Below, one piece after another: positions 1-64,000 of a DNA stretch of 64,000 bases (position 1 is its first letter; the number at the start of each line of letters is the position of its first letter). Source of the DNA: Aneurinibacillus thermoaerophilus (GTDB lineage Bacteria > Bacillota > Bacilli > Aneurinibacillales > Aneurinibacillaceae); assembly GCF_900099925.1 (NCBI RefSeq), contig NZ_FNDE01000002.1, positions 62,001 to 126,000 of the forward strand, in the 5' to 3' direction. The notes under the pieces were generated by a model. That model saw nothing but the letters and a program-made list of their open reading frames with translations. It did not search any database and was not told the origin of the DNA. Made by a program: the position numbers and the translations under genes.

Positions 1-1
1 T

Positions 2-40
2 CACATCTTTGAAATAGTTGAAATTACGAATGATGGTTAA
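2..40 (+). CDS. Possible C-terminal end of a gene that begins left of the window
   Basis: Twelve sense codons followed by TAA are open from the window edge, with a plausible peptide (HIFEIVEITNDG). A forward terminator lies about 85 bases downstream, so some plus-strand transcript does end here. No product can be named from twelve residues, and the frame could be accidental. Confidence 0.25.
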   Translation, partial: HIFEIVEITNDG

Positions 41-123
41 TCGAGAGCCATAAAGCAGAAGAGGGGAAGACGCGGCCGCAGCCGGGAGGCGATAGGATTG
101 TCCGCTCGTGGCCGTCAGATGAG

Positions 124-156
124 AAAGAGGAGCCTTGTCAGCTCCTCTTTTTTGTT
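124..156 (+). terminator. Rho-independent terminator overlapping the nhaC stop
   Basis: Ten-base arms AAAGAGGAGC and GCTCCTCTTT surround a short loop, with a T-run on the plus side. It fits a plus-strand transcript entering from the left. The nhaC stop codon lies in the loop, so the same hairpin may also end nhaC transcription, though the minus-strand side has few T residues. Confidence 0.75.
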
Positions 157-1535
157 TCATACGGCACGCCGATACCCGTAAACCCGAATAGTATCGTGAT
201 TACAGGACAAAGCAGACAGAAAAACGCGAACGGCGCATATTCAAAAACAGATACGCCAAGTACTCCGGAAATAAAGACGCCGCTGACGCCCCACGGAATA
301 AGCGGATTTACAACGGTGCCGGCGTCTTCAAGCGTTCGTGCCAGATTTTTGCGTGCAAGACCGAGTTTTTTGTATTGCTTGACAAACGCATTACCGGTAA
401 GAATGATAGACAAGTATTGCTCGCCGAGCAGTAAATTGATACCTATGGCGGATAAAGCGGTTGAAGCGATCAAGCGTCCGCGCGTCTGGATAAAACGTTG
501 AATCATATCCATCAGTTGATAGATAATGCCAAGATGATATAGCAAGCCGCCCATGCTGAGCGAAAGAAAGATAAGAGAAACGGAAAACATCATGCTTTGA
601 ATGCCGCCTCGTGTTAGCAATGAATCAATGACTTTGTTTCCTGTCTCGGACGTAAAGCCATTTTGGATAATCCCGATCATGTCACCTATTTTCAATTCAT
701 GATTAAGCATGAACGCTACTGCAATTCCCGATAGAATACCAACCATCAGCGTTGGAATGGCCGAAATCCGGCGCATCGCCATGACCATGATGAGCAGAGG
801 CGGCAACAGTGCCACAGGATGGACAACGGCATGTTCGATAAGCGCACGGTGCAGGCCCTCAATTTGTTCCTGCGGAATGGCTCCTGCGTTTCCGTTTCCG
901 AGAAATAAAAACAGCAGGAGAGAAAGCAACAGCGCCGGAGTTGTTGTCCATGTCATGTGGCGAATATGGGTGAATAAATCGATGCGTGCTACTGTAGGCG
1001 CTAAGTTTGTCGTGTCGGACAGGGGCGACATTTTATCACCAAAGAACGCTCCTGATACTATCGCACCTGCTATCCAAGCGGGATTGATGCCTATCATCGT
1101 TCCCATGCCCATAAATGCGACTCCGATCGTGGCTGTCGTTGTTAGCGAACTTCCGGTGCAGGTTCCTACAACCGCAGTGATAAGCAGAACGGCGGCTAAA
1201 AAGTATTTTCCCGATAAAATGCTGAAACCGTATGCCATCATTGTGGGAACAGTGCCGCTTGCTATCCAAACGCTAATGAGTGCACCGATAAGAATAAAAA
1301 TAAATATCGGCGTAAGTCCTGGCCGCACGCCTTCAATCATACCTTCTTCAACCGTTTTCCAGGGCACTTTTTTTATGGAACTAATAATGATTAAGAGAAA
1401 AAGGGATAAAAGTAAAGGAACGTGCGGAGGCGCCTGCCATCCGATAATACAGAAGCTAAGAATGCTGAGCAAAAACAATGTAATAAGCCCAGCTTCCGCT
1501 TTTGTAAATTTTGTTTCTTGGTGTTGCTCTGGCAC
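138..1535 (-). CDS. nhaC: Na+/H+ antiporter, NhaC family
   Basis: A 465-residue polytopic inner-membrane protein with about a dozen hydrophobic segments. The TGTCTGSSLTTTATIG stretch (about residues 121-136) and the GAFFGDKMSPLSDTTNLAP stretch (about 160-178) are hallmarks of NhaC-type antiporters, which exchange external protons for cytoplasmic Na+ and support pH and salt homeostasis. Translation starts at GTG 1535, preceded on the minus strand by GGAGG with 8-base spacing. The gene is monocistronic, divergent from the cysteine-rich gene at 1723, and its promoter region holds an inverted repeat. The family also includes malate/lactate antiporters, so substrate is inferred from family only. 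Confidence 0.9.
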   Translation of the reverse strand: MPEQHQETKFTKAEAGLITLFLLSILSFCIIGWQAPPHVPLLLSLFLLIIISSIKKVPWKTVEEGMIEGVRPGLTPIFIFILIGALISVWIASGTVPTMMAYGFSILSGKYFLAAVLLITAVVGTCTGSSLTTTATIGVAFMGMGTMIGINPAWIAGAIVSGAFFGDKMSPLSDTTNLAPTVARIDLFTHIRHMTWTTTPALLLSLLLFLFLGNGNAGAIPQEQIEGLHRALIEHAVVHPVALLPPLLIMVMAMRRISAIPTLMVGILSGIAVAFMLNHELKIGDMIGIIQNGFTSETGNKVIDSLLTRGGIQSMMFSVSLIFLSLSMGGLLYHLGIIYQLMDMIQRFIQTRGRLIASTALSAIGINLLLGEQYLSIILTGNAFVKQYKKLGLARKNLARTLEDAGTVVNPLIPWGVSGVFISGVLGVSVFEYAPFAFFCLLCPVITILFGFTGIGVPYETKKRS

Positions 1536-1563
1536 GATTCATTCCTCCAAAAAATTTTACTAC

Positions 1564-1593
1564 TTAAACGCTTGTACGCTTTTAAGCGTTAAA
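1564..1593. promoter_or_regulatory. Inverted repeat downstream of the nhaC promoter, possible operator
   Basis: AACGCTT (1567-1573) and AAGCGTT (1584-1590) form an inverted repeat, with a further CGCTT in the spacer. It sits just downstream of the predicted -10 of nhaC, where a repressor could block transcription. The regulator is unknown. Confidence 0.35.
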
Positions 1594-1604
1594 TTAACTT
1601 TTTA

Positions 1605-1634
1605 AGAATACTCGATTAATAGTTTGTTTGTAAA
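1605..1634 (-). promoter_or_regulatory. Candidate sigma-A promoter of nhaC
   Basis: On the minus strand TTTACA (1634-1629) and TATTCT (1610-1605) are separated by 18 bases. They lie about 70 bases upstream of the nhaC start. Confidence 0.45.
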
Positions 1635-1722
1635 GCATTATTTTAAAAGATGATAAAAAAAAGATGAGTTATACTGTCTAGTAGAAATCAATCCATAACA
1701 GAGAATGAAAGGCAGGAAAAAC

Positions 1723-2382
1723 ATGGGGAATGACGTGCTATGGTGGGAAGAAGAAAACAGGCAATTGTTGTCCGCAGTATGCCGAAATTGCCCGGAACCG
1801 CATTTTCAGCGGCGTTCAGGTGATTTACCGCATATCGGGTGCTGTGCGTATGAACCGGTATTTACTTTGTTTGAAATATATAAGATGATTGCCGCGGGAA
1901 AGACGGAATTCTTTCTCAAGGAAATATATGCAAATCCGCAAAATGAGATATACGACTATGAAATTGTGGCGGGTGCTAGCATTCAACCGTTATTTTACGA
2001 GCGTTCTTCGGAAGAAGATGAATCGCCGGCGGAGCGCTATGAACGTCTGAAACGATCGCCCAATACGGCGTATCTTGCGGTGGATGAGCGGCTGGCGTAT
2101 GCGGTATGCCAGTTCTTTATTGATGGCAAAGGGTGCGGCCTCGACCCGCGCTTTAAAACAAGCATCTGTCGTTCCTTTATTTGCAGCTCGATTGAGGAGC
2201 AGTTGACAGAAGAGGAACGGAAGCATTTGAGCGCCTGGCAGCGCGCGATCCGTGATGAAGCAGAGCCGTTTCACAGACGACATAAAGCTATTTTAGAAGA
2301 GAAGGGGTGGACATTACACAATCACGTACATAGCATTGTGGAATACTTTCGCCAGGTAAGCCAAGAAGCCCCTCTTTTTTGA
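1723..2382 (+). CDS. Cysteine-rich protein of unknown function, possible metal-cluster protein
   Basis: A 219-residue soluble protein starting at ATG 1723 behind AAGGCAGG; an ATG six codons earlier lacks a ribosome binding site. It carries eight cysteines in two groups: C20, C23, C40, C41 near the N-terminus and C129, C138, C149, C154 in the C-terminal half. The CxxC...CC layout resembles YkgJ-type cysteine-cluster proteins, which are thought to bind metal, but the match is by pattern only. The rest is charged and helical, with no signal peptide or membrane segment. A weak TATACT (1670-1675) precedes it. The function is not recognised. Confidence 0.75.
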   Translation: MGNDVLWWEEENRQLLSAVCRNCPEPHFQRRSGDLPHIGCCAYEPVFTLFEIYKMIAAGKTEFFLKEIYANPQNEIYDYEIVAGASIQPLFYERSSEEDESPAERYERLKRSPNTAYLAVDERLAYAVCQFFIDGKGCGLDPRFKTSICRSFICSSIEEQLTEEERKHLSAWQRAIRDEAEPFHRRHKAILEEKGWTLHNHVHSIVEYFRQVSQEAPLF

Positions 2383-2453
2383 TGAGAAAAGAGAGGCGCA
2401 AGCTGTGAGTTTTTCTTAATTTTACAATCCGGCGTGCGGTTACATAATATTTT

Positions 2454-2585
2454 TTATGCTAGGGCTATTAAGGCTGCTGATCGTGACGTCTGTTTGACGG
2501 TTCTGCCGAATTTCGCAGACACCATTGCCGCTTCGGCTTGTCCTGGAGCGGCGGCCATACCTCCTGTTAGCATGTTTTTTGCCAT
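2454..2585 (-). CDS. Possible 43-codon alanine-rich small protein
   Basis: An uninterrupted minus-strand frame runs from ATG 2585 to TAA 2454. The peptide begins MAKNMLTGGMAAAPGQ and is rich in alanine and methionine. It lies downstream of the terminator closing the yheC/yheD operon. No good ribosome binding site precedes the first ATG; an AGGAGG lies one base before an internal ATG (codon 10), which is too close. Without it the interval 2383-2629 contains nothing else visible. It may be chance. Confidence 0.2.
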   Translation of the reverse strand: MAKNMLTGGMAAAPGQAEAAMVSAKFGRTVKQTSRSAALIALA

Positions 2586-2629
2586 TAAGGAAAAGAACAT
2601 TAGCAGATGGATGGCATTGTTTCCTGTAA

Positions 2630-2696
2630 TTATAAAAAAAGACAGAAAGTCATATAGCCTTTGTTTCGCCTATAAGCGAATAGAGACTATATGACT
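2630..2696 (-). terminator. Terminator of the yheC/yheD operon
   Basis: Ten-base perfect arms AGTCATATAG (2648-2657) and CTATATGACT (2687-2696) enclose an inner TTCGC/GCGAA stem. On the minus strand the hairpin is followed by TTTCTG and a run of seven T residues. It lies just after the last gene of the operon. Confidence 0.85.
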
Positions 2697-2708
2697 ATGT
2701 TGATTGTT

Positions 2709-3800
2709 TTACAAATAAGGGGAAGAAATCTGGTGTATGGCTGCGCGAATAGGCATTTCGACAGCCTTTTTATACGTTTCTATCAAGCCTGCGAGGCGGA
2801 ACAGTTCCCGGTTAGGTTTGGTATTCACTTCGATGATCCAGATTTGGCCTTTTGTATCAATTCCGATATCAATTCCAAACTCTATGAAAGAACCGAATTT
2901 TGATTCGATGTGTTGGGGCAATAATAAGCTTACTTGTTTAATGCCTTGCAGGATGCTTTCTGTTTCTTCGGGAGAAAAGCGTAGCGTAAGCAAGTTTTTT
3001 ATGGGAATAGCGCGGCCCCCGCTTTGTAAATTGGAAGTAATGAGCTGTTGTGGAGATTGTTTGCCTACGATACCGGTTATTATCCACTGTCCTACCTCAT
3101 TTTTTTGTACGAGTACACGGCTGTCACAGATGAAACCGGGGAGAAGCGCAAGATCGAGGCCTTGCTGTAAAATAAACGTGCGGCCCTGCCTTTGACACCA
3201 GAGCAGAAGGTAACGTTCGGCTGCAGGAAGAGAGCGGATCGTATTGCGGATGATGCAGCCTGTTTTATCTCTGCCGACCATCTCGAATATCTCGTGCTTG
3301 CGCTGAATACGGATGATTCCTTTGCCTCCCGAACCGTTAACTGGTTTTGCGTACAGGACTGGATATTTTCGTATTAGTTTTCCGAGTGCGCCCTGCTGTA
3401 CGCGCATTGTTTCAGGCAGATGCGGGGCGATGTCGGAATGACCACTAAAAAACTGGTGCGCGTTCCACTTGTGAGCAAAACGGCTATTTAAATAAACAAG
3501 GCGGCTTTTGTTCCGGTATGCTGCGTACTTTTTGAATATCTCAGGTGTCATGTTACTAAAGCGGTCATATACAATATCGGGAGTCCGTGTCTTTTTGGCC
3601 TCCCATTTTTTTTCTTTTTTGTCGTATGCAAATCCGCGGACGATGTTTTTTTCTTCACAAATATCAGCTGGAGAGTAAACAACGAGCTCGCAACCGTATG
3701 TTTCAGCCACGAGCGCCAAGCGAGTAAGATATGTTTTGCCAGCGATAAAAGCGCCGTTGCGATAAGTTAACACTCCGATAAGTAGTTTTCTTCCAGTCAT
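2709..3800 (-). CDS. YheC/YheD family ATP-grasp spore coat-associated protein (short, YheC type)
   Basis: A 363-residue cytosolic ATP-grasp ligase-like protein of the endospore coat-associated YheC/YheD family. Residues 1-145 form the preATP-grasp region. The nucleotide loop KPVNGSGGKGI is at about 152-162, a DSRVLVQK segment near 250, and the metal/ATP-binding IEVNTKP near 323-329. ATP-grasp enzymes form C-N bonds through acyl-phosphates; the substrate here is unknown. The start is ATG 3800, which overlaps the stop of the acetyltransferase gene (ATGA); a longer reading from 3908 would run through that gene. It is the last gene of the operon and is followed by a strong terminator. It lacks the extra N-terminal domain of the long paralogs. 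Confidence 0.88.
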   Translation of the reverse strand: MTGRKLLIGVLTYRNGAFIAGKTYLTRLALVAETYGCELVVYSPADICEEKNIVRGFAYDKKEKKWEAKKTRTPDIVYDRFSNMTPEIFKKYAAYRNKSRLVYLNSRFAHKWNAHQFFSGHSDIAPHLPETMRVQQGALGKLIRKYPVLYAKPVNGSGGKGIIRIQRKHEIFEMVGRDKTGCIIRNTIRSLPAAERYLLLWCQRQGRTFILQQGLDLALLPGFICDSRVLVQKNEVGQWIITGIVGKQSPQQLITSNLQSGGRAIPIKNLLTLRFSPEETESILQGIKQVSLLLPQHIESKFGSFIEFGIDIGIDTKGQIWIIEVNTKPNRELFRLAGLIETYKKAVEMPIRAAIHQISSPYL

Positions 3801-4261
3801 ATTGTTTTCACGTCTTCTTTTCTCCAATCTCCTGCCGCAAGCCATAATGTCGGCTTTCCGGTAACGCCGCGCACGCAGGCGAACGCAACCATTCCGATGG
3901 TAAAGCAAGTTTTTAAGCTAGCCGTATTATCGGCTGCTACCCGCACGTACAATTTGCCAAGCCGGGAGAGCGCCGCGTTCGTCAGCGCTGTTCCGATCCC
4001 CTGTTCTCTTGCTTTCTGGTGGACAACGAGAAACGATTCCTGTGTCCCATACCCATAAACGGCGATACAGCCAAGCAATTTGCTGTTTTGGGTATAGATA
4101 AGAACAATATTCCCTTCCTCTTCTAGCATTTCCGCAGGCAATGCGCGCAGCCAGCGAATGGCGCGGGCGGTGATGCGTCTATCCCCATGTACATGAATGA
4201 AACGGAGCAATTTTTCCCGTGTTCGGGAAAACAAAGCGGGAGAAAGTTCATGAATGAACAT
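3797..4261 (-). CDS. GNAT family N-acetyltransferase
   Basis: A 154-residue protein with the GNAT core: a beta-strand run around SKLLGCIAVYGYG and an acetyl-CoA-binding segment HQKAREQGIGTALTNAA (Q/RxxGxG/A pattern). GNAT enzymes move an acyl group from acyl-CoA to an amine. The start is ATG 4261 (MFIHELSP), preceded by GGGTG, and overlaps the end of the upstream yheD-type gene by 14 bases; its own stop overlaps the next start. Being sandwiched and translationally coupled between two ATP-grasp genes suggests that it modifies the same product. The substrate is not known. Confidence 0.82.
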   Translation of the reverse strand: MFIHELSPALFSRTREKLLRFIHVHGDRRITARAIRWLRALPAEMLEEEGNIVLIYTQNSKLLGCIAVYGYGTQESFLVVHQKAREQGIGTALTNAALSRLGKLYVRVAADNTASLKTCFTIGMVAFACVRGVTGKPTLWLAAGDWRKEDVKTI

Positions 4262-5573
4262 GGCGTTTTTCACCCGAAATAGCAGCGAAATTTGCCTGAT
4301 ACTGTGCGTACTCGACGATGCGCCGCAACGAAAGTTTACGGATATGGGGTTCGTCGAATTTGCCCGGTTTGGCATTTGCCTCTATAAACCAGAGACGTGC
4401 CGTCTTATCAATGCCGATGTCTATGGATATCTCCCCGAGAGTAGGCCACTCTTTTTCAAGGGATCTGGCGATACATAACGCCATAAGCCGTATGTTTGAG
4501 AGCAGCTTTTCCGCTGAGTAATCCGGAAAAGCGGCTGAAAGGATGGGGACCGGAGGCTGCACGGAACCGCCGCGTGGCACGTGAGTCGTAATTTTACCGG
4601 AGCCGGCCAGCCGAACCCCGATGCCCGTCACCCCCCATTCACCTTTTCCGTCTTTTTGCACAAGCAGACGAATGTCAAAAAGTTTGTTATCAAATGTGGC
4701 GAGGTCAATTCCTTTTTGAATTAAGTAATGCTTTTTTACGTGCGGAGCGAGATAGAACCATGCTTCTTCTTTTGTTTTAAACATTTTTCCTACTGTTTTT
4801 TTTCGTTCTTGATGTTGCACGAGATAGTTTCCGCCACTTTGACGCTGAACCCGGTAAATTCCCTGCCCTGACATTCCATTTGCCGGCTTTAGATATACGA
4901 GCGAATAGGAAGAAATCATATTATAAAAAACATCTTTGGAAGAAAGCGGGAGCGTACGTGGCAGATAGGGAAGGGTCTCGGGATTGTTCTGTAGGGCGGC
5001 GTACAATTGTTGTTTGTTAAAAAAGTGTGGGTTATAAAGCGTTAGACCGGGGGTGGCAGAAAGCTGGTTTAGTGCGGCTTTTACATGCGCTTTTCCCTCA
5101 TACGCTCGGTTTGGAATCCTGTTATAGAAAACATGCGGAAACGGAAGTTTTTCTTTTATCCATTTTTTTCTTTTTTTATCGAACAAGTATCCTCGCACGG
5201 TGCGAGAATTCCAGTCGATATTTTCCACTGGAACGACATAAACGAGCGCTCCCAGCTTTCTTCCTGTTTCGATAATATCAATAAAGTTGCTTTGTACACC
5301 GCGGAACAGACCGCCTCCTGCCACGGTTAAAATACCAATGAAAGGACCGATGGTAAGGTGTTTTTGCTGAGAACGGATTCGTACTTTTGAATTGATAGTA
5401 TGGGGGCTGGGATGCTTACAGGTGATAAGCAGTGTTTTTTTCCAGCCACCAATGCGAAGGTGTAGCTTTTTCTTTGCCAGTAGGGTGTGCGGCGCTTTTT
5501 TCGCGGAAAAATGAAGGTGCCATGTACGATGCAAGGGGTGAATGGACACCCATCCCGTCGCGATTATACTCAT
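4248..5573 (-). CDS. YheC/YheD family ATP-grasp spore coat-associated protein (long, YheD type)
   Basis: A 441-residue YheD-type protein. An extra N-terminal domain (about residues 1-75, rich in basic beta-strands) precedes the shared IGPFIGILT motif. The ATP-grasp part then carries KPANGMSGQGI, FDIRLLVQK and the C-terminal WFIEANAKPGK. In KPANGMSGQGI the glycine loop is GMSGQG rather than the GSGGKG seen in the last gene, so nucleotide handling may differ. The start is ATG 5573, four bases after the stop of the upstream gene. It pairs with the short paralog at 2709, with the GNAT gene between them. Confidence 0.88.
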   Translation of the reverse strand: MSIIATGWVSIHPLHRTWHLHFSAKKAPHTLLAKKKLHLRIGGWKKTLLITCKHPSPHTINSKVRIRSQQKHLTIGPFIGILTVAGGGLFRGVQSNFIDIIETGRKLGALVYVVPVENIDWNSRTVRGYLFDKKRKKWIKEKLPFPHVFYNRIPNRAYEGKAHVKAALNQLSATPGLTLYNPHFFNKQQLYAALQNNPETLPYLPRTLPLSSKDVFYNMISSYSLVYLKPANGMSGQGIYRVQRQSGGNYLVQHQERKKTVGKMFKTKEEAWFYLAPHVKKHYLIQKGIDLATFDNKLFDIRLLVQKDGKGEWGVTGIGVRLAGSGKITTHVPRGGSVQPPVPILSAAFPDYSAEKLLSNIRLMALCIARSLEKEWPTLGEISIDIGIDKTARLWFIEANAKPGKFDEPHIRKLSLRRIVEYAQYQANFAAISGEKRHVHS

Positions 5574-5577
5574 ATGC

Positions 5578-6669
5578 TCACCGACCCTTTCGCAACTGCG
5601 CAAGATAATGTGTATAGCGCAAAGGGTTGAGCCGTACGTCCCGGTAATATGTGCTGTTTTCGATTCGACGAAATGAAGCGCGTCCTGGCTTGGAATTCAC
5701 CTCAATCAACCAAACTTTGCCTCCCCTATCGACTCCAATATCAATGCCGAGTTCGACTAAGCGCCCGTGTTTGCTTTCTAGAAACGGTGGGAGTTCCTTA
5801 ACGATGTATTCAATATCACTATAAATTTTCTGTAACTGTTCTTCGGTGAAATATTTGTTTAGAAATGGTTTACACGAATGCGCTTTGCCGCCGCCGCATA
5901 GATTGGACGTAAGGCCGTTTACTACTCCTGCCCGAATGGCGCGCCCGGTCTCAACCCATTCGCCTTGGCCATTTTTTTGTACAAGCACCCGGATATCAAA
6001 AGGGATGCCTTCCGGTGTGGAAAGCTCTAGATAAGGCTGGGCGATCATTTTTACACTAAATTGGTTGCGTAGCCAGAGCAAGAGCGCAGTACGATTGGAG
6101 AATTTGCGGTAAAAGATTTTGTTTTTAAAATCGCGCCCTTCGACTCGATGGCTTCCTTGTTTGGAGGTGATTTTCATAACGCCGATGCCAAGCGAATTGC
6201 GCATTGGTTTAATTACGACTGCATCGTACTTGTCGAGCATGTTTTTTATTACCTGCAGCGAAGTGACAAGTTCGGTTTCCGGCATATATGCGGCAAGGCC
6301 AGCGTGCTGGATAAGTAGGTTATGGTTTTTGAGTTTATCGCCCAGCACATGTCCTAGAAAAGTAATCGAAGGATCATTTTTTAGTTTTCGGATTTGCGTC
6401 TCATACTTCTTGCGATTAGAAAGTCGATCATAGACAAAGGTGGGGAAAGGAAAGCGTCTTTTTATCCATTTTTTTTGTTTTGTATACTGGTAACCAATAA
6501 CAGTCCGGGTAACGAAATTAATCTGGGTTGGTAAAAAGACGTATACGGGCAGTCCGATACGTATCCCGGCCTGGCATAAATACGCGTAGAATGACTTTTC
6601 CGGAAATGGGTGATATTTTGTGCTTGGGGTCGCTAGGATGCCAAGATACCCCAACGTCTTTTTTATCAT
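5578..6669 (-). CDS. YheC/YheD family ATP-grasp spore coat-associated protein (short, YheC type)
   Basis: A 363-residue protein without the extra N-terminal domain, starting [14 protein letters not shown]. It has KPMRNSLGIGV at the position of the ATP-grasp glycine loop, where the usual GSGGKG is degenerate, then FDIRVLVQK and a C-terminal GIDIGVD...WLIEVNSKPGR with the conserved Glu/Asn pair. The altered loop is a possible sign of lost or changed ATP use. Its ATG at 6669 overlaps the upstream stop (ATGA), indicating translational coupling with the long paralog at 6666. Confidence 0.88.
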   Translation of the reverse strand: MIKKTLGYLGILATPSTKYHPFPEKSFYAYLCQAGIRIGLPVYVFLPTQINFVTRTVIGYQYTKQKKWIKRRFPFPTFVYDRLSNRKKYETQIRKLKNDPSITFLGHVLGDKLKNHNLLIQHAGLAAYMPETELVTSLQVIKNMLDKYDAVVIKPMRNSLGIGVMKITSKQGSHRVEGRDFKNKIFYRKFSNRTALLLWLRNQFSVKMIAQPYLELSTPEGIPFDIRVLVQKNGQGEWVETGRAIRAGVVNGLTSNLCGGGKAHSCKPFLNKYFTEEQLQKIYSDIEYIVKELPPFLESKHGRLVELGIDIGVDRGGKVWLIEVNSKPGRASFRRIENSTYYRDVRLNPLRYTHYLAQLRKGR

Positions 6670-8099
6670 GGTGATAACCTCCTTTTCGAGGAACGTTTGA
6701 TTTGCATTGTTTTTTTGCGAGGATTAGGTATATAACCGCTGCGGTAAAAACAGTAGTCGACCAGCCGAATGACAGAAGGGCGGGGCCCTTTACCGGCATT
6801 CGCCAAGGAGTTGTTTGTTTTTGAAGGTTTCGAATTGATTTCAAGCAGCCATACTTTGCCTGTTCTATCGACACCGAGATCGATGCCGAGTTCAGCATAA
6901 TGTCCTTCCGTACACTGTTCGAACAGGCGGGCGATAAGAAGCGCGTGTTGCCGGACGGAAGCAGTGATGGAAGCGCGGGCGGCGGGGGAAAAACCGGCTG
7001 CAATCAGCGTATTGCCCAACGGAAGTATAGTGCCACCGCGTGCTACATTAGAGACGATACTTTTGCAGGTGGGAGCACTTCGTCCGACAATAGATGTAAT
7101 ACTCCATTCACCGTTTTTATTTTTTTGGACAAGGGCCCGAAAGTCGACAATGCCTCCCTTGAGTTTGATTAAATGCAGTCCCTGTTGCATAAGATACGGT
7201 TGTTTACGCATACGGGAACGTAGCATTTGGTGCAGCAAGTTGAACGAGTTGTATCGCCGCGTTACCGTGTCATTGAGGGTAGCATACTGACATATATATC
7301 CATTTTGGGTACGGGACAGACGGATAATTCCGCGCCCCAGGCTTCCGCTCGAAGGTTTTAGGTAAATATAAGGATGCTTTTGCAGCATGGCTTGCAATGA
7401 AGCGGCTCCTTTATATAAATCCGTATAAGGTGTAAACGCTGCTGTTTCTGGCAGCAAGGACATACGCTGATGAATTTGCCATTTATCCAGGAACTGTTCG
7501 TTGAAAAATAGGACGCCTTTTTCTTTTAAAATCGCGATTTTTTCTTTGGTCTCCTCCCTTTCTTCAACTTTGCGTGAACCGATTCGATTGTACGTGCAAA
7601 ACGGTATAGGAAATACTCGCTTTATCCAATGACCATTGCGGTATGTCCAGCCGTTCACCATATCTTTTTCCCGCGAAATTTGATCGAGTGTGAAAATAAA
7701 GCCGAGCCCGCCGCGCAGGCGGCATGTTTGTGTCACTTCCCGACAGAAGTCGGTAATGCTGCCGAAAGGACCTTCGTCTGTTGGCACCATCCTTGAGATT
7801 AAAATACCGACAATCGGCCCGATAACTAGCCTCCTTGTTGCCGGGTGGAAGTGGAGTCCATACGCGATTTCTTCTTCTAATAGGCCGAGCCGCTGTGCGA
7901 AAGATTCTTTTATTTTTATGACGGATGAAGTCGTAATTTCAAAAGCGGCAGTTATTGTCCGCAATCCGTACATAAGTTCGAACGGTTTTTTGCCGACAAT
8001 CCCGTATTGTTTGACAAAGGAAGCCGGGAGCAGCACATCGATCGCAGCAGGAAAAGACTGGTCGGGTGTGCGCTGGATACGCGTATAACGTTGTGGCAA
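6666..8099 (-). CDS. YheC/YheD family ATP-grasp spore coat-associated protein (long, YheD type), first gene of operon
   Basis: A 477-residue YheD-type protein. About 90 N-terminal residues form an extra beta-rich domain ending in IGPIVGILI, followed by the ATP-grasp fold with [20 protein letters not shown] and C-terminal [11 protein letters not shown]. Initiation is at TTG 8099, six to seven bases after a GGGGGAG ribosome binding site. A sigma-K-like promoter lies about 40 bases upstream. With its partner at 5578 it forms the first long/short pair of the cluster. B. subtilis YheC and YheD are described as spore coat-associated; enzymatic activity is inferred only from the fold. Confidence 0.88.
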
Positions 8100-8138
8100 G
8101 GCTCGCTCCCCCTTTCCTACATCTATATATCATCCCTT

Positions 8139-8166
8139 CATCTTATGAAAAAAAGAAAGGGAGCGT
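8139..8166 (-). promoter_or_regulatory. Candidate sigma-K type promoter of the yheC/yheD operon
   Basis: On the minus strand an AC (8166-8165) is followed, after 17 bases, by CATAAGATG (8147-8139). The late mother-cell consensus is AC-N16/17-CATANNNTA, so only one position of the -10 differs. The element is about 40 bases before the TTG start of the first yheD gene. No sigma-A promoter is evident there. Confidence 0.45.
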
Positions 8167-8179
8167 GAGTATTCTCCTA

Positions 8180-8195
8180 TTTGTTTGTTTGTTTG
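8180..8195 (+). repeat. Four tandem TTTG tetranucleotides
   Basis: TTTG is repeated four times in the divergent intergenic region, immediately upstream of and overlapping the -35 region assigned to the metallo-hydrolase gene. Confidence 0.8.
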
Positions 8196-8217
8196 TCGTA
8201 CATAACGCTGGTACAAT
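8189..8217 (+). promoter_or_regulatory. Candidate sigma-A promoter of the UPF0173 hydrolase gene
   Basis: TTGTTT (8189-8194) and TACAAT (8212-8217) are 17 bases apart, about 43 bases before the start codon. Confidence 0.45.
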
Positions 8218-8260
8218 AAGAAAAGATGGACAAGAAAAGAAAATAATGGAGGGTAGAAGT

Positions 8261-8950
8261 ATGAAGATTACGTATCATGGACATTCTTGCGTACAGGTTT
8301 CTCATGCGGGCAAATCTATCATTATTGATCCGTTTTTGACTGGAAACCCACTGGCGGTAACAAAAGCGGAAGATATCGAAGTGCAATATGTATTGTTGAC
8401 GCACGCACATGGCGATCATATTGGTGATGCGCTTACTATCGCAAAGCGGAACAATGCCATGATTATCGCCACACATGAATTGGCTACATACATGGGATGG
8501 CAAGGCGCAAATGTCCACGGAATGAATCTTGGCGGCGCCTATGAATTTGAGTTCGGCAAAGTGAAAATGACACAGGCGTTCCACAGTTCTGCCATTGTGC
8601 TGGAAGACGAAAGACAAATTATTTATGGTGGCATGCCGGGCGGGTTCCTCATCACAATGGGAGGCAAGACACTCTATCACCTTGGGGATACCGGATTATT
8701 CAGCGATTTGAAATTGATTGGCGAGCGAAACGATATCGATGTGGCATTTGTACCGATTGGCGACAACTTCACAATGGGGCCAGAAGATGCGTTGCAGGCG
8801 GCTGAATGGGTCAGCGCCAAGCTGACGGTTCCGGTGCATTACAACACGTTCCCGCCGATTAAGCAAGATCCGGAAGCTTTTATTCATAATCTGGAAAACA
8901 AAGGATTAAAAGGAAAAGTTGTAAATCCGGGAGAAGAATTGGAAATATAA
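8261..8950 (+). CDS. ytkL: Metal-dependent hydrolase, metallo-beta-lactamase fold (UPF0173, YtkL family)
   Basis: A 229-residue cytosolic protein with the metallo-beta-lactamase pattern: HGHSC near the N-terminus, the [10 protein letters not shown] metal motif, then HSSAI, GDTGLF and a terminal HYNTFPPI histidine. These ligands bind two metal ions in UPF0173 hydrolases; the natural substrate is not established. The start is ATG 8261 behind GGAGGG; longer in-frame starts lack a ribosome binding site. It stands alone, divergent from the yheC/yheD operon, and ends at a terminator about 100 bases downstream. Confidence 0.93.
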
Positions 8951-9045
8951 TAGATTAGTAATAGTTTTGTAATATGTGTGTAATATTGATGAGGTATCTT
9001 AAAAGTGTGATGAAAAACCCCCTTTTTATATACCTCTTGTGTTTT

Positions 9046-9075
9046 GGGCGGCGTACAAGCCGCTCTTTTTTTCGT
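9046..9075 (+). terminator. Terminator after ytkL
   Basis: GCGGC and GCCGC arms around GTACAA are followed by CTC and a run of seven T residues on the plus strand. Confidence 0.75.
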
Positions 9076-9099
9076 AAGATAAAGCGAGAGCGGAAAAAG

Positions 9100-9155
9100 A
9101 AATGGCCTGCCACTTGATCTCCTCGTACTTAAGGAAAGAAGTGTCAGGCCTTTTA
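9100..9155. terminator. Bidirectional terminator between convergent ytkL and the Gre-like gene
   Basis: Twelve-base arms GGCCTGCCACTT (9104-9115) and AAGTGTCAGGCC (9139-9150), with one mismatch, are followed by TTTT on the plus strand and TTTCTTTTT on the minus strand. It best serves the minus-strand Gre-like gene, whose stop is 96 bases away. Confidence 0.65.
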
Positions 9156-9250
9156 AGCTGTGCTTATGTGAGGCGAGAATGCCTAGCAATAGGTATATAA
9201 GGTACTAATGTAAAGTTCGAAAGGTTTGTGCTCATGATTTTTTAGTATTT

Positions 9251-9685
9251 TTACCAATCATTAAATTCAATTTTTTGAATGACGACATCCGTTTTTCCGT
9301 TTGGTGTATTTAAAGTAAATGCTTCGTTTGTTGAGCGCAATATGAGTTGCCAACCTACCGGAGAAAGAAAAGAAATGTATCCAGAATCTGGGTTGGCTTT
9401 TTCGGGAAAACATAAAGTGAAGGAGTCTGTTTCCTGCCCTTGCTCATAAAATAGCAATACTTTACTTCCGATAAACACGCGAGACATTATTGAAGTAGGG
9501 CCCGCGTTAAATGTTGAAAGAAAACTCTCAACTTCTTGTACATATTGATCGAAAAACTTGTCCACTTTACTTCGTTCCAAAAGGTTTGAAGGGAAGTAAG
9601 TATCTAAGAAAGTATAACGATGTTCATCAATAAATGCTAGCTGTTCAACTAAACGCTTTTGCAAAGGATGATAACTATGGTTCAT
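9251..9685 (-). CDS. GreA/GreB C-terminal domain-like protein
   Basis: A 144-residue protein. Residues 66-140 match the FKBP-like C-terminal domain of Gre factors (IGSKVLLFY..., PEKANPDSGYISFLSPVG, then a TPNGKTD turn). The first 60 residues are helical but too short for the full antiparallel coiled coil that GreA inserts into the RNA polymerase secondary channel. It is therefore more likely a Gre- or Rnk-like modulator that contacts RNA polymerase than a classical cleavage factor. AGGAG precedes the ATG at 9685, and the start overlaps a 25-codon leader peptide gene. It is monocistronic apart from that leader. Confidence 0.8.
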   Translation of the reverse strand: MNHSYHPLQKRLVEQLAFIDEHRYTFLDTYFPSNLLERSKVDKFFDQYVQEVESFLSTFNAGPTSIMSRVFIGSKVLLFYEQGQETDSFTLCFPEKANPDSGYISFLSPVGWQLILRSTNEAFTLNTPNGKTDVVIQKIEFNDW

Positions 9686-9752
9686 AGTAGATTTCTCCTA
9701 AAGCTGGATTTTTTCTTGGATTCGGTTTGGTTGTGATACTTATCGTACTCAT
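9675..9752 (-). CDS. 25-residue leader peptide overlapping the Gre-like gene
   Basis: The frame MSTISITTKPNPRKNPALGE... runs from ATG 9752 to TAG 9675. It has a near-ideal ribosome binding site, AAGGAGG five bases before the ATG, stronger than that of the downstream gene. The stop lies 8 bases past the Gre-like ATG, so the two are translationally coupled or compete. The peptide has three prolines (K-P-N-P and N-P), which could slow ribosomes. The role is unknown; an upstream regulatory peptide is the simplest reading. Confidence 0.55.
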   Translation of the reverse strand: MSTISITTKPNPRKNPALGEIYYEP

Positions 9753-9948
9753 ATAATCCTCCTTATTACATAGATTTAGGTGCATGATAAAAAAAAACAC
9801 CCATTATATATTTTATCATTAACAACCAGGAAATTTTATCTAAAAAATGAAAATTTCGCGCCTTGTTTTCTTGGTTGCATCTATCTCCCATAATGCGTAA
9901 GATAAATAACAGTGCATAAAATCTCGAAACAAATAGGTGATTCTACCC

Positions 9949-10623
9949 ATGCGTCTACGTAAAAAACCTGGCGTGCGCGAAGCGATGGCCAACTATCCGA
10001 AACTTGTCCCACAGGATGCGGAACAGTACAAAGGCAAGTGGCGCGAGTTTTTTGGCAACAACAATCCAATACATGTCGAACTCGGTACTGGTAAAGGCAA
10101 CTTTATTACGACGCTTGCCGAACAAAATCCGCATATCAATTATTTTGGTGTCGAATTGCATGAAGAGGTGCTTATTAAAGCCGTGAAAAAAGCGGAGGAA
10201 AAAGGGCTTGCGAATATTGCATTTCTCTGGATTAACATTCGCGAACTTGAAAGCTATTTTGCACCCGCAGAGGTAGACAGGTTCTACCTTAATTTCAGCG
10301 ATCCTTGGCCGAAAAAGCGCCACGCAAAGCGTCGCCTGACCCATAATGATTTTCTAAAACAGTACAAAAAACTATTAAAAGCGGAAGGCTGTATTCAATT
10401 AAAAACGGACAATGAGGGATTATTTGAATACAGTCTCAATCGATTCGCAGAAGAGTTGTTTTTGTTGAAAGAAATTACGTTTGATTTGCATAACAGCGAA
10501 TACGCGGAAGGCAACATCATGACTGAGTATGAAGCGAAATTTGTACAGAAAGGGATGAAAATTTTCCGCTGTATCGCCGCGCATCCAGCGCAACTGGCGG
10601 CCAATTTTGTGGAGAATGAATAA
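9949..10623 (+). CDS. trmB: tRNA (guanine-N7-)-methyltransferase
   Basis: A 224-residue SAM-dependent methyltransferase that modifies G46 of tRNA variable loops. It has the N-terminal MRLRKKPG start typical of Firmicute TrmB, the SAM loop ELGTGKGNF (about 43-51), and the conserved NFSDPWPKKRHAKRRL catalytic/tRNA-binding motif (about 113-128). The start is ATG 9949 with AGGTGA eight bases upstream; an in-frame GTG four codons earlier overlaps that site. No promoter is obvious. It is followed by an imperfect inverted repeat and then a small membrane gene. Confidence 0.95.
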   Translation: MRLRKKPGVREAMANYPKLVPQDAEQYKGKWREFFGNNNPIHVELGTGKGNFITTLAEQNPHINYFGVELHEEVLIKAVKKAEEKGLANIAFLWINIRELESYFAPAEVDRFYLNFSDPWPKKRHAKRRLTHNDFLKQYKKLLKAEGCIQLKTDNEGLFEYSLNRFAEELFLLKEITFDLHNSEYAEGNIMTEYEAKFVQKGMKIFRCIAAHPAQLAANFVENE

Positions 10624-10667
10624 TTTCTTATCATTCTGATTTCTCAGTCTCGCGCATATACTGTACA

Positions 10668-10714
10668 AGCGTAAAGAGAAAAGGAAGCGTTATATCCAAC
10701 TTCCTGTTTACGCT
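10668..10714. repeat. Imperfect hairpin between trmB and a small membrane gene
   Basis: AGCGTAAA and AGGAAG on the left pair with CTTCCT and TTTACGCT on the right, separated by short internal loops. No T-run follows, so it is more likely an RNA-processing or stabilising element than a terminator. Confidence 0.5.
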
Positions 10715-10740
10715 TATTACAGCAAAACGAGGTGAAGAAT

Positions 10741-11001
10741 ATGAGGAATGATTTTCGGCATATTATTTATCTGATTTTCGCATTTTTGCTTGTATTATAT
10801 AGCTTGCCGCGCCTTCCGCTTTTGCGCAGTCAAACAGAAGCGGTCTTGTTCAGCGTTATATGGCTCGCATTCGCTCTTCTTATTATTGGCTCTCAGCTTT
10901 ATCAAATCATTGATGGATGGGCGAAGGCAGAGCAATCACCGTTGCTTGCTATGACGCAGGATGAGCAGAAGGCTGGAAGAACACAACCCGATTATGAATA
11001 G
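10741..11001 (+). CDS. Small membrane protein of unknown function
   Basis: An 86-residue protein with two hydrophobic segments (about residues 8-24 and 36-57) and a charged C-terminal tail rich in Gln, Glu and Asp. AGGTG lies six bases before ATG 10741, three codons inside the longest frame. It sits between trmB and ytoI and ends at a strong terminator, so it may be read with trmB. No family is recognised. Confidence 0.7.
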   Translation: MRNDFRHIIYLIFAFLLVLYSLPRLPLLRSQTEAVLFSVIWLAFALLIIGSQLYQIIDGWAKAEQSPLLAMTQDEQKAGRTQPDYE

Positions 11002-11009
11002 TACAGAGG

Positions 11010-11037
11010 AAGCCGCCTTATCAAGGCGGCTTATTTT
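11010..11037 (+). terminator. Terminator after the small membrane gene
   Basis: AGCCGCCTT and AAGGCGGCT arms enclose a three-base loop and are followed by TATTTTC. Confidence 0.85.
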
Positions 11038-11041
11038 CTGT

Positions 11042-11070
11042 TTGTGATTGTTATAACAAAGAAGTATAAT
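11042..11070 (+). promoter_or_regulatory. Sigma-A promoter of ytoI
   Basis: TTGTGA (11042-11047) and a perfect TATAAT (11065-11070) are 17 bases apart, about 38 bases before the start codon. Confidence 0.75.
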
Positions 11071-11108
11071 AAAAATAATACAGATTGATACAGAAAAAAG
11101 GTGAGTCT

Positions 11109-12419
11109 ATGGCAACGAAACATGAACAAATTCTTCAGCATATCGAAGATTTGGAAGTAGGTACCAAGATTTCCGTGCGCCAGATAGCAAAAGATTTGGA
11201 AGTGAGCGAAGGAACGGCGTATCGGGCGATTAAAGAGGCGGAAGCGCAAGGATTGGTCAGCACGATTGAACGTGTAGGAACTGTACGGATCGAAAAGAAG
11301 AAAAAACAGAATATTGAGAAGTTAACGTTCGCTGAAGTCGTAAACATTGTCGATGGACATGTGCTTGGCGGACGGGAAGGGCTTCATAAGACGCTGAACA
11401 AATTCGTTATTGGAGCGATGAAACTGGAAGCGATGATGCGTTATGTGGACGCGGGCAGCCTTTTGATAGTTGGAAACCGTTATCAGGCACACAAGCTTTC
11501 CTTGCAACACGGAGCGGCCGTATTAATTACCGGTGGTTTTGACACAAGCGAAGAAGTAAAGAAATTGGCGGACGAATTGAAGTTGCCCATTATCTCCAGC
11601 AGCTATGATACGTTTACGGTGGCAACATTGATTAACCGTGCGATCGATGATCGTCTTATTAAAAAAGAAATCATGATGGTGGAAGATATTTTAATTCCGC
11701 TGGAGGATGCCTATTATTTGCAGGCAAATCATACAGTAGGAGATTGGCGCCGGATGGTAGAAACAATCGGGCATGGCCGCTTTCCGGTTGTGGACGAAAA
11801 CATGAAAGTGCTTGGCGTGGTCACAACAAAAGATATTGTAGGGCACGATTATAATGTTCCGGTAGAGAAAGTAATGACGAAGAACCCGATTACCGTAATG
11901 GCGAGGGTTTCGGTCGCGTCGGCGGCTCATATGATGGTGTGGGAAGGCATTGAGATGCTTCCGGTTGTAGACAATCACCGCCGCCTGCTGGGGATTATTA
12001 CTCGCCAGGACGTATTGAAAGCGTTGCAGTATATCCAGAAGCAACCCCAAATGGGAGAAACGTTTGCAAACCAGATTATGAACCGATTCCATGAAGAAAA
12101 AGGAGAAGGGGGCATTTATTTTCGAGGAGAAGTAACACCGCAGATGACGAACCATCTCGGAAACATTTCCAGCGGGGTGCTGACTACCCTCGTCTCCGAA
12201 TCTGGAAGCCGAGCGTTGCGCCAGTATAAGAAAGGCGATATGGTGCCGGAAAATATTACGGTGTATTTCTTAAAACCGGTACAAATCGAGAGCACGATTG
12301 AAATCCGCCCGCGCGTGCTGGAGGTGGGCCGAAAATTTGGAAAGGTGGAAGTCGAAGTGTACCATCAGGGTATGCTTGTTTCAAAAGCAATGATGACCGT
12401 GCAGGTTATCGAACGATAA
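11109..12419 (+). CDS. ytoI: Multidomain HTH-DRTGG-CBS-hotdog regulator (YtoI family)
   Basis: A 436-residue cytosolic protein. In order it has an N-terminal winged helix-turn-helix (about 1-65, with VSEGTAYRAIKEAEAQGLV), a DRTGG domain (about 75-185), two CBS repeats (about 190-310, with GHGRFPVVDE and GIEMLPVVDN), and a C-terminal hotdog thioesterase-like domain (about 330-436). CBS repeats bind adenosine nucleotides or related ligands; the hotdog may bind an acyl-CoA. This architecture is that of B. subtilis YtoI, a presumed ligand-responsive transcription regulator. The start is ATG 11109 behind AGGTGAG, with its own promoter. Confidence 0.93.
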   Translation: MATKHEQILQHIEDLEVGTKISVRQIAKDLEVSEGTAYRAIKEAEAQGLVSTIERVGTVRIEKKKKQNIEKLTFAEVVNIVDGHVLGGREGLHKTLNKFVIGAMKLEAMMRYVDAGSLLIVGNRYQAHKLSLQHGAAVLITGGFDTSEEVKKLADELKLPIISSSYDTFTVATLINRAIDDRLIKKEIMMVEDILIPLEDAYYLQANHTVGDWRRMVETIGHGRFPVVDENMKVLGVVTTKDIVGHDYNVPVEKVMTKNPITVMARVSVASAAHMMVWEGIEMLPVVDNHRRLLGIITRQDVLKALQYIQKQPQMGETFANQIMNRFHEEKGEGGIYFRGEVTPQMTNHLGNISSGVLTTLVSESGSRALRQYKKGDMVPENITVYFLKPVQIESTIEIRPRVLEVGRKFGKVEVEVYHQGMLVSKAMMTVQVIER

Positions 12420-12423
12420 AACA

Positions 12424-12460
12424 AGAAAGCGGAGTCGCGGCTCCGCTTTATCTTTTATTT
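12424..12460. terminator. Bidirectional terminator between ytoI and ytpI
   Basis: Perfect nine-base arms AAAGCGGAG and CTCCGCTTT flank TCGCGG. Plus-strand T-rich sequence ATCTTTTATTTTG follows; on the minus strand TTTCTTGTTTT follows. It overlaps the last codons of the minus-strand gene. Confidence 0.85.
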
Positions 12461-12753
12461 TGTTGTTCTCTTTTGAGCTTCGTAAAGTATGTAAGATTAC
12501 GGATTCCCATAATCAAGTTAACCGCGCCTATAAAAAGGAGAATAATACCAATAACCAAACGAATTGTATCCACATCGTCAAACATAAGCTGATTAGTACC
12601 GACACCGAGCAAGAATATGCCCATGCCGATATTCATGCGCGCCTGATAAATTCGAGCGATCACACCGGGTTGGCTGCGCCATGTAATCGCGTAGTAAATA
12701 GCAATGGTAGCTGATAAAATGATAACGATGGTAAAAATGGACGATAATGGCAA
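12448..12753 (-). CDS. ytpI: YtpI-like membrane protein
   Basis: A 101-residue protein with three hydrophobic segments (about 3-22, 38-55 and 62-84), matching the length and position of B. subtilis YtpI next to ytoI. TTG 12753 is chosen because AAAGGGAG lies eight bases upstream; the TTG eleven codons earlier has no ribosome binding site. The function is unknown. It is convergent with ytoI and shares its terminator. Confidence 0.75.
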   Translation of the reverse strand: MPLSSIFTIVIILSATIAIYYAITWRSQPGVIARIYQARMNIGMGIFLLGVGTNQLMFDDVDTIRLVIGIILLFIGAVNLIMGIRNLTYFTKLKREQQNKR

Positions 12754-12825
12754 TGATTGAACTCCCTTTCCTGCATTTTTCTTCAATTCATTTTTGCATT
12801 CATTTATCCAGTAATTATAAACAAT

Positions 12826-12852
12826 GGCCGCTTTTCGGCAGGGAAAGCGGCC
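12826..12852. terminator. Hairpin downstream of the ytrH-ytrI cluster
   Basis: Perfect nine-base arms GGCCGCTTT and AAAGCGGCC flank a nine-base loop. On the minus strand it follows the 69-codon gene and is trailed by ATTGTTTAT, a weak T-tract. It probably ends the ytrH-ytrI transcript. Confidence 0.55.
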
Positions 12853-12863
12853 GTGCTTTCGCG

Positions 12864-13073
12864 TTATGAATGGGGGCGGGTCTCGTGTTCTGTACCGTCC
12901 GCGGGAATGAACCAGCAGCCCAAGGATGTTTTGTCGACATGAACATTTAGCTTCTCTTCCTTGATGTAGCGTTCCATCAGTTCCGTAATTTCTTGCGTTT
13001 CAGAGAACGCGGAGAACCCTTTTTTTAATTTTTCGACTTTAGCGCGCGCCATTTCTCTTCGACTAATAACCAT
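12864..13073 (-). CDS. Small conserved-looking protein of unknown function in the ytrHI cluster
   Basis: A 69-residue basic, soluble protein (MVISRREMARAKVEKLKKG...), with a helical charged N-terminal half and a C-terminal half containing GCWFIPADG. A strong AAGGAGG precedes ATG 13073. It is the third minus-strand gene behind ytrH and ytrI, at the place where B. subtilis has nrnA (ytqI) nearby. Co-transcription with sporulation genes suggests, but does not show, a sporulation role. Confidence 0.65.
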   Translation of the reverse strand: MVISRREMARAKVEKLKKGFSAFSETQEITELMERYIKEEKLNVHVDKTSLGCWFIPADGTEHETRPHS

Positions 13074-13131
13074 TGTTCATTCCTCCTTTTTTTTATTTTA
13101 CTAAAGTTTGCAAGCGGTGGCGATAGGAAGA

Positions 13132-13614
13132 CTATCTTTTTTCTTCAACCCGGATATAAAAATGCAAGGAGGGCGAAATTACAAGTGTAGACAAGTGCAG
13201 TAAATATGTCCGTCCATCGATTGTGTATGTGCGTTCCGCAAGCATTATTCCGATCCCTTCATGAAAACTGGCGACATAATCCAGCGGCTTTCCTTTAAGA
13301 AAATATAAGTCCTTGAGCAGCTTTTTTTCCAGTTCTGTTCCCACGAACTCGTCTTGTGTTTGCAAATGAATTTCTATTTTTTCTACCACTTTTTTTTCTT
13401 TTTGAATCAAGTTTTTTCTTATTTCTTGATACTCTATTAGTTGTTCTACATATTGAATATTTTCATTTTCTAGTTTACGGGCTTTTAAATGGAGCCTGTC
13501 CATTTCGTCTCCTACCATGAGAAGAAGCGCGCACATTCCTGCAATCACCCCGAGAAGAAAAAGAAGAACAAACCGGAGGGAGCGCCGAAAAGCGGAAGCA
13601 GAAGGCACCCTCAT
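13132..13614 (-). CDS. ytrI: Sporulation membrane protein YtrI
   Basis: A 160-residue protein with one N-terminal membrane segment (about 14-35), then a coiled-coil region (about 40-90) and a globular C-terminal domain ending YIRVEEKR. Length and order match B. subtilis YtrI, a mother-cell sporulation membrane protein. The start overlaps the ytrH stop by four bases, so the two are coupled. In B. subtilis the pair is sigma-E dependent and needed for full spore resistance; no clear sigma-E promoter could be settled here. Confidence 0.88.
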   Translation of the reverse strand: MRVPSASAFRRSLRFVLLFLLGVIAGMCALLLMVGDEMDRLHLKARKLENENIQYVEQLIEYQEIRKNLIQKEKKVVEKIEIHLQTQDEFVGTELEKKLLKDLYFLKGKPLDYVASFHEGIGIMLAERTYTIDGRTYLLHLSTLVISPSLHFYIRVEEKR

Positions 13615-13955
13615 GAAGGCTCACCACGGATGAGCCATTGGATCATGCGTGTGCCTGTATCCGCACCAATAAACGCGCTGATGATAAAAATAATTTGTTT
13701 AATAACAGGAGACATGTTGCCGTCGAGAATGACGCGCTCGATTTGCATAAATGAATCAAAGGTGCCACCAAGTGCGCCGACCATTCCCCATATTTTTAAT
13801 TTGACCGCGAGCGTTTCCATTTCATGAAACGGAGGCTGCCGGGTTAGAAAAGCTGCCAATCCCCCCAGAATAGCACCTCCTAGGACAATGCCGAAGGCGA
13901 CAAAAAAGTACATCACCATATGGCTAACTAAATAGCCGAACAACGATTTGTTCAC
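13611..13955 (-). CDS. ytrH: Sporulation membrane protein YtrH
   Basis: A 114-residue integral membrane protein with two to three hydrophobic segments (about 8-36, 56-66, 82-100) and the conserved GGTFDSFMQIERVILDG region. It matches YtrH by length and by position, divergent from dnaE. Translation starts at GTG 13955; AAAGGAG lies ten bases upstream. GGAG and CTCC in that leader can pair, a weak hairpin that might cover the ribosome binding site. Confidence 0.9.
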   Translation of the reverse strand: MNKSLFGYLVSHMVMYFFVAFGIVLGGAILGGLAAFLTRQPPFHEMETLAVKLKIWGMVGALGGTFDSFMQIERVILDGNMSPVIKQIIFIISAFIGADTGTRMIQWLIRGEPS

Positions 13956-14088
13956 AGGAGATTTACTCCTTTCTATAATAAAATAGATTTGTTTTCATGC
14001 TTTGATGAACCGTGAAAATATCCTGATATATCAATCTGTATGGGAGACAGGCTGCAAATAGAAGGGGAATATTTGTTCTTATATTGCT

Positions 14089-14116
14089 TTGAGTATTATA
14101 TGTTAAGGTTTATAAT
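14089..14116 (+). promoter_or_regulatory. Sigma-A promoter of dnaE
   Basis: TTGAGT (14089-14094) and a perfect TATAAT (14111-14116) are 16 bases apart, 50 bases before the dnaE start. Confidence 0.6.
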
Positions 14117-14165
14117 AATTGCAGGAGAAAACGGGAGATTCCCGAAGGCGAAGAGGGTGAGAAAC

Positions 14166-17100
14166 ATGAAAACGGCATCTTTTGTTCATTTGCATGTGCA
14201 CAGTGAATATAGTTTGCTTGAAAGCGCGGCGCGCATTTGGCCGCTGGTGCACCGGGCGAAAGAGTTGGGGATGGAAGCGCTGGCAGTTACGGATTCCTCA
14301 GCGATGTACGGGGCTATCCCTTTTTATAAGGCGTGCAAAGCGGAAGGAATTAAGCCGATTCTTGGGACACAGCTTCAAATTAAAGATGAGACGAAAGAAG
14401 ATGGACAGGTACATGGCCAGAAAGGATTTTCGTTGATTTTGCTTGCGGAGACGCTGGAAGGCTATCGTAACATTATGCGGCTGTTATCCCGCGCACATGC
14501 GGAAGGTGTGTATCACCCGGTGCTGGCAAAAGAAGCCTTGCACGGATGCACAGAAGGTATCATTGCACTGAGCGGGGCGCAGGATGGAGAAATTGGTTCG
14601 TTGTTGAGAGCAGGGAAAATGGATAAAGCGAAGGAAGTGGCTGAGGAATACAGGGCACTGTTTGGTTCAGAACATTTCTTCCTTGAGATTCAGGATCATC
14701 TTCTGGAAGAGCAAAGGCTTGTAAATCAGCGCACAGTCGATTTGAGCAGAGCTACCGGGATTCCGCTTGTAGCTACCAACAATGTACGTTATTTACGCGA
14801 AGAGGACGCTGACATTTTGGATATATTGCTTTGCATAGGCGAAGGGAAAAAGATAGATGATACAGAGCGGACATACCAGACAAAGGAGTATTATTTAAAG
14901 AGCGCGGAAGAAATGAGCGAGCGTTTTATCTTTCTGCCAGAGGCGATTGAAAATACGGTCCGCATTGCTCGGCGTTGCCAGGTGGAGCTTCCGCTGGGTG
15001 AGACGATTTTGCCCCGTTTTCCTCTTCCAGACGGCCAAACCGCAGAAGAGTATTTGCAGAAAGTATGTGAAGACGGACTTCGTTTACGCTATGGTAACGA
15101 TGCGAACGAAGAGGTTCGTGAACGGTTGGCTTACGAACTTAGTGTAATTAACCGCATGGGATTTGCCGACTATTTTTTGATTGTATGGGATTTTATCCGC
15201 TACGCGCGTGAACGAGGGATCGCGGTCGGGCCAGGCCGGGGATCGGCGGCGGGCAGTTTAGTCGCGTACGTGCTACAAATTACGAATATTGATCCGGTAA
15301 AATACAATCTCTTATTCGAACGTTTTTTAAATCCTGAGCGTATTAGTATGCCGGATATCGATGTGGATTTCAGCTACGAGCGCCGTGATGAAGTCATAAA
15401 TTATGTAGTAAAAAAATACGGGGCTGATCGCGTAGCACAGATTATTACGTTTGGAACGATGGCGGCGCGTGCGGCTGTGAGGGATGTAGGGCGCGCGCTC
15501 GATATACCGCTGCGGGATGTAGATCGAATCGCGAAATTGATACCGGCTGAACCCGGCATTACACTGGATCGCGCGCTGAAAAGAAGCAAGGCTTTGTGTC
15601 AGGCGGTAACGAATAATCCGCAGACGAAGAAGCTGATCGAGCTTGCGCGTGCTGTGGAAGGGCTGCCACGGCACGTTTCCACTCATGCGGCCGGTGTGGT
15701 CATTTCGCGCGACCCTTTGACTGAGCACGTGCCGCTACAGCAGGGGCATGACGGGCATGCGTTGACACAGTATACGATGGAAGCGCTTGAAGATGTAGGG
15801 CTTCTAAAAATGGATTTTCTTGGATTGAAAAATTTAACGTTGCTTGAACAGGCCATTCGCCTTATCAAAGAGCAAGAAGGGATTAGCATTGATTTGGCGG
15901 CCATTCCTCTTGATGATACGCGTACGTACCGAATGCTTGCAGAAGCAGATACAGCAGGCGTCTTTCAACTGGAATCGGGGGGCATGCGTCGTGTGCTCAG
16001 GGAAGTAAAGCCGTCCAAGTTTGAGGATATCGTTGCTGTTTTAGCCCTGTTTCGTCCGGGGCCGATGGAGTTTATTTCGGATTTTGTAGCGGCCAAGCAT
16101 GGCAGGCGGGAAGTGACCTATTTGCATCCTGTACTGGAACCGATCTTAAAGGAAACGTACGGCTTTATTCTTTATCAGGAACAAATTATGCAAATCGCTT
16201 CCAAGGTGGCTGGGTTTACGCTTGGCGAGGCCGATATTTTGCGCCGCGCGGTGTCAAAGAAAAAGCGTGAGTTATTGCAAGAGCAAAGGAAAAAGTTTGT
16301 CGATGGCGCGTTGAAACAAGGATACGATGATAAACTTGCCAACCAGCTGTATGACATGATTGTTCGTTTCGCTGATTATGGATTTAATCGGAGTCATAGC
16401 GCTGCGTATGCAATGATTGCGTACCATATGGCGTATATAAAAGCTAATCATCCAGTCGCATTTTTTGCGGCGTTGTTGACAATGGCGCAGGGAAATATGG
16501 ACAAAGTAGCTGAGTATGTAGACGAATGCAAGAAGCGCTCCATTCCTGTGCTAGGGCCAGACGTTAACCGCAGCGAAACAGATTTTACAGTAGAAGACGG
16601 AAGCATTCGTTTTGGGCTTGGAGCAATTAAAAACGTCGGAGTGCAGGCGATTCGACGAATTCTAGAGGAGCGAGCCAAGCGCCCGTTTGTGGATTTGGCC
16701 GATTTCTGCATGCGCGTTGATCAGAGGGTGTGCAACCGACGTGTGCTGGAAGCGCTCATTAAAAGCGGAGCGATGGACAGCTTTCCCGGACATCGGGCGG
16801 CTTTGCTGGCCGCGCTGGACAGGGTGATTGAATGGGCGCAGCGCGCGCGGCGCAAGGAAGAAGAACAGATTGGCTTTTTAGTAAAACCGGAACAACATAA
16901 TGAAGAGGTGCTAATGGTTCCGGACGTTTCGATTAATACCCCGGAATTTGGTTATGAAGAGAAGCTTTTGCAGGAAAAGGAATTGCTTGGCTTGTATATA
17001 TCAGGCCATCCTCTGGATGAGTACCGCGAGGTGTGCGAGCACTTTTCGTTTCTCCCGCTTCACCGGCTTAAGGAAAAGCGGGAAAAGCAGCCGGTGCGTC

Positions 17101-17621
17101 TTGCTGGTATGGTATGCGCCGTACGCAACATTACTACACGCCACGGACAACCGATGGCATTTGTACAGCTGGAAGATCAGACCTCGCGTGTAGAAATGGT
17201 TGTATTTCCGGGCGTTTACCATCATGCCATGCCGTTACTTCAGAGAGGAAAGTTGTTGGCGGTTGAAGGGAAAGCTAACAGACAAGGGGATGAAGTGAAA
17301 TGTATCGCTGAACGGATTAAAGAGCTGACGGAAATCGCTTATACATTTACTCACAGTGATATACCTAGGGAAGCGTTTGAATCTCCACCTATGGTATTCA
17401 TTAAAATCGAAGAGGCTGTGGAGAGCGATGTGGTCAAACTGCAAAATTTACAGCAGATTTTGCGCGCGGAGCGGGGGATGAGTCCGGTTATTCTCTATTA
17501 CGCAGGAAAACGGCATTCTGTGCAATTGACGGAAGAATATAATATAACTCCTAAAAGTGATACTATTAGAAAAATTGAGAAAATAATTGGGGAAGGAATG
17601 GTTATTATTAAAAAACGGTAA
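14166..17621 (+). CDS. dnaE: DNA polymerase III subunit alpha, DnaE type
   Basis: A 1151-residue C-family DNA polymerase. The N-terminal PHP domain begins FVHLHVHSEYSLLES; the palm carries the catalytic aspartates in PDIDVDFSYERR (about 400), with GPGRGSAAGSLVAY nearby. A C-terminal OB/anticodon-binding fold (VRLAGMVCAVRNIT...) follows. In low-GC Gram-positives DnaE extends RNA primers on the lagging strand before handing over to PolC. Length fits the DnaE1-type enzyme. The start is ATG 14166 behind GAGGGTGAG, since upstream in-frame ATGs overlap the promoter. Confidence 0.97.
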   Translation: MKTASFVHLHVHSEYSLLESAARIWPLVHRAKELGMEALAVTDSSAMYGAIPFYKACKAEGIKPILGTQLQIKDETKEDGQVHGQKGFSLILLAETLEGYRNIMRLLSRAHAEGVYHPVLAKEALHGCTEGIIALSGAQDGEIGSLLRAGKMDKAKEVAEEYRALFGSEHFFLEIQDHLLEEQRLVNQRTVDLSRATGIPLVATNNVRYLREEDADILDILLCIGEGKKIDDTERTYQTKEYYLKSAEEMSERFIFLPEAIENTVRIARRCQVELPLGETILPRFPLPDGQTAEEYLQKVCEDGLRLRYGNDANEEVRERLAYELSVINRMGFADYFLIVWDFIRYARERGIAVGPGRGSAAGSLVAYVLQITNIDPVKYNLLFERFLNPERISMPDIDVDFSYERRDEVINYVVKKYGADRVAQIITFGTMAARAAVRDVGRALDIPLRDVDRIAKLIPAEPGITLDRALKRSKALCQAVTNNPQTKKLIELARAVEGLPRHVSTHAAGVVISRDPLTEHVPLQQGHDGHALTQYTMEALEDVGLLKMDFLGLKNLTLLEQAIRLIKEQEGISIDLAAIPLDDTRTYRMLAEADTAGVFQLESGGMRRVLREVKPSKFEDIVAVLALFRPGPMEFISDFVAAKHGRREVTYLHPVLEPILKETYGFILYQEQIMQIASKVAGFTLGEADILRRAVSKKKRELLQEQRKKFVDGALKQGYDDKLANQLYDMIVRFADYGFNRSHSAAYAMIAYHMAYIKANHPVAFFAALLTMAQGNMDKVAEYVDECKKRSIPVLGPDVNRSETDFTVEDGSIRFGLGAIKNVGVQAIRRILEERAKRPFVDLADFCMRVDQRVCNRRVLEALIKSGAMDSFPGHRAALLAALDRVIEWAQRARRKEEEQIGFLVKPEQHNEEVLMVPDVSINTPEFGYEEKLLQEKELLGLYISGHPLDEYREVCEHFSFLPLHRLKEKREKQPVRLAGMVCAVRNITTRHGQPMAFVQLEDQTSRVEMVVFPGVYHHAMPLLQRGKLLAVEGKANRQGDEVKCIAERIKELTEIAYTFTHSDIPREAFESPPMVFIKIEEAVESDVVKLQNLQQILRAERGMSPVILYYAGKRHSVQLTEEYNITPKSDTIRKIEKIIGEGMVIIKKR

Positions 17622-17660
17622 ATTTACGGTAAAAAACCCCTAGAAGCAGGTTCGATCAGG

Positions 17661-17688
17661 TTTACAGATTACTCTCTTTTGGTATAAT
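17661..17688 (+). promoter_or_regulatory. Sigma-A promoter of the malic enzyme gene
   Basis: TTTACA (17661-17666) and perfect TATAAT (17683-17688) are 16 bases apart. The expected transcription start is near 17695. Confidence 0.75.
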
Positions 17689-17705
17689 GAGAGAATAATA
17701 AACGG

Positions 17706-17720
17706 AGTGGTCAGACCACT
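17706..17720. promoter_or_regulatory. FadR-type GntR operator upstream of malic enzyme
   Basis: AGTGGTCAGACCACT is a perfect palindrome with a three-base centre. Its core TGGTCAGACCA fits the GntR/FadR subfamily pattern TNGTNNNACNA at every fixed position. It lies about 12-25 bases downstream of the expected transcription start, a position for roadblock repression. The regulator encoded one gene downstream is of exactly this subfamily. Confidence 0.7.
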
Positions 17721-17763
17721 TTGATGAAATTCGGGGTTGAAGAGAGAAGGAGTTGTTAAAAAG

Positions 17764-18996
17764 GTGCCAAACATGCGTGAAGCAGCACTGAAGCTGCATA
17801 GAGAGAATCGAGGAAAAATTCGGGTGGAATCGAAAGTTTCGCTAAAGAGCACAGAAGATTTGAGTCTGGCTTATTCACCCGGAGTAGCTGAGCCGTGCAA
17901 GGATATTTTTGATAATCGTCAGAAAGTATATGAGTATACCGTGAAAGGAAATATGGTTGCTGTCGTTTCCGATGGTTCGGCGGTACTTGGTCTCGGAAAC
18001 ATCGGACCTGAAGGAGCGCTTCCGGTTATGGAAGGCAAAGCGGTTCTCTTCAAATCTTTTGCAGGTGTAGACGCGTTTCCAATTTGTTTGAACACGCAGG
18101 ATCCGGAAGAAATTATCAAAACCGTAAAGTACCTGGAACCGACGTTTGGCGGCATTAATTTAGAAGATATCGCCGCTCCGAACTGCTTTATTATTGAAGA
18201 GCGGTTAAAGCAGGAATTGTCCATTCCCGTATTCCATGACGACCAGCATGGAACGGCGATTGTTACAGCAGCCGGGCTTTTGAACGCGCTCAAAATCGTC
18301 GGTAAAAAAATGGAGGATATTTCCGTTGTTGCAAATGGTGCGGGCGCAGCTGGTATCGCCATTATTAAGCTGCTTCTATTCATGGGTGTCAAAGAAGTCA
18401 TTATGTGTGACTCGAAGGGTGCGATTTATGAAGGGCGTCCGTTTGGCATGAATCCGATCAAGGAAGAGATCGCGCGCATTACAAACCAGCGCAAAGTGGA
18501 AGGTACATTGGCCGATGTGCTGAAAGGAGCGGATGTGTTTATCGGCGTATCCGTCGCAGGATCGCTTACGCCAGAGATGGTACGGTCGATGAACGATAAC
18601 CCGATTATTTTTGCAATGGCTAATCCGGTACCTGAGATTATGCCAGATTTAGCAAAAGAAGCGGGGGCTGCGGTAGTTGGCACAGGACGTTCGGATTTTC
18701 CGAATCAAGTGAACAATGTGCTTGCATTTCCGGGAATTTTTCGCGGAGCGTTGGAAGTTATGGCTACCGATATTAACGAAGAGATGAAGCTGGCCGCCGT
18801 ACGTGCGATTGCAGACCTAATTAGAGATGAAGAACTGAAACCGGACTACATTATTCCTTCTCCGTTTGACCCTAGGGTGGCACCGCATGTAGCTGCCGAG
18901 GTTGCGAAAGCAGCGATGGATACCGGTGTAGCCAGAAAGGAGATCGACCCTGAACAAATCAAAGGACAGATGCTTTCCGCAGTACAAATACTATAA
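17764..18996 (+). CDS. ytsJ: NAD(P)-dependent malic enzyme
   Basis: A 410-residue oxidative malate decarboxylase (malate to pyruvate, CO2 and NAD(P)H). It has the LSLAYSPGVAEPCKDI motif with the catalytic tyrosine, FHDDQHGTAIV metal-binding aspartates, and a Rossmann domain with VANGAGAAGIAI (about 185-205). It aligns with B. subtilis YtsJ, the main NADP-linked malic enzyme. The start is taken as GTG 17764 (AAGGAG 11 bases upstream); ATG 17773 with AAGGTG six bases upstream is equally possible. It has its own promoter and FadR-type operator, and a terminator separates it from the regulator gene. Confidence 0.94.
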   Translation: MPNMREAALKLHRENRGKIRVESKVSLKSTEDLSLAYSPGVAEPCKDIFDNRQKVYEYTVKGNMVAVVSDGSAVLGLGNIGPEGALPVMEGKAVLFKSFAGVDAFPICLNTQDPEEIIKTVKYLEPTFGGINLEDIAAPNCFIIEERLKQELSIPVFHDDQHGTAIVTAAGLLNALKIVGKKMEDISVVANGAGAAGIAIIKLLLFMGVKEVIMCDSKGAIYEGRPFGMNPIKEEIARITNQRKVEGTLADVLKGADVFIGVSVAGSLTPEMVRSMNDNPIIFAMANPVPEIMPDLAKEAGAAVVGTGRSDFPNQVNNVLAFPGIFRGALEVMATDINEEMKLAAVRAIADLIRDEELKPDYIIPSPFDPRVAPHVAAEVAKAAMDTGVARKEIDPEQIKGQMLSAVQIL

Positions 18997-19015
18997 AAAA
19001 GCTGTTGATGATGAT

Positions 19016-19040
19016 AAGGAGGAGCAATCCTCCTTTTTTG
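19016..19040 (+). terminator. Terminator after malic enzyme
   Basis: Perfect arms AAGGAGGA and TCCTCCTT around GCAA are followed by T residues. The left arm looks like a ribosome binding site but no start follows it. Confidence 0.85.
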
Positions 19041-19072
19041 GCAATTAAAAATCAGCAAACAGGGTGAGTGCC

Positions 19073-19744
19073 GTGTCAAGTTTGCCCGAGCAGCGCAAAG
19101 TGTATCAGGAAATTCTTCTGGAAATAAATAAGATTATTAAAGAGGACGGATTAAAGCCGGGAGACAAGCTTCCTTCTGAGCGGGAACTGTCGGATCGGCT
19201 TCAGGTGGGACGTTCCTCGGTGCGAGAAGCGCTGCGGGCGCTCGAGCTCCTAGGATTGATTACGACCCGCCGTGGGGAAGGAACGTTTCTCCAACATTAC
19301 CGACATAATCAGCTTATTAATGTTATGGGCGCATATATTTTAAAAGACTTTAAAACGAGAAGAGACGTAGTCGAAATGAGAAAAATACTGGAGCTTGATG
19401 CGGTTCGCTTGGCATGCAGCCGAGCCGGTGAAAAGCATTTCTCCGAGATGGAACGCATTATTTTGCAAGGTGAAGAAAAAATTAGGGAAGGCAAAGTGCC
19501 GACGGAGGAGGATTATTTGTTCCATAGGGCGATTTGCCGTGCGAGTCGTAATTCTGTATTACATCGGATATGGGTACCGTTGGTTGAGTATAGTAAGTCG
19601 GTGCGCGAACGTTCTCTTGCGCGTGAAGGAAGAGCAGAAGAAGGATTTAAGGAACACAGGGCGATTTTGGAAGCTATTCGAGCCGGTGACGAAGAAGAAG
19701 CTGTGCTCCGTATGGCGAACCATCTCGAAAACAGTATCTTATAG
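19073..19744 (+). CDS. FadR/GntR family transcriptional regulator (FCD domain)
   Basis: A 223-residue regulator. The N-terminal winged helix (about 10-75) contains LPSERELSDRLQVGRSSVREALRALE, the FadR-subfamily recognition region. The C-terminal FCD effector domain (about 90-220) has RKILELDAVRLA, DYLFHRAICRAS and EHRAILEAI, with metal/ligand-binding Asp and His residues. Such proteins respond to carboxylic acids. GTG 19073 follows AGGGTGAG; a second GTG three codons earlier is possible. It lies between malic enzyme and accDA, and a matching operator lies upstream of malic enzyme, suggesting control of pyruvate/acetyl-CoA supply to fatty-acid synthesis. It is not the E. coli FadR ortholog. 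Confidence 0.9.
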   Translation: MSSLPEQRKVYQEILLEINKIIKEDGLKPGDKLPSERELSDRLQVGRSSVREALRALELLGLITTRRGEGTFLQHYRHNQLINVMGAYILKDFKTRRDVVEMRKILELDAVRLACSRAGEKHFSEMERIILQGEEKIREGKVPTEEDYLFHRAICRASRNSVLHRIWVPLVEYSKSVRERSLAREGRAEEGFKEHRAILEAIRAGDEEEAVLRMANHLENSIL

Positions 19745-19827
19745 CCTTGAACGTACGTAAAGAACAATAAAGCAAAAGGTTTAGAATGGAACCAGATAAC
19801 ATATATTTGTTTAAGGAGGAAGACGGG

Positions 19828-20010
19828 ATGTGGACGGTCATCTACATCGCCCCGAGCGCAAAAATCGCGGAAAAAATCCAAGACAAGCTAACAGCCGAAG
19901 GGTTCCTTGTGAAAATACGCCAATCCGGTGTCTCCAAGCAGTATGAAATTCTCGTTCCTGCGGGTGAGGTGGAAGAAGCGCAGGAAGTCTTGAGTACGAT
20001 TCTTCATTGA
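19828..20010 (+). CDS. Small protein preceding accD (DUF2007-like)
   Basis: A 60-residue protein starting MWTVIYIAPSAKIAEKI behind AAGGAGG with seven-base spacing. The predicted beta-alpha-beta-beta-alpha-like pattern, with EILVPAGEVEEAQEVL at the end, resembles small ferredoxin-fold DUF2007-type signal proteins. It lies 27 bases before accD and is probably co-transcribed with the carboxyltransferase genes, hinting at a link with acetyl-CoA carboxylase. The biochemical role is not known. Confidence 0.75.
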   Translation: MWTVIYIAPSAKIAEKIQDKLTAEGFLVKIRQSGVSKQYEILVPAGEVEEAQEVLSTILH

Positions 20011-20037
20011 TACCTTAAGAGAGGTGTACTATTTTTT

Positions 20038-20922
20038 ATGTTAAAAGATATTTTCTATAAAAAACGTCGGTACGCAACTGTACGTACGGGACAGGCCCAG
20101 GATCGGGGGGAGGAAAAAGCTGAAGTCAAGGAAGTGCCCGAAGGTCTGATGATTAAATGCGACAAGTGCGGTACAATTGCGTACGCCAAAGAACTTGAAA
20201 AAAATTTAAAAGTTTGCCAGGGTTGCGGCTATCATTTTCCAATGACAGCATTCGAGCGGATCGCGATGCTGTTGGATGAAGGGTATTTTTTCGAGTATGA
20301 TAGCGAACTGCTCTCGACTGATCCGCTGAACTTTCCGGATTACTTATCGAAGCTAAAAAAGGATATGGAGACATCCGGCCTTTCTGAAGCGGTTGTAACG
20401 GGAGAAGGTACGATCAAAGGCTATCCGGTAGTTATCGCTGTTATGGATCCGCGCTTTCGCATGGGAAGCATGGGCTCGGTTGTTGGCGAAAAAATCACCC
20501 GTGCGGCTGAACAAGCGCTCGAGAAACGGTACCCATTCATTTTGTTTTCTGCTTCCGGCGGCGCGCGTATGCAAGAAGGCGTGCTCAGCCTGATGCAGAT
20601 GGCAAAAACAAGCGCCGCTCTTGCTAGGCTGAACGAAGCGGGCGTTTTGTACATTTCCGTGATGACGAATCCGACTACTGGAGGGGTGTCGGCCAGCTTC
20701 GCTTCGTTAGGTGATTACAACTTTGCGGAGCCGGGGGCGTTGATCGGTTTTGCGGGGCGGCGCATTATTGAACAGACCATTCGCCAGGAGCTTCCGGAAG
20801 ATTTTCAAACCGCGGAGTTTCTTCTAAAAAAAGGTCAGCTTGATAAAGTCATTCCCCGTCAAGAACTGCGTCATACGCTTGCTAAAATTCTTGATATGCA
20901 TACGGTAAGGAGGGGAAGCTAA
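20038..20922 (+). CDS. accD: Acetyl-CoA carboxylase carboxyltransferase subunit beta
   Basis: A 294-residue subunit that with AccA transfers the carboxyl group from biotin to acetyl-CoA, giving malonyl-CoA for fatty-acid synthesis. A zinc ribbon (C41, C44, C60, C63) marks the beta subunit. The crotonase-like core has [11 protein letters not shown] and [13 protein letters not shown] oxyanion/CoA motifs. The ATG follows AGAGGTG with a long (about 11-base) spacing. Its stop overlaps the accA start (TAATG), ensuring equal subunit synthesis. Confidence 0.96.
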
Positions 20923-21890
20923 TGGCTGGAGAATTATCATTTGAAAAGCCGCTCCTAGAATTAAACAGAAAAATTGAGGAATTGCGCAGATTTACGGAAG
21001 AAAAGGATATAGATTTTACGGATGAAATTGTAAAATTAGAAGCGAGGGCGAAAGCGCTGGCCCAGGAGATATACGGAAATTTGACGCCGTGGCAGCGCGT
21101 GCAGTTGGCTCGTCATCCGGAGCGTCCGACCACACTTGATTTTATCAATGCGTTATTTACTGATTTTATCGAACTGCATGGCGACCGTTTGTACGGGGAT
21201 GATGCTGCCATCGTCGCCGGTATCGCTAAATTTAACGAGCAGCCTGTCACAGTAATAGGGCATCAGAAAGGAAAGGACACCAAAGAAAACATTGCGCGCA
21301 ATTTCGGAATGCCGCACCCGGAAGGCTATCGCAAGGCGTTGCGTCTCATGCAGCAGGCGGACAAGTTCAACCGGCCGATTATTTGCTTTATTAACACGCC
21401 GGGCGCTTATCCGGGTAAAGCAGCGGAGGAACGTGGTCAAAGCGAAGCGATTGCACGTAATCTCCGCGAGATGGCCTCGTTTGGGGTACCAATTATTTGC
21501 ATTGTGACCGGCGAGGGCGGAAGTGGTGGCGCATTGGCGCTTGGCATTGGTAACCGTTTATTAATGCTTGAGAACGCCTTTTACTCCGTCATTTCTCCGG
21601 AAGGGGCGGCGGCGCTTCTGTGGAAGGATGCATCCCAGGCACAACGCGCGGCTGAGTCGCTGAAAATTACGGCGCAAGACTTGTTTGAATTAGGAGTGGT
21701 GGACGAAATCGTGCCGGAGCCTATCGGTGGCGCGCACCGTAATTTTGCGGAAACAGTAACCGGCTTGCGTTCTGTGTTGCTCAAACATCTTGATGCGTTA
21801 AAAACCATGAGCCGAGAGGAACTGGTTGTTGATCGTTATCACAAATATAAAGCAATAGGACGGTATGCAGCCTTCACGGAATCTGTATAA
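20922..21890 (+). CDS. accA: Acetyl-CoA carboxylase carboxyltransferase subunit alpha
   Basis: A 322-residue partner of AccD. The N-terminal helical region (1-80) precedes the crotonase-type domain with the [22 protein letters not shown] and [12 protein letters not shown] motifs. Length fits the family (about 320). Translation is coupled to accD by the overlapping TAATG. In B. subtilis pfkA follows directly, but here the next gene is pyk, with a hairpin between. Confidence 0.96.
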
Positions 21891-21900
21891 TATCTCATTC

Positions 21901-21959
21901 TTGATAGTTTGACATTCGTATTGTGGTGAGAGGATACATAAAGAATGTCGAACTATCAA
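21901..21959. repeat. Long inverted repeat between accA and pyk, at the site where pfkA is expected
   Basis: Arms 21901-21917 (TTGATAGTTTGACATTC) and 21943-21959 (GAATGTCGAACTATCAA) are 17 bases with a single T-G wobble, and enclose 25 bases. No T-run follows on either strand, so it is not a typical terminator. It may be an mRNA processing structure separating accDA from pyk, or a deletion or miniature-element scar. Confidence 0.8.
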
Positions 21960-21988
21960 ATCAAATGTACATAGGAGGTCCGTAAACG

Positions 21989-23740
21989 ATGCGAAAAACG
22001 AAGATTGTATGCACGATTGGCCCTGCAAGCGAATCGATTGAGACGTTGAAAGCATTGATGGAAGCAGGAATGAACGTTGCCCGCCTCAACTTTTCTCACG
22101 GCACGCACGAAGAGCACGGTGCGCGGATTGCCGCGGTTCGTAAGGCGGCATCTGAAGTGGGAAAAAACGTGGCGATTTTGCTTGATACGAAAGGACCGGA
22201 GATTCGTACAGGTGTGTTGGAGAGCCCGTCCGTTGAACTAATAGAAGGTGAAACGGTTGTACTGACGACGGAAGAGATCAAAGGAAATGAAAAGCGTGTA
22301 TCCGTTACATATGCGGGACTTCCAAACGACGTGCATCCGGGATGCACGATTCTTATTGATGACGGCTTGATCGAGTTGACTGTCGAGAAAGTAGAGGGCA
22401 CGGAGATATATTGTCGGATTCGTAACGGCGGGACGCTAAAAGATAGAAAAGGGGTCAATGTTCCCGGTGTGCAAATCAGGTTGCCGGGCATTACAGAAAA
22501 GGATGCTAAGGATATCGAGTTTGGTATTGAACAAGGCATTGATATTATCGCTGCTTCATTTGTCCGCAAGCCTGAAGATGTGTTGGAGATTCGCGAAATT
22601 TTGGAACGTCATAATGCGGATATTCAAATCATTTCAAAGATCGAAAATCATGAGGGAGTTAAAAACGCGGTCGACATTCTTGCTGTTTCAGACGGCTTGA
22701 TGGTTGCTCGCGGAGATTTAGGAGTAGAAATTCCTGCGGAGGAAGTGCCGCTTGTACAAAAAGAATTAATTCGCCGTTGCAACGAGGCAGGCAAACCGGT
22801 GATCACGGCAACGCAGATGCTGGATTCGATGCAGCGTAATCCACGTCCGACACGCGCTGAAGCGAGCGATGTGGCGAACGCGATTTTCGACGGTTCAGAC
22901 GCGATTATGCTTTCCGGTGAGACAGCAGCTGGTAAATATCCGATTGAAGCTGTGAAAACAATGAACCGAATCGCGGAACGAACAGAAGCTGCGCTTGCGT
23001 ATCGCGAAATTTTGCACACACATTCGAGTGCGAAGCAGATGCACATTCCGGATGCACTAAGCCAGGCGGTAGCGAACGTGGCATTTGATTTGGATGCAGC
23101 CGCCATTATTACCGCAACAGAGAGCGGACACACGGCGCGAATGGTTTCGAAATTTCGTCCGAAAGCGCCGATTATCGCAGTTACTCCACATGAGCACGTA
23201 TGCCGCAAGCTGGCGCTTGTGTGGGGCGTGATTCCGCTTTACAGCGAACCGACGGAAAGCACGGATGAAATGCTGGATATTTCCGTACGTACAGCTGTTC
23301 GTTCAGGTATTGTGAAGCGCGGTGATCTTGTCGTCATCACAGCGGGTGTACCGGTGCGTGAGTCGGGTACGACAAATCTTTTGAAAGTGCATATTGTCGG
23401 CGATGTTGTGGCCCGAGGTCAAGGCATTGGCCACAACACTGCCACAGGTAAGGTGTTGAAGGTAAAGAGCGGTGTCGAAATTCCGCCGGTTGGTGAGAAA
23501 GGGTACATCGTGGTAGCAAAAGGAACAGACCGCGATATGATGCCAGTTATTGAGAAGGCAGCTGCGCTGATCGTGGAAGAAGGAGGGCTTACTTCGCACG
23601 CTGCAGTGGTAGGGCTTAATCTTGGCATTCCAGTTGTTGTTGGCGTAGCGGATGCGATGAATTTGTTTTCGGATGGCGATGAAGTAACAGTGGACGCAGC
23701 AAGCGGTCGCATATATGCCGGATTTTCACAGATTTTGTAA
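21989..23740 (+). CDS. pyk: Pyruvate kinase with C-terminal PEP-utiliser domain
   Basis: A 583-residue glycolytic enzyme (PEP + ADP to pyruvate + ATP). The barrel has [14 protein letters not shown] at the N-terminus, the [11 protein letters not shown] metal-binding region, and [22 protein letters not shown]. Beyond the usual 470 residues there is a domain of about 100 residues related to the PEP-utilising mobile domain, with [21 protein letters not shown], as in Bacillus/Geobacillus enzymes. AGGAGGTC precedes ATG 21989. Pyk also works on PEP made by gluconeogenic routes, so it does not itself require a nearby pfkA. Confidence 0.97.
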
Positions 23741-23765
23741 AATGGGAGAAACGGTGGAGTGAAAG

Positions 23766-24200
23766 ATGGTGACAGAAGGAAAAGAGAAGTGGTTTGAGAC
23801 GACGCTCAGGGTTCGCTATCAGGAGACGGATCAGATGCAGGTTGTTTATCACGCCAATTATCTTGTATGGTTTGAAGTTGGGAGAACGGAAATGATCCGG
23901 CAGATGGGCTTCACTTATCGGCGGTTTGAAGATATGGGATTTATGCTTCCACTTTCAGAGGCACACGTAAAATATAAACGTTCGGCCCGTTATGATGATG
24001 AAATTCTTATCAGAACGAGGGTGATTCGTTGTGAAGGCGTTCGCCTTTTGCTTGGATATGAAGCGTTGAGGCTACCGGATCGCGAGCTTCTAGCCTCAGG
24101 TGAGACACATCATATCTGGACGACGACCGATTTAAAGCCGGTGCGTCTGGAGAGACATGCGCCGGAAGTGTACCGCTTGATGAAGCAATACGAATGGTAA
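23766..24200 (+). CDS. Acyl-CoA thioesterase, YbgC/FadM hotdog family
   Basis: A 144-residue hotdog-fold thioesterase. The N-terminal motif VRYQETDQMQVVYHANYLVWFE matches the 4-hydroxybenzoyl-CoA thioesterase/YbgC active-site segment, with the aspartate in ETDQM as the expected catalytic residue. Such enzymes hydrolyse acyl-CoAs; substrate specificity cannot be deduced. The ATG at 23766 follows GGTGGAG, 25 bases after pyk. It is probably read with pyk and fxsA. Confidence 0.88.
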   Translation: MVTEGKEKWFETTLRVRYQETDQMQVVYHANYLVWFEVGRTEMIRQMGFTYRRFEDMGFMLPLSEAHVKYKRSARYDDEILIRTRVIRCEGVRLLLGYEALRLPDRELLASGETHHIWTTTDLKPVRLERHAPEVYRLMKQYEW

Positions 24201-24219
24201 AAGGAAGGGGGAAGAAGAC

Positions 24220-24630
24220 ATGCTGCGCGTATTTATAGCGATATTGCTGATCGTGCCTGTGCTTGAAATTTGGTTGCTAGCGGCCGTCGGAAAAGGTATT
24301 GGCTGGCTTCCGACGCTTTTGCTTTGCATTCTGACAGGGGTGATAGGAGCGTGGCTCGCCAAGCGCCAAGGATTGCAAATTTTTCAGTTGGCGCAGGTAC
24401 AGTTCAGCCGGGGTGAGTTGCCGGGTGAAGCGATTTTGGACGGCATTTGTGTGTTCGCCGGCGGCCTTCTTCTCCTGACCCCCGGATTTTTTACCGATAT
24501 TGCTGGATTTTTGCTTTTGATTCCATATACGAGAGGAATCGCCAAATTGTTCATGAAGAGATGGCTGTATAAAAAAATTCAGTCCGGCAACACTCAAATA
24601 TTTATATGGAACCGATTCAACCGATTTTAA
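24220..24630 (+). CDS. fxsA: FxsA family membrane protein
   Basis: A 136-residue integral membrane protein with hydrophobic segments at about 3-20, 26-45 and 75-100 (FAGGLLLLTPGFFTDIAGFLLLIP is the FxsA signature, split across 84-107). E. coli FxsA relieves F exclusion of phage T7, but the general cellular role is unknown. It follows the thioesterase by 19 bases behind GGAAGGGGG and closes the transcript at a strong terminator. The B. subtilis order pyk-fxsA(ytzA)-ytvI is kept. Confidence 0.9.
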   Translation: MLRVFIAILLIVPVLEIWLLAAVGKGIGWLPTLLLCILTGVIGAWLAKRQGLQIFQLAQVQFSRGELPGEAILDGICVFAGGLLLLTPGFFTDIAGFLLLIPYTRGIAKLFMKRWLYKKIQSGNTQIFIWNRFNRF

Positions 24631-24765
24631 GATAGTCGATAGTACGCCCTTTTTTTCGTACTCTTTAACATTCTGCTCGGCGAATGGTTTTGCTGCATAA
24701 TGTTAATACATACAAAGAAGAGCGCATTACGCCGTAACGCTGCCGGTTAGCTTCTTTTCCAGCAT

Positions 24766-24815
24766 AAGGCAATCCTGTCCTTCTTTCGAGGACAGGATTG
24801 CCTTTTCTGTTTTGT
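24766..24815 (+). terminator. Terminator of the pyk-fxsA transcript
   Basis: Perfect 15-base arms AAGGCAATCCTGTCC (24766-24780) and GGACAGGATTGCCTT (24790-24804) are followed by TTCTGTTTTG on the plus strand. Confidence 0.9.
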
Positions 24816-24827
24816 GTACGCCTTTTT

Positions 24828-25961
24828 TTACAGTTCTGGCGGTTTTCCTTTTATATATTTCCACGTATCGCGGAAGATACCCGCGTTGCGCAGTGCGTTA
24901 ATAATCACCAGCAGCACGGGGCCGAGAATAAGGCCAAGGAATCCGAATAGTTTCAGTCCGACGAAGAGCGCGATGAGCGTAAACAACGGATCAAGACCAA
25001 CATTCGTAGCGACGATTTTAGGTTCCATAATTTGCCTTTGTATGATTACGATTGCGTACAGAATAGCAAGTCCGATAGCAAGACGGAGATCTCCTGCGAA
25101 GGCGGCGTATGCAATCCACGGTACGAATACTGCCCCTGTTCCCAGATACGGCATTAAATCGACCAAACCGGTAAGAAGACCAATGGATACAGCATACGGA
25201 ACGCCGAGAATGAGCAACCCAACGATCACAATCATAGAGGTAATGGAAACAAGTGTAAGTTGCGCTTTCACGAAACCAAAGAGCGCTTTTTGCAAATCAG
25301 TCAATATTCGTGCGCCTTTGTTCGTGAACTCGACGGGAACCATGCTTTTTGCTTTGCTTATCATTTTATGGTAGTCCTTACTTATAAAAAAGGCAGATAG
25401 AATCGAAATAACGAATACAGTCGCCATATTGGGAATGGAGCTTAGAAAATTACTGATGCCGGTAAGAATTGTTTTCGTCATATTTGTTCCGGCCTGGGCA
25501 ATCTTGGTCAGAGCCTTTCCTGCATTTTCCTGTATTTTTTGCTGGTATCCCTCATCAAGACTGCTGTACAGGCTGACAAAGCGCTCATACAGACTTGATT
25601 GCAAACTGCGCGATATGAAATTTTTAGCATAATTGGAAAGTTGATCGATGTATATCGGCAGCATTTCGAGCAATTTTCCGATTTCAATGACAACTTGTGC
25701 GACAAGTATAGTAATGATGCCAACCAGAACGGCGATCACTATCGTAAGCATGACAGTTACGGCAAGCCAGCGTGGCCAGCGTGCCCGCTTCTCCAGCATA
25801 TCTACCGGACGGTTGATTGCATATGCAATGATAAAACCGATGATGAAAGGATATAATAAAGGAGCAAAAAAGATTGTGAGTCTGTACGTGGCGTACAGGA
25901 TACCCATCACAAGTAAGAAACGGAGCACCTGAAACATTCGATGGTAAATAAGAGGATTCAT
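24828..25961 (-). CDS. ytvI: Sporulation integral membrane protein YtvI (AI-2E transporter family)
   Basis: A 377-residue polytopic protein of the UPF0118/AI-2E exporter family, with about eight membrane segments. It has an amphipathic middle region (about 90-190) and the family C-terminal pattern PYLGTGAVFVPW, then VGLDPLFTLIALFVGLKLFG. In B. subtilis YtvI is sigma-E controlled and its transported substrate is unknown. ATG 25961 follows a perfect AAGGAGGT; a start 15 codons earlier lacks one. It is convergent with fxsA. Confidence 0.9.
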   Translation of the reverse strand: MNPLIYHRMFQVLRFLLVMGILYATYRLTIFFAPLLYPFIIGFIIAYAINRPVDMLEKRARWPRWLAVTVMLTIVIAVLVGIITILVAQVVIEIGKLLEMLPIYIDQLSNYAKNFISRSLQSSLYERFVSLYSSLDEGYQQKIQENAGKALTKIAQAGTNMTKTILTGISNFLSSIPNMATVFVISILSAFFISKDYHKMISKAKSMVPVEFTNKGARILTDLQKALFGFVKAQLTLVSITSMIVIVGLLILGVPYAVSIGLLTGLVDLMPYLGTGAVFVPWIAYAAFAGDLRLAIGLAILYAIVIIQRQIMEPKIVATNVGLDPLFTLIALFVGLKLFGFLGLILGPVLLVIINALRNAGIFRDTWKYIKGKPPEL

Positions 25962-26094
25962 TCCGACCTCCTTATACATAGCCAGACTAATGATTAGCAC
26001 TTTCACAAATTTCTATTTTAGGTTATGATAATTGTGAACAAAAAAGCAAGCTTTCTGCTTGTTGTGGAAGATTTCACATTTTTTTTAGGAAACA

Positions 26095-26123
26095 TTCACA
26101 AACCCGCTGAAATATTCTATAAT
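26095..26123 (+). promoter_or_regulatory. Sigma-A promoter of the citZ-icd-mdh cluster
   Basis: TTCACA (26095-26100) and perfect TATAAT (26118-26123) are 17 bases apart. The leader to citZ is about 120 bases; nothing else was recognised in it. Confidence 0.7.
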
Positions 26124-26249
26124 TATTCTGAAACTAAAGACGTATCTTCTCTCTTTTTTTATGCCTACAGAGTTTTCCGGGAAAAGAGAGAGGATATTTC
26201 TGAGGGCGTCCGACAGATAAAATTATAGGGATAAAGGAGAGATAATACT

Positions 26250-27359
26250 ATGTCAGCAAAAGGATTAGAAGGAATTGTAGCAGCCCAGTCTTCCATTAGT
26301 TCCATTATTGACGGGGTGCTTACATATGCAGGTATCAATATTGATGAACTTGCCGAAAACGCTTCATTTGAAGAAGTTGTGTACTTATTGTGGCATGGTC
26401 GCCTTCCGAAGGCTAATGAACTTAGCCAGCTGAAAAAAGACTTGGCTGAAAATGCTGCGATTCCTGAAGATGTAATCACGCTGTTAAAAACTATCCCTGA
26501 AGGAAATCATCCGATGGCTGTTCTGCGCACAGCGATTTCCGCTCTGGCTCTGTATGATCCGGAAGCTCAAGATATGTCTCGGGAAGCAAATCTACGCAAA
26601 GCAACTCGCCTGCAGGCGAAAGTAGCAACCGTCGTTGCGGCTTACCACCGTATCCGTCAGGGGAAAGAAGTAGTGGCTCCGCACGCGGAATTTGGCTACG
26701 CGCAAAATTTTCTATACATGCTGAACGGAGAAGAGCCGGATCAAATCGCGATCGATGCGCTTGATACGGCACTTGTCCTGCATGCTGACCATGAGCTGAA
26801 TGCATCCACGTTTGCTGCTCGTGTTACAGTAGCTACTCTGTCTGATATTTATTCCGGAATTACATCTGCAATCGGCGCTTTGAAAGGACCGCTACACGGA
26901 GGAGCGAACGAAGCGGTAATGGCCATGCTTGAAGAAATTAAAGACCCGGGCAATGCGGAAAGCTATATTCGTAATAAACTTGCTAATAAGGAAAAAATCA
27001 TGGGATTTGGTCATCGCGTATACAAAGATGGTGACCCGCGCGCGAAGCATCTGCGTAAAATGTCTGAAAAGCTAACAAAGCTTACAGGTCAGCCGCAGTG
27101 GTATGAGATGTCCGTGAAAATTGATGAATTGGTAACGGCTGAAAAAGGATTAAAGCCGAATGTAGACTTTTATTCCGCATCTGTATATCACAGCTTAGGT
27201 ATTCCGCGTGATCTGTTCACGCCGATTTTCGCGATCAGCCGTATGTCTGGATGGACAGCCCATATCTTAGAGCAATATGAGAACAACCGCCTCATTCGTC
27301 CGCGCGCCGAATATGTTGGACCGGTAAACGCGCATTACGTTCCACTTGAGGAACGCTAA
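26250..27359 (+). CDS. citZ: Citrate synthase
   Basis: A 369-residue TCA-cycle enzyme joining acetyl-CoA and oxaloacetate. Conserved active-site regions are visible: HADHELNASTFAARV and GPLHGGANEAV, MGFGHRVYKDGDPRA, and VDFYSASVYHSLGIP with the catalytic aspartate. The length fits the short Gram-positive dimeric type. AAGGAGAG precedes the ATG. It leads citZ-icd-mdh, the same order as in B. subtilis, behind a strong promoter with a long leader. Confidence 0.97.
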   Translation: MSAKGLEGIVAAQSSISSIIDGVLTYAGINIDELAENASFEEVVYLLWHGRLPKANELSQLKKDLAENAAIPEDVITLLKTIPEGNHPMAVLRTAISALALYDPEAQDMSREANLRKATRLQAKVATVVAAYHRIRQGKEVVAPHAEFGYAQNFLYMLNGEEPDQIAIDALDTALVLHADHELNASTFAARVTVATLSDIYSGITSAIGALKGPLHGGANEAVMAMLEEIKDPGNAESYIRNKLANKEKIMGFGHRVYKDGDPRAKHLRKMSEKLTKLTGQPQWYEMSVKIDELVTAEKGLKPNVDFYSASVYHSLGIPRDLFTPIFAISRMSGWTAHILEQYENNRLIRPRAEYVGPVNAHYVPLEER

Positions 27360-27379
27360 AACATAAATAAAGTTTAGGT

Positions 27380-27416
27380 GAGGGGTTACCGTAAGGCAGG
27401 CCCCTCTCCTGCTTTT
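27380..27416 (+). terminator. Overlapping alternative hairpins in the citZ-icd gap
   Basis: GCAGG (27396-27400) can pair with CCTGC (27408-27412) followed by TTTT, a short terminator-like hairpin. GAGGGG (27380-27385) can pair with CCCCTC (27401-27406), which would disrupt it. This may tune readthrough into icd, or be a simple processing site. Confidence 0.4.
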
Positions 27417-27475
27417 GCCATAATTGTGTTGTAGGGAAACCTCACGCGCTTAATACATATTTAGGAGGGGTAAAG

Positions 27476-28774
27476 GTGTCCATTTTTGAAAAATATGAAA
27501 TGCCTACACACGGAGAGAAAATCACGGTAGACAGCACAGGCAAGTTGAATGTTCCAGACAATCCGATCATTCCTTTTATTGAAGGAGATGGCACGGGTCC
27601 GGACATCTGGAACGCGGCGGTTCGCGTTCTTGACGCAGCAGTAGAGAAAGCATACAAAGGCCAGAAGAAAATTGCGTGGTACGAAGTATACGCGGGGGAA
27701 AAAGCGTTCAACAAATACGGCGAATGGCTTCCAAATGACACATTGAAGGCTATCAACGAATATCTTGTCGCTATCAAAGGCCCGCTGACAACGCCGGTTG
27801 GCGGAGGTATCCGTTCTATTAACGTAGCGCTGCGCCAGGAATTGGACTTATATGCGTGCGTGCGGCCGGTGCAGTATTTCAAAGGCGTACCTTCTCCTGT
27901 AAAACACCCTGAACTGACAAACATGGTTATTTTCCGCGAGAATACGGAAGATATTTACGCTGGTATCGAATGGAGCGCGGACAGCGAAGAAGTGAAAAAA
28001 GTGATCGCGTTTCTGCAAAACGAAATGGGCGTTAAGAAAATCCGCTTCCCGGAAACGTCCGGAATCGGTGTAAAACCTGTTTCCCAAGAAGGGACAAGCC
28101 GCCTTGTGCGCGCCGCTATTCAATATGCGATTGACAACAATCGCAGGAGCGTAACATTGGTGCATAAAGGCAATATCATGAAGTTTACTGAAGGCGCGTT
28201 TAAAAACTGGGGATACGAGGTGGCGGAAAAAGAATTCGGCGACAAAGTATTCACTTGGGCGCAATACGACCGTATTGCCGCAGAATTGGGTAAAGATGCG
28301 GCAAACAAAGCGCAGGAAGAAGCGGAAGAAGCAGGGAAAATTATTGTAAAAGATTCTATCGCTGACGCGTTCCTACAACAAATCTTGACTCGTCCTGCCG
28401 AGTACGATGTGGTAGCTACGTTGAACTTGAACGGTGATTACATTTCAGATGCGTTGGCTGCTCAGGTTGGTGGCATTGGTATTGCGCCGGGCGCAAACAT
28501 TAACTATGTAACCGGTCGTGCAATTTTTGAGGCAACTCATGGCACTGCTCCGAAGTATGCAGGACTTGATAAAGTAAATCCGTCTTCTGTTATTCTATCC
28601 GGTGAAATGATGCTCCGTCATTTGGGCTGGACAGAGGCAGCCGACTTGGTTATCAGCGCGATTGAAAAAACAATCTCTTCCAAGCAAGTAACATACGATT
28701 TCGCTCGTCTCATGGAAGGTGCAACTGAGCTGAAATGCTCTGAATTTGGCGATGCACTAATTAAGAACATGTAA
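27476..28774 (+). CDS. icd: Isocitrate dehydrogenase (NADP+)
   Basis: A 432-residue enzyme oxidising isocitrate to 2-oxoglutarate. [13 protein letters not shown] lies near the N-terminus, and [21 protein letters not shown] holds the substrate-binding serine that is phosphorylated in E. coli. [10 protein letters not shown]-like and GTAPKYAG motifs follow. The start is GTG 27476 behind AGGAGGGG. It is the second gene of the TCA cluster. Confidence 0.97.
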
Positions 28775-28793
28775 TTTAAAACTTGCTTTTTAT

Positions 28794-28859
28794 GGGGCAA
28801 CGCATACACATCGTGTATATGTTTCCCCTTCCTTATGTGTTCTACATGCTTATGCATGT
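28794..28859 (+). repeat. Two hairpins in the icd-mdh intergenic region
   Basis: The first (28794-28828) has 16-base imperfect arms from GGGG to CCCC with an ATC loop. The second is a perfect ACATGC/GCATGT hairpin with a TTAT loop (28844-28859). Neither has a T-run, so they look like RNA-stability or processing elements that adjust mdh relative to icd. Confidence 0.6.
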
Positions 28860-28900
28860 GAAACATTCTATAAATTGCATTCAATCAGGAGGAGACCGTT

Positions 28901-29845
28901 ATGTCTTTCACTCGTAAGAAAATCGCTGTTATCGGTTCTGGATTCACTGGAGCAACTACCGCATTCATGCTGGCTCAAAAAGAACTCGGAGACGTCGTAC
29001 TTGTTGACATTCCGCAAATGGAAAATCCGACAAAAGGTAAGGCATTGGACATGGCCGAAGCAGGCCCGGTTCAAGGATTTGATGCTCGCATTACAGGTAC
29101 TTCCAACTATGAAGAAATCAAAGATGCTGATCTTGTGATCGTAACGGCAGGTATTGCGCGTAAGCCTGGCATGAGCCGCGATGACCTTGTCAATACAAAC
29201 GCAGGCATTATGAAATCCGTGGGCGAGCAAATTAAGAAATATGCGCCGAACAGCACAATTATTGTATTGTCTAACCCGGTAGATGCGATGACGTACACGA
29301 TTTACAAAACGACTGGTTTTCCGAAAAACCGCGTAATCGGCCAGTCCGGTGTGCTTGATACAGCACGTTTCCGTACATTCGTAGCGATGGAACTGAATAT
29401 CTCCGTTAAAGACGTAACAGGTTTTGTGCTTGGCGGCCATGGCGATACAATGGTGCCGCTTGTACGTTATTCCTATGCTGGTGGTATCCCGCTTGAAACA
29501 TTGATTCCAAAAGATCGCCTGGATGCTATTGTTGATCGTACACGCAATGGCGGCGCGGAAATTGTAAACCTCCTGGGTAATGGTTCCGCTTACTATGCTC
29601 CGGCTGCTTCTCTGGTAGAAATGGCTGAAGCCATCCTGAAAGATCAGAAGCGTATTTTGCCTGCTATCGCTTATTTGGAAGGTGAATATGGCTACAACGA
29701 TCTGTACCTTGGTGTACCGACATTGCTCGGCAAAGACGGTATCGAAAAAGTATACGAACTTGAACTTACTGCAGAAGAAAAAGCGGCGCTCGACAAATCC
29801 GCTGATGCCGTTCGCAACGTCATAGGTGTATTGAAATTTGACTAA
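28901..29845 (+). CDS. mdh: Malate dehydrogenase
   Basis: A 314-residue NAD-dependent, LDH-type malate dehydrogenase. The Rossmann loop is [23 protein letters not shown] carries the substrate-binding arginine and [10 protein letters not shown] the catalytic histidine. GGAGGAG precedes ATG 28901. It ends the TCA cluster at a good terminator. In B. subtilis phoP follows directly, whereas here about 2 kb of other DNA intervenes. Confidence 0.97.
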
Positions 29846-29867
29846 TTTGATCCATGTGATTTTCGAT

Positions 29868-29899
29868 AAGAGTCCGGTGCGTATCCGGGCTCTTTTTTT
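29868..29899 (+). terminator. Terminator after mdh
   Basis: GAGTCCGG and CCGGGCTC (one G-T pair) are followed by seven T residues. Confidence 0.85.
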
Positions 29900-29961
29900 G
29901 AGGCGACGAATAAGAAAAGAGAGCCATCAATAAAAGGTGTAGCTCTCTGATATCCTTGTAG

Positions 29962-30744
29962 CTATTGATTTGTTGCAAGGATTCCCAATTTCGACTCCAA
30001 TAAACGCTTATTGTGAAGTACGCTGTTATCTTCCGGTCTATATTTGCGAGCTTCTTCATTATGTTCGTAAGCTTTTTGATAATCGCCTAAATAATAATGA
30101 CAAATACATAGTTGCAGGTGGGGATACCAGGTATGATAGGCAGGGTAGCTAAAGCTCCATTGATCGGAATCGATCGTTAACCGCGTGGCAAATTCAAACC
30201 AAGCGGCCGCTGTTTTGTAGTCTTTTTTACGGAGAAAATGATATCCGATCCGGCAAATGGCTTCCGCTTTCGGTTTTGCATACTGAAAACTTTTTAATAA
30301 TGAGGTGAGTTCATTTGGAAAATCTCCTAAACTGCGGTAGCAATCCGCCATAAAAATGCAAGCATATATCTTGTCTTCGATCCATCCTTCTTCCAATGCG
30401 AGGTTATTTTGATAACTTTCAATCGCCTTTTCACCGATTGTAATGCCAGGCAAGAGTGTAGCATTATTGCCTATTTTTGCTCCGCGCTTGATCATTGGCC
30501 CTTTATGCGGGTAATTTCCCATTCCCATATACTTATCATTTGATGAGGAACAGCATGGGCCAATGAATACCTCATCTTCGATGATCATGTTTGCCGTAAT
30601 ATAGCTACCCGTTTGAATCGTTACTCTTTTGCCAATCGCAGTAGCTGGTTCAACAATCACGTTGCGTCCGATAATACTGGATTCTTCGACGACTATATCT
30701 TCTCGGATACTGCTTAAATCCCCGATCAGAACATCTTCGTGCAA
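29962..30744 (-). CDS. Chimeric gene: truncated hexapeptide acyltransferase fused to a glycosyltransferase-type TPR tail
   Basis: The 260-residue frame joins two unrelated parts. Residues 1-107 are a left-handed beta-helix acyltransferase of the WbpD/WlbB type (repeated I/V-I/V-G turns, NDKYMG, then GNNATLLPGITIGEKA). The usual continuation after IGE (V-G-A-G-A-V-V) is missing. From residue 108 the sequence becomes TPR-like helices (ADCYRSLGD..., AICRIGYHF, ACICHYYLGDYQKAYEHN-type) as in tails of family 2 glycosyltransferases. The junction is near 30423. Initiation would be at TTG 30744 without a clear ribosome binding site, and a stop lies just upstream next to an IS end. It is probably the product of a deletion between two sugar-modification genes. 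Confidence 0.65.
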   Translation of the reverse strand: MHEDVLIGDLSSIREDIVVEESSIIGRNVIVEPATAIGKRVTIQTGSYITANMIIEDEVFIGPCCSSSNDKYMGMGNYPHKGPMIKRGAKIGNNATLLPGITIGEKAIESYQNNLALEEGWIEDKIYACIFMADCYRSLGDFPNELTSLLKSFQYAKPKAEAICRIGYHFLRKKDYKTAAAWFEFATRLTIDSDQWSFSYPAYHTWYPHLQLCICHYYLGDYQKAYEHNEEARKYRPEDNSVLHNKRLLESKLGILATNQ

Positions 30745-30775
30745 AACAACGCCATAATAGATCTCTTTAGCCCCC

Positions 30776-30910
30776 TAGAGAAGTTGGACACTAAGGGTGT
30801 ATTTTGATTACACTTATAGTGACAGAGGGGGAAGACATCAATGACAAGAAGAAAGTATTCGATTGATTTCAAAAAACAAGTGGTGAAAGAAGCGAAAGAG
30901 AAGAAAAGGG
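30776..30910 (+). mobile_element. Truncated left end of an IS3-type insertion sequence
   Basis: The terminal sequence TAGAGAAGTTGGACACTAAG, with the TGGACACT typical of IS3-group ends, abuts the chimeric acyltransferase gene. It is followed by a leader, GAGGGGG, and the first codons of an OrfA-type transposase. The homology stops near 30910. No right end or OrfB was seen in the following 600 bases, so the element is a remnant. Confidence 0.65.
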
Positions 30911-30987
30911 GACATGCCCTGTGCGAAAAACAGCGGCAGATGGCTTGTTATTCCCTTTTTTCAGGCTATAGGCAGGGCCCATCGTAG
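30841..30987 (+). pseudogene. N-terminal remnant of an IS3-family OrfA transposase
   Basis: The first 22 residues (MTRRKYSIDFKKQVVKEAKE...) match the opening of IS3 OrfA helix-turn-helix proteins. The frame then runs for 26 unrelated residues to TAG at 30985-30987. OrfA is normally about 90-100 residues and needs OrfB, so this fragment cannot transpose. Confidence 0.65.
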
Positions 30988-31200
30988 CCTTTCCTCTCTC
31001 CTTTTCTTACCCTCTTGCTACCATACACATGTCGAAACATTAAGCCAGATGTATATAAATTCCCTGCTAAATGACAGGGATTACCACATAAATGAAATAG
31101 CTAAAAAGCAAGAGACATCGTTTGTCATACGTCAACAATTGCTAAGTAGTCGTCGTATTTCACTCTTTTCACCTCTCACATGGATTTTCTGTTCAACTTA
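30988..31200. other. Intergenic stretch without recognisable genes
   Basis: Between the IS remnant and the phoPR-lipoprotein promoter no convincing coding frame, hairpin or repeat was seen. It is presumably leftover DNA of the insertion/deletion events that separated mdh from phoP. Confidence 0.5.
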
Positions 31201-31229
31201 TTGCAGGATATGATTTTCATATTTATAAA
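31201..31229 (+). promoter_or_regulatory. Candidate sigma-A promoter of the lipoprotein-phoP-phoR operon
   Basis: TTGCAG (31201-31206) and TATAAA (31224-31229) are 17 bases apart. Transcription would begin near 31236. Confidence 0.45.
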
Positions 31230-31240
31230 GTTTATAAAGA

Positions 31241-31462
31241 ATGAAAAAACAGGTGTTTGGAAAAGCCTCTTCAAGTGATTGTGAACTTCAAAAGCGGATT
31301 CAGGATTTGGAGAAAGAGCGCGCCTTGCGTGAAGAACAACTGCGGCTGGCCTGCCATTCGCCTTCTTCCAGGTTTCAGGCAGAAAAAGTGTGCTGCGTTC
31401 AAATGGTTATGCCGGATGAGGAGAAAGCTCTTCTTGCTTCTTATTTTTTCGATAAGGTATGA
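31241..31462 (+). CDS. Doubtful 73-codon frame upstream of the lipoprotein gene
   Basis: The frame MKKQVFGKASSSDCELQK... is charged and helical in its first half and ends 21 bases before the lipoprotein start. No ribosome binding site precedes it and the ATG lies only a few bases after the predicted transcription start, so it would be leaderless. It may simply be 5' untranslated sequence. Confidence 0.25.
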   Translation: MKKQVFGKASSSDCELQKRIQDLEKERALREEQLRLACHSPSSRFQAEKVCCVQMVMPDEEKALLASYFFDKV

Positions 31463-31483
31463 TAACTTTGGAGGGATATAGTT

Positions 31484-31951
31484 ATGCCAAACAAAAGATT
31501 GATTTTGGCTATTTTTGTGGTCGTATTGTTGGTACTTGGTGGGTGTGCAACCAGCCAGGAAGATCTGGCTTATTATCAGAGTCAATTTTTAAAAAAGTCA
31601 GATGCTGCTTTTGAAGCTTTGGACAACTCCGGAAAAGTGCTGGAAGATGTACGGAATGAGGCGTCCAAAGGTATGAAGCGGACAAAAGTCATGAATGCGG
31701 TTGATCAGGGTCGCACAACCCTTCAATCCATGCATGATGACTTGTTTAACTCGCCTGTTCCGAAGGAAATGGAGCTGGCTAAAGAAACGCTATTAAAGGG
31801 AATTAACAAAAAGATAGAAGCGCATAGCGAATTATTTACGTTTTATGATTTGCAGGACAAGCAATTCGAACAAAAAGCGGAGCAGTTGTTAAAAGAGTCA
31901 AATGATTTGATTCAGCAGGCGAAAGCTGAAATCCAAAAATTTAAGAAATAA
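31484..31951 (+). CDS. Putative lipoprotein, helical
   Basis: A 155-residue protein with a signal peptide (MPNKRLILAIFVVVLLVLGG) and a lipobox ending at C21, so it is expected to be lipid-anchored on the outer face of the membrane. The mature part is almost wholly helical, with regular charged heptads ending in QAKAEIQKFKK. TTGGAGGG precedes the ATG. It lies 11 bases before phoP and is probably co-transcribed with phoPR; a role in envelope sensing is conceivable but not shown. The family resembles YkyA-type putative cell-wall-binding lipoproteins. Confidence 0.8.
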   Translation: MPNKRLILAIFVVVLLVLGGCATSQEDLAYYQSQFLKKSDAAFEALDNSGKVLEDVRNEASKGMKRTKVMNAVDQGRTTLQSMHDDLFNSPVPKEMELAKETLLKGINKKIEAHSELFTFYDLQDKQFEQKAEQLLKESNDLIQQAKAEIQKFKK

Positions 31952-31962
31952 GGGTGCTAAGA

Positions 31963-32661
31963 GTGAAGAAAATACTTGTAGTAGATGATGAACAATCAAT
32001 TGTAACATTGTTAGAATTTAACCTTCAAAAAGCAGGTTTTGCAGTAATAAAAGCCGGAGACGGTCCGACAGCGGTAAAAATGGCGGAAGCAGAAAATCCT
32101 GACTTAATTATTCTCGATATTATGCTGCCGGGGATGGATGGCATGGAAGTGTGTAAAACGCTAAGGATGGAAAAAATGAATACGCCGATTTTGATGTTGA
32201 CTGCCAAAGATGAAGAATTTGATAAAATTCTTGGTCTTGAACTCGGCGCGGATGATTATATGACCAAGCCATTCAGCCCGCGCGAAGTCGTTGCGCGCGT
32301 AAAAGCGATTTTACGTCGCAGTGGACATCAGGAGCAGGAAAGCGGGGCAGGGCAGCAAGAGCAAACGATTACGATTGGAAAGCTGGTGATTTATCCAGAG
32401 AAGTACGAAGTTTTCTTTGACGGCAAACGTCTGGAGTTAACACCGAAAGAATTTGAGCTCTTGCAGTATATGGCCAGTCATCCGGGGCGTGTTATGACGA
32501 GGGATCAATTATTGAACGCCGTTTGGAATTATGACTTTGTTGGCGATTCGCGGATTGTTGATGTGCACATCAGCCATCTGCGGGAAAAAATTGAAGAAGA
32601 TACAAGACAGCCGAAATATATCAAAACGGTGCGCGGCCTTGGTTATAAACTAGAGGGATAG
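31963..32661 (+). CDS. phoP: Response regulator PhoP, OmpR family
   Basis: A 232-residue two-component regulator. The receiver domain (1-120) has the acidic pair VVDDE, phospho-acceptor D52 in LILDIMLPG, and the conserved lysine in MTKPFSP. A C-terminal winged helix (about 135-232) carries the OmpR-type LTPKEFELLQYMASHPGRVMTR and VRGLGYKL signatures. GTG 31963 follows AAGGGTG with six-base spacing. With PhoR it governs the phosphate-starvation response. It precedes phoR by one base. Confidence 0.93.
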   Translation: MKKILVVDDEQSIVTLLEFNLQKAGFAVIKAGDGPTAVKMAEAENPDLIILDIMLPGMDGMEVCKTLRMEKMNTPILMLTAKDEEFDKILGLELGADDYMTKPFSPREVVARVKAILRRSGHQEQESGAGQQEQTITIGKLVIYPEKYEVFFDGKRLELTPKEFELLQYMASHPGRVMTRDQLLNAVWNYDFVGDSRIVDVHISHLREKIEEDTRQPKYIKTVRGLGYKLEG

Positions 32662-32662
32662 C

Positions 32663-34447
32663 ATGCAGAAATTCCGAATTCGCCTTAACTTTGTTTTTCT
32701 TATAATTATTGGTGCTCTTTTGCTTATCCTTGGCATTTATTTTGCGAAAATGTTGCAGTCTCTGTACATTGACGTGTTGGAAGAACGTCTTGCGACAGAA
32801 GCGCGTATTATCGCTGATGATGTGCAGTATGCTGGTTTGATGACCAGAACTGATCTCTTGCAACAACGCATGAAGCGGTTTGCTGATGATATTGGAGCAC
32901 GCATTACAGTGCTTGATCGGCAGGGAGATGTATTGGCTGATACGGAGCATGATCCGGCAACGCTGCCGAACCATGCCAATCGGCCAGAAGTTCGCAAAGC
33001 GCTGGAAACAGGTGTGGGACAGGCTGTAAGGTATAGCGCGACGCTTCATTATGATATGATGTATGTCGCTGTGCCGCTGAAACAAGGGCAGGATATTAAA
33101 GGAATTGTACGCGCGTCTATTAAAGTGACACGTGTACAGGAAACCGTGAAAAAACTGTGGATGAGTCTCGGCGGTGTGCTTGTGTTCACGCTTTTGCTGT
33201 TTGGTTTCATCAGCACGCGCATTACGAAAAGCATTACCCAACCGATTGAAGAAATCACCCGGGTGGCTCGATGTATTACGCGCAAGGAGTTTAAAAACCG
33301 TATTCGCACGAACGCCAAAGGGGAGATTGGGCAGCTGGCCCAGGCGATTAATTTCATGGCGGTCAGCCTTGAGCAACAGATGTCAGCTATTCGGGAGAAT
33401 GAGAAACGGCTGGAGAGTATTCTGAACAATATGTTCAGCGGAATGATGTTGATTAGTGATACGCGCCGCATTGCGATGATGAACACGGCTGCGGAGCAAT
33501 TGCTGGGCTATAACGCGAAAGATTTTCTTGGCCATATCCATACCGAAGTCGGTAAGAATTCAGGCTTAAGCCAACTGATTGACCGTTGCCTGGAAACCGG
33601 AGAGAAAATACGTGAAGAAATTCATGTTTACTATCCTGAGGAGCATATTATTGACGTCAATCTGGGAGCGTATACGAATGAAGAAGGCGAAATCAAGGGA
33701 GTGATTGTGCTTCTGCACGATATTACCGCAATCCGCCGTTTGGAAAAAATGCGGAGCGAATTCGTTGCCAATGTCTCTCACGAATTAAAAACGCCGATTA
33801 CTTCCATTAAGGGATTCACTGAAACGCTTTTGGATGGTGCGTTGGAAGATCCGGATATCAGCCGCTCTTTTCTTACGATTATTAATGAGGAAAGCGATCG
33901 TCTTAATCGCCTGATTACCGATATTCTTGATTTATCGAAAATCGAACAGAAAAAAATGCTATTGAAAATAGAAGAACTTAACTTTAGTAAGTTAATTAAA
34001 GAAACCGTACGAATTGTGCGGGAAGAAGCACGTGCCAAAAACATCGCCATTTATCTTCCTACGGAAGAAAACATTACACTGGAAGCGGATCGTGACCGCC
34101 TCCAGCAAATTGTTCTGAATTTGGTAAGCAATGCCATTACCTATACACCTGAAAACGGGGAGGTAACCATTACATTGTGTGAGCGTGAAGACAAAAGCGT
34201 GGAAATGATCGTTGCTGATACCGGGATCGGCATTCCGCCCGAACATCTCCCGCGCATTTTCGAGCGTTTTTACCGTGTGGACAAAGCACGCTCACGCGAA
34301 TCCGGAGGCACCGGACTTGGACTTGCCATTGTTAAACATCTGGTAGAATCGCATCATGGCACGATTCATGTGGAAAGCCAAGAAGGGAAAGGGACGACAT
34401 TTACAGTTATTCTTCCAAAATATCAGCCGCCAAAATTTTTAGGCTAG
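32663..34447 (+). CDS. phoR: Phosphate regulon sensor histidine kinase PhoR
   Basis: A 594-residue membrane kinase. Order: TM1 (about 10-30), an extracytoplasmic region (31-163), TM2 (about 165-186), HAMP (187-240), PAS (245-358), HisKA with phospho-acceptor H373 in NVSHELKTP, and HATPase with NAITYTPENG, DTGIGIP and GGTGLGLAIVK. It is expected to autophosphorylate and pass phosphate to PhoP. The start is ATG 32663 behind AGAGGGA. Its stop overlaps the end of the convergent EamA gene by four bases. Confidence 0.94.
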   Translation: MQKFRIRLNFVFLIIIGALLLILGIYFAKMLQSLYIDVLEERLATEARIIADDVQYAGLMTRTDLLQQRMKRFADDIGARITVLDRQGDVLADTEHDPATLPNHANRPEVRKALETGVGQAVRYSATLHYDMMYVAVPLKQGQDIKGIVRASIKVTRVQETVKKLWMSLGGVLVFTLLLFGFISTRITKSITQPIEEITRVARCITRKEFKNRIRTNAKGEIGQLAQAINFMAVSLEQQMSAIRENEKRLESILNNMFSGMMLISDTRRIAMMNTAAEQLLGYNAKDFLGHIHTEVGKNSGLSQLIDRCLETGEKIREEIHVYYPEEHIIDVNLGAYTNEEGEIKGVIVLLHDITAIRRLEKMRSEFVANVSHELKTPITSIKGFTETLLDGALEDPDISRSFLTIINEESDRLNRLITDILDLSKIEQKKMLLKIEELNFSKLIKETVRIVREEARAKNIAIYLPTEENITLEADRDRLQQIVLNLVSNAITYTPENGEVTITLCEREDKSVEMIVADTGIGIPPEHLPRIFERFYRVDKARSRESGGTGLGLAIVKHLVESHHGTIHVESQEGKGTTFTVILPKYQPPKFLG

Positions 34448-35328
34448 CGGGCTGTGGGCTGATTGTAACGCATAAACAAATAGATGCCACTAATAATCAC
34501 AGCTGTTCCGATAAGTTGGGCGGCTGTTATTTTTTCGCCAAGAATAAAATAAGCGAGAATAGCGGCCCCGATCGGTTCCCCGAGAATAGCTACGGAGATG
34601 GTATTTACGCTTAACCACTTAATCGCCCAATTAAAAACCGTATGTCCAAGCAAAGTCGGAAAAACGGCAAGCCCGATAAAAACAAGCCAATCTTTTCCTG
34701 GATAAGGATACAAAGCGAAGCCGAGTGATAAATCGTATGCCAGTAATACAGAAGTGCTAATTGTATATACGACAAACGTATACATCATAAGGGAGAGGCG
34801 TTTACGAACGCTTTGTCCGAATAGCCAGTATCCCGTGACAGTTGCCGCGCCGAGAAGAGCGAGAATGTCACCGAGCAGCGCCGTGCCGCCGATGCGGAAA
34901 TCGCTCCAGCCGATATATACGCTTCCGGCTACAGCCAGCAGACAGCCGATTATTCCCTCTAAGGAGACGCGTTCTTTAAAAAAGAAATAAGCCCCTACAA
35001 ATGAAAACAGCGGCTGTAGGGTCACAAGCACGACCGAACTGGCCACTGACGTGTAGTTTAGCGATTCAAACCAGAGAATAAAGTGAAGCGCAAGAAATAC
35101 CCCAGCTATCGCAGAGAAAACCCAATCGCGGGCGCATATGTTCTTTATTTCATGGGCATGCTTCCATAACACGAATGGAAGCATAAAAAGCACGGTAAAT
35201 AACAGCCTATATGTGGCGATAACGCCCGCAGGCGCATCCGTAAGTTTTACGAAGATGGCGGAAGTGGAAACCGCGATGGTTGCGATGACAAGAGCTAGAT
35301 AAGGTGAAAAAATCGGTTGTTTGTTCAT
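34444..35328 (-). CDS. EamA family (DMT superfamily) transporter
   Basis: A 294-residue protein with ten predicted membrane helices in two EamA repeats (about 10-140 and 150-288), including SVASSVVLVTLQPLF in the first repeat and SVAILGEPIGAAILAYFILGE in the second, the conserved DMT motif near TM9. Substrates of the family vary (amino acids, metabolites), and none can be assigned here. ATG 35328 is used. It is convergent with phoR, with a four-base overlap and no separate terminator. Confidence 0.88.
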   Translation of the reverse strand: MNKQPIFSPYLALVIATIAVSTSAIFVKLTDAPAGVIATYRLLFTVLFMLPFVLWKHAHEIKNICARDWVFSAIAGVFLALHFILWFESLNYTSVASSVVLVTLQPLFSFVGAYFFFKERVSLEGIIGCLLAVAGSVYIGWSDFRIGGTALLGDILALLGAATVTGYWLFGQSVRKRLSLMMYTFVVYTISTSVLLAYDLSLGFALYPYPGKDWLVFIGLAVFPTLLGHTVFNWAIKWLSVNTISVAILGEPIGAAILAYFILGEKITAAQLIGTAVIISGIYLFMRYNQPTAR

Positions 35329-35479
35329 AGCATCTCCTATTTATACATATTATGAATTTATTATAGATTCCTTATTTATGGTAAAGAAAATGATTATTTT
35401 TGACAATATTGAAAAAAGAAACTTTGAGGCTAGGCGAACCGTATTACATAATGAGAAAAAGATACGAGGAGGAAGCAGC

Positions 35480-36310
35480 GTGAGCGAAAAAAAAGTTGTA
35501 CAAATGGGAAGTGAAAACTTTAAAGTGGGAAAAATTCTAAAATTTCTTATCCCTGTTATTATTCTTGTTATTTTAGCGTTTGAATCGTTTACGGTCGTTC
35601 CGCCTGGACACAGGGGAATTGTTGTGCAATTGGGCGCTGTGCAACCGAAAGTATTTGATGAAGGGCTTCATTTCAAAGTTCCGTTTATTCAGGAAGTAAT
35701 GCCGATAGAAGTTCGTGTACAGAAAGCAGAAAGCAAAGCGTCTGCCGCTTCAAAGGATTTGCAGGTTGTGACAACGCAGATGGCGGTAAACTTTCACATT
35801 GATCCAGCGTCCGTTAACAAATTGTATCAAAATGTTGGTATAGATTATAAAGCGAGAATCGTTGATCCGGCCATCGGAGAGGCACTCAAAGCGGTCGCGG
35901 CCCGCTATACGGCCGAACAGCTTATTTCCAAGCGTTCGGAAGTTAGCCAGCAGGTAAAGGAGTTGCTTGCTAAAAAGCTAAGCACATATCATATGGCACT
36001 TGACGAAGTAAATATTACTGAATTTAAATTTAGCGATGAGTATAATCGCGCGATTGAGCAGAAACAAATCGCGGAACAGCAAGCACTGAAGGCGAAATTG
36101 GATCTTGAACGGGTGAAGATTGAGAAAGAGCAAACCATTACCAAGGCGCAGGCGAACGCCGAAGCACTTCGCCTACAGAAGGAAAACGTAACGCCTGAAC
36201 TCGTAAAATTGCGCGAAATCGAGGCACAAATTCAAGCGATTGAGAAGTGGGACGGTAAGCTGCCAAGCACTACCGGTGGAGCCATTCCGTTCCTGAATGT
36301 TCAAAAGTAA
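35480..36310 (+). CDS. SPFH/Band 7 (prohibitin-like) membrane protein
   Basis: A 276-residue protein with an N-terminal membrane anchor (about 15-38) followed by a Band 7 domain (FESFTVVPPGHRGIVVQLGAV... to about 190) and a coiled-coil Glu/Lys/Ala-rich tail. SPFH proteins form large membrane-associated assemblies that scaffold proteases or lipids. Initiation at GTG 35480 follows AGGAGG; longer frames would overlap the eamA start. It is a single-gene unit ended by a terminator. Confidence 0.88.
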   Translation: MSEKKVVQMGSENFKVGKILKFLIPVIILVILAFESFTVVPPGHRGIVVQLGAVQPKVFDEGLHFKVPFIQEVMPIEVRVQKAESKASAASKDLQVVTTQMAVNFHIDPASVNKLYQNVGIDYKARIVDPAIGEALKAVAARYTAEQLISKRSEVSQQVKELLAKKLSTYHMALDEVNITEFKFSDEYNRAIEQKQIAEQQALKAKLDLERVKIEKEQTITKAQANAEALRLQKENVTPELVKLREIEAQIQAIEKWDGKLPSTTGGAIPFLNVQK

Positions 36311-36334
36311 AAATCCATGTTACAGGTAGTCTGG

Positions 36335-36366
36335 CGCTGTCCTTTTTATGGACAGCGTTTTGTTTT
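36335..36366 (+). terminator. Terminator after the SPFH gene
   Basis: Perfect eight-base arms CGCTGTCC and GGACAGCG are followed by TTTTGTTTTG. Confidence 0.85.
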
Positions 36367-36430
36367 GTCTTCAAACTCTATGGTATGATGGAAGCGTATA
36401 TGCTTATTTCGCTAAAGAATAGGGCGTGGA

Positions 36431-39085
36431 ATGGAAATGAACGAGAAATTAATGATTATTGACGGCAACAGCATTGCCAACCGGGCTTTTTACGCACTTC
36501 CTCTTCTGACGACAGAAGAGGGTTTGTATACAAATGCGGTGTACGGATTTACCACTATGCTGTTGCGCATGATGGAAGAGGAGAAACCGACACATTTGCT
36601 GGTAGCGTTTGACGCGGGCAAGGTTACATTCCGGACGGAAGAATATAAAGATTATAAAGGCAAACGTCTAAAAACGCCGAGTGAGCTGTCCGCGCAGTTT
36701 CCGCTGTTGAAAGAATTGCTCGAAGCTTTTGGCGTCAAGCATTACGAGCTGAACGGGTACGAAGCAGATGATATCATCGGAACGATATCCGCGCGGGCGG
36801 AAGCAAACGGCTTTGAGACGCTGATCGTATCTGGAGACAAGGATATGCTGCAACTCGTCTCAGATAAAACGCATGTCGCCTTGACACGCAAAGGTATTAG
36901 CGAAGTGGAAAGGTATTCTCCGGCTGAGATTGATGAGAAGTATGGTCTGACGCCTGCGCAGATTGTTGATTTAAAAGGACTGATGGGTGACACCTCTGAC
37001 AACATTCCTGGCATTCCGGGGGTTGGCGAGAAAACAGCGCTTAAATTACTGCATGAATTCAAGACGGTGGAAGGCGTTCTTGAGCACGTTTCTGAAGTAA
37101 AAGGTAAAAAGTTGCAGGAGAAAATCGAGGCACATGCGGATGATGCGCGCATGAGCAAACAGTTAGCCACAATTCTTCGTGATGCGCCGATTGCACTTTC
37201 GCTCGATGAGCTTAAATATCAGCCGTATGAACGGGAAAAGGTTGTGCCGGTACTGGAGCGGTTCGCTTTTAAATCCCTGCTGGAGCGTCTGGGCTTTGAT
37301 TCAGCGGAAGCGGACGCTTTGTTGCAACAGGAAGAGAAAGAGATCGAATTTGTGACGATTACAGAAGAGAACAGGGATAAGTGGGCGGACAAACTAACGT
37401 CGCCTATGGCGGTCATGGTAGAAGTGGACGCAGAAAATTACCATGGAGCTCCGATTCATGGCGTTAGCCTGGTGAGCGAAGATGTACGGCTGTATGTGCC
37501 GTTTGGGCAGGTCAAATGGCCAGCGCTTGTGGAGTGGATGGCTGACCCAGAACAGAGGAAATGGATATATGATGCTAAGCGCAGTCAGGTGGCGCTTGCA
37601 TGGAAGGGCATTTCGCTGGAAGGGATCAGCTTTGATGTATTGCTTGCTTCTTATTTAAGCAATCCATCGGAGACGAATCATCAATTGTGTGATGTGGCGG
37701 AAAGATACGGCATCAAGCTGGCCTCTGACGAGACGATATATGGAAAAGGAGCCAAACGCTCCGTACCGGACATATCGGTTCTAGGGCCGCACATTGTGCG
37801 CAAAGCGGATACCATCTATCGTCTTTATGATAGAATGAACAGTACTTTGAGAGAAGAAGGGCTTACAGATCTGTTGTATGATTTAGAATTGCCGCTTGCG
37901 GCCGTGCTCGGCGCAATGGAGAAACGCGGCGTACGTGTGGATAAAGAACGGCTCGATGAAATGGGTGTGGAGCTTAAGGAGAAGCTTGAAGGGCTTACCA
38001 AGGAAATTCATCGCCTTGCCGGCACGGAATTTAATATTAATTCGCCGAAACAGTTGGGTGAGATTTTATTTGAAAAATTGCAACTGCCTGTGATCAAAAA
38101 GACGAAGACCGGTTATTCAACGAGCGCCGATGTGCTTGAGAAGTTGGAGGGAGCCCATGAAATTGTGCCGCTTATTCTTGAATTCCGCCAGCTGGGTAAA
38201 TTACAGTCAACGTACATTGAAGGGTTAAAGAAGGAAATTCATGAAGAAACAGGTAAAATTCATACATCATTTAATCAGGCGGTTACAGCGACCGGACGTC
38301 TAAGCAGCACGGAGCCAAATCTGCAGAACATTCCAATCCGCCTGGAAGAAGGAAGAAAAATTCGGCAGGCATTTGTGCCGTCTGAGCCGGGCTGGTATAT
38401 TCTTGCCGCCGACTATTCACAGATTGAATTGCGCATTTTAGCACACATTTCGCAGGATGAAAATTTAATTGATGCGTTCCGCAAAGATATGGATATTCAT
38501 ACCCGCACCGCGATGGATGTATTTGGGGTAGAAGAAGACGAAGTGACATCGCTTATGCGCCGTCAGGCAAAGGCGGTTAATTTTGGCATTGTGTACGGGA
38601 TCAGCGATTACGGTTTATCGCAAAACTTGCATATCACGCGAAAACAAGCGGCTGAATTTATCGAACGTTATTTCTCCGTCTTTCAGGGAGTTAAGCGTTA
38701 TATGGACAATATTGTCGTTGAGGCAAGGAAAAATGGGTACGTAACAACGATGTTGAATCGCCGCCGGTATTTGCCTGATATTAATAGCAGTAACTTTAAC
38801 CAGCGTAGCTTTGCCGAGCGTACGGCAATGAACACGCCGATTCAAGGGACGGCGGCTGATATTATTAAACTGGCGATGGTGAATGTGGCGCGGCGGATGG
38901 AAGACGAGAAGCTGGCGAGCCGCATGCTTTTGCAGGTGCATGATGAATTAATTTTTGAAGTGCCAGAGCACGAACTTGAAACGATGTGCAGGCTTGTACC
39001 GGATGTGATGGAAAATGCACTACCGCTGGATGTTCCGCTGAAAGTGGATGTGAATTATGGAATAAACTGGTACGAAGCGAAGTAG
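36431..39085 (+). CDS. polA: DNA polymerase I
   Basis: An 884-residue repair and replication polymerase. It has the N-terminal 5'-3' flap nuclease (1-290, with YEADDIIGT and GLMGDTSDNIPGIPGVGEKTA) and a middle domain (about 300-465). That domain lacks the proofreading exonuclease aspartate/glutamate pair (VEVDAENY instead of DTE), as in Geobacillus enzymes. The polymerase core has motif A DYSQIEL (about 661), motif B RRQAKAVNFGIVYG (about 709) and motif C HDEL (about 837). The ATG at 36437 two codons later is an alternative start. Confidence 0.97.
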   Translation: MEMNEKLMIIDGNSIANRAFYALPLLTTEEGLYTNAVYGFTTMLLRMMEEEKPTHLLVAFDAGKVTFRTEEYKDYKGKRLKTPSELSAQFPLLKELLEAFGVKHYELNGYEADDIIGTISARAEANGFETLIVSGDKDMLQLVSDKTHVALTRKGISEVERYSPAEIDEKYGLTPAQIVDLKGLMGDTSDNIPGIPGVGEKTALKLLHEFKTVEGVLEHVSEVKGKKLQEKIEAHADDARMSKQLATILRDAPIALSLDELKYQPYEREKVVPVLERFAFKSLLERLGFDSAEADALLQQEEKEIEFVTITEENRDKWADKLTSPMAVMVEVDAENYHGAPIHGVSLVSEDVRLYVPFGQVKWPALVEWMADPEQRKWIYDAKRSQVALAWKGISLEGISFDVLLASYLSNPSETNHQLCDVAERYGIKLASDETIYGKGAKRSVPDISVLGPHIVRKADTIYRLYDRMNSTLREEGLTDLLYDLELPLAAVLGAMEKRGVRVDKERLDEMGVELKEKLEGLTKEIHRLAGTEFNINSPKQLGEILFEKLQLPVIKKTKTGYSTSADVLEKLEGAHEIVPLILEFRQLGKLQSTYIEGLKKEIHEETGKIHTSFNQAVTATGRLSSTEPNLQNIPIRLEEGRKIRQAFVPSEPGWYILAADYSQIELRILAHISQDENLIDAFRKDMDIHTRTAMDVFGVEEDEVTSLMRRQAKAVNFGIVYGISDYGLSQNLHITRKQAAEFIERYFSVFQGVKRYMDNIVVEARKNGYVTTMLNRRRYLPDINSSNFNQRSFAERTAMNTPIQGTAADIIKLAMVNVARRMEDEKLASRMLLQVHDELIFEVPEHELETMCRLVPDVMENALPLDVPLKVDVNYGINWYEAK

Positions 39086-39127
39086 AAGTAAATGTAGAGA
39101 AAGCGATAAGCAAAGGAGAGAAACTGA

Positions 39128-39958
39128 ATGCCAGAATTGCCAGAAGTGGAAACGATCAGGCGCACGCTAAGCAAGCTGGTCATCGGCAAAACAGTTGCCG
39201 ATGTTATTGTGGGTCTGCCGCGCTTAATTAAAGCACCGGATGATGTCATGCAGTTTGTTGAGTTGCTGAAAGGGCAGACAATCCGGGAAATCGGTCGGCG
39301 CGGAAAGTTTTTGCTTTTTTGTCTGGATGATTATGTGCTGGTGTCTCACCTGCGTATGGAGGGGCGTTACGGTCTCTATCGGACAGGAGATGAAGTAGAA
39401 AAGCATACGCACGTCATTTTCCGGTTTACGGACGAAACGGAACTGCGGTATAAAGATGTGCGTACTTTCGGGACAATGCACTTGTTCCCGAAAGGACAGG
39501 AAATGGCTGGCCCTCCTCTTCATAAGCTGGGACCGGAGCCGCTGGATGAAGCATTTTCCGCAGCTGTTTTGAAAGAAAGGCTTGGGCGGAGAAAAACAAA
39601 AATAAAGCCTTTATTGTTAAACCAGGAAATTATCGTTGGTTTGGGGAATATTTATGTTGATGAGGCGCTGTTTCAGGCCGGGATCCATCCAGAGAAAACC
39701 CCGGACGAACTAACGGATGATCAATGGGAGAAACTGCATGTGAGCATTGTACAAATTTTGCAGAAATCCATTTCATTAGGCGGCTCGTCCATTAAGTCAT
39801 ATGTAAATGGACAGGGAGAAGCGGGCCGTTTCCAGCACACGTTAAAAGCATACGGGCGTACGGGAGAACCTTGCTTCGTATGTGGCACCCTGATCGAAAA
39901 ATTTGTTGTCGGGGGCCGTGGCACACATATTTGCCCGAATTGCCAGCCACGCAATTAA
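39128..39958 (+). CDS. mutM: Formamidopyrimidine-DNA glycosylase
   Basis: A 276-residue base-excision glycosylase/AP lyase for oxidised purines such as 8-oxoguanine. The N-terminal PELPEVETIRR gives the catalytic proline and glutamate. K in HLRMEGR-type context and a C-terminal zinc finger (CFVC...CPNC) complete the active enzyme. AAAGGAG precedes ATG 39128, 42 bases after polA, matching the conserved polA-mutM pair. Confidence 0.96.
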   Translation: MPELPEVETIRRTLSKLVIGKTVADVIVGLPRLIKAPDDVMQFVELLKGQTIREIGRRGKFLLFCLDDYVLVSHLRMEGRYGLYRTGDEVEKHTHVIFRFTDETELRYKDVRTFGTMHLFPKGQEMAGPPLHKLGPEPLDEAFSAAVLKERLGRRKTKIKPLLLNQEIIVGLGNIYVDEALFQAGIHPEKTPDELTDDQWEKLHVSIVQILQKSISLGGSSIKSYVNGQGEAGRFQHTLKAYGRTGEPCFVCGTLIEKFVVGGRGTHICPNCQPRN

Positions 39959-40051
39959 GAGGCACCCCTTTCTTTCCTTCTCATATACTGTAACAGGTGC
40001 CCATGCAAAATAAAGCGCACGAAGAATAATGGATGGGAAGGAGGAAATAAG

Positions 40052-40714
40052 GTGCTGCACATTTTTTCACTCCTGGTGCTGGCTTTTGCGGTCAGCCTTG
40101 ACGGTTTTGGTGTCGGGGTTACGTACGGAATGCGCCGCATTAAAATTCCGGTGCGTTCCGTTCTTATTATTACCGCATGCTCGGCACTGGTCATTCTCGT
40201 TTCTATGTATCTGGGCAAGTGGTTGACCTATTTTTTATCGCCCATTGCCACACAGTATGTTGGCGGCTTGATTTTAATTGGCATCGGGCTATGGACAATA
40301 TATAATGTGAAGCACCAGCAAGCGCGCGAAGAACAAGGGGAAATGGAACAAGAACGACAGATCCAGGAACCTCGTTCGCTAGTTGCTTTTGAAATCAAGT
40401 CGCTCGGTCTTGTTATACAAATTTTGAAAAGACCTATTGAAGCGGATATTGACCGTTCCGGGACAATTTCTGGAGTGGAAGCCATGTTTCTGGGGCTTGC
40501 TCTTTCTTTAGACGCATTTGGCGCGGGGATCGGCGCGGCGCTTATTGGATATGAACCTTGGGTAACGGCGCTGCTAATCGGAGTAAGTAACTGTTTGTTT
40601 ATTTTGACCGGTTTAAAGCTTGGATTTATCTACTCGGAAGCGGATTGGATGAAGCGGATGACGTATCTGCCAGGGGTGCTGCTGATTATGTGCGGTTTTT
40701 TTAAAATGATTTGA
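40052..40714 (+). CDS. ytaF: Sporulation membrane protein YtaF (MntP-like fold)
   Basis: A 220-residue protein with six membrane segments arranged as two repeats (VSLDGFGVGVTYG and LSLDAFGAGIGAAL carry paired Asp residues), joined by a charged cytoplasmic loop. The repeated S-L-D motif is shared with MntP-type manganese exporters, suggesting cation transport. GTG 40052 follows AAGGAGG. In B. subtilis it is adjacent to coaE and named as a sporulation protein. Confidence 0.9.
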   Translation: MLHIFSLLVLAFAVSLDGFGVGVTYGMRRIKIPVRSVLIITACSALVILVSMYLGKWLTYFLSPIATQYVGGLILIGIGLWTIYNVKHQQAREEQGEMEQERQIQEPRSLVAFEIKSLGLVIQILKRPIEADIDRSGTISGVEAMFLGLALSLDAFGAGIGAALIGYEPWVTALLIGVSNCLFILTGLKLGFIYSEADWMKRMTYLPGVLLIMCGFFKMI

Positions 40715-40731
40715 GAGCGAGTTGAAAGGAC

Positions 40732-41343
40732 ATGATTGTTGGATTAACAGGTGGCATCGCTTGCGGTAAAAGCACGATATCCCGGATGCTGGCCGAGCGC
40801 GATGCCCGTATTATCGATGCGGATATTATTGCGCGTGAAGTCGTTCGACCAGGTGAAAAGGCCTGGTCTCTTATTGTCGAGCGATTTGGACGAGGGATTC
40901 TGCTTGACAGTGAAGAGATTGACCGGGTTAAATTAGGTTCGATCGTGTTTGCCGATGAAAAAGCGCGGCTTGCTTTAAATGACATTGTACATCCGGCGGT
41001 ACGGCAGCGTATGCGTCAGCTGACGCAGGAAGCGCAGGAAGAGGGCGTGTCACTTATTGTATTAGACATTCCGCTTCTTTATGAATCAAAGCTCGAATAT
41101 ATGGTGGAAAAGGTAATCGTTGTCTATTGCACACCCGAACAGCAGTTGGAACGGCTGATAAAGCGCAATGGATTCAGCGCGGAAGAGGCGCGGCGTCGCA
41201 TTGCGTCACAGATGCCAGTAGAAGAGAAAAAGCTCCGCGCGGATTATGTAATTGACAATAGCGGCACGTTAAAGGAAACAGAGGAACAGGTGGATGAACT
41301 GATGGAACAGCTGCTTTCGTCAGATAAAGGCGCGAAACGATAA
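40732..41343 (+). CDS. coaE: Dephospho-CoA kinase
   Basis: A 203-residue P-loop kinase performing the last step of CoA synthesis. GLTGGIACGKST (about 4-15) is the Walker A region. DADIIAREVVRPG and LDIPLLYES follow, with the lid RRRIASQMP near 160. Close spacing (17 bases) to ytaF suggests an operon extending to the transglycosylase gene. Confidence 0.96.
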   Translation: MIVGLTGGIACGKSTISRMLAERDARIIDADIIAREVVRPGEKAWSLIVERFGRGILLDSEEIDRVKLGSIVFADEKARLALNDIVHPAVRQRMRQLTQEAQEEGVSLIVLDIPLLYESKLEYMVEKVIVVYCTPEQQLERLIKRNGFSAEEARRRIASQMPVEEKKLRADYVIDNSGTLKETEEQVDELMEQLLSSDKGAKR

Positions 41344-41370
41344 AGTACGATTGTAGTGAAGGGGTTGAGG

Positions 41371-41946
41371 ATGAAACGATTGAATCGAAAACATGCATTA
41401 TTTTTCCTATGTCTTCTGGTGGTTTTTCTGCTGTTGGACGCGCCTGTTATCTGGAAAGCGATGTACCCTGTATATTACAAAGAGGAAATCCGTAAATCGG
41501 CGCGGCAGTTTGAGGTAGATCCGTATCTAATTATGGCGATTATTCAAGTGGAATCCAAATTTGATAAGAACCGCGTATCGAAAAAAGGGGCTATTGGCTT
41601 AATGCAGGTAATGCCTGCGACCGCGGAGTGGGCAATCCGGCAGACAAAAATGTCGCCTATGGCGGTCGATTATTTGGACGAACCGGATACAAATATTTTT
41701 CTTGGAACATGGTATGTTTCATTTTTGTACGAAATGTTTAATCATAACCCGTATGCTGTGATCGCGGCGTACAATGCTGGTCCAGGAAATGTTAAAAAAT
41801 GGATGGAGCGCGGAGTCTGGGATGGAACACCAGAGCATATTTCACAAATTCCGTTTGGCGAAACACGGCATTATGTACAGCGAGCATTATACTACAAACA
41901 ACGGTACGAAAAAATTTATGCGGACGAGTTTGGCGTTTTGAAGTAA
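41371..41946 (+). CDS. Lytic transglycosylase, SLT domain
   Basis: A 191-residue protein with an N-terminal signal-anchor (about 9-28) and an SLT domain (about 40-185). The domain has the catalytic glutamate in IIQVESKFDKNRVSKKGAIG, then LMQVMPATAEWA and IAAYNAGPGNV. These enzymes cleave peptidoglycan glycan strands to 1,6-anhydro ends. AAGGGG lies six bases before ATG 41371; a GTG five codons earlier is less likely. It follows coaE by 27 bases. Confidence 0.9.
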   Translation: MKRLNRKHALFFLCLLVVFLLLDAPVIWKAMYPVYYKEEIRKSARQFEVDPYLIMAIIQVESKFDKNRVSKKGAIGLMQVMPATAEWAIRQTKMSPMAVDYLDEPDTNIFLGTWYVSFLYEMFNHNPYAVIAAYNAGPGNVKKWMERGVWDGTPEHISQIPFGETRHYVQRALYYKQRYEKIYADEFGVLK

Positions 41947-42053
41947 GACAAGCAGCAAAATGAGTTTCTGTTTTATTCAGAGAAAGCAGGACTGTATTTT
42001 GCTGCATTTATTTTGTTTGAATATTTAGAAATTAATAAATTTGGGTTGGCATA

Positions 42054-42105
42054 TTGAAAAAAGTGTCATACTTATTATAATAAATACTTGTAATAGTATG
42101 GAACA
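42054..42105 (+). promoter_or_regulatory. gapB promoter with two CcpN-like sites
   Basis: TTGAAA (42054-42059) and perfect TATAAT (42076-42081) are 16 bases apart. AGTGTCATACT (42062-42072) in the spacer matches the B. subtilis CcpN pattern TRTGHYATAYW at 10 of 11 positions. The reverse complement of 42095-42105 (TGTTCCATACT) also matches at 10 of 11. The two face each other around the transcription start. Confidence 0.55.
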
Positions 42106-42128
42106 TATCCGGGGAGGAGAACGTATTA

Positions 42129-43163
42129 ATGACGACACGAATTGCCATTAATGGATTTGGACGTATTGGACGGATGGTATTCCGTAAAGCGATGAACGAT
42201 CCGGAAGTTGAAGTGGTAGCAATCAACGCGAGCTACCCTGTTGAAACGCTTGCTCACATGATTAAGTATGACACAATTCACGGTAACCTTTCCGATAATA
42301 TAGAAGTAAAAGATGATATGATTATCGTAAACGGTCGGGCTACGAAAATTGTTTCTGACCGCGATCCGGTTAATTTGCCGTGGAAAGAATTGGATGTCGA
42401 AGTTGTTATTGAAGCGACAGGCAAGTTCCGAGATAAAGAAGGCGCAGGCAAACATATTACAGCTGGCGCGAAAAAGGTTGTTATCACCGCACCGGGCAAA
42501 GACGACGACGTAACAATTGTCATGGGCGTTAACGAAGATATGTACGATTACGAAAAACATCACATCATTTCTAACGCTTCCTGCACAACTAACTGCCTTG
42601 CTCCAGTAGCAAAAGTGTTAGACGAAGCGTTTGGCATCGAATATGGAATGATGACAACCGTACACTCCTACACAAATGATCAGAAAAATCTGGACAATCC
42701 GCATAAAGATCTGCGGAGAGCACGTGCGTGCGGGCAGGCAATTATCCCGACGACAACAGGCGCTGCTCGGGCGGTTGGACGCGTGTTGCCGCAGCTGCAA
42801 GGCAAGCTGAACGGTTTTGCACTCCGCGTTCCGACACCGAACGTATCCGTGGTCGATCTGGTGGTAAATGTGAAGAAAAGCGTAACGGTGGAAGAGGTAA
42901 ATCGCGTGCTGCGCGAGGCGAGCGAGGATAGCATGAAAGGAATTCTCGGCTATACGGAAGAGCCACTTGTATCTGTAGATTTTAACGGCAATGAGAATTC
43001 TTCCATTGTTGACGCGCTCTCTACAATGGTAATGGGTGATAAACAAGTAAAAGTGTTGGCTTGGTATGACAACGAGTGGGGCTATTCCTGCCGTGTGCTT
43101 GATCTGACAAAGCATGTGTCCGCCGCTGCTTACGCGAAAAAAAAACAGGAAGTAACTGTGTAA
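42129..43163 (+). CDS. gapB: Glyceraldehyde-3-phosphate dehydrogenase, gluconeogenic GapB type
   Basis: A 344-residue dehydrogenase. INGFGRIGRMVFRKAM and INASYPVETLAHMIKYDTIHG resemble B. subtilis GapB more than GapA. The residue after the second Rossmann strand is Asn-Ala-Ser rather than the NAD-selecting Asn-Asp, consistent with NADP use. Catalytic cysteine is in SNASCTTNCLAP and the histidine in MMTTVHSYTNDQ. It would act in gluconeogenesis. Its location before nrdR matches the B. subtilis gapB-nrdR segment, but speD is absent. CcpN-like sites lie in the promoter. Confidence 0.93.
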   Translation: MTTRIAINGFGRIGRMVFRKAMNDPEVEVVAINASYPVETLAHMIKYDTIHGNLSDNIEVKDDMIIVNGRATKIVSDRDPVNLPWKELDVEVVIEATGKFRDKEGAGKHITAGAKKVVITAPGKDDDVTIVMGVNEDMYDYEKHHIISNASCTTNCLAPVAKVLDEAFGIEYGMMTTVHSYTNDQKNLDNPHKDLRRARACGQAIIPTTTGAARAVGRVLPQLQGKLNGFALRVPTPNVSVVDLVVNVKKSVTVEEVNRVLREASEDSMKGILGYTEEPLVSVDFNGNENSSIVDALSTMVMGDKQVKVLAWYDNEWGYSCRVLDLTKHVSAAAYAKKKQEVTV

Positions 43164-43197
43164 TTACGGTTTGAAATGGTATTTCCGGCATAGAAAG

Positions 43198-43232
43198 ACG
43201 GGACAATCCATATCGGGTTGTCTCGTTTTCTT
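43198..43232 (+). terminator. Terminator after gapB
   Basis: CGGGACAATCC and GGGTTGTCTCG form an 11-base stem with two G-T pairs, followed by TTTTCTT. Confidence 0.75.
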
Positions 43233-43307
43233 ATGTTTTTGGACTTGACTACAGCTTTTTTCTGGGACAAACTAGGGAAAAGTACGCAATGGAGTGGGGT
43301 TGATGAC

Positions 43308-43775
43308 ATGCGTTGTCCTTATTGTGCTCACAACGGAACAAGGGTACTCGATTCGCGCCCGGTAAACGATGGAAAGTCGATTCGACGGCGTCGTGAGTGT
43401 GAAGAGTGCACAAGGCGTTTTACTACATTTGAAGTCGTGGAAGAAACACCGTTATTAGTCGTGAAAAAAGATGGCGCCCGTGAAGAATTCAGCCGAGAAA
43501 AAATTTTACGTGGAATCATCCGGGCCTGTGAGAAGCGTCCAGTTCCCTTAGAAACACTGGAGTCGATCGTCGATAAAATTGAACGAGACCTGCGCAACAG
43601 TGGCAGATCCGAGGTGCAAAGCAAAGACATTGGGGAATTGGTCATGAATGCGCTCTATGATGTTGATGAAGTGGCATATGTGCGATTTGCTTCTGTATAT
43701 CGTCAGTTTAAAGATATTAATGTATTTGTCCAGGAACTTGAAGAATTAATTCGTAACAGCAGGAAAAAAGAATAG
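43308..43775 (+). CDS. nrdR: Transcriptional repressor NrdR
   Basis: A 155-residue repressor of ribonucleotide reductase genes. An N-terminal zinc ribbon (C3, C6, C31, C34) is followed by an ATP-cone (about 47-137) that binds ATP/dATP and sets DNA binding. [20 protein letters not shown] starts the cone. The start is ATG 43308 (MRCPYC), as in all family members; an upstream frame of 30 codons is spurious. It lies after gapB and before dnaB as in B. subtilis. Confidence 0.95.
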
Positions 43776-43824
43776 AACACGAGCCGGTCACGCGGTGTAA
43801 GATTGCGAAGAATAGCGGCGGTGA

Positions 43825-43833
43825 TGCTATAAT
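43825..43833 (+). promoter_or_regulatory. Extended -10 promoter upstream of dnaB
   Basis: TGCTATAAT is a perfect extended -10 element; no clear -35 is present. It is 38 bases before dnaB. Confidence 0.5.
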
Positions 43834-43871
43834 AAAAAACGAAAAAATTGATGGCATAGGGAGTGATACGG

Positions 43872-45368
43872 GTGAGATGGCAGGAGACCGTCCCGAATGA
43901 TCCCTACCTTATCCGGGTGAGGCGGCCGATTAGCAATGTGGAACTCAGTTATTTGATTCATCTGTACCAACCGCTGGTCGGGGCGCTACCTGTCGCACTG
44001 TACCAGACATTGCTTTATAACCTTTCGCTGGCGAATTTTTCGGCTGTGCAGGGGTTGCATTATAGATTAATGGTAACAATGGCAGTTCCATTGAATGTCA
44101 TTGTAAAGGCGAGACATCAATTAGAAGCGATCGGACTTTTGGAAGTATATCAAATTGAGGCGGACGGACAGCGTATTTTTGAATATATTTTACAGCCACC
44201 TCATTCGCCGGATATTTTTTTTAGTGACGACACGTTAAGCATTATGCTTTTGAATCGGGTAGGTAAAGAATTTTATCGCAAGCTGCGGCGCCAATTCTCG
44301 ATCCCGGAGGAATATCGTTTGCCGGAGAATGTGGAGAGAAAACGGATTACGAAAGCGTTTGACGAAGTGTTTTATCATCTTTCCCTGAGTGAAATTACGG
44401 TAGAAAAGGGCACTGAGACGTATAATTTCCTTAAAGACGTGAGGGAAGAAAGTCCGCTGCCCTTGTTTGATCCGATGGCGGCGACGCGGCTAAATTACGC
44501 GAACTCTCGCCTTGATTTTGAGTTTTTGGAAGCTTCGCTTCCTAAGATGATTAAAAAAGATGGGCTGTTTACGAAAGAAGTAAAGGCTGAGTTAGAAAGC
44601 CTGGCCTTCCTATATGGCATTGATAATGAAACAATGGCTCGCTTTTTGCAAGAGCCTTCTGTCATCGAATATGATACGATTGATACCGCTTCGCTACGCC
44701 GTCTGGTAAAAGACTGGTTCCGCAGGGAGAATGGCCGGGCCCCAAAAATCGTGTCACGGGAAGAAATTGTGTTTCACTCAGATACGGTGGAGACAGAACG
44801 GAAAGAGCGGGAAGAAAAGGCGCTGACGGAGGCGGAAAGTCATGCGTTGCGCCTATCTTCCCTTTCGCCTTTTCAACTTATAGGACTTTATCAGAGAGGA
44901 GCCAAGATTGCTCCAGCCGATCAGAAGATCGTTGAAGAATTGCTTGAGGAGTATCAGCTTCCTCCTGGAGTAGTGAATGTGCTGCTGGAGTACGTTATGA
45001 TGACATATGACCGGCAGCTGCCAAAAGACATCATTTATAAAATCGCCGGTCACTGGAAGCGGAATAACATTAGAACTGTACAAGAAGCGCAGCGCCAGGC
45101 CCGGCAATTTTATTCAGAACGGAAAAGTGCCAAGGCGGCTTCTGCCGATAAAAAAGTGTTTACTCGCGCCTCTTCTGGCGGACGAAGCAAGCGGCGTAAA
45201 GACGAGATTCCGCCGCTCATACTGGAGCAGTTGGAACGGCAAAAAAACCAGGTGACAGAGGAAAAAACTGCAAAATCATCCAAGGTGGAAATGATAGATG
45301 AAGAGTATGAAAGAAAGCGAAAACGAATGGAAGAACTGTTGAAAGCGCTGGGAGAAAGCAAGCAGTAA
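43872..45368 (+). CDS. dnaB: Replication initiation and membrane attachment protein DnaB
   Basis: A 498-residue Gram-positive primosomal protein that, with DnaD and DnaI, loads the replicative helicase at oriC and on restarted forks. An N-terminal helical domain (1-290) precedes the DnaB/DnaD-type domain (about 325-410, with LSPFQLIGLYQRGAKIAPADQ). A basic, Lys/Arg-rich linker and tail follow. AGGGAG lies eight bases before GTG 43872; GTG 43863 would be too close. It is not the E. coli helicase of the same name. Confidence 0.93.
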   Translation: MRWQETVPNDPYLIRVRRPISNVELSYLIHLYQPLVGALPVALYQTLLYNLSLANFSAVQGLHYRLMVTMAVPLNVIVKARHQLEAIGLLEVYQIEADGQRIFEYILQPPHSPDIFFSDDTLSIMLLNRVGKEFYRKLRRQFSIPEEYRLPENVERKRITKAFDEVFYHLSLSEITVEKGTETYNFLKDVREESPLPLFDPMAATRLNYANSRLDFEFLEASLPKMIKKDGLFTKEVKAELESLAFLYGIDNETMARFLQEPSVIEYDTIDTASLRRLVKDWFRRENGRAPKIVSREEIVFHSDTVETERKEREEKALTEAESHALRLSSLSPFQLIGLYQRGAKIAPADQKIVEELLEEYQLPPGVVNVLLEYVMMTYDRQLPKDIIYKIAGHWKRNNIRTVQEAQRQARQFYSERKSAKAASADKKVFTRASSGGRSKRRKDEIPPLILEQLERQKNQVTEEKTAKSSKVEMIDEEYERKRKRMEELLKALGESKQ

Positions 45369-45381
45369 GGGAGAGGAGAAT

Positions 45382-46311
45382 ATGCAGCGTGTGAATAAAC
45401 TATTGTTTTCTTATAAGGTAAACGGGCGCTATTCATTCGAGGAAATTGTCAATGAAGTGACGGTAAAGCCGGAAGTTATAGAGTTGAGAAAAAAGCATCC
45501 GGAGATTGAAACGATTCATATTATGCGATCCCTTTCCCGTATCAAGCAGGCTATTGATGAAGCGGGCCATTGCCGCCGTTGCCCCGGGCTTGCCAAATGT
45601 CCGAATCTATTGTGGGGCCACAGGGCGGAACTTGGCTGGACCGGGGTGTCCATTGAAGTGCGCCATACTCCTTGTAAGCTTTATATGCTTGACAGGCAAC
45701 AAAAAGAACGAGAAAAGCTAATTCGTACACACCATATCCCGAAGGAAATTTTGGCTGCTTCTTTTGCTTCAATAGAGGGAGATAAAGAGAGAATTGATGC
45801 GATCAATGCCGTTATGAATTTTTGTGTAACGGTCGAGCCCGGAAAGCCAGGGACAAAAGGGCTGTATTTCTACGGTCCGTTTGGCGTCGGCAAGAGCTAC
45901 ATGATGGGTGCGGCTGCCAAAAAGCTGGCTGAGCGCGGCATTGCTTCGCTTATGGTGTATACGCCCGACTTTTTCCGGGAAATTAAAGATGCGCTGAATG
46001 ATAATACGGTTCAAGAAAAAATCGCGGTGCTGAAAGAAGTGCCCGTACTTATTCTTGATGATATCGGAGCTGAAACGCTTTCGCCTTGGGCACGTGACGA
46101 AGTCCTAGGCGCGATTTTGCAATACCGGGTAAGCGAAAATTTACCTGTGCTTTATACGTCGAATTATACGTATGATGAACTGGAGGAGCACCTTGCACAT
46201 TCGCAAAAGGCAGGGGTCGAACAGTTAAAAGCGATGCGAATTATGGAACGGATCCGCTATTATACGGATGCGTACAAGGTGGATGGAATCAATCGCCGTA
46301 TCCGTAAATAA
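45382..46311 (+). CDS. dnaI: Primosomal protein DnaI
   Basis: A 309-residue AAA+ helicase loader. The N-terminal region has a cysteine cluster (CRRCPGLAKCPN, about 61-72) that binds zinc and contacts the helicase. The C-terminal ATPase has Walker A GPFGVGKSYM and Walker B VLILDDIGAE, then an arginine-finger segment near MRIMERIRYYTDA. It starts 13 bases after dnaB and is read with it. Confidence 0.95.
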   Translation: MQRVNKLLFSYKVNGRYSFEEIVNEVTVKPEVIELRKKHPEIETIHIMRSLSRIKQAIDEAGHCRRCPGLAKCPNLLWGHRAELGWTGVSIEVRHTPCKLYMLDRQQKEREKLIRTHHIPKEILAASFASIEGDKERIDAINAVMNFCVTVEPGKPGTKGLYFYGPFGVGKSYMMGAAAKKLAERGIASLMVYTPDFFREIKDALNDNTVQEKIAVLKEVPVLILDDIGAETLSPWARDEVLGAILQYRVSENLPVLYTSNYTYDELEEHLAHSQKAGVEQLKAMRIMERIRYYTDAYKVDGINRRIRK

Positions 46312-46491
46312 CTGTAAAGAAAGACTAGATGAGACAATGGAAAAAGGACGAGCGGGCAGTTTACATGAGTTTTTTACTTGTAGTGAATGACAAAAAGTGA
46401 AGACGAACGAAGTGGCCTGATGGAGCAGTAGGCAAGCAGGGGGCATTGTGTTATCATTAAAGGGTGAATGTAACGTTTGGAGGGATAAATC

Positions 46492-47616
46492 GTGGCGATT
46501 GACCAAATATTGGAACGAGGGCTGGCCGGGGAACGGCTGGAATTGGAAGATGGCCTCCGTTTGTATGAAAGCGATGAAATCGAAAAAATGGGTTACTATG
46601 CTAATAAAGTGATGGAGAAGTGGCATCCGGAGCCGATTGCAACATTTGTAATCGGGCGCAACATTAACTATACAAACGTGTGCGACACATACTGCCGTTT
46701 TTGTGCCTTTTATCGTCCGCCAGGATCGGACGAAGGGTATGTACTTCCGGATGAAGAAATTTTTAAGAAAATCCAGGAAACGGTTGATGTACAGGGAACG
46801 GAAATTTTGATGCAGGGAGGAACCAACCCGAATTTGCCTTTGGAATATTATACAAATTTGTTGCGCAACATTAAGAAGCGTTTTCCAAGCATTCACATGC
46901 ATTCGCTGTCTGTGGCGGAAATCGTAAAAATATCCGAAGTATCGAAGAAACCGGTAGAGGAAGTGTTGCTTTTGCTTAAAGAAGCAGGACTCGACTCTTT
47001 GCCGGGTGCGGGTGCGGAAATTCTTGATGACCGGACGCGGAAAAAAATCAGTCGCCTAAAAGGCTCTTGGAAAGAATGGATCGATGTGATGAAAACCGCT
47101 AATCGGGTCGGTCTGTCAACAACAGCCACCATGGTTATCGGATTCGGTGAGTCGATGGAAGAGCGCGTGCTGCATTCGTTGCGTATACGTGAAGCGCAGG
47201 ATGTAATGAAAGCGGAAGGTGGGCCTGGCTTCCTCGCTTTTATTTCTTGGACGTTCCAGCCGGACAACACCAATCTGAAAGCAGAGCGGCTTCCGGCCGA
47301 AGAATACTTAAAGAATGTGGCAATTACGCGCTTGCTGATCGACAATATCCCGAATTTCCAGTCTTCTTGGGTCACCATGGGGCCTGAAGTGGGCAAGTTG
47401 TCGCTTTCCTATGGTTGCAACGATTTTGGATCGACGATGATGGAGGAGAACGTAGTATCTGCTGCGGCCTGTACGTATAAGGTAAACACGAACCATATTT
47501 TGCAGTTGATTCGGGAAGCCGGCAAAACTCCGGCGCAGCGCAACACAAAATATGAAATCTTGCGCGTCTTCAAGGAAGGCGAAATGGCAGAAACCGATTT
47601 TGTGATGCAGAACTAG
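46492..47616 (+). CDS. mqnC: Cyclic dehypoxanthinyl futalosine synthase
   Basis: A 374-residue radical SAM enzyme of the futalosine route to menaquinone. The 4Fe-4S cysteines C64, C68 and C71 lie in NVCDTYCRFCAF, and GEILMQGG-type and VIGFGES motifs follow. MqnC cyclises dehypoxanthinyl futalosine to a spiro product. Sister MqnE has similar cysteines, but sequence tone (IGRNINYTNVC, WTFQPDNTNL) favours MqnC. GTG 46492 follows GGAGGG. Other mqn genes are not in the window; it stands after dnaI and ends at a long terminator. Confidence 0.9.
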   Translation: MAIDQILERGLAGERLELEDGLRLYESDEIEKMGYYANKVMEKWHPEPIATFVIGRNINYTNVCDTYCRFCAFYRPPGSDEGYVLPDEEIFKKIQETVDVQGTEILMQGGTNPNLPLEYYTNLLRNIKKRFPSIHMHSLSVAEIVKISEVSKKPVEEVLLLLKEAGLDSLPGAGAEILDDRTRKKISRLKGSWKEWIDVMKTANRVGLSTTATMVIGFGESMEERVLHSLRIREAQDVMKAEGGPGFLAFISWTFQPDNTNLKAERLPAEEYLKNVAITRLLIDNIPNFQSSWVTMGPEVGKLSLSYGCNDFGSTMMEENVVSAAACTYKVNTNHILQLIREAGKTPAQRNTKYEILRVFKEGEMAETDFVMQN

Positions 47617-47720
47617 TAAGTATTTATAAATGAGCAAAAATGAATACAATAAATAGGGCTTTTCAGGACTGATTGTACAGTATAGATGCGTAAACGAAAG
47701 AAGCGCACATACATAGCAGT

Positions 47721-47792
47721 ATGAGACATTTTCTTTCCTGCTCTGGTAAGGTTATACCATAGGAAAAGAAAAATGTCTCTCTTGTTTTTTAT
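47721..47792 (+). terminator. Long terminator after mqnC
   Basis: GAGACATTTTCTTTCC and GGAAAAGAAAAATGTCTC form a stem of about 16 pairs with small bulges and an inner GGT/ACC stem. TCTTGTTTTTT follows. Confidence 0.85.
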
Positions 47793-47852
47793 AAGGAGCA
47801 TCTTTGGCCTTCACCTCATGTCTCTTCGTTTATAAAAATCAGGGTGTCGTAA

Positions 47853-47868
47853 GAATACGTGAGTATTC
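47853..47868. promoter_or_regulatory. Small palindrome upstream of the A+T-rich islet
   Basis: GAATAC-GTGA-GTATTC is a perfect inverted repeat, flanked on both sides by CGTAAG in direct orientation. It lies 36 bases before the next start codon and may be an operator or a short RNA hairpin. Confidence 0.3.
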
Positions 47869-47903
47869 GTAAGAAAAACTTTAATTCATAGAGGGAGAGT
47901 AAA

Positions 47904-48551
47904 ATGAATAAAACGGTAAAGGTTTTGGCTTGGGGTTTTGGCATCTGCTTATTATTGGTTGTCAGTTTAGTCATCTCGTTTAAAATTGGAACAAAGGGAA
48001 GCGAAAAGGAAATGGCCAAGATTAAGGCACAAGCCGAAAGTTATGTAAAAGAAAGATTTACAAGGCCAATGAAAGTATATGATTCGATGTATGATAACAT
48101 GGGGAATTTCTCCTATTTTGACTATGCTGCCAAAGTGTATTCAGTTAATGAAAACAATCTATCTTTTCTTGTTTTTTATAATCAGGATACAAAGCAATTA
48201 GAGGATAACTATGTGGCTAGTAAATGGGGAAGGGATTTGGAAAAAGACTTGTTTCCTTTTGTAGAAAAAGAATGGGGAAAAGTAGATCACTTATGGGTAA
48301 TATACGACGAACGGGTAGGATATGATTATGAAATCGACGTAAATAAAATGCCTGCTTATAATACCGTAGCAGCGAAGCCATTGATTATTATTGCCATTCC
48401 TCGAAAAAAAGAAGCGAAGGATAATGAACGGTATGATAAAACAATTGCGTTTTTGAAAAATCAATTAAAGCTCCAACATGCAGGTGTCTCTTTTGAATAT
48501 ATAAAGGACGGGGTTATTCTGGAGAAAGAAGGAATTTCCCGTGAATTTTAA
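47904..48551 (+). CDS. Membrane-anchored protein of unknown function (YfjL-like)
   Basis: A 215-residue protein with an N-terminal membrane segment (about 7-27) and an external domain with aromatic, charged sequence (YSVNENNLSFLVFYNQD, KWGRDLEKDLFPFVEKEWGK). It resembles B. subtilis YfjL-type proteins, whose function is unknown. GAGGGAG precedes the ATG. Codons are more A+T-rich than those of the housekeeping neighbours, and the gene lies in a three-gene islet between terminators, which suggests a separate origin. Confidence 0.65.
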   Translation: MNKTVKVLAWGFGICLLLVVSLVISFKIGTKGSEKEMAKIKAQAESYVKERFTRPMKVYDSMYDNMGNFSYFDYAAKVYSVNENNLSFLVFYNQDTKQLEDNYVASKWGRDLEKDLFPFVEKEWGKVDHLWVIYDERVGYDYEIDVNKMPAYNTVAAKPLIIIAIPRKKEAKDNERYDKTIAFLKNQLKLQHAGVSFEYIKDGVILEKEGISREF

Positions 48552-48566
48552 GAAAGGACGATAATT

Positions 48567-48767
48567 TTGAGTGCCGGTCTTTACCTTTTTCTTCTTATTT
48601 TCAATTCTTTACTTTCAATCATGGTGTTTCCTGGATTTGTTCGGACATGGAAACAGCTCAAGACGGGTAGGATGAAAGGCAGAGCAGTCGTTGTAGCGTT
48701 TTCTATTATTTGGTTGTGGATAGTCATTCTTTATCAAACTTTTGTTTATCTTGGATTTATAGATTAA
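48567..48767 (+). CDS. Small membrane protein, unknown
   Basis: A 66-residue protein with two hydrophobic segments (about 4-23 and 40-62) linked by a basic loop (TWKQLKTGRMKGR). Initiation at TTG 48567 with AAAGGAC upstream. It follows the YfjL-like gene by 15 bases and is presumably co-expressed. No family is recognised. Confidence 0.6.
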   Translation: MSAGLYLFLLIFNSLLSIMVFPGFVRTWKQLKTGRMKGRAVVVAFSIIWLWIVILYQTFVYLGFID

Positions 48768-48770
48768 GGG

Positions 48771-48896
48771 GTGACCGTATCGAAACGGGGGAATGGTACG
48801 CTATTTTCACTGTTAAACCGTTATGTGTATGATAGCAAGGATCATGTTGTCGATACGAACTATGGCGAGAAAGACAACAATAGCAAGATGAAATAA
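48771..48896 (+). CDS. 41-codon frame directly after a stop, possible remnant
   Basis: Beginning at GTG 48771 the peptide MTVSKRGNGTLFSLLNRYVY... runs 41 codons in the same frame as the preceding small gene, one codon after its TAA. AAGGGG abuts the GTG with no spacing. It could be a separate small gene, the tail of an ancestral longer protein cut by the stop, or chance. Confidence 0.3.
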   Translation: MTVSKRGNGTLFSLLNRYVYDSKDHVVDTNYGEKDNNSKMK

Positions 48897-48907
48897 AATG
48901 ACCGCAC

Positions 48908-48940
48908 AAAAAAAAGACCCATTGAACAATCAATGGGTTC
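48908..48940 (-). terminator. Minus-strand terminator without an evident gene
   Basis: ACCCATTGA and TCAATGGGT are perfect nine-base arms around ACAA. On the minus strand the stem is followed by a run of eight T residues. No minus-strand gene is read into it, so an antisense transcript from the thrS leader region may end here. Confidence 0.7.
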
Positions 48941-48980
48941 AAGGTAGGAGTGGAGAGATTAATTCAATTCCAGGAGGTGT

Positions 48981-49006
48981 CAACCCATTTAAGGGGGTTG
49001 TTTTTA
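48981..49006 (+). terminator. Plus-strand terminator before the thrS leader
   Basis: CAACCC and GGGTTG arms with an eight-base loop are followed by TTTTT. It closes the A+T-rich islet transcript. Confidence 0.65.
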
Positions 49007-49019
49007 TTATAAACGTTTT

Positions 49020-49033
49020 TGAAAGCGTTATCA
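49020..49033 (+). promoter_or_regulatory. Catabolite-responsive element (cre)-like site upstream of thrS
   Basis: TGAAAGCGTTATCA matches the CcpA-binding consensus TGWAANCGNTNWCA at all fixed positions. It lies just upstream of the T-box leader. A clear promoter could not be fixed next to it. Confidence 0.5.
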
Positions 49034-49075
49034 ATATTATTTTCCAAATTTTTTAATCTTTTTTGAGGTTTTTTG

Positions 49076-49425
49076 ATGGAACATCAGGAAAGAGGAAGTA
49101 TAAGCTGGCTTGACTTTCACTTTCAGGATTACTATAATCAAAACAACAACATTATACTCAAAAGCAATGACAAGGACACGGTCCCAACCAACCGGTTTTC
49201 AGAGAGGAAAGTCGTAGGCTGTGAGCTTTCTAACACGAGGTTGTCGGACTACCCCCTTTAGCTGCCGACCGGAACGCGCATATGTGTCAGTATGGAAGGC
49301 CGGAATGACCGATTCCGTTATTTTAAATGAAGGGCATGGTTGGTGCATGTTAGCCTCCGTGCCGAAATAGGGTGGTACCACGAGAACAACACGCTCGTCC
49401 CTTGGGGGATCGAACGTGTTTTTTA
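49076..49425 (+). promoter_or_regulatory. Threonine T-box leader of thrS
   Basis: The region has the canonical 14-base T-box AGGGTGGTACCACG (49369-49382), which pairs with the 3' end of uncharged tRNA. It is followed by a terminator with AACACG/CGTGTT outer arms and an inner stem (about 49388-49419) and a T-run. The upstream part folds as a Stem I, but the specifier codon was not identified with certainty. Uncharged tRNA-Thr is the expected effector because the next gene is thrS. Confidence 0.9.
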
Positions 49426-49449
49426 TTTTTATAAGGAGGAATTGTGATT

Positions 49450-51369
49450 ATGTCTGTACTGCAAGTAACGCTGCCGGACGGTTCCAAACGCGAATACGAA
49501 GCCGGCGCAACTGTAGAAGATGTCGCTGCTTCCATCAGCCCGAGTCTTCGCAAAAAAGCGATTGCTGGTAAGGTGGATGGTAAGATTGTTGATTTAAAAG
49601 CAGTCATTCCACATGATGCTTCTGTGGAGATTTTGACGGAAGACAGCGAAGAGGCGCTTGAAGTGATGCGTCATAGCTGTGCGCATCTTATGGCACAGGC
49701 AATTAAACGTATTATTGGCGACGACAAAGTGCGCCTTGGCATTGGTCCGGTCATTCAGGACGGTTTTTACTACGATATCGACACCGATGTAACCATTACA
49801 CCGGAGATGCTTGAGCAAATCGAAAAAGAAATGCAGAAAATTGTCAAGGAAAACCTGCCGATCGAGCGTCGCGTTGTATCCCGTGAAGAAGCGATCGGCA
49901 TCTATAAAAAACTCAATGATCACCTGAAACTTGAGATTATTTCTGAACTGCCGGAAGACGCAGAGATCACGATGTATTATCAGGGCGAATTCTTTGATTT
50001 GTGCCGTGGGCCGCACGTACCTTCTACCGGAAGAATTAAAGCATTTAAGTTAATGAGCGTAGCTGGTGCATACTGGCGCGGCGACTCCGATCGTCAGATG
50101 CTGCAGCGCATTTATGGCACATGCTGGGCGAAGAAATCCGATCTTGATGAATATTTGCACTTCCTTGAGGAAGCCAGAAAGCGCGATCACCGCAAGCTAG
50201 GAAAAGAACTTGAATTGTTCATGTTTTCAGAAGAAGCTCCGGGCATGCCCTTCTACTTGCCGAACGGAATGATTATTCGCAATGAATTGGAAAAATATGC
50301 TCGTCAGCTGCAAATTGAGCGCGGCTATCAGGAAGTGCGCACGCCTCTCGTTATGAACCAGCGCCTGTGGGAGCAATCCGGTCACTGGGATCATTATCAC
50401 GAAAATATGTATTTCACGGAAGTGGATAATACAAAATTTGCGTTGAAGCCGATGAATTGTCCGGGGCATATGCTTGTGTTCAAAAACAAAATTCATTCGT
50501 ATCGCGACCTGCCGCTGAGAATGGCGGAGTTCGGCCAGGTGCACCGCCACGAATATTCCGGCGCGTTGAACGGAATGATTCGTGTCCGCACATTTACACA
50601 GGACGACTCGCACATTTTCGTACGTCCGGATCAGATCGAATCCGAGATTAAGCATGTGATTGAATTGGTCGATAAGATTTACGGCGTATTCGGCTTCCCG
50701 TACAGCGTCGAACTGTCTACCCGTCCGGAAGATTCCATGGGTAGTGACGAACTGTGGGAGCTTGCGGAGCGTTCGCTGCAAAACGTGCTGGAAGAGTTAA
50801 AAATTCCATACCGCATTAATGAAGGGGACGGGGCGTTCTACGGTCCGAAAATTGACTTTCACATTCAGGATGCGATTAAGCGGAGCCATCAATGCGCGAC
50901 GATTCAGCTCGATTTCCAGATGCCGGAGAAATTTGATCTCGCTTATGTGGGAGAAGATAACGCAAAGCATCGTCCGGTTGTTATCCACCGCGCGATTTAC
51001 GGTTCGATCGACCGTTTTATCGGTATTCTAACCGAGCATTTCGCAGGCGCGTTTCCGACATGGCTGGCTCCGGTACAGGCGAAGTTGATTACAATCGCTG
51101 AGCCGCATATGGAATACGCGGAAAAAGTGAGAGAAAAAATGGCGGAAAAGGGGATCCGCGTTGAAGTGGATAGCCGTAACGAGAAAATTGGTTACAAAAT
51201 CCGTGAAGCGCAGATGAACAAAATTCCGTTCATGCTTGTTATCGGCGATAAGGAGAAAGAGGACGGTACGTTGTCCGTGCGCCGTCGCGGTGAAGGCGAT
51301 CTCGGAGCGAAGAAAGTGGATGAAGTGATCAAACTTATTCTTGACGAAATCGAGACAAAGAAATATTAA
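49450..51369 (+). CDS. thrS: Threonine--tRNA ligase
   Basis: A 639-residue class II aminoacyl-tRNA synthetase. Order: TGS domain (1-62), editing domain (about 64-240, with HSCAHLMAQAIKRI, and CRGPHVPSTGRIKAFKL near 180-200), catalytic core (about 240-530, with NCPGHMLVFKN zinc-binding Cys and GQVHRHEYSGALNG), and C-terminal anticodon domain. ATG 49450 is taken; GTG 49444 (AAGGAGG four bases before) is the alternative. Regulated by the T-box and perhaps by CcpA. Confidence 0.96.
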   Translation: MSVLQVTLPDGSKREYEAGATVEDVAASISPSLRKKAIAGKVDGKIVDLKAVIPHDASVEILTEDSEEALEVMRHSCAHLMAQAIKRIIGDDKVRLGIGPVIQDGFYYDIDTDVTITPEMLEQIEKEMQKIVKENLPIERRVVSREEAIGIYKKLNDHLKLEIISELPEDAEITMYYQGEFFDLCRGPHVPSTGRIKAFKLMSVAGAYWRGDSDRQMLQRIYGTCWAKKSDLDEYLHFLEEARKRDHRKLGKELELFMFSEEAPGMPFYLPNGMIIRNELEKYARQLQIERGYQEVRTPLVMNQRLWEQSGHWDHYHENMYFTEVDNTKFALKPMNCPGHMLVFKNKIHSYRDLPLRMAEFGQVHRHEYSGALNGMIRVRTFTQDDSHIFVRPDQIESEIKHVIELVDKIYGVFGFPYSVELSTRPEDSMGSDELWELAERSLQNVLEELKIPYRINEGDGAFYGPKIDFHIQDAIKRSHQCATIQLDFQMPEKFDLAYVGEDNAKHRPVVIHRAIYGSIDRFIGILTEHFAGAFPTWLAPVQAKLITIAEPHMEYAEKVREKMAEKGIRVEVDSRNEKIGYKIREAQMNKIPFMLVIGDKEKEDGTLSVRRRGEGDLGAKKVDEVIKLILDEIETKKY

Positions 51370-51410
51370 GGTTAGCAGGAAAAAAGAATTAACGCCAGTC
51401 ATTCATGATG

Positions 51411-51448
51411 CAAAAAGACCCTGTTTTTAGTAAAAACAGGGTCTTTTT
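51411..51448. terminator. Terminator between convergent thrS and a chemotaxis receptor
   Basis: Perfect 17-base arms AAAAAGACCCTGTTTTT and AAAAACAGGGTCTTTTT around AGT. The A and T flanks let it work in both directions. Confidence 0.9.
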
Positions 51449-51531
51449 GCATATTTTTTACGCTGAAATCACGGAACGCCATTCTTTTCATTTGTATGAC
51501 GTAATCATGTCACTATCTCAAATGTGATTTT

Positions 51532-52851
51532 TTATAATGTAAAATTGTTTATTTCTTTCTTTAATTCATCTGATATTTTATGAAGCGAATTTGTCGATGC
51601 AACGATTTTTTCCGAGAACGTAAGCTGTTCCTTGGATGAATCAGCAACACTGCGAGTATTTTGCGCAGTGTTTTCGGAAATGTAAGCAAGTTGCTCAAAG
51701 GAGGCAGTTAATTGTTCGGTGCTTGCTGATATTTCTTCCGTTGCTGCGGAAATGTCTTGTATTTGCCCGGTGACATTTTGAATAGATTGCAGAATCTCTT
51801 GAAATGCGACACCGGCTTTATTAACAACCGCGGTGCCTTGCTGAGCTTCCTGGGTTCCCTTTTGTATTTTTTCAACAACCTGCATCGTCGTTTTTTGTAT
51901 CGTTTCAATTAAATGATAAATTTGTTCGGAAGACTCTTTGGATTGTTCGGCTAATTTTCGCACTTCATCCGCCACAACTGCGAATCCTTTTCCGTGTTCG
52001 CCTGCACGAGCGGCTTCGATTGCCGCATTGAGGGCCAGTAGGTTTGTTTGATTTGCAATATTGCCAATCACCTCAACTATTTTTCCGATTTCCTTTGAAT
52101 GCTGGTTTAATGTCTCAATAATCGAGGCGGATTCCTGGGCGGATGAGTTAATTGAGCTTATTTGTGCAACGGTTTCGTCTATGATTTCATTTCCCTGTTT
52201 CGCTTTCATTAGAACCTGCATAGTCGATTCTGAAACGTTTGCAGCCGATTCGGCAATGCGTTGTATGCCGATAGCGATTTCATTCATCGCTTTCTTGTTT
52301 TCTTCCATTCCCTGCATTTGTGTTTCTGCACTTTCGGAAATTTTTTGCACATTGCTCGTTATTTTGTTTAATGTTTCGGAAGAATGTTCAGATGAAGCAA
52401 GAAGTTCCTGAGCAGAAGCAGTTACGTGGCTTGTTGTTTCATTTACTTTTTTGATAAGAGTACGCAGATTAGACATCATGTAATTAAAAGAATTGGATAG
52501 TTGACCGATTTCATCTTTCGATTCGTACTCTATCTTTGCATTTAAGTCTCCCTGGGCTGCTTGTTCAATAGCCATAACAACCTTTTTTAGTGGGTTGATC
52601 ACTAACCATTGCGTAAATAAGGCAATGATGATTGTTGTCGAAAAGAAGCTAATAAAAGTATTAACATATAATTCAATACGTTCATTTATAAACTGATCAA
52701 TAAGAGAGTTTAGATAGGCGGAGGCAAAAAAGCTGACGAGCAGACTTATGATAACAGCAACGATCATTTTGTTCCGTAGACTTCGTTGCACAGACGCGAT
52801 GTCAGTAAACATGAATTCATTTTTTGTTGAGGAATTTTTTCTATATGACAT
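51532..52851 (-). CDS. Methyl-accepting chemotaxis protein without a sizeable extracellular sensor
   Basis: A 439-residue receptor. TM1 (about 29-49) and TM2 (about 62-85) are only a dozen residues apart, so no periplasmic/extracellular ligand domain exists. A HAMP domain (about 87-138) and a methyl-accepting signalling domain follow, with the hairpin tip [45 protein letters not shown]. Signal input must come from the membrane, HAMP or a partner. AAGGAGG precedes the ATG. Unusual position between thrS and infC. Confidence 0.93.
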
Positions 52852-52899
52852 GTTATTCTCCTCCTTAATTGCTTGTTTTTAATATAAATTTTATAATAA

Positions 52900-52923
52900 A
52901 TAGAACTTTATTCATAGTTCTAT
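52900..52923. promoter_or_regulatory. Inverted repeat upstream of the chemotaxis gene
   Basis: ATAGAACT and AGTTCTAT form a perfect eight-base inverted repeat with an eight-base spacer, about 50-70 bases before the chemotaxis start in an A+T-rich region. It may be an operator. The rest of 52924-53002 holds nothing recognisable. Confidence 0.3.
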
Positions 52924-53002
52924 ATTACATGTTAGAAAACAGAAAGTTTCTTTTCAGGAAAATTATCCTTTCTGAAAAAATTACAAAAATAAGGGGACAG
53001 CC

Positions 53003-53031
53003 TTGACGGAGTAACCGGCATCCGCTATACT
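53003..53031 (+). promoter_or_regulatory. Sigma-A promoter of infC-rpmI-rplT
   Basis: TTGACG (53003-53008) and TATACT (53026-53031) are 17 bases apart, close to consensus. Confidence 0.8.
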
Positions 53032-53037
53032 ACTAGA

Positions 53038-53190
53038 AGTGTAAAGAATATAACGGAATCCAAAGCAGAAGCACCCGCTTCTCACCTGCATGATGCACAT
53101 GGTGTTGTCGACAGGTATGCTTAATCCATAATATCGGGTTATATTTATGGAATAGAATGCGGGCGCAGTGTGTCCGCATTTTTGCTTTGG
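53038..53190 (+). promoter_or_regulatory. infC operon leader, L20-type attenuator
   Basis: The leader of about 180 bases contains the ACCCGCTTCTCACC segment seen in Firmicute infC leaders. It ends in a terminator-like hairpin, ATGCGG (53157-53162) with CCGCAT (53174-53179) and TTTTGCTTT. In B. subtilis ribosomal protein L20 binds this leader and promotes termination upstream of infC. Binding here is inferred from layout and the shared motif. Confidence 0.7.
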
Positions 53191-53217
53191 TCCAAAATCT
53201 TTTGGAGGTGGCAGGCT

Positions 53218-53733
53218 ATTAGCAAAGAGCATTTAGTCAATGAGGAAATCCGCGCTCGTGAGGTTCGTTTGATTGACACGGATGGTCAACAGATCGGGAT
53301 CGTTTCTTTGCGAGAAGCACTTCGTCTGGCTCAGGAAAAAGATCTTGACTTGGTGAACATGGCGCCGAATGCGAAGCCGCCGGTATGCCGTATCATGGAC
53401 TACGGTAAGTTCAGATACGAACAGCAGAAAAAAGAAAAGGAAGCTCGTAAAAATCAAAAAGTGGTTGACGTGAAAGAGGTTCGTCTGTCACCGACTATTG
53501 AAGAGCATGATTTTCAGACAAAGCTGCGCAATACCGTAAAGTTTCTGGAGAATGGAAACAAAGTGAAGCTCACGATTCGTTTCCGCGGGCGTGCGATTAC
53601 TCACGCTGAGCTCGGACAGCAAGTCATGGAAAAGCTTGCGAAAGAAGTAGAACACATCTCTACAGTAGAGCGCAAGCCTAAGATTGAAGGGCGCAGTATG
53701 ATCATGATTCTGGCGCCAAAAAGCGACAAGTAA
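53218..53733 (+). CDS. infC: Translation initiation factor IF-3
   Basis: A 171-residue initiation factor that binds the 30S subunit and proofreads start codons. Translation starts at ATT 53218, seven bases after GGAGGTG, giving [17 protein letters not shown] longer frame from GTG 53170 exists but lies across the terminator and ribosome binding site. N- and C-terminal domains with the linker [20 protein letters not shown] are all present. The rare AUU start is the classic self-regulation of IF-3. Confidence 0.95.
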
Positions 53734-53759
53734 TTTTTCTTGATTGGAGGATTTGTACG

Positions 53760-53960
53760 ATGCCAAAAATGAAGACCCACAGCGGTGCTGCCAAGCGTTT
53801 TAAAAAGACTGGAAGCGGCAAATTGAAGCGTTCCCATGCGTTCACAAGCCATATTTTGGAGAAGAAATCTCCGAAGCGTAAGCGTAATCTACGCAAAGGT
53901 GCGCTCGTTTCTAAAGGCGATCAAAAACGTATCGCTTCTCTGTTAACGTACGTGAAGTAA
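53760..53960 (+). CDS. rpmI: 50S ribosomal protein L35
   Basis: A 66-residue very basic protein ([20 protein letters not shown]...) with the family KRFKKTG and RKRNLRK motifs. TTGGAGG precedes the ATG. It is the second gene of the infC operon, 26 bases after infC. Confidence 0.97.
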
Positions 53961-53993
53961 TTTTGATTTGAAAAATGTAGGAGGAGAACATCA

Positions 53994-54353
53994 ATGCCAA
54001 GAGTAAAAGGTGGAAATGTGGCGCGCAAACGCCGCAAAAAAGTATTAAAGCTTGCAAAAGGTTATTTTGGTTCCAAACACCGTTTATTTAAATCCGCAAA
54101 CGCGCAAGTCATGAAGTCTTTGCTGTACGCTTATCGTGATCGCCGTCAACGTAAGCGTGACTTCCGTAAACTGTGGATTACTCGTATTAATGCGGCAGCT
54201 CGTATGAATGGTTTGTCCTATAGCCGTTTCATGCATGGTCTGAAAGAGGCGGGACTGGAAGTCAATCGCAAAATGCTGGCTGACCTGGCTGTAAACGACA
54301 AAGAAGCGTTTGCTCAACTGGCAAACACGGCAAAAGAAAAGCTGAACGCGTAA
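53994..54353 (+). CDS. rplT: 50S ribosomal protein L20
   Basis: A 119-residue basic RNA-binding protein ([29 protein letters not shown]..., with [14 protein letters not shown]). It assembles early on 23S rRNA and is the likely autoregulator of the operon through the leader. GGAGGAG precedes the ATG. The last gene of the operon, followed by a terminator. Confidence 0.97.
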
Positions 54354-54368
54354 TTGAATACGTAGATG

Positions 54369-54408
54369 AAAAGCGGGGTAGAATAATGTTCTACTCCGCT
54401 TTTGCTTT
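54369..54408. terminator. Bidirectional terminator after rplT
   Basis: Arms AAAAGCGGGGTAGAA and TTCTACTCCGCTTTT (one mismatch) are followed by T-rich sequence. The right flank touches the end of the convergent methyltransferase gene. Confidence 0.85.
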
Positions 54409-54988
54409 ATACCTGCTGTTCTTGCCTGGTGGATAGGTTGTCCCGTTTTCGGCAGCAGTAAACAAAAGCCGGCGGGATATTGAGTGGTACAAAATCAATG
54501 TCTACCTGTTCAAAACGCTTATGAAGCTGGCGTTTCATTTGTTGCGAATATTGGAAAGCGATGAATAAGCCGCCAGGTTTGAGCGCTTTTTCTACGCCGT
54601 CCATAATGGCATCGCGCAACTCTTGCGGAAAATTGGCGAACGGTAGCCCCGATAAAATATAGTCGAAATTTTGAATCTTGAGTTTGCACATTACGTTATA
54701 AATATCGGAAGCGTTATTGTAGTAGGATAAGTCAGGATACATGTTTTGAAGCCGGTTCCTCATGTTATCATCTTTTTCAAATACGACCAGTTTGCAGTCA
54801 TTGCGTTTATTTTTACGCAAATATTCCGTAAAAATTCCGGTTCCCGCGCCCAGTTCAGCGATCGCTTTCGCATTTGCAAAATCAATCGGTTTTATCATCG
54901 CGCGAGCCAAAAAGCGGGAGCTTGGTGTTACACTACCTATGCTTCTTGGAGAACTTAAAAATTTATAGAGGAAAAGCAGTTTTCCCAT
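54407..54988 (-). CDS. Class I SAM-dependent methyltransferase (phospholipid N-methyltransferase-like)
   Basis: A 193-residue Rossmann-fold methyltransferase with the SAM loop ELGAGTGIF (about 45-53) and the DYILSGLPFANF motif (about 110-121), which resembles bacterial PmtA phospholipid N-methyltransferases and rRNA adenine dimethylases. AAGGAGGAACAC precedes ATG 54988. The N-terminal FLSSPRSIGSVTPSSRFLA is typical of PmtA-like proteins. The substrate is not certain. It is monocistronic and convergent with rplT. Confidence 0.85.
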   Translation of the reverse strand: MGKLLFLYKFLSSPRSIGSVTPSSRFLARAMIKPIDFANAKAIAELGAGTGIFTEYLRKNKRNDCKLVVFEKDDNMRNRLQNMYPDLSYYNNASDIYNVMCKLKIQNFDYILSGLPFANFPQELRDAIMDGVEKALKPGGLFIAFQYSQQMKRQLHKRFEQVDIDFVPLNIPPAFVYCCRKRDNLSTRQEQQV

Positions 54989-55144
54989 GTGTTCCTCCTT
55001 GTGTGGGTATTGTCATTATTATAACAGTAACATACTTCTAGACCAAACAAATCCGTCGACAGGCGGAAAACACATTGAAAAAGGGTTTGGACAGGCGGAT
55101 AGCGAAAAAGTAAAAGGAAAGAAGAAGTAAAGGAGGATATAGAT

Positions 55145-55564
55145 ATGGCTTTTATGAACCCATCGAACGAAGAACGGCGCAAGATTCTTGAAGAAGCGAA
55201 AACCATTGCTGTCGTTGGCTTGTCTAACAAACCGGAGCGGACGAGCTACATGGTGTCTCAGGCGATGCAAAACAATGGGTATAAGATTATTCCGGTCAAT
55301 CCGACCATTGAAGAATCGCTTGGAGAGAAAGCGGTTAGCTCGCTGACAGAAATCAAGGAGCCGGTAGATATCGTCAACGTGTTTCGTCGCAGCGAAGAGG
55401 TAGGCCCAGTGGTAGATGACGCTATTAAAATCAAGCCGAAAGTAATCTGGATGCAGCAGGGTGTTTATAACGAGGAAGCCGCGAAAAAAGCGCAGGAAGC
55501 AGGGATTACCGTTGTTATGGATCAGTGCATTAAAGTGGATCATGCCTTGCTTGTAAGAAAATAA
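55145..55564 (+). CDS. CoA-binding domain protein (YccU/YneT-like)
   Basis: A 139-residue Rossmann-fold protein. IAVVGLSNKPERTSYMVSQ at the N-terminus and GYKIIPVNPTIEE, then DIVNVFRRSEEV and WMQQGVYNEEA, form the CoA-binding domain of the succinyl-CoA-synthetase type. Family members bind CoA and, in some species, help protect against stress. AAAGGAGG precedes ATG 55145. It is followed by a candidate small RNA region. Confidence 0.9.
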   Translation: MAFMNPSNEERRKILEEAKTIAVVGLSNKPERTSYMVSQAMQNNGYKIIPVNPTIEESLGEKAVSSLTEIKEPVDIVNVFRRSEEVGPVVDDAIKIKPKVIWMQQGVYNEEAAKKAQEAGITVVMDQCIKVDHALLVRK

Positions 55565-55668
55565 GCAAAAGCAAGGAAAACGTGCGGGCAATCCCGCGTC
55601 TCAAAAATCGTGAGATTTTAATACACAGAAACGAAACAAATTTTAACATAAATTTAACTGTAGAAACA

Positions 55669-55696
55669 TGTAAACATTACGTAGATCCATTATACT
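55669..55696 (+). promoter_or_regulatory. Candidate promoter of the small RNA
   Basis: TATACT (55691-55696) has only a weak -35 (TGTAAA, 55669-55674, 16-base spacing), the pattern of an activator-dependent promoter. An A+T-rich stretch with ACAAATTTTAACATAAAT lies upstream. Confidence 0.4.
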
Positions 55697-55701
55697 TAGA
55701 A

Positions 55702-55781
55702 GTGTGCTGAACCCCTTGCCACTATTCAATAAGGTTCTCTTATCCCTTGTCTGATGTCCTCCTTGTGGAGGACTATTTTTT
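55702..55781 (+). ncRNA. Candidate C-rich small RNA (RoxS/RsaE-like)
   Basis: No coding frame fits the 240 bases after the CoA-binding gene. From about 55702 a short transcript would hold two C-rich unpaired motifs, ACCCCTTGCC (55711-55720) and ATCCCTTGTC (55742-55751). It ends with a perfect terminator, GTCCTCC-TTGT-GGAGGAC then TATTTTTTC, about 80 bases in all. C-rich unpaired motifs of this sort are the seed regions of the RoxS/RsaE small RNA family. Identity as RoxS is not proven. Confidence 0.45.
55756..55781 (+). terminator. Terminator of the candidate small RNA
   Basis: Perfect seven-base arms GTCCTCC and GGAGGAC with a TTGT loop precede TATTTTTT. Confidence 0.8.
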
Positions 55782-55804
55782 CTCCTTCATGGTAATCGGA
55801 TATC

Positions 55805-55856
55805 ATGTATAAAGAAGCTGACCTGCCAAACAAAGGAAGTCAGCTTCTTTATACAT
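55805..55856 (-). terminator. Minus-strand terminator for the acidic-tail protein
   Basis: Perfect 18-base arms ATGTATAAAGAAGCTGAC and GTCAGCTTCTTTATACAT enclose 16 bases. It abuts the stop of the minus-strand gene at 55861. T residues lie within the right arm of the stem instead of after it. Confidence 0.75.
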
Positions 55857-55860
55857 AGAA

Positions 55861-56589
55861 TTAATCATCTTGCTCCTCATGCTTATCGTTTTTTTCTGCC
55901 TGCTTATTGTCATCTGTGGCAGATACATCTTTCTTTTCCTTCTCTTCCTCTTTTGATTTTTTTTCCTTTTTTGGTTTGCGTGGCACTTGTTCCATTACGG
56001 CTGCCAGATTCGGATTCCCGTTTTTGCGAAGCGAATGGGCAATCTCTTTCGGGTCTATTCCTTCCGCGACCATGCGGTCAATTTTCGCCAAATCCCCTTC
56101 GCGGATGCCGTAACTACGAAGCTGGTTTATTGTATTCGCATCTAATCCCTGACCTGCGGCCGAAGCCTCGGTTACGGCCTGTTGTCCTGGGTTAGCGGGT
56201 GTGACGCCGGAAGAGGTGGCTACCGAAGATGAATAAGAAGCATTCGCTTCTCTTTGTTTTTGGGATGTTTTCGTTTCGTTTTGTTCTTTGCTTGCCGAAG
56301 AGGAAGATACCGTATAGCCTGGCTCCGAATAAAGGCCTTCCGCTTTCGCTTCGTCGAGCGTTTTATTAAGTGGAATGAGTACGACTCCGGTTTCCGTAAC
56401 TTTAGAAGAGGTTGCATTTTCTGTTTTGGATAAAGGGGTGTTGGTTGCCGATTGTCCGTTTGAAGGCGAAACGTTGTTAGGTTTTATAAACAGAGTGGCG
56501 AACGCGAAAGCGAGAAGAACCATCGCGGCTCCTCCAGCGATAATATACAGACGTTTTACTGACGTTCGCGATTGCAACCATTTGTTCAT
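55861..56589 (-). CDS. Single-pass membrane protein with charged C-terminal tail, unknown
   Basis: A 242-residue protein. A short cytoplasmic start, one membrane segment (about 15-37), then a Ser/Thr-rich linker, a helical module (GLDANTINQLRSYGIREGD...IDPKEIAHSLRKNG, about 145-200), and a Lys/Glu/Asp tail. ATG 56589 (MNKWLQS) has AAAGGAAG upstream; a frame 36 codons longer has none. The helical module resembles small DNA- or protein-binding bundles, but no family is recognised. Topology suggests the module is outside. Confidence 0.6.
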   Translation of the reverse strand: MNKWLQSRTSVKRLYIIAGGAAMVLLAFAFATLFIKPNNVSPSNGQSATNTPLSKTENATSSKVTETGVVLIPLNKTLDEAKAEGLYSEPGYTVSSSSASKEQNETKTSQKQREANASYSSSVATSSGVTPANPGQQAVTEASAAGQGLDANTINQLRSYGIREGDLAKIDRMVAEGIDPKEIAHSLRKNGNPNLAAVMEQVPRKPKKEKKSKEEEKEKKDVSATDDNKQAEKNDKHEEQDD

Positions 56590-56768
56590 TTGCCGATGCT
56601 TCCTTTCTTTCAAAGTCCTCCTACATAATATTCGCATATTCTCTTCCCTTTTTGAAGGGTGTATATAAAATTGATAGCGTTTTTTAACAAATTGCAAACG
56701 ATAAGAGGATGTGAATTTATCAAGTTAAATGTATTATTTAAAGAGAAAACGGGAAAGCAGGGGGAGTT

Positions 56769-58223
56769 ATGCAAATCAAATGTTCAGATCAGCGCCCTGT
56801 TGTTGCGATAGCCGGGGCAAGCGGTTTTGTTGGACAGGCACTAATGAAGCGGCTTATGAACAATTACCGTGTGATTGGATTGACACGGAACGAGAAAAAG
56901 GTCAGCGAATCCGAACGGAGCAGATGCCTGAACCTGGAATGGCGACAAGCGGATTTGTTTTCCTTGTTGGAAGCGGAAAAAGGTTTGCAAGGGGTGGACT
57001 ACGCTTTTTATCTTGTTCGCACGGGAGTACCGTCGGCGCGCCTGACACAAGGGAAGATTCAGGATATGGATGTCATCTTGGCGGACAATTTTGCGCGTGC
57101 CGCGAAAAAAGCGGGCGTCAAACAAATCATTTATCTGGGCGGCCTTATTCCGGAGCAGGCAAATGGTGTACCCGGCTGTTTGCAAAGCCGCCTTGAAGTA
57201 GAAGCAGCATTGCGGGCGCATGGCGTACCGGTTACGGTTTTGCGAGCTGGCATTGTCATAGGAGCTGGCGGTTCCTGTTTTCGGATGATTTTGCGTTTGA
57301 TTCGCCATCTTCCGATGATGATCTGCCCGCGTTGGATGTCGTCCGAGGTGCATCCGATTGCGCTTCAGGATATTGTGGTATTGCTTGCAGCGTGCATAGG
57401 GCGGGAAGAGACGTATAGCCAGTCTATCGATGTAGGCGGTTCGGATACGTTGACATATAAACAGATGATTTTGCAAATTGCTGAGCTTATGGGGAAGAAG
57501 CGCCGCCTGTATTCCGTACAATTTTTGGCACCGGTAGTGTCGAGCCTGTGGTTGACAGCGGTAACCGGGATACCGTTACAACAGGTCAAGTCATTCGTTG
57601 GTAGCATGAAATATCCACTTATAGGGAAGAGAAGATGGTTACAGCAACGATTGGGGTTGCCCGGATTGCCGTTTGCTGAGGCGGCTTGCCTAGCATTGCA
57701 GGAAGAAGCAAGGGGAAAAACGGAAAAGAGAAAGCAAGCTGCTTTATTTGGCGGCAAGCACGGGAAAAAGAAACGGCTTAATAATGTGCGTTCAGTGCAG
57801 CGTTTCGTTCTCCCCAGGGGAAGAAACGCGGACTGGGCGGGACGAGAGTATGCAGAATGGTTGCCCAGGCATTTAAAACCGATGATTAGGGTATACCAAA
57901 AAAAGGATGGACGCTTATGGTTTTTGCTTGCAGGCGTGAAAAAACCATTATTGGAACTGACATACTCTAAGGAACGGAGTACACCTGACCGCACGCTTTA
58001 TTACATTACCGGGGGAATATTGGCCCGGGTTGATACGCAACGCAGGGGAAGGATGGAATTCCGCCAAGTGTTGGATGGAAGATATGTAATTGTTGCGATT
58101 CACGAGTTTATTCCGCGAATGCCATGGTTTTTGTATAGAGCAACACAGGCGCTTGTGCATCTTTGGGTGATGCGCAGTTACGGACGGTATCTTCATCTAC
58201 AGGCGGAACGTATTGGAGGCTAA
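56769..58223 (+). CDS. NAD(P)-binding SDR-like protein with extra C-terminal domain
   Basis: A 484-residue protein. Residues 1-300 are an NmrA/NDUFA9-type Rossmann domain with the glycine loop IAGASGFVGQALM and VLRAGIVIGAGGS. Residues 300-484 are basic and form a second unrecognised domain with SKERSTPDRTLYYITGG. Such SDR-like proteins often act as nucleotide sensors or on quinones and sugars. GGGGGAG precedes the ATG. Its stop overlaps the psd stop by four bases in convergent fashion. Confidence 0.75.
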   Translation: MQIKCSDQRPVVAIAGASGFVGQALMKRLMNNYRVIGLTRNEKKVSESERSRCLNLEWRQADLFSLLEAEKGLQGVDYAFYLVRTGVPSARLTQGKIQDMDVILADNFARAAKKAGVKQIIYLGGLIPEQANGVPGCLQSRLEVEAALRAHGVPVTVLRAGIVIGAGGSCFRMILRLIRHLPMMICPRWMSSEVHPIALQDIVVLLAACIGREETYSQSIDVGGSDTLTYKQMILQIAELMGKKRRLYSVQFLAPVVSSLWLTAVTGIPLQQVKSFVGSMKYPLIGKRRWLQQRLGLPGLPFAEAACLALQEEARGKTEKRKQAALFGGKHGKKKRLNNVRSVQRFVLPRGRNADWAGREYAEWLPRHLKPMIRVYQKKDGRLWFLLAGVKKPLLELTYSKERSTPDRTLYYITGGILARVDTQRRGRMEFRQVLDGRYVIVAIHEFIPRMPWFLYRATQALVHLWVMRSYGRYLHLQAERIGG

Positions 58224-59059
58224 GTAATAATAGTTCCGATTTGTTCACCGTATCGCAGAAAAGTTCCTCCCCTGATCCGTTCGTTAAGCGCAATTTTATC
58301 CTTTTTAAACAAAAGGATAACCGTGGAGCCGAACTCAAACAGGCCGACTTCTTCCCCCTTTTTGTATACCGGCCCATCGTTTAGGCGCTTTGAATACATT
58401 TGACCGTTTTTGACGTTTGTGGCGTGTTCGCCATACGCTACCTTTACGCTTCCCACGATAAACGCTCCGACCTTGACGATCGCTATCTCTCCGGCAGAAG
58501 TGCTGGCATACGTAATGAGGCGTTCGTTTTTTGTAAACAGACCTGGCACATGGTATACACCGATGCTGTTTACGGGAAACAGGCGCCCAGGAATGTATGT
58601 CAGTTTCGTTAACCGCCCGTCGAGCGGCATGTGAATGCGGTGATAATCACGCGGACTCAAATAAATTGTAAGAAATGTCCCACCTTCATATTTAGCGGCT
58701 GTTTCTTCTGAACAACCAAGCAATTGTTTGACGGTATAATTTATATTTTTTGCCTGAATAAGCGTTCCCTGATGAATGGGACCAAACTGTGCCACCTTGC
58801 CGTCTACAGGACTTACGATGGCTTCCGGAAGCGGGCAAACCGGCCGGGTGCCCGCTTTTAATTTCCGGGTAAAAAAAGCGGTCAGATGCGGATATTCGGC
58901 AACCGGCTTTTCAATCTCTTCAGTGTTTATATTAAAAATAGAGATATACGGCTTAATGAAGTATTTGCTCAATCGCGAGCGTCCCAGTCTTCCGGCCAGC
59001 CTGGAAAGCGTGTTTTGCGGCAGTAGGGTTATTATTCGTTTTGCCAAAGGACCAATCAC
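58220..59059 (-). CDS. psd: Phosphatidylserine decarboxylase
   Basis: A 279-residue pyruvoyl enzyme making phosphatidylethanolamine. The cleavage motif FGSTV near the C-terminus puts the pyruvoyl-forming serine at S245, leaving a 35-residue alpha chain. SPVDGKVAQFG and YHRIHMPLDG (His in the active site) are present. GTG 59059 with AAAGGATA upstream fits family starts; a TTG 17 codons earlier lies within the promoter (TTGTGC, 18 bases, TATACT). No pssA gene is adjacent. Confidence 0.93.
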   Translation of the reverse strand: MIGPLAKRIITLLPQNTLSRLAGRLGRSRLSKYFIKPYISIFNINTEEIEKPVAEYPHLTAFFTRKLKAGTRPVCPLPEAIVSPVDGKVAQFGPIHQGTLIQAKNINYTVKQLLGCSEETAAKYEGGTFLTIYLSPRDYHRIHMPLDGRLTKLTYIPGRLFPVNSIGVYHVPGLFTKNERLITYASTSAGEIAIVKVGAFIVGSVKVAYGEHATNVKNGQMYSKRLNDGPVYKKGEEVGLFEFGSTVILLFKKDKIALNERIRGGTFLRYGEQIGTIIT

Positions 59060-59116
59060 TTTTGTTATCCTTTCTATAACAGTATAGTTAACTTTCTTAT
59101 TGTAGCACAAAACCGT

Positions 59117-59722
59117 TTACCAATCTCTTATCTTTTCATCGTCCTCATTGTAATCTCCGTCTCCGTTTAAGTCCCACCAGTTTTTTCCTCGCAAAGACCT
59201 GGCGTATTCGATTTCTGACGCGGAGGCCCCCATGCTTTCCAGAGCTTGAATTTGAATTTCAAGGCATTTCATTTCTGCATCCATTCCTGTCCATACTTCA
59301 TTGGGAACGGCCTCCTTATACGTATAGAGGTAGTCGTGGTACAGCTTGGAATGGTAAGCGTCATGGGCGATTGTGCTGGCGTACCATGTAAGCGAAGCGT
59401 TAACAGTCGACGCCCCGACTTTATAAGTTGGCGGTGTTTCGTACGCGGCCATTCCGCTAAAGTTATGCTGTTGGATTCTACCGATGTAAGTGACCGTTAT
59501 CTTGTAAGCGTCTGGCGCTTTTTCTTGTAATAATTTTAAAGCAGCTTTTGTTTTAGTAATAAAATTTTTGTCTCCGGTGATTTGAATGGATGGAGAAGAG
59601 AGGGCGCTATGTCCGGCTGGTGCAGCTTTTACTTTAACCGTGCGGGTAGTCGCCGCGTTCACGGATAGATCGCCATGAAGAAAGAGTGTACAAATAATAA
59701 GAAGCAAAATAACAGGATTCAT
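59117..59722 (-). CDS. Secreted protein with HDxxH motif and C-terminal calcium-like loop
   Basis: A 201-residue protein. A signal peptide (residues 1-23, cleaved near VNA) precedes a beta-rich domain. TWYASTIAHDAYHSKLYHDY contains a HDxxH motif, then EMKCLEIQIQALESMG, and a C-terminal DLNGDGDYNEDDE loop of EF-hand/dockerin type that may bind calcium. HDxxH with downstream Glu is suggestive of a metal-dependent hydrolase, but the family is unrecognised. AAAGGAG precedes ATG 59722. It is adjacent to psd on the same strand. Confidence 0.65.
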   Translation of the reverse strand: MNPVILLLIICTLFLHGDLSVNAATTRTVKVKAAPAGHSALSSPSIQITGDKNFITKTKAALKLLQEKAPDAYKITVTYIGRIQQHNFSGMAAYETPPTYKVGASTVNASLTWYASTIAHDAYHSKLYHDYLYTYKEAVPNEVWTGMDAEMKCLEIQIQALESMGASASEIEYARSLRGKNWWDLNGDGDYNEDDEKIRDW

Positions 59723-59904
59723 AGGGGCGCGGCTCCTTTCCTAGGGAAATGTTGTATCATTCATTTCGAGGAACGCACCAGAAATCCTTTAGTTATTATT
59801 TCTTAATATGGAAGAAACATGGAGAAGAAGTTGGAGAATAGGAGAGAGGAGTACGGCAAAAAATACAATCATCTAAAATAAACTTGAGAAGGAGTGTGAA
59901 ATAG

Positions 59905-60081
59905 ATGGGTGAAAGAAGATTTCGGCAGTATACTCACCAAAATCCGCTGGGGCATATTCATGAAGAAGATACCCCGTATCTCGGGGAAGCAAAAGAACCG
60001 GCAAAACCTGCCCCATCCGGACAGGTAAGAAATGCTTCGAAAATGGAAAATTCGGGGGATATGCGGCTAGGAAAAGAATAA
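59905..60081 (+). CDS. Small hydrophilic protein, unknown
   Basis: A 58-residue protein, MGERRFRQYTHQNPLGHIHEED..., starting at ATG 59905 with AAGGAG ten bases upstream. It is rich in Pro, Glu and Lys with no hydrophobic segment. A terminator follows by about a dozen bases, so it is a complete transcription unit. No known small acid-soluble protein motif is evident. Confidence 0.6.
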   Translation: MGERRFRQYTHQNPLGHIHEEDTPYLGEAKEPAKPAPSGQVRNASKMENSGDMRLGKE

Positions 60082-60093
60082 ATCAAGACTTTT

Positions 60094-60122
60094 AAGGGCG
60101 CTTTGAATGAGGCGCCTTTTTA
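60094..60122 (+). terminator. Terminator after the small hydrophilic gene
   Basis: GGCGC (60097-60101) and GCGCC (60112-60116), extended by AAG/TTT pairs, are followed by TTTTTA. The following 200 bases up to 60322 show no gene. Confidence 0.7.
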
Positions 60123-60322
60123 TATTAGATGGAACCGGTGAAGCGGCAAAAGACAAGCGCGCTCCCATTTTTTGAAAGCCATGATGTTGATGAAATATAG
60201 TAAGTTTGAAGACTTTACACTAATTGAGCAGTTTAATATTTTCATAAAGAACAAAAGTACATGTTTCTAGTGTATGATGAACCATAAATGAGACGTTAGA
60301 TATAAAGGGACGAGGAATTGGA

Positions 60323-61261
60323 ATGAAACAGGTGATAATTTGGCTTATTCGAGCTGGTTTATTTGGCGTATTTTTCTTATTGACTTTTTATTTATTTGAT
60401 TGGGACTTTGTCAGGCGGCAGGGAGAGCGGCTGTTGTGTCATCCCGGCTGGTTGGTGTGGATGGCGCTTGCTTATTTGCTAGCATTCGGGTTACGCGCTC
60501 TGGCGTGGCGGACGTATTTGCGGGGGCATGTCTCTTTTTCCGCCTGCCTGCATGGGCTATTTTACAGTTTGTTTATAAACCATGTGCTACCTGTAAAAGC
60601 AGGGGATATCATTCGAATTGGATATATAGTGAAGCGGGAGGCGATCTCTTGGAGCGAAGCCGTTCATTCCGTGGTAGTACTACGCTTGCTTGATATGCTT
60701 GTGTTGGGCGGTATGGCAGCTGCTGGAATTTTAGCATTAGGGCTTTCATTGCCTACCGTCGTATTTTGGTTTGCGCTTGCGGGAAGTATTGCGGTGGTAG
60801 GTGTAGTGTATACGTGGTTAAAAAAAAGTGAGCGGGGCTTTTTGCGAAAACACGTCCACATGCTACGGGATGGATTGGCCGGCCAGCGCGGCTTCTTGAT
60901 TGTCGTAGCCACAATTTTCAGTTGGGTACTTGAAGCGTGGGTGATCTATGGTGTTGTCCGCGCGCTTGCGCTCGACATTTCATTTCTGGAAGGAGTCTGG
61001 GCAAATAGCATGACAATTGCCGGACAAACGTTTCATTTTACTCCAGGTGGTGTGGGGACATATGAAAGCGTGATGAGCTTTTCATTGGCAGCACTGGGCA
61101 CGGAATGGCAGGACGCCTATCTTGCGACGCTACTAAGCCATGCGTTTAAGTTTGTATTTTCATATGTGGCAGGACTTTACGTTTTGTTTTGCGCTCCGCT
61201 TTCCGTAGGTGAGATGCGTGAATGGATAAAAGGAAGAATGCAGCCGAATAATGAAAAATGA
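60323..61261 (+). CDS. Lysylphosphatidylglycerol synthase TM-region/UPF0104 family membrane protein
   Basis: A 312-residue polytopic protein with about eight membrane segments. HGLFYSLFINHVLPVKAGDIIRI (about 82-104) and FTPGGVGTYESVMSF (about 238-252) are the family hallmarks (flippase-like domain). Family members include lipid flippase domains of MprF, but this protein lacks the lysyl-transferase part. GAGGAATTGGA lies before ATG 60323. The partner for lipid handling is unknown. Confidence 0.85.
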   Translation: MKQVIIWLIRAGLFGVFFLLTFYLFDWDFVRRQGERLLCHPGWLVWMALAYLLAFGLRALAWRTYLRGHVSFSACLHGLFYSLFINHVLPVKAGDIIRIGYIVKREAISWSEAVHSVVVLRLLDMLVLGGMAAAGILALGLSLPTVVFWFALAGSIAVVGVVYTWLKKSERGFLRKHVHMLRDGLAGQRGFLIVVATIFSWVLEAWVIYGVVRALALDISFLEGVWANSMTIAGQTFHFTPGGVGTYESVMSFSLAALGTEWQDAYLATLLSHAFKFVFSYVAGLYVLFCAPLSVGEMREWIKGRMQPNNEK

Positions 61262-61320
61262 AATGTGTCATACTATTATAATGACGAATTTTACGAAGAT
61301 GAAAAAAGAGGTGAACGGAA

Positions 61321-61791
61321 ATGAAGGCGGGCTGGTGGAGGCGCTGGTTGCGCGAAAAACGGAACACCAAGCGTAAAACGGAAGAGCGGGTGCTTCTTAT
61401 GCCTGAAGAAAGGGAGTTAGCTTTAATACTTCAGGAGTTAAGAGGAAAAGTAGAGCAAGCTCAGGAAGAAAGGCGGCTGGATTATGAAATGTATGATGAA
61501 TGTCGCCAGCTTTTGTTTCGGCTCGATTTGCTGGTGCCGTATTCAGGCATCATGCCGCCCGCTTTGCAGGAAAGGATCGCCAATCTGATTATGGAAGATA
61601 CGCCCAGATTGCTTTATCCGTATTTGGCTCTGGGAGAAGAAAGCATGCGGAGTGTCCGGCGCGAGGCGGTTGCAGGCATCCGTTTCATGGCGGCGGAAGC
61701 GAAGCGGATTGTGGGCGCCATCCAAGAATATGAGCGCCAGGGATTGGCGAGCCAGGCTGCTTTTATTTCCAGCTGGTACAAAAAAAAGTAA
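61321..61791 (+). CDS. Soluble helical protein of unknown function
   Basis: A 156-residue charged protein with a basic N-terminus (MKAGWWRRWLREKRNTKRK...), a coiled-coil region (about 30-70), and helical C-terminal half ending SWYKKK. GAGGTGAACGGAA precedes the ATG. It follows the membrane flippase-like gene by 59 bases with TATAAT (61277-61282) between, so it may be separately transcribed. Unrecognised. Confidence 0.65.
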   Translation: MKAGWWRRWLREKRNTKRKTEERVLLMPEERELALILQELRGKVEQAQEERRLDYEMYDECRQLLFRLDLLVPYSGIMPPALQERIANLIMEDTPRLLYPYLALGEESMRSVRREAVAGIRFMAAEAKRIVGAIQEYERQGLASQAAFISSWYKKK

Positions 61792-61811
61792 AACACATTT
61801 TGCAAATATGA

Positions 61812-61841
61812 TTGACAAAAAAAGTTCATCTGGTTTAATAT
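61812..61841 (+). promoter_or_regulatory. Sigma-A promoter of the ribose operon
   Basis: Perfect TTGACA (61812-61817) and TAATAT (61836-61841) are 18 bases apart. Confidence 0.7.
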
Positions 61842-61858
61842 TATGTTTAATTAAAAGA

Positions 61859-61928
61859 TGTAACCGGTTACCTATTTTATAGCTTTTTGTTTTTGTATGT
61901 TTTTTTATAGTGTGTGTAACCGATTACA
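61859..61928. promoter_or_regulatory. Pair of LacI-type operators in the rbsR leader
   Basis: TGTAACCGGTTACC (61859-61872) and TGTAACCGATTACA (61915-61928) are near-palindromic, with centres 56 bases apart. Both lie downstream of the promoter and before rbsR. The second also satisfies the cre consensus fully, the first at 13 of 14. RbsR, CcpA or both could bind; looping between the two is possible. Confidence 0.7.
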
Positions 61929-61956
61929 TAAAATAGTGATGGGAAGGAAGAAACAG

Positions 61957-62943
61957 ATGCCCACCATCAGAGACGTATCGAAGCTTGCGGGGGTTTCCGT
62001 GGCGACCGTATCACGCGTACTGAATCGTAGCGGCTATGTTCACGAGGAAACGGAGCGCAAAGTGTTAAAGGCGATTAAAGAATTGAATTATACGCCCAAC
62101 TTCGTTGCCCGGAGCTTAACCAACAAGAAAACGGGCACAATTGGCCTGATGGTGCCCGATATTACAAACCCGTTCTTTCCGGAATTGGCTCGTGCTGTGG
62201 AAGACGTGATGCAACAGTATGGATATACAACCATTCTCGGCAATTCCGATGAAAACCCACAAAAAGAAAAGCAGTATATCCAATTGCTGAAACAAAAATA
62301 TATTGATGGCGTGATCCTTGCTTCAACGGCGTTGACGGCAGAAGAGGTACATACGTTCAAAGTACCGGTTGTTGTATTGGATCGAGTGGTTTTATCCGAC
62401 AACATTCCGATGGTGACTTCGAAAAACAGGGAAGGAGCCCGGGAGGCGACTCGCTTTCTTTTGGAACAAGGTTGCAGGAAAATCGCGCATCTTAGAGGGC
62501 CTGTGCAGCTCAGAATTGCTGATGAGCGTTGCCATGGATACCTCGATGTGGTAGAAAAATTGGAATGGTTCCATCCAGGGCTTATTGTTGCCAGCAATTA
62601 CGATATGCGCCAGGCTATGCAGGCGACGCTGGAACTCCTGAAGAAGCATCCGGATATTGACGGGATTTTTGCTGGAAACGATATAATAGCCATCGGCGCG
62701 ATGCGGGCGGTGCAGATGCTTGGTATTTCAATACCAGAAGAAATGGCGATTATCGGCTACGATGGCATCACGATGGGAGAAATCGTGTATCCGGAACTGA
62801 CGACAATGGCTCAGCCGATTTATGAGATGGGCGCGCTCGCCGCGCGTATGCTGATTAAGATGATCGAAAAACAGCCGCTTGATACTTTGTATTATGAACT
62901 GGATGTGCAGCTCATCGAGCGAGGGACTACGAGGAAGGGATAA
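61957..62943 (+). CDS. rbsR: Ribose operon repressor, LacI family
   Basis: A 328-residue repressor. The N-terminal helix-turn-helix is TIRDVSKLAGVSVATVSRVLNRSG (residues 3-26) and the linked effector-binding domain of periplasmic-binding type follows. It is assigned to RbsR because rbsK and rbsD follow. ATG 61957 has GGAAGGAAG upstream; a frame 20 codons longer overlaps the operator. Four bases separate it from rbsK. Ribose or ribose phosphate is the likely inducer. Confidence 0.93.
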   Translation: MPTIRDVSKLAGVSVATVSRVLNRSGYVHEETERKVLKAIKELNYTPNFVARSLTNKKTGTIGLMVPDITNPFFPELARAVEDVMQQYGYTTILGNSDENPQKEKQYIQLLKQKYIDGVILASTALTAEEVHTFKVPVVVLDRVVLSDNIPMVTSKNREGAREATRFLLEQGCRKIAHLRGPVQLRIADERCHGYLDVVEKLEWFHPGLIVASNYDMRQAMQATLELLKKHPDIDGIFAGNDIIAIGAMRAVQMLGISIPEEMAIIGYDGITMGEIVYPELTTMAQPIYEMGALAARMLIKMIEKQPLDTLYYELDVQLIERGTTRKG

Positions 62944-62946
62944 ATA

Positions 62947-63858
62947 ATGAAACGACCAAAGATTGTTGTCATAGGCAGTATTAACATGGATCTGGTAACA
63001 GAGACACCGCGGGTACCCGCATTGGGGGAAACCGTGCTCGGCAGCAAATTTTCCACGCTTCCCGGCGGAAAAGGTGCTAATCAGGCAGTGGCCTGCGCAC
63101 GACTCGGAGCTGATGTTTATATGATTGGGTGCGTAGGAGAGGATAGCTTCGGCACCATGCTTATAGATAATCTCAAAAAAGAAGGGGTTCGCGTGGACGG
63201 TGTGGAACCGGTTACACAAACAGCGACAGGCATTGCTTCGATTGTGGTCGAGAATGGGGATAATTCCATTATTGTCGTCCCGGGCGCTAACCATGCCCTG
63301 ACCCCGAACAAAGTTCGCCGTGTCGAAGCCATGATTCGGGAAGCAGATGTGGTATTGCTGCAATTAGAAATTCCGCTGGACACTGTGGTAGAAGCGGTGC
63401 GTATTGCGCGCAAGGCTGATGTTCCGGTTATCGTAAATCCGGCCCCAGCGGCCGAATTGCCGCAGGAAGTGCTTAAAGATATTACCGTTCTGACGCCAAA
63501 CGAGTACGAACTGGCTATTCTCCTTGGCAAGAAGCCGGGGGAGCATGGGGACTTCAGGGGGCTTATGGCGTCGTATCACGGAAAGTTGGTGATGACCAAA
63601 GGAAGCGACGGTGCATACTACAGCGATGGTAACGGAAATATTCGACATCAGCCTGGCTTTCAAGTCGAAGTGGTGGATACGACGGGCGCAGGCGATACAT
63701 TCAACGCAGCGCTGGCCGTCATGATTGGCCAGGGCTGTTCGATAGCAGAAGCGGTACACTATGCGGTTGCGGCAAGTGCGTTATCGGTTACAAAGTTCGG
63801 GGCGCAAGGCGGCATGCCGTCTCATGAGCAGGTAGTTACTTTTTTGAAGCAAACATAG
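62947..63858 (+). CDS. rbsK: Ribokinase
   Basis: A 303-residue PfkB-family sugar kinase that phosphorylates ribose to ribose-5-phosphate. [16 protein letters not shown] (near 42-57) and the catalytic [15 protein letters not shown] (near 244-258) are the two PfkB signatures, the second including the catalytic aspartate and anion hole. AAGGGA-type sequence and the rbsR end precede the ATG. Second gene of the ribose operon. Confidence 0.95.
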
Positions 63859-63880
63859 TAAGACAACAAGGAGTAGAGTC

Positions 63881-64000
63881 ATGAAGAAAATTGGCGCTTT
63901 AAACAGCGAGATTACAGCCGTGATTTCTCAATTGGGGCATACGGATACGATTGTAATTGGTGATTGTGGGTTGCCGATTCCGGATGGGGTGAAGCGGATC
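63881..64000 (+). CDS. rbsD: D-ribose pyranase (partial, cut by window edge)
   Basis: Forty codons from ATG 63881 to the edge are open: [20 protein letters not shown], then a [10 protein letters not shown] motif typical of RbsD. RbsD interconverts pyran and furan forms of ribose, helping uptake-linked phosphorylation. AAGGAG lies before the start. The rest and the transporter genes rbsACB are expected beyond the window. Confidence 0.93.

Follow-up and report, generated by a model that had tools for sequence, protein, structure and literature searches.

A sporulation-linked array of YheC/YheD-type ATP-grasp genes with a GNAT acetyltransferase gene in Aneurinibacillus thermoaerophilus

YheC and YheD have been listed for two decades among the spore-coat proteins annotated without a function. 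Iyer, Aravind and colleagues reportedly predicted in 2009 a link among YheC/D, the PF14395 amidoligases and CotE, with a role in the spore coat or wall, and the Pfam note on PF14395 (phiEco32-like COOH-NH2 amidoligases) reportedly draws the same link with YheC/D and CotE and the same coat or wall role. The Bacillus subtilis yheC-yheD pair is sporulation-linked and belongs to the PF14398 family, which is also that of the ATP-grasp proteins described here, one of which, B, falls into the YheC-type orthogroup. B. subtilis YheD has been described as a self-interacting, shell-forming protein, a behavior that would also fit a structural role (PMC7911427). In the open literature we found no functional study of the operon, and neither the five-orthogroup operon and its fixed GNAT nor the sigma-K-like promoter and the quantified co-occurrence reported below were found in the papers searched.

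The window, a stretch of 64,000 nucleotides from contig NZ_FNDE01000002.1 of A. thermoaerophilus, carries on its minus strand five intact open frames arranged head to tail, where the sequence-only reading had placed them. These are gene A (6666..8099; long YheC/D-type ATP-grasp protein of orthogroup A, 477 aa, TTG start, PF14398 E 5e-71), gene B (5578..6669; short ATP-grasp protein of the YheC-type orthogroup B, 363 aa, E 1e-70), gene C (4248..5573; long ATP-grasp protein of orthogroup C, 441 aa, E 2e-76), a GNAT N-acetyltransferase gene (3797..4261; 154 aa, model pLDDT 94) and gene D (2709..3800; short ATP-grasp protein of orthogroup D, 363 aa, E 6e-69). The PF14398 scores of A, B, C and D range from 232 to 257 bits (cut-off 26.8) and the GNAT exceeds three Pfam cut-offs, in agreement with the earlier assignment of four YheC/YheD ATP-grasp proteins and one GNAT; the differing glycine loops that had been pointed out in the four proteins (GSGGKG, GSLGRG, GMSGQG, and NSLGIG) were re-read identically. 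With starts chosen at 8099 for A (TTG, with a strong Shine-Dalgarno), 6669 for B, 5573 for C, 4261 for GNAT and 3800 for D, the A/B and GNAT/D junctions are ATGA overlaps, B and C are separated by a 4-nt gap, and C and GNAT overlap by 14 nt. The longest-ORF starts of C (5603), GNAT (4375) and D (3908) were dropped in favor of downstream ATGs that fit the ortholog lengths. An intrinsic terminator on the same strand (2633..2696) lies 3' of gene D and consists of an inverted repeat with a 13-bp stem (2696-2648) followed by a U-rich tail, the hairpin folding as RNA at -25 kcal/mol (z = -6.95). The array is flanked by genes including a metallo-hydrolase (8255-8950), a tRNA methyltransferase-like gene and a CBS-domain-type gene, the last two labels being our own naming, and by an ORF (1705-2382) that matched nothing in Pfam or NCBIfam. 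An NhaC-type Na+/H+ antiporter gene is located downstream of the operon (138-1535); an antiporter-like gene is likewise found near the reduced yhe locus L126, perhaps by coincidence.

A tree of 229 proteins resolved five separate clades, A, B, X, C and D, with supports of 0.995, 0.78, 1.0, 0.96 and 0.97, respectively. The window paralogs are only 26-32% identical to the gene A protein, and the window proteins share 53-77% identity with the proteins encoded at the corresponding positions in other Aneurinibacillus species; orthologs within the family share 46-77%, and across families the median identity is 35-39% within orthogroups and 25-29% between them. The two-gene loci L126 and L127, which represent the reduced yheC-yheD form, place in clades B and X, window gene B grouping with their short gene (clade B, support 0.78). 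The neighbors of L126 (yheA-like, DUF445/yheB-like, SASP, epimerase, an ABC pair, and NhaC) are those of the B. subtilis yhe locus. Consequently, YheC can be equated with B and YheD with X, an equation based on gene neighbors, the comparison having included these loci rather than the B. subtilis protein itself. No member of clade X was found among the four window proteins or the two other PF14398 proteins of the genome, so that the window operon keeps the YheC ortholog, has no YheD ortholog, and includes A, C, D and GNAT, none of which is present in the B. subtilis-type locus. The four ATP-grasp genes of the window are thus four of five ancient orthogroups, and the earlier view of two long/short pairs as a duplicated yheC-yheD pair does not hold: the tree and the synteny rule it out. 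The GNAT gene, formerly seen as an insertion within a short/long pair, is instead a conserved downstream neighbor of C that has been lost in some species. The genome of the window has six PF14398 genes, four of them in the operon; the two further proteins (L042:5190-6032, 280 aa; L043:5453-6622, 389 aa) fall outside all five orthogroups.

Across spore-forming Bacilli the array is conserved in a fixed gene order, commonly A-B-X-C-GNAT; several families, among them the window's own, carry D behind GNAT, and the gaps inside A-B-X-C-GNAT-D have medians from -4 to +11 nt. The array was observed at the same place in all seven genomes of the genus that were examined and also in the other members of the family, where one short contig shows part of it. 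A GNAT profile search over 399 genomes of the class, in which genome counts throughout refer to related genomes rather than independent events, retrieved 99 carriers; the gene lies directly 3' of an ATP-grasp gene in the 30 best matches (30/30) and directly 3' of an arrayed one in all 38 genomes whose neighborhoods were examined. Beyond the class, two families of the same phylum exhibit the order A-PF14395-B-X-C-GNAT (L144-L148). That close and distant genomes alike repeat this gene set and its order excludes chance, and the spread of the array with intact frames speaks against the concern that it might be confined to one strain or degraded. GNAT has been lost from the array in A. danicus and in strain Ricciae_BoGa-3, GNAT and D are absent from numerous arrays, and the entire set is missing in some spore formers, from which it follows that the product is not essential for sporulation. 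Comparison of the array neighborhoods revealed no constant substrate gene adjoining the operon, and SpoVR, NlpC/P60 and WIAG-tail genes occur near arrays only in some groups. Downstream of one array and on the same strand, L090:3521-7192 encodes a highly repetitive WIAG-tail-domain protein of 1223 aa, and a gene of this cluster occupies the same position in 8 loci; the protein is a possible spore-surface protein or substrate. Some variation was also seen outside the arrays, namely second GNAT copies (L117:8117-8599, L125:8264-8731), orthogroup D as a lone gene in another family (L142:7358-8476, L143:7434-8558), and some relatives of the same taxonomic order with 15-31 YheC/D genes, many more than the array holds (31 PF14398 matches in G013, 24 in G014).

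The distribution of these genes follows sporulation. SpoIVA is present in 99 of 99 GNAT carriers and GNAT in none of the 131 SpoIVA-negative genomes, and PF14398 was detected in 244 of 268 SpoIVA-positive versus 19 of 131 SpoIVA-negative genomes. A sigma-K-like promoter (8139..8167, minus strand; CAC-N17-CATAAGATG) lies 5' of gene A. The pattern [AC]AC-N16/17-CATANNNT[AG] was found within 150 nt 5' of 45 of 52 A genes, its shuffles yielding a mean of 0.5 in 52, and in the same CATANNNT[AG] form it was absent 5' of all 165 internal B, X, C and D genes and preceded 2 of 676 flanking genes; because the loosened last base was picked after a first look, the fair count is that of the strict pattern, which precedes 32 of the 52 A genes versus none of the 676 flanking genes. 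The window's own site is of the loosened form. The -10 element of sigma-E resembles that of sigma-K, and a sigma-E site 5' of A was set aside as weaker than the sigma-K site in nearly all loci. Judging from the promoter pattern, the operon is probably switched on late in sporulation; B. subtilis YheC/YheD have been reported under sigma-E with SpoIIID, so that the timing may differ from this sigma-K-like reading (PMC517825).

A second enzyme class accompanies the array. The PF14395 COOH-NH2 amidoligase was detected in 202 of the 399 genomes, including all 99 with GNAT, in 180 of the 182 genomes with at least five PF14398 copies (copy counts in this class search having a ceiling near six per genome, at which they are lower bounds), and in none of the 136 without PF14398. 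In the listed set of 36 PF14395 loci, the gene adjoins PF14398 genes in 19 and is placed between cotE and mutS in 17; the latter arrangement holds for the genome of the window, where the gene (L186 7057-8517) is located between a cotE fragment and mutS. In two genomes PF14395 and YheC/D are moreover fused into single proteins of 870-905 aa (L187:4601-7318, L188:6647-9265). That the N-terminal 200 aa of PF14395 proteins might be a degenerate half of an ATP-grasp domain was considered and discarded, the hhalign probability being only 12%. With regard to cotE itself, the gene is split in A. aneurinilyticus (L194:4317-8848) into an N-part (aa 1-82) and a C-part (aa 78-176) about 4 kb apart, a large serine recombinase being encoded in between, and in the genome of the window (G000:C8, L186:5096-6970) only the C-part was found, beside a similar recombinase. 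By analogy, this arrangement resembles the skin/gin-type elements excised during sporulation; cotE is not mentioned in the gin paper (PMC5595907).

The sequences and predicted structures point to active enzymes. The window ATP-grasp proteins have the ATP lysine, the glycine loop and the E-x-N metal site, and all five orthogroups show almost no variation in that lysine and metal site, in the D-x-R pair, or in the E and D that precede the last strand; in every orthogroup the ATP/Mg residues K188, D262, R264, E343, D347, E360 and N362 (P0001 numbering) are 90-100% conserved. Orthogroup X differs at D-x-R-x-H-x-H, which suggests that it may have a specificity of its own. The gene C model (pLDDT 94.7) found its best PDB matches in RimK, Ddl, graspetide ligases (e.g., PsnB), TTL, the glutathione synthetase GshB, and LysX/ArgX, and its predicted fold is accordingly closest to ligases joining amino acids or peptides; a PDB sequence search with D alone returned nothing relevant. 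The possibility raised beforehand, that catalytic ATP-grasp residues might be missing, is countered by the near-invariance of these residues and by the ligase-like model of C. The GNAT model has a normal acetyltransferase fold and the protein keeps the acetyl-CoA-type R-x-x-G-x-G/A loop, R85, which opens this CoA loop, and a G-x-T-G-K-P-T stretch being almost invariant. The fold search for GNAT gave only generic acetyltransferase matches, with no hint of a substrate.

We consider it reasonably probable, from these sequence features, that the operon encodes a late mother-cell pathway of amide ligases and an acetyltransferase that would build or decorate a spore-coat component. The operon, its orthogroups, the intact active sites, the restriction of GNAT to sporulating genomes and the sigma-K-like promoter are read directly from sequence, as are the co-occurrence of the amidoligase, the PF14395 fusion and the cotE synteny; from the enzyme families we infer the type of chemistry, and the order of steps, the substrate and the location of the product are equally of this inferred kind. 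The operon would most likely be expressed late, in the mother cell, under sigma-K. A, B, C and D would probably each use ATP to turn a carboxylate into an acyl-phosphate and join it to an amine, each probably with its own substrate, after which GNAT would probably acetylate a free amine for capping or tailoring. The PF14395 amidoligase, encoded beside cotE in the window's genome, would probably make one more amide bond. The product would most likely be a coat (or exosporium) protein or polymer modified with an amino acid or a short peptide, this target being suggested by the CotE synteny, the SpoIVA restriction and the behavior of B. subtilis YheD (PMC7911427). The spore-coat ligase idea of the sequence-only reading is the best available one, and that a peptide decoration of the coat is built and acylated keeps the rank of a proposal. 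In a more far-reaching and tentative version, the array of up to five ATP-grasp ligases, with the cotE-linked PF14395 and GNAT, could be a dedicated nonribosomal assembly line that gives the spore surface a new amide-linked polymer or peptide modification; such a line would have been ancestral in spore-forming Bacilli, B. subtilis having lost most of it.

Other explanations were weighed against the same evidence. That the genes result from a recent strain-level duplication of yheC-yheD, with no meaning for a pathway, has a negligible probability: shared family membership is all that favors it, against orthogroups that predate the Bacilli family tree, an identical order in distant genomes and intact frames. 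A soluble small molecule, such as a peptide-like metabolite, protectant or antibiotic made in the late mother cell or for the spore core, is an unlikely product in place of a coat modification. The nearest folds do include ligases of free amino acids or peptides (Ddl and GshB), and the GNAT model resembles acetyltransferases of small molecules as well as of proteins, but transporter or export genes do not occur as constant neighbors, the amidoligase partner lies beside cotE, and B. subtilis YheD coats the forespore (PMC7911427).

The formation of rings and then a shell by B. subtilis YheD, along with its strong self-interaction (PMC7911427), would suit YheC/D as mainly structural or scaffold coat proteins that retain an ATP-grasp fold while ligase activity is not their role. 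The near-invariance of ATP and metal residues in five orthogroups and many families, and the linkage to two other enzyme classes, GNAT and amidoligase, make this quite improbable. ATP-grasp ligases and GNAT are also the combination found in microviridin clusters, and the structural matches include graspetide ligases, PsnB being one, both of which findings count for a graspetide-like RiPP whose ribosomal precursor peptide would be crosslinked by the ATP-grasp ligases and acetylated by GNAT. We regard this as very unlikely, however, given that PF14398 is a different family, that five ligases and an amidoligase far exceed graspetide use, and that no precursor peptide gene was found within the cluster, where most gaps are no longer than 30 nt and leave no intergenic room for one. 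The coat-directed pathway of amide ligases and acetyltransferase is the reading we retain.

In comparison with known systems, microviridin-type graspetide clusters likewise combine ATP-grasp amide/ester ligases with a GNAT acting on a peptide; unlike them, the window operon has no precursor in the operon, belongs to another ATP-grasp family and is sporulation-specific. RimK, TTL/TTLL and LysX/ArgX, which add amino acids to protein carboxylates, are the best structural matches, whereas the window proteins share only 11-18% identity with them and an extra N-terminal domain occurs in A, X and C. The PF14395 systems reportedly treated by Iyer in 2009 have the same partner families, and spore-coat or cell-wall modification is said to have been predicted for them. 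The spore-surface chemistry considered here bears on resistance, adhesion and germination, and studies of the full operon, its GNAT and the amidoligase would put the function within reach of experiment and direct attention to a chemical spore modification that may have escaped work on B. subtilis. The B. subtilis-type locus, as deduced from L126, has only B and X, whereas in the window X is missing and A, C, GNAT and D are present, and the absence of most operon members from B. subtilis may explain the lack of a known product. The B. subtilis yheC-yheD pair has been reported to be controlled by sigma-E and SpoIIID, in contrast to the sigma-K-like site at the window operon (PMC517825). The window locus is the Aneurinibacillus form of an old, widespread sporulation operon of which B. 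subtilis keeps the remnant B and X.
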